Positions 1 to 64,000 of a stretch of DNA of 64,000 nt are shown here, one piece after another (position 1 is the first letter of the stretch; each line of letters begins with the position of its first letter). The notes below the pieces were generated by a model, which did not search any database, was not told where the DNA came from, and worked only from the letters and a program-made list of their open reading frames with translations. The stretch is from Lota lota. Taxonomy: Eukaryota; Chordata; Actinopteri; Gadiformes; Lotidae. The DNA is taken from contig JACYXH010000019.1 in assembly GCA_026745465.1 (NCBI GenBank), positions 1,902,456 through 1,966,455 of the forward strand, read 5' to 3'. Both the position numbers and the translations under genes were made by a program.

Positions 1-55
1 TCGCCCTGGGTGAACCACCTTCTTGATCATGGTATCTCTCCTGCCAGGTAAGTAT
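1..55 (-). ncRNA. U1 snRNA gene, copy 1 (5' part, cut by window start)
   Basis: Read on the minus strand, the sequence ending at 55 is the 5' end of U1 snRNA. It starts ATACTTACCTGG, the region that pairs with pre-mRNA 5' splice sites, and runs into stem-loop I. Only the first 55 nt lie in the window. It differs from copies 2 and 3 at position 39 (T instead of C on the plus strand), an otherwise invariant part of the leader before stem I. Seen directly; identity rests on close agreement with vertebrate U1. Confidence 0.95.
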
Positions 56-100
56 GAGTTGTACATGGCACACATGCTCTAGTCATTATCCCACATAAGA

Positions 101-117
101 GTCTACATCATGGTGCT
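101..117 (-). promoter_or_regulatory. Candidate proximal sequence element (PSE) of U1 copy 1
   Basis: On the minus strand this reads as a CACCATGATG-type motif located 46-62 bp upstream of the U1 start. That is the place and general form expected for the PSE bound by SNAPc at snRNA genes. The fish consensus is not known to me precisely, so this is placed by position and resemblance. Confidence 0.55.
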
Positions 118-868
118 TTCATTTAACTGACAACAACGCCTTGGCTAACAAACTACAATCAGCAGTCTGATATCTGTATCCCACAGATGCAATTCAAAAA
201 CACATTACTAGTAATATAATGAATATAGTTATAACTTTGTTGTTTCATGCCGGGCTGTATCTTCTTGGATTTCCCATAATTAAATGACATCAAGGCGCAT
301 CACTGCCCTCTGCAGGAGCATTGAGGGATTACATCAACGAGATGTCAAACCTGCACAACCAACAATCTTAATCACATTCGTATATACAACCCAAATGCAA
401 TAAATGCTACCTTATTGATAAAAGATAATGTGGTTGTTATTTTGTGGTTTTTAATGTCACTTAATTAATTGTAAACATCAAATTACACTCACCAACGTGT
501 GTGTAATAATTCTTATAATACATCCATGTAATAACACTTTTCTTTCTTTTTTTGTACATATCTTCGCATCTTTTTACAGCCGTACATTTATCAAAGAGAA
601 CAGAATAAAGACAACCAACTACTTGCTTCAGTGTAGACTGGCGATTGTCAAGAAATACACCGATTAATGTAACAAACTGTGGAAATACAGCAAAATGTAG
701 ATGTTTAGAACCTTAACCATGATCTTGTCCAAACTAGGTATGCGCACTTTTATTTATTCTGAATGTCGTGCTCCTAACCGAATCATGCTCCTAATGAACA
801 ATTTAGTCGTGCGATAGCTGCAATGGACAGGCCAGATAAAACCGACGTCTGTTTGACTGGATTATTTC

Positions 869-884
869 ATTTATCTTTCAACAA
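869..884 (-). terminator. snRNA 3' box downstream of U1 copy 2
   Basis: On the minus strand, 7-22 nt past the U1 3' end, the sequence reads GTTGAAAGATAAAT. It resembles the 3' box of snRNA genes (GTTT followed by AAAG and a purine-rich end) that directs 3' processing by Integrator. The same element occurs at 1868-1883 for copy 3. Confidence 0.6.
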
Positions 885-890
885 TTTTGT

Positions 891-1054
891 CAGGGGAGAG
901 CGCGAACGCAGTCCCCCACTACCACAAATTATGCAGTCGAGATTCCCACATTTGGGGAATTCGCACGGGTCAGCACAGCCGAAGTGCAATGGCTGAGCCT
1001 CGCCCTGGGTGAACCACCTTCTTGATCATGGTATCTCCCCTGCCAGGTAAGTAT
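891..1054 (-). ncRNA. U1 snRNA gene, copy 2 (complete, 164 nt)
   Basis: This is a full-length U1 snRNA on the minus strand, 164 nt as usual for vertebrate U1. Visible parts are the 5'-splice-site-pairing end (ATACTTACCTGG), stem-loop I, the loop II segment with TTGCACTTCGG, the Sm site (AATTTGTGG) and the 3' stem-loop ending CTCCCCTG. U1 snRNP (with U1-70K, U1A, U1C and Sm proteins) recognises 5' splice sites in the nucleus and suppresses premature polyadenylation. A proximal element at about -47 to -62 and a 3' box just beyond 891 suggest a working Pol II snRNA unit. It sits in a 999-bp tandem array. Confidence 0.97.
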
Positions 1055-1099
1055 GAGTTGTACATGGCACACATGCTCTAGTCATTATCCCACATAAGA

Positions 1100-1116
1100 G
1101 TCTACATCATGGTGCT
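1100..1116 (-). promoter_or_regulatory. Candidate PSE of U1 copy 2
   Basis: Same sequence and same spacing (about -46 to -62) as the candidate PSE of copy 1, carried along in the 999-bp unit. No TATA box lies next to it, as expected for a Pol II (not Pol III) snRNA promoter. Confidence 0.55.
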
Positions 1117-1267
1117 TTCATTTAACTGACAACAACGCCTTGGCTAACAAACTACAATCAGCAGTCTGATATCTGTATCCCACAGATGCAATTCAAAAAC
1201 ACATTACTAGTAATATAATGAATATAGTTATAACTTTGTTGTTTCATGCCGGGCTGTATCTTCTTGG

Positions 1268-1284
1268 ATTTCCCATAATTAAAT
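1268..1284 (-). promoter_or_regulatory. Candidate distal element (Staf/ZNF143-like) of U1 copy 2
   Basis: The motif ttcccataattaaat lies about 215-230 bp upstream of the U1 start. It resembles a Staf/ZNF143 (SPH) site core (CCCATAAT). Vertebrate snRNA genes carry their distal enhancer near -220, so both position and core fit. The same block is present at 269-285 for copy 1. Confidence 0.4.
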
Positions 1285-1889
1285 GACATCAAGGCGCATC
1301 ACTGCCCTCTGCAGGAGCATTGAGGGATTACATCAACGAGATGTCAAACCTGCACAACCAACAATCTTAATCACATTCGTATATACAACCCAAATGCAAT
1401 AAATGCTACCTTATTGATAAAAGATAATGTGGTTGTTATTTTGTGGTTTTTAATGTCACTTAATTAATTGTAAACATCAAATTACACTCACCAACGTGTG
1501 TGTAATAATTCTTATAATACATCCATGTAATAACACTTTTCTTTCTTTTTTTGTACATATCTTCGCATCTTTTTACAGCCGTACATTTATCAAAGAGAAC
1601 AGAATAAAGACAACCAACTACTTGCTTCAGTGTAGACTGGCGATTGTCAAGAAATACACCGATTAATGTAACAAACTGTGGAAATACAGCAAAATGTAGA
1701 TGTTTAGAACCTTAACCATGATCTTGTCCAAACTAGGTATGCGCACTTTTATTTATTCTGAATGTCGTGCTCCTAACCGAATCATGCTCCTAATGAACAA
1801 TTTAGTCGTGCGATAGCTGCAATGGACAGGCCAGATAAAACCGACGTCTGTTTGACTGGATTATTTCATTTATCTTTCAACAATTTTGT

Positions 1890-2053
1890 CAGGGGAGAGC
1901 GCGAACGCAGTCCCCCACTACCACAAATTATGCAGTCGAGATTCCCACATTTGGGGAATTCGCACGGGTCAGCACAGCCGAAGTGCAATGGCTGAGCCTC
2001 GCCCTGGGTGAACCACCTTCTTGATCATGGTATCTCCCCTGCCAGGTAAGTAT
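1890..2053 (-). ncRNA. U1 snRNA gene, copy 3 (complete, 164 nt)
   Basis: This is the second complete U1 copy, apparently identical to copy 2 over all 164 nt and displaced by exactly 999 bp. It keeps the 5' end, Sm site and 3' stem-loop. It is the most 5' unit of the array in transcription direction. Its upstream flank (2054-2400) is recognisably the same unit but carries substitutions and indels after about 2120, so its distal promoter differs from that of copy 2. Confidence 0.97.
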
Positions 2054-2098
2054 GAGTTGTACATGGCACACATGCTCTAGTCATTATCCCACATAAGA

Positions 2099-2115
2099 GT
2101 CTACATCATGGTGCT
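2099..2115 (-). promoter_or_regulatory. Candidate PSE of U1 copy 3
   Basis: The PSE-like motif is preserved at the same distance upstream of copy 3. The sequence further upstream has begun to diverge from the other units, so conservation stops just beyond this site. Confidence 0.5.
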
Positions 2116-2561
2116 TTCATTTTACTGACTACAACGCGACAACAACGCCTTGGCTAACAAACTACAATCAGCAGTCTGATATCCATATCCCAAAGATACA
2201 ATTTAAAGACTACTTAATAGCAATATAATTATAGTTGTAGCTTTGTTGTTTCCCATCATGCAGTGCTGTATTCTTCTTCTGAGGATCCCGCTTCGTAACG
2301 TTAAGAGGAGCATCACTGCCCTCAGCAGGACAATTTAGGAACTACATCAACAACATGTTAAGCACCCACAAGTACAGCAAAGTGACATAAGCAGGCCTGT
2401 CACGTATGGATCAAATTAGGGTCAAAAGTATTGAAGCTGTGTAACACCATATATGAATGTGTGAACATATTTTTTGTGAATTCTTTCAAATGTGTAAAAT
2501 ATATTGAACTAATATTTTTAATTTGCAGTTACACGTCAAAAGCCTTTCTAGCAGTTTTTTC

Positions 2562-2593
2562 CTGCAGTCTGCCAGGTATCTGGCAGACTGCAG
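2562..2593. repeat. Perfect 14-bp inverted repeat (hairpin)
   Basis: The arms ctgcagtctgccag (2562-2575) and ctggcagactgcag (2580-2593) are perfect complements separated by a 4-base loop. No TATA-flanked element end or gene is obvious around it. Confidence 0.85.
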
Positions 2594-3010
2594 ATCGCAT
2601 GGGGCCCGCACACTCAAATGTGATCATCTGATTAAGATCAGATAAACTCCTGAGAAATAGACTAACATTAACTGGATTAACTCTGGAGACAAACATTCAT
2701 GTCATGATCATCTTTAAAAAAATGGATATACAAGATAAACCTTTGGAATGAAATTTTTCGGCGGAAGCAAAGCGAACATAAACCTCCGGGTTGCGCCACA
2801 AAAACACGTCGGCCTCATCCGTCCCAAAAAACAAGAATAAATATGTAATCCGTGAGTCACTCCAAAATCTATGTTTTTTTAAGATAATACCAGCAGTTGT
2901 TTCGATTGAAGTCAGCAAAGAATCTAGCTTGGAGCATAATTGTATTGTATAACATGATTAATCAATGTCATAAATTAAATCAGCATTATACCTACAATGC
3001 CATGACATAT

Positions 3011-3090
3011 CAAATAAATAAAATACCTATCAAATAAATAAAATACCTATCAAATAAATAAAATACCTGTCAAATAAATAAAATACCTAG
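3011..3090. repeat. 20-bp tandem repeat, four copies
   Basis: The unit caaataaataaaatacctat is repeated four times head to tail, with changes only in the last bases of copies 3 and 4. It is AT-rich and non-coding. Confidence 0.9.
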
Positions 3091-5824
3091 CAAAGATATG
3101 TGAAACACATGGCCCTTGGTTTCAGAAACAGCCACAGAGAGTGGATTAGCGGCAGGTCCCTCATCATCTCCTGATGTTATGGAGAATGTGAGACAGGGTG
3201 ACCTCATATAGTGGCAACTAAAGGTTATTCCAAACAATAACTTTAAACTGAAAGGAGCTTAAAAACACTAACATAGCCTGTTTTATTGTATGTTAGGCTA
3301 GAAGCAGGTTAAGAGGCTAATATCAATCCTGTATGCTTCATGCTTGTAGAGGGGTCTGTCCTTGCAGCAGATAGTGAGCTAGAAGATGTGATAGAGGTGA
3401 AGAGAGTGAGGGAAATGAAGGCTGCTCTAAGGATGAGGAGAGGGAAGAAGAGGAGGGGAAAAGTGACAGCACTGCAGAACAGCATTTGCCAGAGGACCCA
3501 GGACTATGGCCAGAGAAGCTCACTGATCACACAATTGTTTGCAGACTGGCTAGTAAAGGTGCAGAAGAAACAGACATAACCAAAATGGCACCCATATGGA
3601 AGGCAAACCATTCCTAAATTATCTTCCCAACAATAACTACAACGAGTCGGATACAACCAAAGGTGTTGATGGAAATCAATGTTTAAGATGTAGGCCTACA
3701 ACTTTTTTTCCACTTTCGTTTCTTCTCAAGATCTGTTGACTTGCCAACAATTAGTTCGTGTTCAAATTAATGAAAGTAAAACGTATTAACCACTCACGTA
3801 TCTGGAAATTAACGATTTTGAAATACGACGTCCAACGGGAGGTGGCCGATCCATTTTAACGTTCATTCCTACTATCAGGGTTAAAGGTCACGGGTGACCT
3901 TGATGGTGAAATAATGAAAAAAAAAAAATAATAGCGCTAATTTACGCTATAATTGACCAAATCTCACAAGAAAGACGCAAAGCAACGTAGAAAGGATCGA
4001 AAAACGGATAACACTGCACCCTTCATGCTTGGAAATCATTGGTGTGTTGAGACAAACACATCGCAAGCATTTAGCATTGCGCGCGTGACCCAAACCACCG
4101 TTATTCAACATTACTGCGTTACATAATAACTCATATACAAATACAAATGTCATTAAATACGATAAAATGCCAATTTAATGTTTTACCTACTTTCTTCCGT
4201 TGTGGAGTGTTCTGGTTTCTATTCCGTCGACACTGAGGGCCAGGCTCCATGTTGTGGTCCTTACTTCGTTTTTCCAGGGTGAACCACGTTGTTCAGTACA
4301 CAAAACGGCTAACCACTAGGGTTCAATGTTGTTGTTTTGCTCATATTTGATCAATATTTACTTCGATTCGATTCGATTCGATTGGACTGGCGCATGAGAA
4401 AGAAACCCATGCTAATTATTCCCAGACACACCTGGCGGGGTTTCTATACATCAGACCATATATGTCTCTAGACCGGCCCACCCGGCAACTTAATTGGCTT
4501 GTAACACGTCCCGCCCCTTTTTGGGGGAAAGAAAATGACACTCGCCATATAGGCTACTTTAATGTAAAATAGCAGTACAAAACAAAACAAATTTAAAACC
4601 GACCCATATTGAATTCGTTCATAAACGACGCATAGACATGTCAGTCTTAAGACCTCATGGTGCCCCTGGGCAATTAATGCAGATGTTGTAAATTATGCTT
4701 AATGAGAAATTCCGTTATTAGAAATCATAACTGAATAAAGTGCAGAGCTATTGTTTTGTCTTTTGTTGACCTTAATAAAATATAACTATTCTAGGGAGGC
4801 CTATATTATTAGTATAAATCATAAGAAAGTTCATATTTTTCCTTGTGGTACTTAAGCAGGATGTGTAGGCGTATATCTGCTATAATCTACACAGAAAAGG
4901 GGAACATGAGTAAATGTACAAACTAAAATAAAGCTTCATTTATTTAATCAAACCCACCCAAACTCACTCAAACAAGTCAGAAGCTTGCCAAGTAGCCCCC
5001 ATCTTTCCACCAGTACACAGGGACATTGATAGCCCTTTCTTACCAACGCAGAGTATAGTTATAAGGCATGATTGCGATAATAGCACACCAAACACTAAAA
5101 TCGACCATTACAAAAAGCAATTCATCATTAACAGTATCACAGTTATTCAACCAACTCACAGCACCGCAGAACAGGGTAAATGCAGGAGTCTATGCAAAGA
5201 CACAGCGCAGGCACCACGGGCCGTCACTCAGACACATTTGTGGACAAGAAGTTAAGGTGAGTAATTTTTTGGTCACTGTTGTCGTAAACGTATGTACTGT
5301 ATCATTGCAATTAAATGTATACTTTAAAAAAAAAGTAAAATATTTAATAAAAAGATTATGAAAAACATGGATTGACACTAAAACACTACGTGAAGTTACG
5401 ATTGATGTATATTACGATAGTAACATACATAGCCAAAGTATCAAATATCATATGTTGAACAATCCACTTGATGTTTAACACCCTGAACTCATTTAAGTGG
5501 GATTTCAAATCAAAACCCGAAGGATATTACCTTCAAAGCATCACATCTAATTTTGAGAGACATTTGAGATATGTGGTTGTTATCGTTAGACAACAAAACT
5601 GGCAATCATCCTTTTACCACAATGTGTTCCCATTGAAATACTACAAAATGATACCAATGAGTTATTGCCATCCCCAAGCTACGTGCTAGGTATTTAAAAC
5701 AACTTGTATCAGAATTCATTTGTTGTTTTCAGGAGATGGAAACAGAATGGACAGAGACAGCAGGGAGAGTGCTCAAAGGTAGATAGATAAGGTAGGTAGA
5801 TAAGGAACATGTGACTAAGATGTG

Positions 5825-5860
5825 ACTTAATAGAGTGACTAAGAAGCCACTCTATTAAGT
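5825..5860. repeat. 13-bp inverted repeat next to the Tc1 relic
   Basis: The arms acttaatagagtg (5825-5837) and cactctattaagt (5848-5860) are perfect reverse complements around a 10-bp loop. They end 7 bp before the left terminal repeat of the Tc1-like element. Confidence 0.8.
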
Positions 5861-5867
5861 AAATAAA

Positions 5868-6816
5868 CTGCTCAAAAAATAAAGGGAAAACTAAAATAAC
5901 ACATCCTAGATCTGAATGAATGAAATAATCTTAGTAAAAACTTTTTTCTTTACATAGTTGAATGTACTGACAACAAAATCACACAAAAATGATCAATGGA
6001 AATCAAATTTATCAACCCATGGAGGTCTGGATTTGGAGTCACACTCAAAATTAGCTCAGTGTGAACCTGCTTTCATCTGTGAAGAGCACAGGGCGCCAGT
6101 GGCAAATTTGCCAATCTTGGTGTTCTCTGGCAAATGCCAAACGTCCTGCATGGTGTTGGGCTGTAAGCACAACCCCCACCTGTGGACGTCGGGCCCTCAT
6201 ACCACCCTCATGGAGTCTGTTTCTGATCGTTTGAGCAGACACATGCACATTTGTGGCCTGCTGGAGGTCATTTTGCAGGGCTCTGGCAGTACTCCTCCTT
6301 GCACAAAGGCGGAGGTAGCGGTCCTGCTGCTGGGTTGTTGCCCTCCTACGGCCTCCTCCACGTCTCCTGATGTACTGGCCTGTCTCCTGGTAGCGCCTCC
6401 ATGCTCTGGACACTACGCTGACAGACACAGCAAACCTTCTTGCCACAGCTCGCATTGATGTGCCATCCTGGATGAGCTGCACTACCTGAGCCACTTGTGT
6501 GGGTTGTAGACTCCGTCTCATGCTACCACTAGAGTGAAAGCACCGCCAGCATTCAAAAGTGACCAAAACATCAGCCAGGAAGCATAGGAACTGAGAAGTG
6601 GTCTGTGGTCATCACCTGCAGAACCACTCCTTTATTGGGGTGTCTTGCTAATTGCCTATAATTTCCACCTGTTGTCTATTCCATTTGCACAACAGCATGT
6701 GCAATTTATTGTCAATCAGTGTTGCTTCCTACGTGAACAGTTTGATTTCACAGAAGTGTGATTGACTTGGAGTTACATTGTGTTGTTTAAGTGTTCCCTT
6801 TATTTTTTTGAGCAGT
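5868..6816 (-). mobile_element. Tc1/mariner-like DNA transposon, internally deleted
   Basis: The left end ctgctcaaaaaataaaggg (from 5868) is mirrored by the right end ccctttatttttttgagcag (to about 6816), giving terminal inverted repeats flanked by TA-rich DNA. Inside, on the minus strand, is the N-terminal half of a Tc1-type transposase. Related fish elements are about 1.6 kb; this one is about 0.95 kb. The missing piece is the part encoding the rest of the catalytic domain, so the copy cannot encode a full transposase. Confidence 0.9.
6051..6566 (-). pseudogene. Tc1-like transposase, N-terminal half (truncated)
   Basis: A 171-residue frame starts near the right end of the element. It contains a paired/HTH-type DNA-binding region (about residues 15-110: [21 protein letters not shown], split by helix-turn-helix spacing, then an [13 protein letters not shown]-like hook) and the start of the DDE domain, including the first catalytic Asp in LFTDESRF. 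It stops three residues after this. The second Asp and the third acidic residue are absent because of the internal deletion. It is therefore non-autonomous and inactive as an enzyme. Confidence 0.85.
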
Positions 6817-6819
6817 GTA

Positions 6820-8951
6820 TGTTACAATTTCTGCTTAGCAGTATATCATTTCAGGCAGACCTGTGCAGGTATGCAATGCAAATGTGCACAAGAGAAATAA
6901 ATATCAGAATACCAGGCACACCCAGATTAAGTGAGGTGCTGTTTAGAGCTTAATAAAACGAAGCATTACCTTTTCACTCAAGTACAGAAAATAAAAAATC
7001 GGAACCCTGTAGAGTGAAAATGTAATCAAGTCTGTCTTGCACTTGAACTCCTTGAAGCAGTATGATTTTGATACTTGCTCCAACATGCAAATAGTTATGT
7101 GTATTCTATGGAGTGTGCCGTATTTTCTATTGATGGGAATCCTGAGGAGAAAACATAGTTTTATTTGTAGCCAGCATCTCCCTTTCTCTGTATGTGCCTT
7201 ATGATCAGGGACGCCGCCCCCACCACGTGCATCATGCCTCCAGCACTTGGTAGGGCACCAAGTGCTGGAGGTGCCATAATTATGATCATCATCATAATAA
7301 TCATAATGATTAATTATTTAAATTTAAGATGAAGCACAACTACAATTGGCATCATTGAATACACCATTATTGGCATTAGGCAATACATAGATATGCATAT
7401 TTGCTCTAAATAATACAATTAATGATGGTGCCCCCCATTTTGAACAACATGCAAGCTACGTGGTATCAGAGATTACAGAGTCCATAACAACCACCATAGC
7501 AACGATTGAAACCGTTGCATTAACAAACAAACGAAACACTATGCCTTCACTGAACGAACAACATGAAAATAAAATGCTAATTGCTTGCTAGAAATGTTAA
7601 CAAAACGCTATTACGTCTTAAAATGTTGTAATATCCACTGATAATAAAATGAATGTCATCCATGTTGTTTTGGCAGACAGAACCCTGACAGTCACGTGAC
7701 GTGTTGCTGGTTTCTTGGACCAGCCCATAGGGGGCGCTGGACCATCCCAACGAACATATGGGTCGTTTAGTGTGATATTGACAAACGACCAATTCTGTCG
7801 TTTAGGTTGGAGATCACGTTACACAAGTTGTACAGGAAGTGGGCTGCGGGGGATGTGAAACCTGTTCATAAGTCACGGATTACTTCTGTGACAAAAAGTA
7901 CGTCAATAAAATCATCTGGGTAAAAAAAGCTATATTTAGTAGAACACACTATCACTCGTGGATTATATCCTTCAATGTATCTTTAATGCATGGACAGCAG
8001 ACAGAGCCCCTGAATAAGACTGTGTGCTGAAACACATCTGTTGGTATAATTTGTCTTGGATATTTTACTCAACGTTATTGTTTTCATACATTGCTTGGAA
8101 ATGTAAAACATGAACTAGAGCCTTGATGGCTGAAATATATGGACATCTTTTTCACCTAACAGAGCCACTGTTACTGTTACCCTGAAGGGTAAACCAATCG
8201 GCCAAGATCTGGAACACAGAAATAAAACATAAGACAAATTAATTGTTCATATTTGTAAAGAGTATCAGGGCACATCTGCCTAGACATGCAAATAAGGTGG
8301 TAGACCGTGGGCGTCAACTTTGAATACATGTCTATAGCCTATGCTGTGAACTTCCACTTTTGTAATATGACATGTATCATAGGTTCTGAAGGATAAAACA
8401 CATTTCATATTGGATTGGAGCCTGATGAGAGGATGCAGCACAGTGCCAACTTGCAATCAGTTAAATTATGAGCTGTGTCAGTTGACATCATGCCAGACCA
8501 TTTTTAAATGAATTGTTGAAAAAAAAGTCATTTAAGAATCTGCTAATGTATTTTCTATGGAAAAATGTAAATCCTAAACATCATGCACATTTCACAGTTC
8601 TACTATTATTTGTCAGCGTACTTCCCTTCCCTTTAGTGTCCTGGAGTTTTCGTTACGAATCTCAATGCAGTCAATGATTAAGACCACATTTTGGTTTCCT
8701 CTCCGGCGGTACAGTAGTTGAGATACATTGACAGGCCAGAGGATGAGGGAGATCTTAGCACACATCATTTTCATCTTGTGAACATGTAGAGCGTCAGGGT
8801 CTCATAGCTTCCTGTTGTCTTTTCTTGTTAAAGCTTGGAGCCATAAAGCCCTTCTATCAGAATCTTTCTCAGGACAGGGCAGGGGAACAAATTCGAGATC
8901 CTATTACATCACCCAAATTATTTATTCAGAGAATCTGTGGATACCTATTGT

Positions 8952-8982
<31 letters not shown>

Positions 8983-9553
8983 GTTACAAATTGACTCTTT
9001 AGTAATTGAGCTTTAATCCAAAGTAGTGAATTCAGACACGTGATTAATGAGCAGGTATACGGGTAAGGCCTCTTGCTCAAGGAGGCCTACAGGTTTGGTG
9101 ATGAACAAAGGGGTTCCAACCCAGAGCCTTCAGCCTGGTAATGAATCACCCAACCATGAATAGATTACTGCCCCCTGCGTATTTATGGCTTAATGTGTCA
9201 CATCTCGGGCCTGAGTCAGAGATTAAACTAAGTACTTAATCAACTCAAATTAGTTGAAACCACCTGGGGTTTCTATTCCTGTTGTTTGAGTGCTCAATAA
9301 TTGTGCACCGAGACGCTCTCCACTCTTTGACTTTTGATAACGCAGAAGGTAGCAAACTGTTTATCCCACTGCTTCTACAAGCAGTGGTCACGCCCCTGTG
9401 CAAAAGTGACTGCTATATTGTTGTCACAGGTCATCACATTTTCCGCAGGCCTTTGAATGTCAAGGAAAAAAACACAAAAAGAAAGAGAAACTTAGTCACC
9501 CCGCCTCCACATGCTAGTTCTAAACGAAGAGCTTGAAAGCACAACTCGCAGTG
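6820..9553. other. Non-coding stretch, no gene recognised
   Basis: No coding region is supported here. It holds a 14-bp hairpin near 7237 and a homopolymer run of C then A at 8954-8984. A fragment of a dispersed fish repeat lies around 9040-9150 (gcaggtatacgggtaagg, then a cttgctcaaggaggcctac block). The last few hundred bases are the likely promoter of the IgV receptor gene that follows. Confidence 0.55.
7237..7271. repeat. 14-bp inverted repeat (hairpin)
   Basis: The arms cctccagcacttgg (7237-7250) and ccaagtgctggagg (7258-7271) are perfect complements with a 7-base loop. The surrounding DNA is unassigned. Confidence 0.85.
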
Positions 9554-11044
9554 ATGAAACAAACAGTGATAATATATCTACTTCTCAGCACCGTGGGTAA
9601 GTAGATCTTCTCTTATTGACTTAGATTTTACCTCTACTCTCACTGCCTTTATAACATCTCTAACGTGTGTGTGTGTGCGCGCGCGTGTATGTTACAGTTT
9701 TGCGCCTCGTCTCACTCTCCGTGTCTCAGACCGTGGAGGTAGAGCCGCGGGACAATGTCACCTTGTCCTGTACCAATGTGTCCAGCTATCCAACACTGGC
9801 TTTCTGGATGAGGGCAGGTCATACATCCAAGCCCATTGTCATCTCATCTGTGTATGGAACTTCTTGCGAGTCAGGGAGATACAATGACGGTATCCAACAA
9901 AGTCGATTTGTAATGGAATGCAGTGTCTCTTTCATCAGTCTTACAATAATTAAAGTGAATTATTCCGATTCTGGTTGGTATTACTGCATTTTTTACAAAG
10001 GGGCGGATGTGGTTATTGTCAATTCAACATTGTTATTGGTTCATGGTAAGATTTCATTTTTCTATGATTATTACATTGTCGATAAACACACTTATATATT
10101 ATATATATATATATGAAATCTTTTTTTATGTATATTTTCATTTAAAGTGAGTGATTTTAAAGAAAACGGCACATTTCATGAAGAGGATGACACAAATTCT
10201 GAAAGTAAGAATCCTTTTTAAATTATTTGTCATTTTGTATAGAGTTGGATTAAACAAGTTGAATAAAAACCTGCAGAAAAAAAGTTTTGCAAACTGTAAA
10301 GAAAAAAATATATACATATAGGCCTAAACCATTTAATCTAATTAATTTCCAATTAAGGCAAAACTAATTAAGAATAAAATTAACTGTACTAAATTTCAGT
10401 TCTACTTGGTTTATGAGATAATATTGGTTCAAATGTGGATCACAGATTTTCATAAGCTTTATCCTCCCAGAAACCCAGCCAGTAAACTGTGATGGAAATT
10501 GGATCATGGTGGGAGGAATCTTTGGTTCTGTGATCATTATCCTCATCATTGTCAGACTAGTTTTTAAAATAACACAGCAAAGAAAACTTCAGAAAGGTCA
10601 GCCAAGTCTTTCTTGCAGAAATAAGTTCCACCACATTGTACCCTTGTTTAAATTGAGGATCCAGATCAAAAGTATTAATTCTCTTTTTCTTAATTATTCT
10701 TTAGATACTAATAATCAACCTCAGCTGCAGGAAAGCCAGGTAAATCGAGTTTAACACATTTCTATACACTTTATATTTTTAAATAGAAACGACATTACTT
10801 TCATTGCCATCTGTGAGGGTAATCCCAATGTAGTTTGAGTATTCTATTGTAAAATGTATAGTGTCAAATTAGATTACAAAGAAATTCTATATATCATAAA
10901 TATAAACATTTATTTGCCCAGGATCAGGAGTCCGACCCAGCTGAAATATGTTACTCGATGTTGAGTTTCCGTCAGAAGAACAGAAGAGGTGGGCCCAGAT
11001 CTAAGAACCTAGAAACGGCCGTTGTGTACACCGCAACCAGATAG
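9554..11044 (+). CDS. Single-IgV type I membrane receptor with ITIM (fish immune-type receptor)
   Basis: Six coding exons join in frame: 9554-9596, 9698-10045, 10148-10204, 10471-10596, 10705-10739 and 10922-11044, giving 243 residues. Exon 1 encodes a signal peptide (MKQTVIIYLLLSTV). Exon 2 is a V-set Ig domain with Cys39, Trp51 and Cys111 in DSGWYYC, plus an extra Cys pair (71, 89) and NxS/T glycosylation sites. Exon 4 encodes the transmembrane helix (about 161-182). The cytoplasmic tail has ICYSML (Tyr214), a canonical ITIM, and a second tyrosine in AVVYTATR (Tyr239) that is not a strict ITSM. The ITIM implies SHP-type phosphatase recruitment and an inhibitory role in leukocytes; ligand unknown. 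It resembles the NITR-like/orphan IgV families of fish; I cannot assign a named orthologue. All introns are GT-AG and short. Confidence 0.85.
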
Positions 11045-13933
11045 ACTTTTGGAAAAGAGCAATTTCTCAATCTTATCCAAATGTTAACTCTTTTTTACAA
11101 GACATTGAATTACATTGCACTAAAGTCATTAAGAAACAAAAAAGCTTGTAAATATATCTAAAAATATAATATTTTGTTAATTACAATATGCATAGTTTGT
11201 CGTTTATATATTTTTCTAGTACACCGGCACGTTTTGTATGAAATGTATTGATTTTTCAATATCAAAAACATTTAACAGTTAATGCTCCCGATGAATAATT
11301 ACGGTATATCATTTCTTTTTATAAACCAATGAATTCTTTAACAAAACAAAACTCATTGTGCAAGTTCAATTTAAGACAATGCTGCATTTAGGTTTTGTTT
11401 CCTCATATTAAAATGTAAAAAAATGCAGTCATAAAAAGTTTGATAAAATTAGGCAATAAAAGAAAAACATGTTTTATTGGCAGTTCATTTTACAAAATGT
11501 TGACGCAATTGAGAAGACACATTCCAGGTTCTCAAAAGATCTAGAAAATAAGTAGGCCTACTTGTTAGTACTGTTCTGTTAATGTTTCAAGGTATAGACA
11601 CATGACCATTTTTATATTGCCAATCTTTTGACCAACTTACGTGACATCTGCATCAGTGTGAGTCCAGGCTATAATATGGTATATGCATCAGCGAATATGA
11701 TCAATATAAAATCCTGACACCAATATTTAGGATTGGCAAGTCAATCTGCACTAGCCATTTCTTTGTCAGTGTCCATTTTATAGGGTCGTATTTTATAAGG
11801 ATTAAAAATAAAGCTATAAATGTACATTAGCCTAAGCACCGTTAATGGAGTTTAATAAGAGGAATGCCATTGTGACCATCTCACCGCAGTCATAACTTAT
11901 TTTAAGAAAGTGTTTAAATAAGTAAAATAAATTGTCAATTTAAGTCCAATTCAAAATTGCCCTCAAAAAGGGCAGGAAACTGATAGTGATGGCGACAGTG
12001 AAAGGTTACCCAGTGCACTTCTAACATCCACCATTTAACTGTGGTCCAAACACATAAAAAAAAAAAGAGATCCAAACACCTGGTCACCACCATGACAAAT
12101 ATCTTTTATTTTTCCATTCTCAGGTTGGGGCTGTTGCCTGCCCTGTTAACACCCATTCAATTCCGTTTCATAAAGTGTAAGACAAATGTGTCGCATCAAT
12201 GCTTACCCAGCAGGTAAGCAACACAGCCAAGCAATTATGCATGCAACAGCAAGCCATTACCTTCTAGAGGGAGTCATCTGGAATGCAAAACATGTGCAGT
12301 GTTGGTGTCCGGTTCTCCTTTAAAACAAGTCACCATGAAACCCTTTAGCACTCATTACCTGTATCCTCGGGTTCTTGCATGTACTCACCTGTTGTTAAAA
12401 GGCAGAGCTCCACCACCGTCCCCCACAGGTATGCGGTATAAAATAAAATAAATACTAGGACGCCCTACGAACTTGAGTATAGCCGGACTAGGGTCACTTC
12501 CAAGCCCCTTTATGATCCACTTGAGTGACACGGAGGATGACGAAAAGGCAATGTGGACACGGGGTTAGCAGTTAGCCGTTTGTGCTCGAGTCTGCTCACT
12601 GCCGGCAAAAAAAGAGGCCCCATTCTACCATCAAGTGTGACGTTTAAAAGCCATCCGTTTTTTTTTTGAGCGACATCACACGTGAGACTAACCACCCAGA
12701 TGTATGAGGGATAGATCAGCCTACCAGGATTACCCAGTGGACTGTACCAACTGGTTATGCTGATCTACCCACCAAACATCTGGGCATGGACAAGCCCACG
12801 TGTGAAGTCACTCACTATAGGGTATATTTGGCCTCGAAATGGCTGACCAACGTCATACCTGGCGGTCGAAAAGGGACCCTTTAAGGGGACAGATAGTCGG
12901 TATACAGGATTTAATGGCGATGACATTTTATGCAGGGAGCGACGTTAGTCGACGAAAGTCTTTTATAAAGAGTCGTGCGACTGAAGTATCAAGAACATCG
13001 GGATCACGGTATGAGGCCTTTATTGAAAATCATTTCCGACAGAGAAGGCGACATTTTTTTTTTTTTTATCGCATTGCGGTATTTTCTTTACTGACGATAT
13101 TTAAGTCATAGCAGATGTTTACCAAGCTATTATACGCCGTTAGAACGGGAAGGCCAAGAAGATGTAACCAGTGCGTACGTTTGATACCAAATAGAACCTT
13201 CAAAACAAATGACGCTTTTAAAAGCTTCCCATGGCACACACAATATTATAACACTAAATAACGTAATTTTTACAAAATAAAAAAACGACCTATAGCCATA
13301 GACTGTTAAAACGACTACAGCACAGTGACAAAGATAAAAACGAGTTTAGAAAATGAAAACTGCTCCAGAATGTATGGATTAGAAATACAAATAAAATAAA
13401 ATTCAAAAAGGAGACGAGGACGACGGTCCCTCCTGAGAGCGGGGAACAAAACGCGCTCCGCCGTCGCCGGGGAAACGAGGAGCGCCGAGAGCATCTGGCG
13501 AGCGGAACGATCCTGTGGGATAGAGCAAAAATATAGAAAACATCAACATCACGGTCTGCAACTTGAGACAACGGGCACTTGGGGGCGTACTTTTAAAAGA
13601 ATATATTTAGTATTGGTGTTTTCACTATTGAATCGAGTGCGGTGTCCTCCTCCACAGAGAAGATACAAAAAAAATATATAGGACTCCTGTAGTTTACTAT
13701 TTCCCACATTCGATTTAGATGAGGATGTTCTTATATTTTTTTAAGGATTTATGCCCAACTCAGGGATGTGGCACATCCCAGTGAAACCTTTCCTTCCTTA
13801 CAAGGTCCTCCCAACAAGAGGATTTTAATAGGCCTCCCTGCGAGACCTATGGACTTGATATGATTATGATTAGCGTGGCGCGCATGTTGTCCTCACCTTG
13901 ACGTGCATGCTGGGGGGGCGTGGGGGGAGGGGG
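11045..13933. other. 3' flank of IgV gene and 3' UTR side of rbm4 copy A
   Basis: No further gene is supported. The first part is the AT-rich 3' UTR of the IgV gene, with possible AATAAA signals (for example near 11454). The last several hundred bases before 13934 are the probable 3' UTR of the minus-strand rbm4 gene. Two related blocks, cacccagatgtatga near 12694 and cacccagatgtatga near 21958, show a short shared repeat of unknown type. Confidence 0.5.
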
Positions 13934-14698
13934 CTAATAAGCGTAGCGTGCTGGTGGTGGCGGAGGCAACCGCTCAGCGTAGGGGTCCCGGGGGCGGTGC
14001 ACCACCCCGTACGGCGGCGGCGGCGGCCTAGAGGGAGAGAGGCGGGAGCGCTCGTAGCCGTAGCCGTTACCGGCAGGGGGCATGGGGAGGGGCGGCGCCC
14101 GGCGGAGGGGGCTGCGGTCTCGGGCGAAGTACGAGGAAGGCGGCGGGGGCAGGGCGCGGCGATCGTACGGGTCGAGTGGCGCGGCGAGGATGCGCTCGCG
14201 GGCGGCGATCGAGGGAGGGGGGGGGGGGGACGGGGCCGGGGCGGTGGTCGTCGTAGGCGGCCGGCATGCCGTAAGGGCGGGCGCGGTACTTCTCGTAGTA
14301 GTCGACCACGCCGTAGGCTTCGCGCTCACGCTCATAGGGGCGCTCGGCATACACCGCTCGCCTGGGCGGAGGGGGCGGGGGAGGAGGCGTGGGGTAGCCG
14401 GGGGGCATGTGGTGGTGGGGGGGGTGGTGGTGGCCCCTCATGTAGCCGGGCGGCGGTGGGGGGGGTTCGTGTCGGTCGCCCGGATACCCGGGGGGCGGCC
14501 AGTAGCCTCCGTCCTGGGGTGGGGGCGGGTAGTCATCGTGTTCCTCGTGCCGTGGCCGGCTCTTTGAGATCTGCACGTGTATGCGTTTACCTGGGGACGG
14601 ACAGGGTGGTGATTAGGAGGATAAATCGGCAAGGAATGCAGGTCATCGGCAATGACCTTTACCAGTTTTTACTGGATAGCATTGATTAAGACTCCATT

Positions 14699-14784
<86 letters not shown>

Positions 14785-15223
14785 CTACTTTGTAACATTC
14801 ATGTCCCCCCTTACCTTGAAACTCTGTGTTGTCCAGACCCTTAATGGCATCCATGGCCTCCTCTGAGTTGCACATGTGCACGAATGCAAAGTTTTTTACG
14901 ACGGCGCACTCCGACACGCTGCCGTACTCCTCGAAGAGTGCGCGGAGTTCGCCGTCGTCGCCCTTGTCCACGTTGGCCACGTGCAGTTTCACGGCGCCCT
15001 GGTTCTTGCCGTGACTCGCCTCCACGTTGATCTGGGAGCCGTGGAGCTTGTGCAGGTGCAGGGTCTTGATGGCTTTGGTGGCGGCCTTGCGGTCGTCCAT
15101 GTGGACAAAAGCGAAGTTCTTGATGATGGAGCACTCGGTGACGGTGCCGTGCTCTTTGAAGAGGGCCTCTATCTCCTCCTGGTCCGCCTCCCGTGGGAGG
15201 TTGCCCACGAATATCTTCACCAT
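13934..15223 (-). CDS. rbm4: RBM4/Lark-family RNA-binding protein, copy A (frameshift in exon 2)
   Basis: Two coding exons run on the minus strand: 15223-14815 and 14590-13934, with a GT-AG intron. Exon 1 encodes two RRMs (about residues 2-70 and 78-137) with RNP motifs [14 protein letters not shown] and [14 protein letters not shown]. Exon 2 encodes KRIHVQIS followed by a Pro/Tyr/Arg-rich tail with [22 protein letters not shown] and [11 protein letters not shown], ending RYAY. RBM4 proteins regulate alternative splicing and translation. The CCHC zinc knuckle that follows RRM2 in mammalian RBM4 is not present. The summed exon length is 1066 nt, one more than a multiple of three. The frame breaks at the 13-G run 14217-14229, and restoring the frame there joins the conserved tail. 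A homopolymer consensus error is likelier than a true null, but the sequence as given is frameshifted. Confidence 0.88.
14702..14782. repeat. (CA)n microsatellite in rbm4 copy A intron
   Basis: About 40 CA dinucleotides without interruption, lying some 30 bp inside the intron from the exon 1 donor. Confidence 0.98.
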
Positions 15224-16790
15224 TCTACTTACGGATCTGTTTCAAGAATGTCAATATGGGTCAATTGTATGTGTCAAGTCCTTGGTGTATTACCAGACAA
15301 AGTAATGAGAGCTGGTTATTATTTGCAGTGATTATAGTGATTATTTGCAGTGATTATTTGATTTCTCATATTCTCCCATCTTTTTTACAAGCCTGCTAGA
15401 CAACATCTCATGGAAACAAGAATATGTGATGGTGATACAACCCTCAGCAACACATGCACTAGTTTGCCTCGTGCCATCTACAGCACTAGGCTATGTTAGC
15501 TACACTTACGTCATATTCAGTCATAACCAAATAATATTAAACATTTACGCATACGCAACAAGTGTTAATGCTTTGGAAATACATTTGCTTTACATTAACC
15601 AATATACACAGTGCACCGCGGACGAAAGAATCAATTTCTGATGAAACAGCGCCTAATGCTAAGTAGCTAGCTAGGCCATACTATCAACAAAGCCCCACAA
15701 TCCATCCACGGTTAATACCGACGTCCATTGCCTAATAAAACTACAAATACTTTCATTTTATATTACCAAGTTGTTTTAAAGTTGACATCATGTATAATTG
15801 ATCGATTAACAATATAATACGTAATTTGAATACCTTTTAACAGGGCGCCGGTAGCCTCAATGAATGGCGTTCAACCTTTCCTCAGACTGTCAGAAGCTTC
15901 TTCTTCTGCTTTTGTTTTTGTGGTGAAAGGCACCTATCTTATTGGCGTATTACTGCCACCTAAAGGCCTGGAGTGTGGATCATCAACTTGACAGGACACT
16001 TAAACAAATAATGGAAAAAATATAATAAAAATAAAAGTGATTATATGTTCATACTTTTTCCCACTGACTTTCCTAAATGACCCTATACAATTGCTATAAT
16101 TTGCTTGACTTAATTATGCAAACATTTTACCTCGTTCTGTTGACAGCTTCTACATTGCAGCAATGCGTGCTCACTGTCTCTGTTTCATTGCAGTGTATGC
16201 AAGTTCCTGTTGTGTGTTTCCAGTTGTATGTAGTCTGTGATTGATGTATGTCCTATCCGGGTTATAATATTTTATTATGTACTATTCCTGGCCCCATTCT
16301 TTTCAACGCCCACATGATTTTGAATTCTATATAGATGTTTTGTCTGTTTCACTGGTATGGTCCCAATACTCTTGCCAGATATGGTTTGGTCAGAAGCTCC
16401 GCCCCCCTGGCCGTGAAATGTTATCCGTTTTTAACAAAGTTATTCATTTATGGTTTATGGAGGGAGCAAGCGTTGTCCTCCCACTCTTCCTCGATAAACT
16501 TCCCATACAATTATGTATTGGAATGTAAGTAAAACGGTACTATTTAACCGTCTGTGTCTGTTGTGGATCCAAACAGTATTTGAGTAGAACACACAAAAAG
16601 CATACAGTGATGTTCATTTCACGTGCTTCAAAAGTTATTCCCTGTTGTTGATGTCACCGCGGGCAAAACCGATGCCGCTATTAACTTCACGTTACATCAT
16701 TCTGGGAAGTACCATCCCGCCCCCATGATGAGCGCGAGGGAGTGAGTTCAATAAAAGGGGAGGGTTTTTCTTGGCTTTCTACGCTTTGTT
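15224..16790. other. Intergenic: upstream of rbm4 copy A and of tifa
   Basis: This holds the 5' region of minus-strand rbm4 copy A, probably with an untranslated first exon that I cannot place, and the upstream region of plus-strand tifa. The two genes are divergent. I see no other coding sequence. Confidence 0.5.
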
Positions 16791-16919
16791 AGAAAAACAA
16801 CAGTTAGAATTGTGCCTCAAAATCATCACGAACATGTTTGCCTGGCAGTGGATGTCGTAGAAAGTTCCTTGGAGTCTTTGACCCTTCTAAAGTTGAAGAC
16901 ACGGCCATTTCACGTGAAG
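16745..16919 (+). promoter_or_regulatory. Probable tifa promoter and untranslated first exon
   Basis: An AATAAAAGG stretch near 16750 could serve as a TATA-like element. About 150 bp later a good splice donor (GAAG|gtaggc at 16919/16920) has no long frame before it, as expected for a 5' UTR exon. The matching acceptor is at 17707/17708 (cattgcag), 62 bp before the tifa ATG. Inferred from splice signals only. Confidence 0.45.
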
Positions 16920-17769
16920 GTAGGCACTTACAGATGTTTCAAAGTGACGCACAGAGCCATTTAGAAAGTCGATGCCTTTTCTTTGAGTAGGCATATGAGG
17001 ATGAGTGGGATAGTAGTGAGCCTATTCATACGCTTGAATTAATGCAATTCATAGGCCTACATCAACTCGATTTTGGTTTTCATAAAAGTATATTGTTTTG
17101 TTTAGTGTCTCTGTGTCTCTCTCTAATATTCTTTCACTTTTGGTATCTTAAAGGGAATTTAAAAATGTGTCAATAGCAATATTTTCTTAAATAGGGTAAT
17201 TCTTAAAAGAGATTCCACAATAAAATAAATTCCATATTTAGGATTGGATAGCAATATCGTATCATTATATATTGTTTGTAAAATTAAACAAAAACATGAG
17301 CTGTGTGATATGGTCGACATTTTTCAATAAAGAGAACAGACCTCAGTTGCCTTTCTGAAGTTTGTGTTGCAATAATAATTGTGCAACACAAACAAAATGA
17401 CAATGTGGTTATCTTCACTGGTTCTGGGAACACATCATAGATTTCACATCCTTTTGGCTGTTCTTACACAAATGTTTTACAGACAGAGACTTCTATGAGT
17501 TTAAAGCAATACTTTTTAAAGGATAAGCACTGGATTAATATTATAACACATAATGTCAATGTATCCATTGCTGTCATTATGGAGCAGTGGTCACTAGTTA
17601 CTATTAAGTAATCGAACACACGCTTTTATCCGAAGCAACAGTGGAGTTTGGGTTTGTAAACCCAATCATTGTTAACTTGTTCCTCGTTATTCTGTATTGC
17701 ATTGCAGACACTCACCGCCTTACCATCCAACAGCGCGACAGTATCCCAAATCCGTTGCCCAAATCCGTC

Positions 17770-18501
17770 ATGGATGTCTCCCAGACCATGGAGACCGAGG
17801 AGGACCAGTTCACCTGCCTCTACATCAGCTTCTACCACCCACAGCAAGGCGCGCAGGGCATGTTCCGCCTGCTGCCCCTGGGCCCAGGCGCTGGGAGCCA
17901 CGTCCACCCAGCCGACGAGCCCCTGAGGTTCGGCCGCGACCGGCAGGCCTGTACCTTCGCCCTGGCCGACCCCCGCGTCTCCCGCAAGCAGCTATCCGTC
18001 CAAGCCTTCCGGACTCCCCGGAGCCCCTACCTCCAGTTCACCGTGCAGAGCCTGAGCCAGCGGGGGCGAGTGTTGGTCAACGGCGTCTCCCTGGTCTACC
18101 TGGAGAGGGTGGACCTCGGGGCCACGGCCCTGGTGAAGTTTGGCGACTACGAGATGCTGATCCGAGTGGAGCAGGGCGAGGCCATGGCCAGCTTTGAAGT
18201 GCTGTTTGACGTACTTGAGGCCCGGCCGTCGAGGGTGGAGGCGGAGGCAGTACCCAGCATCGCTCCCGTCATGGAGACGGGTTGGTCGGACAGACCAGCA
18301 GACCTGAGGAGCCAGGAACACCTGGGGAGCCAGGGACCCATGGAGAGACAGGGACCCATGGAGAGACAGGGACCCATGGAGAGACAGGGACTCATGGAGA
18401 GACAGGAACCCATAGAGACACAGGAACCCATAGAGAGACAGGGACCCATAGAGAGACAGGGACCCATGGAGTTGGATGAGACCCTTCTGTATCTGATGTG
18501 A
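17770..18501 (+). CDS. tifa: TIFA, TRAF-interacting FHA-domain adaptor
   Basis: One uninterrupted 243-residue coding exon. The ATG at 17770 is chosen because it puts Thr9 in the context METEED, matching the phospho-Thr9 of mammalian TIFA. The FHA domain covers about residues 15-150: FGRDRQ, then VSRKQLS, then a late FGDYEMLI strand. In mammals ALPK1, triggered by ADP-heptose, phosphorylates Thr9; TIFA then oligomerises through FHA-pThr9 contacts and recruits TRAF6 to activate NF-kB. The last residues PMELDE (232-237) fit the TRAF6 motif PxExx(acidic) at the place of the mammalian site. Between FHA and C-terminus is an 18-bp minisatellite that makes this protein longer than the roughly 184-residue human one. 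The GC-rich coding sequence stands out from its AT-rich flanks. Confidence 0.92.
   Translation: MDVSQTMETEEDQFTCLYISFYHPQQGAQGMFRLLPLGPGAGSHVHPADEPLRFGRDRQACTFALADPRVSRKQLSVQAFRTPRSPYLQFTVQSLSQRGRVLVNGVSLVYLERVDLGATALVKFGDYEMLIRVEQGEAMASFEVLFDVLEARPSRVEAEAVPSIAPVMETGWSDRPADLRSQEHLGSQGPMERQGPMERQGPMERQGLMERQEPIETQEPIERQGPIERQGPMELDETLLYLM
18331..18471 (+). repeat. 18-bp coding minisatellite in tifa
   Basis: About 7.8 copies of an 18-bp unit encode (Q)GPMER hexapeptides. In order, the units read GPMERQ three times, GLMERQ, EPIETQ, EPIERQ, GPIERQ and then GPMEL. Being a multiple of three, copy-number change would not break the frame. One variant unit reads PIETQE (residues 214-219), which also fits the TRAF6-binding consensus. 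Confidence 0.95.
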
Positions 18502-19349
18502 TCAAAAAGCTCTTCTGCTGGTCTTCTATCCGCAACACCCTGTTACATGATTGTATGGAAATTCGTGTCCACACATATTATTATATCAATTTGTGATCTA
18601 TTTGTATATCATTGTGTGTCACGTTAAAGCCAATTGAATATTGAGTCAATGAGACTAAAGTTTAGCCGTTAAACTGAAAAGTTACAACCGATATAGGAAT
18701 GTAGTAAAAATATATATTTGGGAATTGGGGAAGCTGTATTTGAATTTGTTTTGTACAACTTATCCACATTTAAGTATTTACTTTCACTTTTGTTGTTTAT
18801 TTAATTAATCTATAAAGAAAAAAATCATTGTTGATGATTGAAAAACCAGTTCGCTGTGGATCTTTTTTTTTTATTATAAAGATAAGGCTAACGCAGGTTA
18901 AGTATTCATTTCAAGGAACAGGTTTTTCCAGAAGTCGTTGCCATTTATAAAATAACTCAAGTCTACTCAAGTTACACAAAGCATAATAACTCAAGTTATA
19001 CAGATAAGCTCTGCTTGTTCCACTCTGCTTCAGCTCAATCAAGGGATCCTAAATAAAGTAATGATTAAGAACAAATGCATAGGTATGAGCCTTAAAGGGT
19101 AAGTAAACCCCAGCACGAAAACATCCGCCCAGGAGATACAAAAATGTGATCTGAGGCGCAAAAAAACACCACATTTGGGTTTCATAGATGCGGTTGCGAG
19201 GGGCGTGGTCAAACGTCTGAACGCAGGTCACTCACGCTTGAGCTAGAGTTAGTAGCCATTCAACAATCGCGTTTTGAAGAGAATCTCCCCCCGCTTAACA
19301 TAACAAAGTTAACACTTTAACCCGTACACGCCTTTGTGTTCATGAGGCT

Positions 19350-19735
19350 CGATGCACTGCTCAAGGGGATTGGAAGCTCCAGTACATCCAGAACAGCGCT
19401 GCGAGAATCCTGATAATAGTGCAGAAGCATCACCACACACCCACCATGGTTTCCTTGCGCTGACCCCTCTTCTCCCACATAATCAACTTCAAAACCATCC
19501 TTACTTACAAATACATCCACGGAAACGCGCCTACATACCTTACATAATTGCTCCCCCCCCCCCCCCAGGCTGTCTTGCAGTAGCCTGCTCCTTCACACGC
19601 ACACAAGAAGGCTCCGCTCAATGGAAGACCAGGCGTTCTGCTCCGCTGCCCCCCGTGTCTTGAACGCCACCATAGACCACCTAAGGGCTCCCAAGACCCT
19701 GGCCTCTTATAAAACAGGCCTTTGAAAAAAAGAAT
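19350..19735 (+). mobile_element. LINE reverse-transcriptase 3' remnant
   Basis: Broken plus-strand frames give pieces typical of the C-terminal part of fish non-LTR retrotransposon RT: WKLQYIQNSAARIL, TYKYIHGNAPTYLT, and RLRSMEDQAFCSAAPRV followed by DHLRAPKTLASYKTGL. Stops, frameshifts and a C-run at 19552-19566 show it is dead. I cannot decide between the Rex/L2/CR1 lineages by eye. Confidence 0.7.
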
Positions 19736-20939
19736 TTTCAGCGTGACAACAGTATAAACTGCAGTTCTCATGTGTAGGATCACACTGCCTTTCTTTCTTT
19801 GGAGATGGCTTTTCCTGTTAAAGAATGCAGAAAACAAGTAGTATTTGCTATATGAGCTGACGGGAGTGTCGGCCAACATGAATTGAGGATCCCAATACTC
19901 CCATACTATGAGTGTGGTCTATCTAATAGCAGTAGCAGACACTCAAGCATGGAACCTGTGAATGGGTTGCTGTATGTCTTGAAATGTTCTCTGGTTTGGC
20001 CATTGTTGTCCAACTTGATGCAGATACCAGCAGGTTATTGGCTCAAAATAGTCAACATTGTTCACATTCCGTTAAAGGGACAGCTGCCTTATTGGGAAAT
20101 TCCAGCCCAAAAACTTCCCGGACTTTTTCTTCTTTCTTTTTTTTTTTTTTACAGAAAAGCAATGAACTAGTTGAAATTGTGAAGTGAAAGTAAGTTAAAT
20201 ATTGCTGGTTGACTTTGACCTCCGAATAAATGTCGATTTGACTTGATTTGTACCGTACCGTTGAGCAGTTTAATAATTTCAAACTTAAACCTCACATGGC
20301 CTATAGCTTTAGTCTATATAGACCTACGATATGATTGTCTGTGGAAGGAATGATGCTAAAAATAAATCAGGATGTAGTCATCAGTTAATGAGTCAGAGTC
20401 CGAGTTTGCTGACAACACAAAATGTTAGTGTATTTGTGTGTGTGGGAAGGTGGTGGCAACGCAGATATCTGGTCATAAACGTTATCTTCCTGTGATATCT
20501 TGCTATTAAATATGGAAGAGCCAACCATTAGCTCAATGGTGTTGTAAATACCTGAGTTTCCCTCGGTAAGCGAAAGGGAGGTTATTTGCCAGTGACCTAC
20601 ATTAACAACTTTAATTTCCATGCAGAGGTAGTGACATGTAATCTATGAACAAAATTGTTAAATTAACTGAAATTCCTTAAAGCGTTTAAATAAATAAAAA
20701 TTCTGCAGCATGATAGTCAAACTTATTCGTCTGGATTTTAATCTAGTTTTTTTATTTGGTGATTACAATAATTTAAGACACCGAGACAAGGTCTGGATGA
20801 CAATAAACATTTTATTAAATCAAGGATAAAACTGGTATTTTGTTTTCATACGATAAGTAAATCATAATTCTACCACATTCACTACAGTAGTTTCGGGTCA
20901 AGATAACATTTGGCTTGCTTCTTCCTCAACAAGATGACA

Positions 20940-21520
20940 CTTCATTTGCATCATCACTAGGTTGAGTGGGTGGCCAGTTTCAAGTTCCTGGAAATCCACA
21001 AATCTTGAGGACATGACCTGGGTCCTGAATGCCTCCTGCTTGGTCAAGGCCCAGCAGCGCCTCTTATCTGAGGAGCCAGAGCCACAAGTCTGGTACTCTC
21101 GCTGCACAGGGCCAGACAGGAAAGAGGTGCAGCAGTCACAGCGGCTCAGTGGCTCGTCTGCTCCCCAAACCCAAACCTCAGACATCCACTCGGGCCGTCT
21201 CCGCAAACTAGCCTCTAACATCTAGACACCCCAGTTCTCCACTGTCCCCCGCAGGCAGGCTCAGAACCATACGCATCCGCACCAACAGGCTGGGCCCCAG
21301 CTTGTTCCCCAGAGCAGTGGACAAGCTGCTGAACACATCCCCTCCCAAACTACCCTGTCTTAGGGTGCAAAATATAGAACTGCTGCTAATGCAATAACTG
21401 TCACTTTTCACGTTGATTGTTTTTTCTGACTATTGGTATTTATAATATTTCACATGTATTTTTTTCTTTTCCTGGCAAGTAGAGTTGTTGCCCAACTAAA
21501 TTACGTTATTATCTTATCTT
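20940..21520 (+). mobile_element. LINE (L2-like) remnant with 3' tail
   Basis: The plus strand encodes NLEDMTWVLNASCLVKAQQR, a segment common in fish L2-type RT just before the RRLRKAG block. It is then scrambled, and later text resembles the 3' UTR of such elements (ctgctgctaatgcaataactg, then a T-rich tail). No intact frame remains. Confidence 0.65.
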
Positions 21521-23797
21521 ATCTAATAATAAAAACATGTTTATATGACATGCTTCTTGGCATCGGGGTGTTGCCATTTGGTTTCAGTTTCATAATGACT
21601 GCATCGCTGGTCTACATTGGATGTAGTTCTGATCCGTCGTCCTCCCATCCTTCACATGGTGAAAGGCCGTATCGCCTGCCTGCAGATGAAGAATAAAGAA
21701 CCCCAGGGGCCAGTTTTAACATATACATGAAATTCTATGGCATGCCAAACTACACAATTAAACGCCAACTCAAGAATGGCACTCAGTTCAATGTTTTAAG
21801 GTGCCTTGTACAATTACTACAAAAAACAGTTAAGTATATATATATATTAAAAACAAATGGCTTTTCCAAAAGTTTGAATGGTACCCAGTTCACTCCAGAT
21901 GTGATGTTGATTAGCCATTACAAAATGTAGCCTTTAGTGACTTCAGTGGTAGGGCCCACCCAGATGTATGAAAACAAATCAGTGCCCCAGTTGGTAGAAC
22001 CGTCTATTTGGTAGGCTGGGTGTTTGAGCCATCTATCACATTTCTGAAAATAGGGGCACTTCCTATTGGGCAAGCCACTGACATTACCTTTGCATCCTAC
22101 ATGGAAAGTCCCATCAGTGCTGGTCCTGCCTGGCGCTCAGCCAATTCAATTCAGCCGGCAGCAAGACACCCGCTGCCTTCATGTGGCGGCTCCCCTGCCG
22201 GCGAGGGATCAGGGTACAGACAGTTAAAAACAAGAGGAAGGGGGTGTACTTCGATGGATGTCACAGGTAATTCTGGTAAAGTACCTACCCAGTTCCTCTT
22301 GTAAGAGGGGTCTCCTGATGGACACTTACCGTGTAGCGGCCATCTCCTGGCATAGCGTTACTTCAACACTTATGCAGGGGGCGAGGGGTAGGGTAACCTA
22401 TAAAGAGCACAAACACTGAGGATACCAAAGTAGGTAGCTCCAAACGGTGGGGTGAAAGATTACGTGCACAGTGAGAAGGGGAAACAAATGTGAATGGAAA
22501 ATGTGTGAGAAATATGCATGGTGGGAATTACACAACTTTTTTTTGTTATCAACAGTTGTCGAGGCAACACGCGGCCATATCGGAGCAGTAACGTTAGCAA
22601 TTACGGACCAATTGTTTAAATTGCAACAGGATTTAGTTACGAAATTAAGGGTAGTTCAAAAGTGAAACTTCGACTGAAAAGGCTTCACCTATGAGCAATG
22701 CAATGATGCGAGTGGGAACGCCGTACTTTTTGTTGGTAACGTGTTTATTTAAAAGACTTGGAAATGAAAATAAGTCTCTGAAGGAAATAAAATTATACAT
22801 GTTGCTAGCTGTATTAGGGATTCAAAGTCCGCAAAAGTAAAAAATTATAATTTTAAAACAACAGTGGAAATGTGATTTGTCATGCGTCGCAAATATATGG
22901 TCTGTTAAAGATTAACAATCTGTGACAAGCGCTATGAGATTACAGCGCCACTACACCGGTATTACTCCTGTGACCAGAGAAACAATCCATAGCATTTTGA
23001 AAAATACAAACAAAAAACCTTACGAATAAATTGTCTCACACAAATCGGCTATTTAACTGACGAACAAATTAGGTCCGTGTTCTTAGTCTATATTTACTAA
23101 TGACCGAAAAGCAGAAAATAGTTATTTTTGTCGATTAACGTTTCGTTAAAGTAGATGAGGAACCGTCACCAGTAAACTGCAAACAGTTGAACTCTGAACA
23201 GTAAAACAAACATGACAACAAAATAATAATAATCAAAAGAAAGGCGCCAACAACAGCCCAAGGATGAGTACGTGTGAATCGAAGCCATCGTATGGTTTTT
23301 AAATTACGGACACGTCCGCAATAGTCGCTTCCGGGAAGCCTCAGGGCGAACGCAACGCAATCCGCCGTAGACTAGAGTGGGGGGTGCGAAGGGGGGGTTG
23401 CGGGTATAGCGCCACGTGCATCAGCAGACGACGATCTTGACATAGTCTAAACCTGGAAAGAGAGCACACCACACAGGTCAAACCGGTTTTACACTATAGG
23501 ACTCGCGCAAGTCTCATGTTTAGCACTTTCAGTCAAGATGTCGATTGTCATCACAATACCCGTAATGGCTTTTGGGTTTCTTAGCAACAGAGGAGGCACA
23601 TGGGTACAAGTTGTTGCTATTGTTTAACACCTTGAAAAAAAAATTACGCAAGATTCTAACCCAGCTTGTTTAAGTCAAAGCGTTTTTGGCCGCATTATTG
23701 CCTCCTTCCCAACCTACAGTGCCTGGTTCCCCAAACCTTGGTGCGCCCCTGGTCGTGCTCCACTCACCTTGGGTCTCTCTCTGGCTTTCCAGCGATG

Positions 23798-24984
23798 CTA
23801 ATAGCCAGCATAGCGTGGTGGCGGCGGCGGCGGAGCCCCGTACGGTTCCCTGGGTCTGGGCAGTGCGTACATGGGGGCCCGGGGCACCGGAGACAGCCGG
23901 GACCGCTCGTACGAGTAGCCGTTGCCGGATGGGGGCGGCGGGGTAGGGAGAGGCGTGCGCCGGATGGGGCTCCTGTCCCTGGGGTAGTAGGCAGCAGCCG
24001 AGGTGGGTGGAGGAGGGGCCAGGGCACGACCATCGTAGGGGTCGTAGGGACGTTCCCTCGCAGAGGGGGGTGGTGGTGGAATTGGGGGTGCCCGCCTGTC
24101 CATGTAGGAAGGAGGGGCGTAGGAGGGGGGCGTGGCGTACGACGGGGGGGCCGGGTAGGAAGGCGGGGCAGCAGAGGCGTAGGGCGCTGGGGCGTAGGGT
24201 CTTGCCCGGTATTTCTCGTAGTAGTCGACCACACTGTATCCGTCCCGCTCACCATACGGGTGCTCCGGGTAGGCGGGCCGACGTGGAGGAGGTGGTGGGG
24301 GTGGGGGAGGAGGGTACCCATGCATGCGACCTCTGTAGTGCATGTCAGGATGGTCTCCTGGGTAATGACGGGGGGGGAAGTAACCCGGAGGAGGGTACTC
24401 CTCCTCTTCCTCTCCGCCCCTCGGGCGGTTCCTCGACAGCTGAACGTGAATGCGCTTGCCTGCAAAAAATCACTTTTTTTTAATAAATCACCAAACATCG
24501 ACAACTCTATACAATTTAGCAACCAAAGGCTTGCCTACAAGCAGGAGTGGAAAACATGCAAAACATAAAACATACCTTGGAATTCAGTGTTGTCCAGTCC
24601 CTTGATGGCGTCCATTGCCTCCTCGCTGTTGGGCATGTGCACGAAGGCGAAGTTCTTGATGATTGCGCACTCCGACACGTCGCCGTACTCCTCGAACAGC
24701 CCACGGAGCTCATCGTCGTGGCCCTTCTCGACGTTGGCTATGTGGAGTTTCACGGGTCCGTTATTTTTGCCCCGGCTGGGCTCCACGTTGATCGGCCGGC
24801 CGTGAAGTTTGTGGCCGTGCAGCTCGCGGATGGCTTTGGTCGCGGATTTCCGGTCCTCCATATGAACGAAGGCGTAGTTTTTGTACTTGGCACACTCTGT
24901 GACCTGGCCGTACGGCGTAAACAGAGCCTCCAGCTCGTCCTTCTCTGCCTCCTGGGCGATGTTTCCAATAAAGATCTTCACCAT
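23798..24984 (-). CDS. rbm4: RBM4/Lark-family RNA-binding protein, copy B
   Basis: Two coding exons run on the minus strand, 24984-24576 and 24459-23798, giving 356 residues with an intact frame. Exon 1 is exactly as long as in copy A (409 nt), and the intron falls in the same place and phase, inside the Gly codon of EFQG-KRIHVQ. RRM1 has IFIGNI and [11 protein letters not shown]2 has LHIANV and NFAFVHMP. The tail has [24 protein letters not shown] and [11 protein letters not shown] and ends RYAGY. As in copy A, no CCHC zinc knuckle follows RRM2. The start is ACCATGG, a strong Kozak context. Together with copy A it forms a same-strand paralogous pair enclosing tifa. Confidence 0.93.
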
Positions 24985-25462
24985 GGTTACGGCTCAGCGA
25001 CGACCTCTGATAGACATGACAAGACCAACAGAGTTTAAAACAGGCGTGCGTGTTGTGTTAATGGCGGTGAGCAGTATGAGGAAGTCCAAGTTGGCGTGCT
25101 ACCTAACTAGCTGGGTGACTTAAAAGCAGACAATGAACCCGTAGCACGTACACAGGCGTCACAAAGTCGCTGTCCAATGTCGATATCATCTATTCAAATA
25201 GATATAACATATATATTGGTCTAAAGAACACGTGTGTTGCTAGCACCTTTGCTATCCTAATTAGTCCATGCTAACTAAAGCTAATTGTAGCTTTTTCCCC
25301 CATCTTACCAAACTAATATATTTTGTGAGAATTTATGACCATTCCTGCCGTGCAGATTTCAGAAATTATCTGAAATACACCTTAAAAACAAATCTAAGTT
25401 GGATTAAATGCGATTTAAACTTACCAAGAACCAACTACGGAGTCGAACACCGTCGAGCGATA

Positions 25463-25522
25463 CTGACGTTGCGTGCGTCCTGACGTAAACAACGTACGTA
25501 GTGACGTGAACAACGTACGTAG
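25463..25522 (-). promoter_or_regulatory. Triple TGACGT (CRE-like) cluster upstream of rbm4 copy B
   Basis: TGACGT occurs at 25463, 25481 and 25502 on the plus strand. The last two are in a 21-bp direct duplication (25481-25501 and 25502-25522) that also repeats the palindrome acgtacgt. It lies about 500 bp upstream of the rbm4 copy B start, so CREB/ATF control is possible. The motif is seen; the function is inferred. Confidence 0.5.
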
Positions 25523-25529
25523 GAAAGTA

Positions 25530-26388
25530 AAGGCCTTTATGGTTGATAAGATCAGGGTCCTTGATGGTTGATGAGGTCATGGCCAATACTCTAATGGTCT
25601 CCATAGATGTCCAACCGTTTCAGTTTCGGTCCTAACCACTGTTCGTGATGAAACGGAGGCCTACTGCTCTGTTTCTACTCCTAAATGCGGCTGTTGACGG
25701 CGGAAAACGGTACATTTTGTATTTAATGTAATGCAAAACTAAAAGTTATAGTACCGGAATGTAACGTTTTGTAACGTTTTTTATTTTTATAATGGATTGG
25801 TTCCATACCGTACCTTTTTGTTTTATAATTTATAATTGTTATATTTTCTATTATCTTGAGCTGAGTTGTAGCCTACTAACATATACAAACATATATTACT
25901 TTAAATATCAATTAAGTAACATATACAAATATGTATGTTAGATTAAATATAAATAAAGTATCAGGAGTCTGAATTTGCACTGGCAATGCTTGCTTTTATT
26001 TTCATGTATTCATGTATAAAAAATGAAGAAATGTACAACCTTTTGTTGTCATTTTTTGACACGCATACAACGCTGTAAACCGCTGTTTTTATTTATCAAC
26101 ACTTGCAGCCAAGACTTTCACAAGAACAAGCACAGTCACACACACACATACACAGGGAAAAGGTTGTGACCAAGGCATCTTGCAAAGCCTTGAGCGGCAC
26201 ATTTCTTAAAGGGATCAAGCCCGCAACTATTAACGTCATGCTACACCAGCTCTAAGCAACAAATTCCCAACACAGCTCAACAGCAATACAATTGTGAAAC
26301 TGAGTATAAAATATAAAGCATACATTTATTCTAAAAACCTCAGTTCATACTATAATGCATATAAAAATTAAGCATTGGGTCATGCTAA
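25530..26388. other. Intergenic, AT-rich
   Basis: This lies between the rbm4 copy B promoter and the 3' end of the minus-strand PLAC8-family gene. The right-hand part is probably the PLAC8-family 3' UTR. No coding sequence seen. Confidence 0.5.
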
Positions 26389-29300
26389 TTATTGCGGTTG
26401 GGCGTAGCCCTGTTCGGAGGGGTAATGCGGTACATATGGTGGCGGATTGGAGGTGACCTGCACAGTGGTGGAGGTGATGTGGCACGGCTGACGATTCCTG
26501 CGCTTCTTGAGTTCCCGCGCCATCTGACAGTAGGAGCACGAGCTGCAAAATGTGACGACACAGCAGTCGTCACAAATGGAGCCCTGCAGATGGTGGGAGG
26601 CGGTGGGGAAGAGCGAAGACACACCCTCATTATTAATAAATGTATTCATAATAACAGGATAGGATAACAATCCAATACCTTTTGGTTTTAAAGATGAACA
26701 ACACTGGAGACAATTTGTACAAGAAGCAGAATACGGAGAAATAAAAATGGTGCCAGGCCGCCATAATGGGGTCAGAATGAAACGTGCAGGTTTTGTCTTT
26801 GATTTTCATGGATAAACCTTATTTAATCTGTTAAGGAAAGTGTGAGTGAGTGTGTGTATCGCTCCTTATCCACCCACAAGGTTAGGGGGGTGTAAGAAAA
26901 TATGGCCTTCGATCTCTTTGAGACTGTTACTGTGATTAAGGGCTTTACAAATAAACGGACTTGAGGTCAGATGCTGTTATTGCATTGTTATTGTTGTTGG
27001 GGCCCACGTGCCTGTATGCGGTAGCGCTCTCTCACGGAGATCCGGAGGCCCATGGCCACGGCTGGCACTATGCCGCTCAGCATTTCCAGCATGGGGAGAC
27101 ACAGACCCTCGCCGTGGTCCGAGCTGACCTGACACGCCAGGACACAGGGGAAGCAAAACCCAAGGCAGCCTGCACCAGGGACATCACAGTTGAGACAAGT
27201 ATTATTATTTTGACACAGCACGGTTAAATACTTGATTCTGATTGATCAATCATTTCCCACGGGCATGCATTACTTTTCAATAACGGGACACCTCTGCCTT
27301 TTAAAAGCTCCAAATCCTTCATTCAAATAAGGACTACCGACCAGATGTTTGACAACACAAAACGATAGTTATGTTATTATAACTCTAGTTCTATGATTGT
27401 AGGCGTAGCCGTCTAGGCTTCGCCTTATGGGCTTGTCCCGTGCGCGCACTCGCGTGCACTGAAAATGTCAACAATGTACCAATCAACGTGGGCCCCACCC
27501 ACATTCCCCACAGTACCGTGTATATAAGGCGGCGCACGGCAGTGTCCGTCCTCCACGCTACTCTTTCAGCAATTGGAGGTTACAGCAGTTGGGAAACTAG
27601 ACGGCTACGCTTACAATCATAGAACTAGAGTTATAATAACATAATTATCGTTCTATTTCATGTAGGCTACGCCGTCTAGGCTTTGCCTTATGGGCTAAGG
27701 TGAAGCTGCGAGGGGATCCCGATCAATGTACTCCTGCTTGACCCAAGTCACAAAGACCTAAGTCACAGGGCACATCAGACTCAATAAGCCAAAAACCCCA
27801 ACCAAATGTAAAAACTTGTATTTGAAAAGAAAGTCATACAATGGATGCATAAAATGACCTGAAAACATTTGGTTGGGGTTTGACTCCTTTATTTTCGTAC
27901 AGTGGGGTCACAGAATACGACGGCCAGCTATCATGGATTGTGACCTATCGTGGATTGTTTCCTGTTGCGTGTGAACTCTGTGATGATCGCAGACATGAAT
28001 AACTATACAGGATGACAAATGAAAACCAGGTTGCTGTCGGGTGCTTCGTCCCGCCGTGCTTCCACTGGAACTATAGGCTACTGCTTCTTCAGTTGCCACC
28101 GGGGCGCAATACTGTCGGCTCTGCGCGGTCGTTGCACTCTCGTTCAACAGTGGACAGCGGGCTTCAGATCGCCCCAGCACGACACCAAACGTAGGCAAAA
28201 GCACCTCGGACTTTGGAACAGAGAGGAAAACGCAAAGGAAATGACTAATAACGAGGCAAAGAGAGGAAGCAACCACATGTGGCATGTGGTTGCGATCGCA
28301 CCAAATTGGTTCCCTAATAAATTGTGCACTAAAATCACCCTTACGCCGCAAATCCACCCAAGTCACTGCAATCACGCACACTTCACACCTATACAGTCAT
28401 TCGTTCCGTTTATTTCGTAAACTGCAGTAATCAAAAAACGGTGGGCATTTTAACAAAAACATAACCACAGTTTGAGCAATCAGAGAATGGCTCGTAATGA
28501 AGAAAGATCTCTCCCCCATCCCCTTGTTATAAAATGTGCTTTATAAATATATTTGATTGGCATTTTACAGACACATACATGGGGCGTTTAGTACAGTCCA
28601 CCACCGTTGCTTCTTTCCCCTTAAGAAGCAACAATCAGTGTTTAATTACGTTGATTTACCTTTTGAGTATTTCCTACTATAGGCTACTGTGTAAAATGCT
28701 GTTTAGAATTGACCAACACCATTTCTATATTCACGTTTGTATCAAGAAAGAAAGACCCGTCATCATCATGCCACCACAGAGGCAAATCAACCTCTTTGCT
28801 TCAGCCACTCAACTGGCTATTCAAAACCACCGGGTGACAGCAGAGATGGGCTTAATCGAAGAGCAACGTTACGAATCGTAACAACTCAGAGAGACAAGCC
28901 TATGTCCAAGCCGTAGAAGGGGCCCCCGACTCCAACACAGAGTGGCCGGGTGAACCCCTGGACATGTCTCACATGTAAAAACAGATTAAAAAAAAAGAAA
29001 GGGCCAGGGGAAGACTATGACGCAGCCGCGCAAATGTCCTCCACCGAAAAAAGAAAACGCCCTTGAGTAGAGCCGTCGAAGCGGTTATTCTCCGTGTAGA
29101 GTGGCGGGCCTACGCGCGGCCCTTGGCAGCGTCGCAAAAAACACACAAACAACTGTTGTGTAGAACGGAACGCGGCCGAGCATTTCACGTACATAGCACC
29201 GGGCACATGAGATGCAACTCCGCCTCTGCCTCATGAGGCAGAGGGTGAAAACCGTAAGCACAATATCCCTCGACCGAAAATAACTTGGATGTTCTAGGGG

Positions 29301-31485
29301 AGGAACGCAGGATTGGGTCAAAGCAGCGCGACGGAGCTTGTCCTTTAAAGTGACAAGCAGCTCGGGCTGACAGACAGAGCGGCCAACTTACCGGCGCGTT
29401 TGGCAGAAACCAAAGAAAAAAAGCGCCGTCTTAAAAGATAGAGTATCCAGAGGGGCTTGAGACAGAGGCTCGAAAGGGTCCCTGGATAACACACACACAA
29501 CACGGTGGGAAAATCCCAACGCGGTGTAAGCACGCGAGAAAATAGGCTTAACGCGTCTAGCCCCACGCAAGAAACTCTTGACCAGTGGGTGACTGAAAAA
29601 CCTGTAACCGTCACAGCCTGCGTGGCCAGCCGAGACGGCTGCCGCATAGACTTGATAGTGGAGACAGCCAAACCTTTCTCCAGTGTAAGCACTGTAGGAA
29701 AACAAGCACGCTTCCCACCTCACAGAGAGATGGGACAGCGTTGTTGCTGTCACACCACTTAGAGAAAAAAAACAAAACTTCGCTGCATAGAGGGACTCTC
29801 TATGCAGCGCTCTCAACGCCGACAAGACCAAGGAGCTGGTGGTGGACTTCAGGAGGAAGAGACAGGTACATGACCCCATCACCATCAATGGGTCTGCTGT
29901 GGAGAGGGAAAACAGCATCAAGTTCCTGGGGGTGCACATCACCAACGACCTCAACTGGGACGACCACACCAACCAGGTAGTGAAAAAAAGCACAATGTCG
30001 CCTATTTCACCTTAGGCGGCTGAAAACGTTCGGCTTGGGGCCCAAGATCCTGGGGGCCTTCTTCAAAGGTACAATGGAGAGCATCTTGACGGGATGTATC
30101 GCTGCCTGGTACGGGAACTGCACTGCCCAAAGCCGCAAAGCATTGCAACGGGTAGTGCGGACAGCTGAGAGGATCAGCGGATGTGAGCTTCCCTCCATCC
30201 AGGACACCTACAAGGCCCGGTGTGTCAAGAAGGCCCTCAGAATCATTAGGGACCCCAGCCACCCCAATCAGAAACTATTTGAGCTACTGCCGTCGGGGAA
30301 GCGGTACCGAAGCCTCGGGGCCAAAACCCAGAGAATGACTAACAGTTTTTTCCCCCAAGCAGTCAGGCTCTTGGAGAAATCCATTACCCCCAAACCAACC
30401 CCACGCACGCTACAACAACAGATTATTTGTGTGGGAGTGTGTGTGGATGGTGGCTGGTTTAAGCAGCCTCACCTGGCCCGAGTCAGACTGATTGGACTCT
30501 GGGGCTGGGTGAGGCTGCACACCTGTTGCACATTGAGCAATCAGTGTGCACAGGTTAAACCAGCCATCACCGCACACACTCAGGGAGAGCTCTCCGGCAT
30601 GGTAGCATGGAGTACCAGCTGCATGCACCATTCTACGCAACCTTTACAATAAACCGGTTTTTTAACATCACCACCCTGTGTCCAATTGTTTGGAGGAGCC
30701 CGAGGAAAGTCACCTAGGTGGAGTGGGAAAAGCCACCAAGGTGGCGTGTAGTAGATGGACAATGCTACAATTTGATTATCTGCATTAAATTGTTCTGTAT
30801 TTTGCACAACATAATTTTTTTTTGCACTACCACCATGGCTGGTACCACTACCACTGTGGCTGGTACCACTACCACTGTGGCTGTTACCACTACCACTTGA
30901 GCAGTTGTATTGATGTTGCTACTTATTATTATTATTTATTATTACTTACTTTGTTATTGTGATCTTGTATTGATGCTACTATGTGACTGTTGAGGAACAA
31001 AGCTTAAGAATTTTACTCTTGCGTACTTGTACGTTAAGATGTAATAAAAGCAACTCTGATTCTGACTTTAGCAGTTTATTCATCACTGAGGAGACAAGAT
31101 AGACCAGTTTGGGTGTTTGACTCCCAACCCAAAGGTTCTGGGTTCGAACCGCAACATCCCCCAGTCAACCTGTAGTCATCCCTGAGCAAGTGTCCACCAC
31201 CCACTATATGATTGTTCAAAAATATTTGACAAGCCAATTACATTGCAGGTCAGACATATAAGAATCAGATTGGCCGAGCCATATAGAGTAAGCTTTTCTC
31301 ATTGGTAGACTGCAGACACTGGAGTTGGAACATTGAGTCAGTAGCAGTAGAAACAGGTACCCACATATTCCCATGTCGTCACAGCAGCTGAACAAGCTGC
31401 TTGACCACATCTCCCTCCCTGCCTCCACAGTCGAGGTCACCACACCCGGCTGGATGGTCATCACCTGTGGGTGAATCATCGCCAT
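26389..31485 (-). CDS. PLAC8/cornifelin-family cysteine-rich protein
   Basis: Three coding exons run on the minus strand: 31485-31365, 27169-27012 and 26583-26389, giving 157 residues. Exon 1 encodes MAMIHPQVMTIQPGVV and WSSSLFSCCDDMGI. Exon 2 encodes CCLGFCFPCVLACQV and ends RISVRERYRIQ. Exon 3 encodes GSICDDCCVVTFCSSC, YCQMARELKKRR and a Pro/Tyr-rich tail to YAQPQ. The Cys clusters, the CxACxV block and CQMARE are hallmarks of the PLAC8 family (onzin/cornifelin), small proteins tied to cell growth, autophagy and epidermal differentiation; the fish role is unclear. Intron 1 is about 4.2 kb and loaded with transposon relics. Intron 2 appears to use a GC donor (CAG|gcacgt). The exon 1 donor (ATAT|gtgggt) was chosen because it alone restores the frame. 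Joining exon 1 across 4.2 kb is inference, though phase and family order agree. Confidence 0.85.
27361..27651. repeat. 56-bp inverted repeat at the DIRS-like terminus
   Basis: The arms 27361-27416 and 27596-27651 are near-perfect reverse complements, with about two mismatches in 56 bp, separated by about 180 bp. The spacer contains a TATA-like gtatataagg at 27519. The block gtctaggctt-gccttatgggct follows the left arm (27411-27433) and recurs in direct orientation at 27675-27697. Confidence 0.9.
27361..29760 (-). mobile_element. DIRS-like tyrosine-recombinase retrotransposon relic
   Basis: The minus strand carries broken frames of a DIRS-group tyrosine recombinase: YAAAVSAGHAGCDG, HPLVKSFLRGARRVKP, DPFEPLSQAPLDTLSFKTAL, AGKLAALSVSPSC, AFRSTQQLFVCF and EDICAAAS, read in order from about 29.68 to 29.02 kb over at least three frames. 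At the element's 3' end (27361-27700) lies a long inverted repeat followed by short direct repeats, the kind of terminal structure seen in DIRS elements in place of LTRs. RT and RNase H are not visible, so only the 3' part remains. It sits in intron 1 of the PLAC8-family gene, same orientation. Confidence 0.75.
29784..30395 (+). mobile_element. LINE (L2-like) reverse-transcriptase C-terminal remnant
   Basis: Plus-strand frames encode NADKTKELVVDFRRKR, ENSIKFLGVHITNDLNWDDH and then, after a frameshift near 30000, LRRLKTFGLGPKILGAFFKG, ESILTGCIAAWYGNCTAQSR and LFELLPSGKRYRSLGAKTQR to SFFPQAVRLLEK. This is the thumb/C-terminal end of an L2-type RT from fish. Its 5' truncation abuts the DIRS-like relic. 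The element's own 3' end resumes after a nested insert. Confidence 0.85.
30410..30760. mobile_element. Unclassified insert nested in the LINE 3' region
   Basis: Between the end of the LINE frame and its A/T-rich 3' tail lies DNA unlike the LINE. It contains an imperfect inverted repeat: gagtgtgtgtggatggtggc at about 30435 and the complement of gagtgtgtgcggtgatggct at about 30560-30580. There is also an aataaa at 30647. It may be a solo LTR or a short inverted-repeat element. Boundaries are approximate. Confidence 0.4.
30838..30898. repeat. 21-bp minisatellite, about three copies
   Basis: The unit ggctggtaccactaccactg(t) is repeated three times in the LINE 3' tail, just before an ATT-rich run and the terminal aataaaagcaactctgatt, which is typical of fish L2-type 3' ends. 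Confidence 0.85.
31085..31205 (+). repeat. Possible tRNA-derived SINE fragment
   Basis: The block contains a B-box-like ggttctgggttcgaacc and is followed by ctgagcaagtgtccaccacc, a form common in tRNA-derived fish SINEs. No proper tRNA cloverleaf forms. Called by motif only. Confidence 0.4.
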
Positions 31486-31697
31486 GACTACAGATGGACA
31501 AACACAGAGAAAGAGAAAGATAAGAGAGTGATAGACAGAGAAACGGGGGATGAGAGCATGAGTGTTGACCACAAGGTGTTATTGAGAATGGTCTTGATAT
31601 ATGAAACCAGTGTATGTGGAAATGTAGCTTCTTGAAACTTGGCCCTGATGGTAAAATAGAGAACCAATCAATTGTGGGTTTCTAGGTCATCTACTAG

Positions 31698-32900
31698 CAT
31701 GCGCGGAGTTTGCGGGGGGGCAGGGGGAGCATTGCCCCCCCTGGCGGCGGCTGAAACGGGTAATTGCATTGTTTCAACAACAAAAAAAATTGCATTCTTT
31801 AAAAAAATTATATATTATAAATATCTTAAATAAAACAAAACAACTAAATGGTGGTAGCTAATACATCTGATTTCATATACTTAGTAAAAAAAAATTCAGG
31901 GCTCTGGGTCATGTGACAAGTAACGTAAGTCCAGCGATTCTCAGCTAGGTAGCATGTAATAACGTTGTAGTTACCTGGTCGGACTCGTTACACAAAAATA
32001 TGGACATAAGGAGATTTTTAAAACGTCGAGCTCCAAATGACACAGATATTCAGTCTTCTGGATCTAACAAAGATACAACACAAACAACAGTAACCGATGA
32101 TGACGACAGGCAAACAGACACCGCTGTGAACTTGGAGGGAACACCGAGCAGCTCTGGATCAGCAGCAATCGCTAGCAGTCCTGACGTTCATCCCACGGCC
32201 ACAGATGCACTAGCTGCACTAGGTAACACCAACACAGATGATCTTGGAGAAAAACACGGCTGTCCCAAGCAACCTGCTCTGCCCCAATTCCCCTCAAAAT
32301 GTTTTGGAAGTACAAAACGATTGTTTTCCACTTACTTCTACAAGAATTACCCTTGGCTTGAGTATTCCGTTAGAAATGATTCCGTCTTGTCACACTTATA
32401 AGAGAAAGGCAATTTTGTATCTATGCATACTGTAGCCTCTCACATGGCGTCTTTTTTATTTTTTCCCCTTGTCTCAAAATGTTTTAAATGTTTCATGAAG
32501 TACAACAAAATGCGAAATATAACTTGTTTTTTAATCGCTCTCATTGCCACAATGTGTTTTGAAAAAAGGAAAGAAAAACTTTAAAAATCTTTTCGTTTTG
32601 GTTGAAGATAATATTTTAACAAAAGTGGTCCGCATTTTATTGCGTTGATCCTAATTGTGTCCGAAGATGCGATGCAAAGTCAAGTGGCTTACCTGTTTAC
32701 TAATAGAATGATTGTATTGTTGTACTGTTTTTTCTTCTTCTTTGGGTTAAAAATAAATATATGTGTTTATTTAGCATGTTTGTTGTGTCCATATGTGTTA
32801 GTGCTGTGTTCCCCAATTGATAGCCCAGGTCCCAGCTACTATAATGATTTTTTTTTTTTTTTTTTGCCCCCCCTGGCTCGAATGTCAAACTCCGCCTATG
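31698..32900 (+). mobile_element. hAT-type DNA transposon, non-autonomous, with intact ends
   Basis: The ends catgcgcggagtttg (31698 on) and caaactccgcctatg (to 32900) form a terminal inverted repeat. Directly outside, tctactag is repeated exactly at 31690-31697 and 32901-32908, the 8-bp target duplication of hAT elements. The inside encodes only the first part of a transposase. At 1203 bp it is a deletion derivative. It lies about 205 bp upstream of the PLAC8-family ATG, so it may sit in that promoter. Confidence 0.92.
32000..32401 (+). pseudogene. hAT transposase N-terminal fragment (BED/TTF-type)
   Basis: A 133-residue frame starts MDIRRFLKRRAPNDTD, has a Ser/Thr/Asp-rich linker, and ends in KRLFSTYFYKNYPWLEYSVR. 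This is the N-terminal pattern of ZMYM1-like hAT transposases, with the start of a TTF-type zinc finger. The catalytic RNase H-like and dimerisation regions are missing. It is a remnant, not a host gene. Confidence 0.8.
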
Positions 32901-34371
32901 TCTACTAGGTACTGGTTTCCAAGAACAGAGCTCTAAGTGGTACTTTCATAACATCCCACAAAAACCTTGTCCTGTTTGTAACTGCCATTGTTAACCAAAA
33001 GTACAGCATGAGTGCTTCTGGGGAATGTATAACATGGATATGAACCAAATAAGTACAATAACCAACCAACCAACCAATGTAGTCATGTTACTAAATGAGA
33101 AATACGGCCACAGAGGCTGACAAAATTGCTTTGTATAAGGCCAATTCGATCTTGGTGAAGTAGTTGGCAAATTGTACAAACAATATATTTAAAAACAAAA
33201 TCTGCATTTTTGGGTTCACCATAGTCACTCAAAACATGGCGCTTTCACCGTAGCATTCAAAATGTTGCAACGTCAACTTCACATTACCTGTACACTGATT
33301 GCATCAAAACATAACAAACATTTTCAGTATTTCTATGCCAAATTGATTATATTCTGCATTTCTTCCTTGGGATGCCAAATGTATTGGGGGTTTGAGTTGT
33401 AAATCATTGAGACAAACTCTTCATGTTATTTCCCATATATTTTTCGAGCTAATATTGTTTATACGGTTGCGGCGTTAGATCATTGTGATTCTGATTGTTT
33501 CTGTAAGGACTGTGTAGCACATGGAAAAAGGTGCTGTTGTTAGGAAGGGATCCCATGGGCTCTGTCATGGTGGTTTGAATGTTAGACATTTGAAAACCAA
33601 ATCAGCCAGTCTCCGCCGAAACTACACTGTGTTCACTGCCAGATTTGCCTGCCGCCACTTCATTCTGCAGGCAAGCTGGCCGCAGGTGTTTTGTTCCTTC
33701 TTCCTCTTTTAGTGTCATGTACATTTGTATATGTATTAGTGCAACCCTGTGAATTGTGCTGCTGCCCGTCTTGGCCAGGACGCGCTTGTAAAAGAGGTTC
33801 AAGACTAAAAAGGTTCAATTAATAATGATAAAAAAAAGAAAAAAAAAGAAACTCCAAGTCAGGTAGTTACAAGGGTACTTAAAGGAAACTGAAGGTGCTT
33901 GACTTTTGTCATTGCCTCCATTTACACTTTTTGAAAAACATTCAAAAACATATATATTTGTTAGTTATATTAGATTAATCTCAGCTCCATGTTCATCTAA
34001 TATTATATAGGCCTATAGGCTATTCTAGGAATAAGCAATATTTAATTTGTATTATGTATACATGACAATCAACATTTGAAATGGAAGCATTTGATATAGC
34101 CTTAAGCATATCCTTAGAATAAACAAGGCAAACAAATTAAATAATTACCCAACACCAAACACTGGAATGTACTATTCCAAATAATATTAATAAAATATTG
34201 TGACAAACCTTTTAAACGGAGCAAATGTCAGCCTTAATGTGGAGATGCAGCTTAGATTGCTCCAGTGTCTGAACAAGCAAATGTTTGAGGTTGCCCACAA
34301 CATTTGTCCCCAGTGTATCGTAGCTTACAGGATGTTACCACCCACCAAACACACATGCCTTTTAGGCTAAG

Positions 34372-34509
<138 letters not shown>

Positions 34510-35049
34510 CACAAAGTCTTCTAGTGGTTAGGTTGTAGGTTAGCAATGACATCCTGCATTGGAAGACGTTCAAATGGGGTACTTGCATATTGTAGTAGTA
34601 TGCAGGTTTTTGTTCTCTGCCTCACCTACGTTTTTTTTTTGTAAAAGCATCTACTAAAAGGCTAACAAACTAAATGTTAAAATATGTCCACTAGAGGGAG
34701 ACACAGGATAACAAGGCAAAAATCCGTGTACATTCATGTCCGTGGGCCACAGTATGTTAGTCTTTATTCTTCTAGTCATGATACGGCAACTTCAACACAT
34801 GGGCTCTACATGTCTCAGCCTTCAAATAGGTATGATATGAGGAATATGACCCATTCGATTGTGTTGAACAAGGTCAGTGTTCAATGAATCTTAGGACTGC
34901 AAGCCATAGTGGTTATTATTCACTTATAATTCCCTTATAAGTCCCTCCACAATAATATATTTTTGTTATTTATAACTTTGGTAATTTAGCTGAAGCTTTT
35001 ATCTAACGTGACTCACAGTGACCTCGAGATACAGGCCATTAAAGTGCAG

Positions 35050-35190
35050 GTAGGGGTTAGATAGTGAATAGACCGGTCATGAAGGAACAGGAAGAGGTTA
35101 GACAGCGACCTCAGAGACCGGTCATTAAGGAGCAGGTAGGGGTTAGAAAGTTAAAACAGACAGGTCATGAAGGAAGAGGGAGCATCTTGC
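35050..35190. repeat. Imperfect minisatellite derived from a dispersed fish repeat
   Basis: The phrases gcaggtaggggttaga and gaccggtcat-aaggaacagg recur two to three times at roughly 55-60-bp spacing. They are embedded in a fragment of the common teleost repeat (attttatctaacgtgac-like start near 35000, then cttgctcaaagtgacctac). Confidence 0.6.
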
Positions 35191-35882
35191 TCAAAGTGAC
35201 CTACAGGATAGAGTGCGGATACTGTGGATCAAACCCAGTTCCTTTTGGCTGAGCTATAACTAACCACTCAAATATCCTTTTTTAAATCTTCCATAAAAAT
35301 TAAAATAAAGGTAAAAATACCATCTAACGGATAATAAAAAATTAAAAGGACAAAAGGATAGAATACATATACCAAACAATGAAAAGTCCTTTATTGCCAC
35401 CAGAACATGAGTGAGAAAAACAAAGACAATTTGACAGTGAGGAGTCGACCAAACAGCTAGGGTCACAACAGACGTGCACGCCCACACAAAGGGGAGTTCA
35501 GACACACAAGGATTACAGTAGAAGCACACACACACACACACGGAGGAGAGTGAGGTATAAAGGTGAACACAAAAAAATATATGGGGCACATTTTTCCTCC
35601 CTTGTACACAGACACAACCCAATAAAAAGGTACAAATACTAAAGTTCCTTTGTTCCCGCTTTCGATAAAAAGAAAAGAAAAAAAAAGAACGGCCACACAC
35701 ACAATAAGGGCCAACAGCAGAATCTGTCTATTCAATTTAAACCTCACATCATCTATTGTAAGTCGGGGCGAACCGTATTATTTAAACTCTTCTATCGAAC
35801 TTAAGTCATAGTACACAGGAATCCCTGACCGTCCCATCCACATCAAAATATCCAATATATAAATATATATATTTAGAATATA

Positions 35883-35971
35883 TACTGCTCCAAAAAATAA
35901 AGGGAACACTTGGAGTTACATTGTGTTGTTTAAGTGTTCCCTTTATTTTTTTGAGCAGTATATATTTAACT
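35883..35971. mobile_element. Tc1-type MITE, near-palindromic
   Basis: The left TIR tactgctccaaaaaataaag and the right TIR ctttatttttttgagcagta enclose only about 25 bp. The core ttggagttacattgtgttgt and the right TIR match the right end of the Tc1 relic at 6768-6816, so this is an extreme internal-deletion derivative of the same family. Confidence 0.85.
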
Positions 35972-38082
35972 AGGATGTCTTGTGGGCGTGTGTACCAGGG
36001 ACCTGTTAGGAGGCGTGTCACAAATAAAGTATTTTTTTGGTTGTATTTTTCTATATGTATTATTTTTTGTTCGTTTTTTTGTTACTTTCCAGGTTGAGAT
36101 TCCATGTTGGGACATTCAGTATGTACGATAGCAGCAGCTCCAAAAGGAAGAGAGATGTTTCGGAGAGTCCGATTTCTTTAAAAATCGAACACACCCTAAG
36201 TCTTCATGCACGGGACAGGCACAGAGAGTCTTACGGAGTTGTCAACATCTGACACCATGCACGTTAGAAACTTACAAATAAGGACTCGGGCAGAAATCAC
36301 AAGAGAAAAGGGAATCAAAAAGATCATGTCGAGAGAGAAAGGTTCACTTCCATTTTTGTTTTATTTGATAAATTGTATCTTGTGGAAAGAACAAAAAAGA
36401 AAAGTATGAAATTGCTTTTGAGAGCGGTTACCAAGACAACAGGTGACGGCGTGAGAGCTGCGAGCCGTGTCACGGGCAAGGGCGCACTTTGACTCCACTG
36501 TATATCTATAGATATATCAGAAACCAAGAGGGAACCCCCCTCTTAACGCATCATGCTCACCCGGCCAGCCTCCCTGAGCCCCACATCCTCATTTCAGTGT
36601 GTGTGTGTGTATATGTGTATGCGCTCAGTCCCGTATGACCCCTCTCAGGCACAGTATAGGTTTCCTTTACCATTTATTAATCTATTCATTTGTCATTTCG
36701 TAATTGATTTATATCATGTTCTGGCTACAGAGCTGCTGGAACGCTCCAACCCCCCCCCCCCGCCCAACTGAAAATATGAGGGAGGTGGAAGTGACATGTG
36801 ACCAAGGAGACTCTTAAGGCGAAACGCCAGGACCCCTCATCCCACCCCTAACCGTTGCTTTTGTTTGTTTTAGTGGACGCCAGATGTCTTACTAGGCACG
36901 CTCCCCCGCACGCCTTCACACCTACGACCGCGTCCACTCCCAAATGCTGCCGCAGCCAATCGCAAAAGAACAAGCACTTGAATTTCCTGTTTGGCACCAA
37001 ACATCCCTCGCTCTGTTTTAATTAACCCATTCACCACTGCTGCTCCTGTATTCCCTCGCTCTCTATCTCCACTAGTAACACCCCTGCACGCGTCGTCACT
37101 CGCTCTCAGATTCATCCATCAGTCTCTTAACCAAAATGAAAAAAGACCCCTCCCTCGCTTTTATTGTTCTTGTGAAACAAATGGAAAAAAGAAAACGGAA
37201 AAATCGAAATGATAAACTCGTCTTTTTTTTTTTGTCTTTTTTTTTTTTCAAATTCAAGGCACAATGTCTATCAGTAAACCATAATCCGCCCCCACGACCA
37301 GACCCGCCGCCTCCCCATCCATCTCGTCCTGACCTCGCCCCACCCCTCACCCCGCCCCATGGGCTGGGCACCACCGGCCCGACGCCACACAAGCAGGGAC
37401 CATGAGCAAACAAAGTCCGTCCGCATGCGTCTATGGCTGACCTCGCCGCCCCTCTCCCTCGTTCTAGCTCGCTCTTCGTTTCTCGACGTTAAACGCGTTT
37501 CGATAAACGCGTCGGTTTTGGCGGAAAAATATGTACTCTTTTTCGCCGTCCAACCCCCTCCTTAGTCAAAACCAGTGATAAACAACAACGACAACGTAAA
37601 TAATTGACATAACAAAAAAAAAAGGACATTAGTTAAAAAAAACTAAAAAACAAACAACATAGAGAGTCTCGTCCTGTTTCTTGTGTTTCCGTATTTCTTT
37701 AAAAATCAAGTCATTTCCACCAGCTCTGTTTTTTTTTTGGTAAGCTAGTCATGTGTTTTTTTTCTTAAAAATAAGCACTAAGTACTGATAGATAGGATAG
37801 CATACACCTTTAACGTGTTTTTTAAGTAGATGCGTTTGTCGTTTTTTTACGTTACGTTTTTTCGCACACGTATGAATTCAGATATTTTTCGTCAGGTACT
37901 TGTTTTTCTCTCACTCTCTCACTCTTCGGTTCAAGGTTAAAGTTAATGCAAGCAGGGACACAGATTGCCATGAGGTCTTGCTCTAGACGTGGATTCTTCC
38001 AGAAGGGCAGGGCCGCTCTATTTTTTTCTTTTTTTAAATACACGTGGTTTGTGGTTATTTTTTTGTTGTTGGTGCTTTTTCT

Positions 38083-53627
<15,545 letters not shown>

Positions 53628-54400
53628 GCTCGCCGTCGGCAAATCCCCACGGCCGGGCAGCTTGTCCGGAGCCGCTCCACCTCCCTGCGGTTCAGCCGGT
53701 ACCACCCCCAGCCTGGCCGGCCCGTCGCCGCCGCCGCTCCCCGGCCGCTTGTGGATTTCCAGTGTGTCGGATGGAGGGAGAGGGGCTGAGGTGAAGGGGT
53801 CGGGGAAGATAGGTGGTGATGGTGGTGTTGTTGACTAATGGCACCGCAGACGCTATCTCCAGCGGCCGGTTCCGTGTGTAAAAATGTGGGGCTCACTGAG
53901 CAGGATGACACCGCACCGGCCGACGAGCCCTGACGTGCGTCAACGGAGCCCACGAAGCTAATGATGCTCAGACAGGCAGAGAATGCTAGCGAATGGGCAA
54001 TTAGCTAGGCTAGGCTATTAACACCTTGGTGCCTCGGTCTCTTTGAATGGGGCGCTAGCTATCAAACATGGGCTATATCTTACTGCGTGTGTTTTCACTA
54101 CGCGCCTGGGCGCAGTCGTTGGTGTATATCTCCTTTTTTCCGCGAGTAGTCACCGGGGATTCCTTCCTTTGTTTGTGGTGATGCAGTTGTGCAGCTAGGC
54201 TTCCTTCCAAAAAAAAAACGCGTTTGTGGTGCACTGTAGCCCGGCACCTCCTTACTCCAACCACCCGTCCCCTCAAAAGCACGCTGATAGAGTGGATCGG
54301 CGAGGGACTGAATGACCTCAAAGAACCCACCCCTCAATTGCAAAAGACCCGCCCAAGGCACAATATTGGCTGTCGAGTGGCTACAGACGGCGTCGATCTA
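53628..54400 (-). promoter_or_regulatory. GC-rich 5' region of fxr2
   Basis: CpG-rich DNA runs upstream of the fxr2 ATG, in contrast with the AT-rich DNA beyond. It likely contains the 5' UTR and promoter. A 126-residue frame starting at 53953 overlaps the fxr2 start in another frame and could act as an upstream ORF if transcription starts far enough upstream. The transcription start is not identifiable by eye. Confidence 0.5.
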
Positions 54401-57355
54401 GTCTAGCGTGTATTCATTGGTTTTTAAAATAGAGGCTGGTTCATGGTTTTCACCAATGGATATTTAGAGATCGTATCCCAACCGGATCTATTGGATTTAC
54501 TCCGTGCCAGTTAAATTGGTACTCGAATTAACTGGCTCCGGTATCCGGTTTTGCTCACTCATTGATAACTAAGAACCAGTATTCTTCACAGTACCAGGCA
54601 TTGTGTAAACTACTATACAGCAACACCATTGGGTATTAGTCCACTAGGTTATATCATAGTAGAGCACCAATTTAGTAGGCCTTTACTATACTTTATATCA
54701 CATAGTAAGTAGTGTGTGATCTTGCAACAGTACAAGTTGTAAAGTATTTAAAAATATAAATGTGTTTAACTCGGGGTGTTGATGCATATGTGCAAGGATT
54801 TATGATATAAAGCAAAAAGGTTGTGTTAGTTTTATAACTTTTCTAAAGGAGTTATTAGTTTGTAATCCCAATTCCTTGCTGATTTTCCAAATGAATGAGA
54901 GTTGAATTAGCTGATTAAGTACAGCAACTTAAAAACGTTAGGTAATGGCAGGACATGGTTACGAAAGCAACGACGAGGAACCTTCTGGAAGACCAGATAT
55001 GTCCCACACCTGCTGCCAGAAAACAGCTGTGTGAAACGCACAGATCAGGCTGGTCAGAAGGGTGCCCAGGCCGTTAAAACACACTAAGGAATTGCGATTG
55101 CAGGCTAAATGCGTGTCTCCTCATCTGCAGTGTAGCTGGAAAGTATCGACTGGATTGTCAAGTGATTTGTCAAGTGTCAAGAGAAAATTTTATCCAAAAC
55201 GACATAGTTAATTGTAATTATTACTATTATTATTAGATATGTTTCTTTAATGAGCAGGTAGAGGATATACATATTGCTAAAGGATGATGTCAGGACTTGC
55301 TGCAGACATTAGGAATCAAACTGAGTTCAGTTGGGAGTCAATACCCTTCTCTCTACACTATCCAGCCCATTCCTTTCATTGATATATTTATTTAAAAAAA
55401 GTTTACAAAGCATCATAATATAACAAGTTGAGCATGTGCACTGGACAGACGGACATGGACCGTACACATTTAACCCATGGCCACATTTCTGAACAGCTTG
55501 CATGTCACCATACACAGCTCTGTGCATGCTGAGCAGCAGGCCAGCATTACAACCATCTTGCTAATGGAGGATAGGCGTATTATTATGGGATGTTAATTAG
55601 TAAAGTGTTATGGCTTTATTGACATGAAGTGTCCTGGCCTGCACCCACCGAGAGTGTAAATTAACTCCTTCCTGCATCTCCGACTGGGTTCACACCTCCA
55701 GGAAACAAGTGACTGCTACGCTGCTCTAGATCTCTAAAAGTAGACCGAGATTCCACGCCATCGTAGGTTGCTAAGGGCAGACGATGTAAAATCACAGGAC
55801 ATGTAGAGATATCAATTCTCTAGATAACAGGTTGAAATGTGTGCTGATTTCACAAATCTTTCTCTGACAAGATAATGATTACAAAAATATCCAGGGGCGT
55901 GTCATATTTTGCAGTAGAACACTGATAATGTAGTGGTTCAAGTGTATGAAAGGTAATTAAGGTAATTAGGTTTGACTCACAAAGGCCATAGCGTACCTGT
56001 CCCTAAGCAAGATGTCCTCACCCTTACCGGCTGCTTATTGACGTATGATGCATGTAGTTCTTCTATTTAGTAGTCACTTCTATGTTCATCTATGTAGTTA
56101 TGTTGTTTGTTATTTATGCACTTATGTTGTTTTTGATGTGTTTGTGGTTTTTATGAGCTTTGTTTAAATGTCAGCATCATTAAGCCTTTCATTATGAGAT
56201 AATCACACCAAAAATAATCAAATGGGCGATGATCTAATAAACAAGAGTTCCAAGCATCTGACAAAATTCCCACATTAGTGATCATCATCATCGTGTTTGC
56301 TCCATACAAATAAGATATACAGACTACAGTACACTGCATGCAATTCTGAATCCATGTTCTCTTCCTGTTCCTTAAATTAAATTCCCATCAGGGCAGACTA
56401 AGGTTATTTGTGTTTGGTGAAGCGGGGTTGGGGTGTGAGAGCGAGAGGAAGGGGCAATACAGATCATGACAGTGAAAATGACACTCCTCAAATGGTATAT
56501 AGGGACAGAAAAAGGCTGAACTGTTTCATTTCTTCTTATGTATAATGTAAATAGTTGCATTTACAGTATGCATATGCATGTTTATTCTGTAAGGCACTAT
56601 AGGAGTCATCATAGGGCAAAACACTGTTGTTGTTCATAATACTAATTATGAGTCTGCAACTTTTATGTACTAGGGCAGGGCACATGGTCCGTGGTCAATT
56701 TGTGATATCTTCACTAGTTTAGTCTACTACCTGTGCCCTGGTACGTACAAAGAGCAGTACCGCTATTTGTAGTATGAGCAACACCTGTGTTTGTCCTACA
56801 ATGAGGCCTCTGTGAAAAGGGTAGGTGAATAAGGCCTCTGTGAAAACATTTATTGTTTTCATTGAAGGCCTAACACATGGATTACAGTCCTTTAATAATG
56901 GCATAATACAGTTTTTTTTAAACACCATCAATGCTCTGTATTTTTCCTGTTCAATACAAACACTTTAATAAAGTATGTAGGCTATATTATGTGCGTATAT
57001 TCATTTCGTTAGGTGTAAAATATATCGTATTTTCAGCCACCCTTCCTGAACAGCACAGCTGTCTACAGGAGTAGGGCAGTGAGACGACCAGATGGGGTCA
57101 GTAATTCACAGTAATTTAGAACTACCAAAAAATCGAAGAAGGAGGAAACGGCCACTCAACCAATAGCAAAGCTTGTTGAATACGCGCGCGACTGAAACTT
57201 GATTAAGGAAGTAAATGTACAGAAACAAACAAATATACAGTTACTTCAATCACCTACAGTCTAATTTGTCATATTTATTAGTACTAGACGCTTTTATCAG
57301 TCGTTGTGTTAGAGCGGCAGTACAACACACGTAAATACGTGACTTAAGTTATCTG
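54400..57355. other. Intergenic between fxr2 and haus4 (divergent genes)
   Basis: No gene seen. It contains a short copy of the unclassified dispersed repeat (56650-56835). Fragments of the common cttgctcaagg-type fish repeat lie near 55250-55330 and 55970-56030. The last few hundred bases are the likely haus4 promoter. Confidence 0.55.
56650..56835. repeat. Unclassified dispersed repeat, short copy
   Basis: It reads gcaacttttatgtactaggg ... cctgtgccctggtacgta ... caacacctgtgtttgtccta ... gaggcctctgtgaaaaggg, parallel to the parts at 46040-46650. The block aggcctctgtgaaaa is duplicated immediately afterward at 56831-56845. Confidence 0.55.
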
Positions 57356-60474
<3,119 letters not shown>

Positions 60475-60570
60475 ACACGCTCAATAGAGATTACACAAAG
60501 CTGACGTCTTATTTTTTTCATGTCTCTTTAAATCAATATTGTCTTTTGTACATAGCGTGTCTTTTCGTCA

Positions 60571-60576
60571 AATAAA
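60571..60576 (+). terminator. haus4 polyadenylation signal
   Basis: Canonical AATAAA 97 bp after the haus4 stop codon, followed by a GT-rich stretch (agttgtgttgtc). Confidence 0.75.
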
Positions 60577-60946
60577 AGGTCAGACAAATAGTTGTGTTGT
60601 CAACCACGTCCAATATTTTGTTGTATATCGAAGTCTGTTTCAACAGCTTGCTATCTATCTATGAAACTAAAACTAAACTAAAAACTAAAAGAAAAGCAAT
60701 CGCAAAAGAAACGAAAACTGAGCTTGTACAAATAACGACAACTAAACTGAAACCGAAATACAGGACTTTAATGTAATGTTATAGATAAACGATTAAAACT
60801 GAAGGTAAATAAACCTCATTTAATTTATTTCTTTGTATTCATAAAGTATGATATTGTTCTTGTCGTTCTGAGTACACTGGTGGGGATTTCCTTTTAAGAT
60901 AAAGGTGACAATAAAACTGAAACTAAACTGTAAATACAAGCAAAAT

Positions 60947-60952
60947 AAAAAA
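60947..60952 (-). terminator. RNA polymerase III terminator of tRNA-Ala
   Basis: Six Ts on the minus strand start 2 nt after the tRNA 3' end, the usual Pol III stop signal. Confidence 0.85.
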
Positions 60953-60953
60953 G

Positions 60954-61026
60954 TGGAGGATGCGGGCATCGATCCCGCTACCTCTCGCATGCTAAGCGAG
61001 CGCTCTACCATTTGAGCTAATCCCCC
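60954..61026 (-). tRNA. tRNA-Ala (AGC anticodon)
   Basis: The 73-nt minus-strand sequence starts GGGGGATTAGCTCAAATGG and folds as a full cloverleaf. The acceptor stem GGGGGAT pairs with ATCCTCC with one G-T pair. The A box TAGCTCAAATGG and the B box GGGATCGATGC are present. The anticodon loop reads CTTAGCATG with AGC, and the discriminator base is A. No intron and no encoded CCA, as normal in animals. A T6 run follows directly on the minus strand. Confidence 0.96.
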
Positions 61027-61029
61027 GTC

Positions 61030-62197
61030 CGTAGCATATGTCGTTTTATGCTTATATACATTTATAGGAAAGCATTTGAACTCACACTCATATAAAGATC
61101 TTTTTTTTTATTTGTATATATATACACTTTTATTTTGGTTACCTACTGCAGACATTCAACAGTCAAATTAGATCAATTCCAGGCCATTTTGTTTGCGTTC
61201 AACGGTGGATGGGTTACCGTCGGTTACCGGTAGGTGGTAGCATTTCTTTAGCCCTACATTTAATGACATCGTTTTGTGGCAGTCTCCTTGCGCTGCATTT
61301 CTCTATCTGGGATGTGATGTGAATTTCTTTATTTATTATCTTAGTTCATATTAAGATGAACCCCAGGTAACTGCCATCGTGCCAAGTTTTTATCTAACCA
61401 TGTTTCTCGTCTAAACAAGTACAATATCTGGTCTCCCGTTTAAAATGCGAGATAACAATACCACATGATTAGAGTGGAAACAGCAGGCATCCATCTGCCA
61501 TAACATCCCACTCAAATATTTAGCCTATATCCCATTAGTTCAATACATGTTATATGCTACTCTGTACTGTAAAAAACACTAAATATAATGTTAGTCATTG
61601 GTTTAATTTGTTAATAATGTAATCAATATAACTCGCAATCCCCTCCCGTTCCACAAAAGGGCGTCATATGACAACATGACCATCTACCTGTCTTCAGTAA
61701 ACGTATGCCATATGCTACATTCAGGTAAAACGTAGCTATACATATCTTAAACGCTTAGCCATTTTAAACCTAGCACGAACCTTCTTTAAATAAATGAAAA
61801 CGTCTGTGAAAAGAGTCGTGTGTACAAATACCTAGGCCTCAAACCTTATAGGAGAACGCTATTATAGCGTTGGATGGGGGGGCGTGGTTCGCGCAAATGA
61901 TGCTGGGGGCTCGTGCCTCTCCGATCATCTCACAGAAGCAGATGCTCAGCCCCGCCTTAAATAAGAGAACCACTGACTGTGACGGCTACCGGTTCAACTC
62001 CTCCTCCTCTTCCTCTTCCACCACCTCCTCCACCACCTACTCCACCAACCTCCACCACCAGCACAACTCCGCATCTGGCAGGAGGATAGCCCGCATCTGG
62101 CTGTCACTGTAGCTCTCGTGCACCGCGGCATGTCCCTACTCACCACACTGGACACAGGAATAGGTTTTTGGTTGTTTCAAGACAAGGCTGTACGAAA
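61030..62197. other. Intergenic and dock11 5' region
   Basis: No other gene seen. The last part (about 61.85-62.19 kb) becomes GC-rich and probably contains the dock11 promoter and 5' UTR. It includes an 80-residue Ser/Thr-rich frame with a (tcc/acc)n tract that has no family support. Confidence 0.5.
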
Positions 62198-62299
62198 ATG
62201 TCCGAAGTACGGAAATTCACCAAGCGGCTTAGCAAGCCCGGCACGGCGGCGGAGGTCCGACAGAGTGTGTCGGAGGCAGTGAGGACGTCCGTGATCGTG
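62198..62299 (+). CDS. dock11: DOCK11 (zizimin 2) first coding exon, gene continues off window
   Basis: The 34 codons start [20 protein letters not shown] and end with RTSVIV at a GT donor (GTG|gtgagt, 62299/62300). The pattern [24 protein letters not shown] is the N-terminus of the DOCK-D subfamily and fits DOCK11 better than DOCK9 or DOCK10. DOCK11 is a Cdc42 guanine-nucleotide exchange factor with PH, DHR1 and DHR2 domains, expressed in leukocytes. None of those domains is in the window; what follows is intron 1. Confidence 0.82.
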
Positions 62300-63452
62300 G
62301 TGAGTAGTACAGGGACTAAATTGTTGGTAATAATGTGGGCTAGCTCATCTATGCAGACCACCATTTAGCTAGACGCGTGGCAGACCTCACAATGGACGGT
62401 TATTATGGATACCCACGTTTTTCAATTAAAGCCTGTTTTTTTGTTTTACCATGATCCATTGTTTTAAGAGAGGGTTGCGGTCGTTGAGTTAACTTCCTCC
62501 CGGTTCTTTTCAAAGTGTGCCTCCGTTAACGTTTTCCACCGTTATGCCCCAATGCGCCACCGCAAGCGGACAACAATGATTCAATGTTGCCATACAATGT
62601 GTGTTATACACATCACTCCTGTTCATTATGAAGCATACGTGTGTTTATTACGTGTTGGGAAATTGTATCCTTAGTGACAAAGCTCTTCGACATAAGTGTG
62701 TGTTCTGCGGTGTGACATTGTCTACAAGGCACACATGGTGTTTCCAGTGCGTGTTCTCCTTTTGTGTGTGCTTGTGGAAAAAAGAGAGCAGTAGACATGC
62801 CAACCGGACAGCTGCACCGCGGATTCTGACATTGACTTGCTGGAGCTTTCTGCTGGATTTGGCGTGCTTGGAAATGCGTGGAAAATCAATGCTGCATATT
62901 AATGCTGCATATTGATTTAGACTTTCCTTTGTAACACTGTTTTTTTTTTTTGTTCCCTATTATTAACCACGGTAGGACCTTGTAGTGGTTTTAATAGACT
63001 GATAATAGGGGAATTTGTCTCGGCTGCTTTCGTTAATACGCATTTAGAGCGGAAATGCCTATTAAGCAATTGTGGGCTTCGAAATGGTCACGTGCAGGAG
63101 CGTATTCTCCTTGATGGTGCCAACGTGTACAGGCATGACGTTTTGCTGCTACTTCCGGTGATGTCATGACCACTGGCATCACAGGATTGACTGTTCTTCA
63201 TCATCATCTTCTCCTTTGTTATAACTAATGCCTATGGCATCCAAAGTAATACTCATCTCATTGTCAATTCTGCACAGTTGCCCCACATAACTTAGTTCAA
63301 CCGATTAACTAGGAACAACAATGGTGGAACTTTTCAAATAATTGTAGCAGAATGTTCTGCCTTAGCAAGTCATCCTTTGCCTAAGTCTTATGATCATCAC
63401 ATTGCATAATGGGTTGCGGAAGGAGTTACTAGCATCACAATCTTGTGATATT

Positions 63453-63532
<80 letters not shown>

Positions 63533-64000
63533 GGTGTGTGTCTATCTGCATGTGCGTGGTCTTTTGGCCACTAATCCCCAGGGTAAGGGTTGGCATGGTA
63601 ACAGAGAACAAGCCCTGTGTGTTGTAGAGTTTGCGAACCCTGTGTCTCTCTCACATGGGGATTTCCTCAGGCATGTAGCGGCCATGCATCCTTATATGAA
63701 TGTCAATTTAGGTTTTTAGTATCTGGATGTCCCCGGTATGAATGTAACGTTTGTTTTTGTGTGAATGAAGCATCAATCTTACATTTTGGATCCTCACTCT
63801 GTTGTTATTGTGTACACATGTTATTGGTACACATGTTAGTTCAAGTTTTATGTTAAACTTTGGGTCCTCGGTTGTCTTGTCTTTATCTATGTCTCGCCAC
63901 TGCTTATCTAATGTTGGTTGTTCAGTCCAATTTCAGAGAGTCTGAGTTTATGTGAAATTCTTACAAGATGATTTTGACTGAAGAGGATAAAATATGTCAT
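62300..64000 (+). other. dock11 intron 1 (start)
   Basis: No exon resembling the next DOCK11 coding exon appears before the window ends. It contains a GT repeat and otherwise unassigned DNA. Confidence 0.6.
63455..63531. repeat. (GT)n microsatellite in dock11 intron 1
   Basis: About 38 uninterrupted GT dinucleotides. Confidence 0.98.

Follow-up and report, generated by a model that had tools for sequence, protein, structure and literature searches.

The burbot, Lota lota, tifa gene lies in the window (the whole stretch of 64,000 nucleotides that was analysed, belonging to a 575-Mb assembly of 867 contigs) as a single coding exon preceded by a putative splice acceptor, recognised by eye (AG at 17706-17707). 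The features of the gene and its product are collected in Table 1. Double-RRM genes, which we take to be RBM4-like, flank tifa, one on each side (14672-15241 and 24538-24993, both on the reverse strand). The window also holds two frames with matches to the fragile X-related C-terminal core, of which one falls short of the Pfam cut-off (41175-42553, reverse strand), a frame with a match to the helix-turn-helix of Tc3-type transposases (6054-6608, reverse strand, 71.2 bits), and an immunoglobulin V-set match (9664-10113, forward strand).

Table 1. Features of the burbot tifa gene and of the protein it encodes, in window coordinates.
Feature	Position	Strand	Basis
tifa coding sequence, 243 aa, one exon	17770..18501	+	start codon at 17770, another in-frame ATG at 17788
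Thr9 in METEED, likely counterpart of human TIFA Thr9 (ALPK1 target)	17794..17796	+	sequence position
FHA domain, residues 53-125	17926..18144	+	Pfam FHA, E = 6.2e-6, 27 bits against a cut-off of 20.7; aligned to solved TIFA
PVME (166-169), counterpart of human TRAF2-binding Pro159-x-x-Glu162	18265..18276	+	alignment to solved TIFA
Two degenerate units, LRSQEH and LGSQGP, lacking an internal PxE core	18304..18339	+	12/18 and 15/18 identity to unit consensus
Seven 18-bp units, MERQGP, MERQGP, MERQGL, MERQEP, IETQEP, IERQGP, IERQGP	18340..18465	+	in-frame units, TRF
PIETQE (214-219), sole repeat-derived full TRAF6 consensus match	18409..18426	+	consensus match
PMELDE (232-237), C-terminal TRAF6 motif, counterpart of human PTEMDE 176-181	18463..18480	+	consensus match

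The encoded protein is a probable fish orthologue of TIFA. All seven PDB sequences that match it at E-values up to 0.1 belong to TIFA (six, 6e-23 to 6.3e-21, the best being 6l9w at 6e-23) or TIFAB (one, 6.5e-12), and two characters of a TIFA orthologue are present: an FHA domain related to that of TIFA by PDB comparison and Pfam, and a C-terminal TRAF6 motif of the form PxExx[acidic/aromatic]. Thr9 and the two glutamates that follow it are in place, in a context that in human TIFA is presumably DADTEE, yet they stand one residue off register with the solved TIFA chain in an ungapped alignment. Thr9 is the residue of human TIFA targeted by ALPK1 (PMC9704527). The part of the protein outside the array (174 aa) matches the genome at one place, so that a single tifa copy was found; with the whole protein as query there are 51 matches, the 50 others being confined to residues 157-238 (tail and repeat). 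Relatives of tifa were also sought among viral and prokaryote contigs, sets that are silent on other fish, where none of the 9 and 133 pattern-matching stretches, respectively, was confirmed.

Through TIFA, the alarm raised by ADP-heptose and ALPK1 reaches TRAF2 and TRAF6. PDB comparison identifies a TRAF6 MATH exon (L026 on contig C659), of which the best match is 6myd, presumably the zebrafish TRAF6 structure. Section 6 of PMC9597381 names positions that contact the peptide or shape its site; of 17 positions taken from these, 16 are identical to human TRAF6 and one differs (Leu457 to Gln). The PF21355 profile has 21 matches in the genome; PDB comparison of two of them identifies the TRAF6 exon and a TRAF4-like one (L025), and a further TRAF6 copy is possible among the remaining 19. 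The PF18048 profile, applied for TRAF6, has no match here or in any control genome and is therefore uninformative. An ALPK1-like kinase exon is found on contig C783 (L055, 2e-16 by PDB comparison). Taken with tifa and the TRAF6 MATH exon, it indicates that the parts of an ALPK1-TIFA-TRAF6 pathway are present in the genome. Other alpha-kinase loci are present as well (L046, L050 and L052-L054). The kinase exons of L047, L048, L049 and L051 were considered as ALPK1 and rejected, L047 matching the TRP channel kinase 1ia9 at 2.7e-42 and ALPK1 at 0.0018. These four exons, of which L047 alone was compared with the PDB, are nearly identical and of TRP-channel type, and lie at four loci on four contigs; apparent partial tandem copies of the exon's end come after it at L048 and L051.

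The tail of the protein is encoded in part by an 18-bp tandem array (18323-18471, 8.3 copies, 92% matches and score 235 by TRF), in which bases 18 positions apart agree at 131 of 144 positions, as against no more than 63 in any of 2000 shuffled coding sequences. In the register of the reading frame, the array occupies 18304-18465 (162 bp, nine units): two degenerate units (CTGAGGAGCCAGGAACAC and CTGGGGAGCCAGGGACCC) are followed by seven of the type ATGGAGAGACAGGGACCC, each with 15 to 18 of 18 bases equal to the unit consensus, and then by ATGGAGTTGGATGAG, which encodes MELDE, such that the array adjoins PMELDE directly and in register. An in-frame 18-bp repeat near the C-terminus, as the preliminary description had it, is thus confirmed; its extent of 18331 to 18471 does contain array, but starts inside the second degenerate unit, the in-frame start being 18304. 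Tandem repeats are prone to collapse or polishing error, and a single assembly lies behind the count. It is nevertheless very unlikely that an artefact of this kind accounts for the number of units or for their variants, for an array of 162 bp is spannable by ordinary reads, the frame is intact and the variant units are distinct. Four distinct substitutions (P>L, G>E, M>I and R>T) occur among the seven full units, and all four change a residue, as would 44 of the 54 possible single changes of the unit; therefore the pattern shows neither constraint on the hexapeptide nor its absence.

The Cementoin profile (PF10511) scores above its cut-off on the protein (best stretch 211-232, E = 2.8e-8), as it would if the hexapeptides served transglutaminase as a substrate, in the manner of the trappin cementoin repeats. 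This identity was rejected, and such a role is scarcely credible, since conceptual translations of both of the other 18-bp arrays used as controls match as well or better (7.8e-15 for L018 and 2.6e-10 for L011, against 3.7e-10 for TIFA residues 179-243), and residues 179-231 contain no lysine. The match therefore seems to follow from the Q-x-P hexapeptide period. PF10511 is over its cut-off on all three Q-x-P hexapeptide arrays (window 18304-18501, L011 and L018), and is a likely source of false annotation.

The TRAF6-interacting motif is given as PxExx[FYWHDE] by a published screen, which also lists three negative features: Pro at +1 to +5 (0 of 236 binders versus 386 of 1200 non-binders), Arg or Lys at +3 to +5 (2 of 236 versus 287 of 1200, Table 2 of that study), and a large or medium residue at +3 (4 of 236 versus 396 of 1200) (PMC9597381). 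The protein contains two matches to this consensus, PIETQE and PMELDE; the mean for shuffled versions is 0.44, and 327 of 5000 have at least two. PMELDE fits the consensus, as previously claimed, and has both the position and the form of the TRAF6 site, its human counterpart PTEMDE being one for which an effect of E178A is on record (PMC12457700, PMC9704527). PMELDE itself has Leu at +3, one of the listed negative features, which counts against a strict use of the screen and against the explanation preferred below; because this positional counterpart of a proven human site departs from them, the rules of the screen are not sharp. The authors of the screen state that native TRAF6 ligands are not optimised, and large residues at +3 were tolerated in a peptide array in the CD40 context (PMC9597381).

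There are seven PxE cores in all (three PMERQG, two PIERQG, PIETQE and PMELDE), and six of them lie in the repeat, to whose unit the preliminary description ascribed the PxE core. The five PMERQG and PIERQG cores fail the consensus at its last position, where Gly replaces the acidic or aromatic residue at +5, and they have Arg at +3, within the span (+3 to +5) where Arg and Lys are disfavoured. These common units look incapable of docking TRAF6, and their gain or loss should leave TRAF6 valency unchanged; the earlier proposal that copy number alters this valency is therefore not supported. PIETQE, in contrast to the common units, does satisfy the whole consensus, as had been claimed for it, and has none of the three negative features. 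Further such sites are not within easy reach: a single G>A step in a GGA codon yields PMERQE or PIERQE, but of the 486 possible single-base changes in 18304-18465, the seven that create a new consensus match all leave it with a negative feature, and a clean site requires two changes in a common unit. The proposed effect on TRAF6 valency is thus supported only in part.

The sole unit with the R>T change also has Pro at 0 and Glu at +5, so that the changes that make a TRAF6 site coincide, which counts against regarding the array as a tolerated spacer. When the observed changes, two of them G>E, were placed randomly among the units (1176 placements), at least one consensus match always resulted, and an Arg-free match in 25% of placements. 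Because an equally clean unit arises this often, PIETQE shows no sign of selection for it, and it may be a weak second TRAF6 site gained by chance. It is unlikely that the repeat units add TRAF6 sites such that copy-number and sequence variants tune the valency of the adaptor: PIETQE, the seven single changes that yield a consensus match and the conserved contact positions of the TRAF6 MATH exon would suit this explanation, but the remaining five repeat cores each bear Arg at +3, a match is certain and a clean one not rare under random placement, and TIFA valency is already supplied by oligomerisation through phosphorylated Thr9 and the FHA domain (PMC9704527).

In human TIFA, residues 144-184 form a disordered tail that contacts TRAF2 through Gln150-Glu151 and Pro159-x-x-Glu162 and TRAF6 through 176-181 (PMC12457700). 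In the ungapped alignment to solved TIFA, the burbot counterpart of Gln150-Glu151 reads Val-Glu. TRAF2 motifs inside the repeat were considered and rejected, as the protein contains neither [PSAT]x[QE]E nor PxQxxD, and PxxE is found only at residues 47 and 166. From proline to proline, PVME and PMELDE are 66 residues apart, versus 17 for the corresponding motifs of human TIFA (PMC12457700), an excess of 49 residues or about eight units, and disorder-promoting residue types make up 77% of residues 179-231 versus 51% of residues 13-150. Compared with the human sequence, then, the array clearly makes for a longer stretch of tail from the TRAF2-type PxxE to the TRAF6 motif. Within its TRAF6 motif, human TIFA has a further residue that ALPK1 phosphorylates in vitro, Thr177, and the phospho-mimic T177D blocks the binding of TRAF6 (PMC9704527). 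In burbot this residue is Met233 (18466-18468), and the corresponding residue of the repeat cores is Met or Ile; the human-type phosphorylation brake is therefore missing from the motif.

The array has relatives elsewhere in the genome. With 18300-18501 (the array and its flanks to the stop codon) as query, at least 42 places match, itself included, with several places to a single locus. Ten places outside tifa, chosen by their likeness to the tifa array, were examined with TRF, and all ten are tandem arrays with reported periods of 16-21; the other ten of the 20 loci are tifa itself or overlap those examined. The array on contig C363 (L008, 1366-1618) has a period of 16 and the unit AGAGACAGAACCATGG, shares the 14-base core CCATGGAGAGACAG in tandem, has stops in all three forward frames, and carries the same CCATGG>CCATAG change that lies behind Met>Ile in tifa. 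In an exact search of the genome, the tandem-core pattern was found in tifa (two overlapping places) and on C363 (one), and its reversed control was not found. The repeat unit is thus not unique to TIFA, which weakens but does not overturn the case that the array originated by copying the TRAF6 motif.

It is nonetheless conceivable, if somewhat improbable, that the array was seeded by duplication of the first half of the TRAF6 motif (PME) together with the upstream RQG, the units being half-motif copies without the distal half; this origin is compatible with the explanation preferred below. The motif stands in the register of the array, and the first nine bases of PMELDE (CCCATGGAG) are found in frame both in the unit consensus and in three of the seven units, so that the array could have copied the motif, a point against a merely tolerated spacer. 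The terminal block agrees with the unit at 10 of 18 bases, a figure reached by only 3 of 172 in-frame control 18-mers, but reached also by the 18 bases that immediately precede the array (18286-18303), which are outside those controls. The exact nine bases are in no more than three units and recur at unrelated places in the window (6016 and 59122), and a PxE is missing from both degenerate units at the 5' end. In human TIFA, whose tail peptide is SLCSSQSSSPTEMDENES (PMC9704527), the motif occurs but such an array does not; the motif is therefore probably older than the array.

The explanation that we consider fairly probable is that what is probably a fish TIFA orthologue tolerates an ordinary coding minisatellite in its presumably disordered tail, where it lengthens a tether and its common units are not TRAF6 sites. 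The docking site for TRAF6 would be the C-terminal PMELDE, as PTEMDE is in human TIFA, and the array would act as a longer tether between this site and the TRAF2-type PxxE, changing in length by six-residue steps with each change of copy number. The common units, with Arg at +3 and Gly at +5, would not bind TRAF6, strong selection would be absent, and PIETQE would be a possible weak second site, gained by chance. We think that passive lengthening is the main effect of the array, and that it may or may not matter for function. Distinctly unlikely is a combined scheme in which an array derived from the TRAF6 motif regenerates near-motifs, copy number sets the tether from TRAF2 to TRAF6, and rare units with double changes, like PIETQE, add real TRAF6 sites; if true, it would mean an innate adaptor variable in both length and valency within a fish population. 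The array would offer a natural six-residue ruler between docking motifs, with which tether length might be tested against motif number in a polymer-driven pathway.

In the open-licence literature on TIFA, TRAF6 motifs, fish and minisatellites, none of the titles and abstract openings among the papers listed mentions such an array in TIFA. Coding minisatellites with hexapeptide units have central units that are alike and a degenerate 5' edge. Like them, the tifa array has an 18-bp period that preserves the frame; unlike them, it runs straight into a probably functional short linear motif. Among TRAF6-interacting motifs, PMELDE and PIETQE fit the known form, whereas the common repeat units do not. 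Burbot TIFA resembles human and mouse TIFA in its FHA domain, in Thr-Glu-Glu near the N-terminus, in a TRAF2-type PxxE and in a C-terminal PxExxE TRAF6 motif (PMC12457700, PMC9704527), and differs from them in the hexapeptide array between its two TRAF motifs and in having Met233 for human Thr177 and, by alignment to solved TIFA, Val for the counterpart of Gln150. A further parallel is zebrafish STING, in which, according to a review, a C-terminal extension recruits TRAF6 (PMC9780328). Both are immune adaptors of fish, and in STING the C-terminal tail gained recruitment of TRAF6; there the recruitment has been reported, whereas the extra match in burbot TIFA is a candidate within a repeat.
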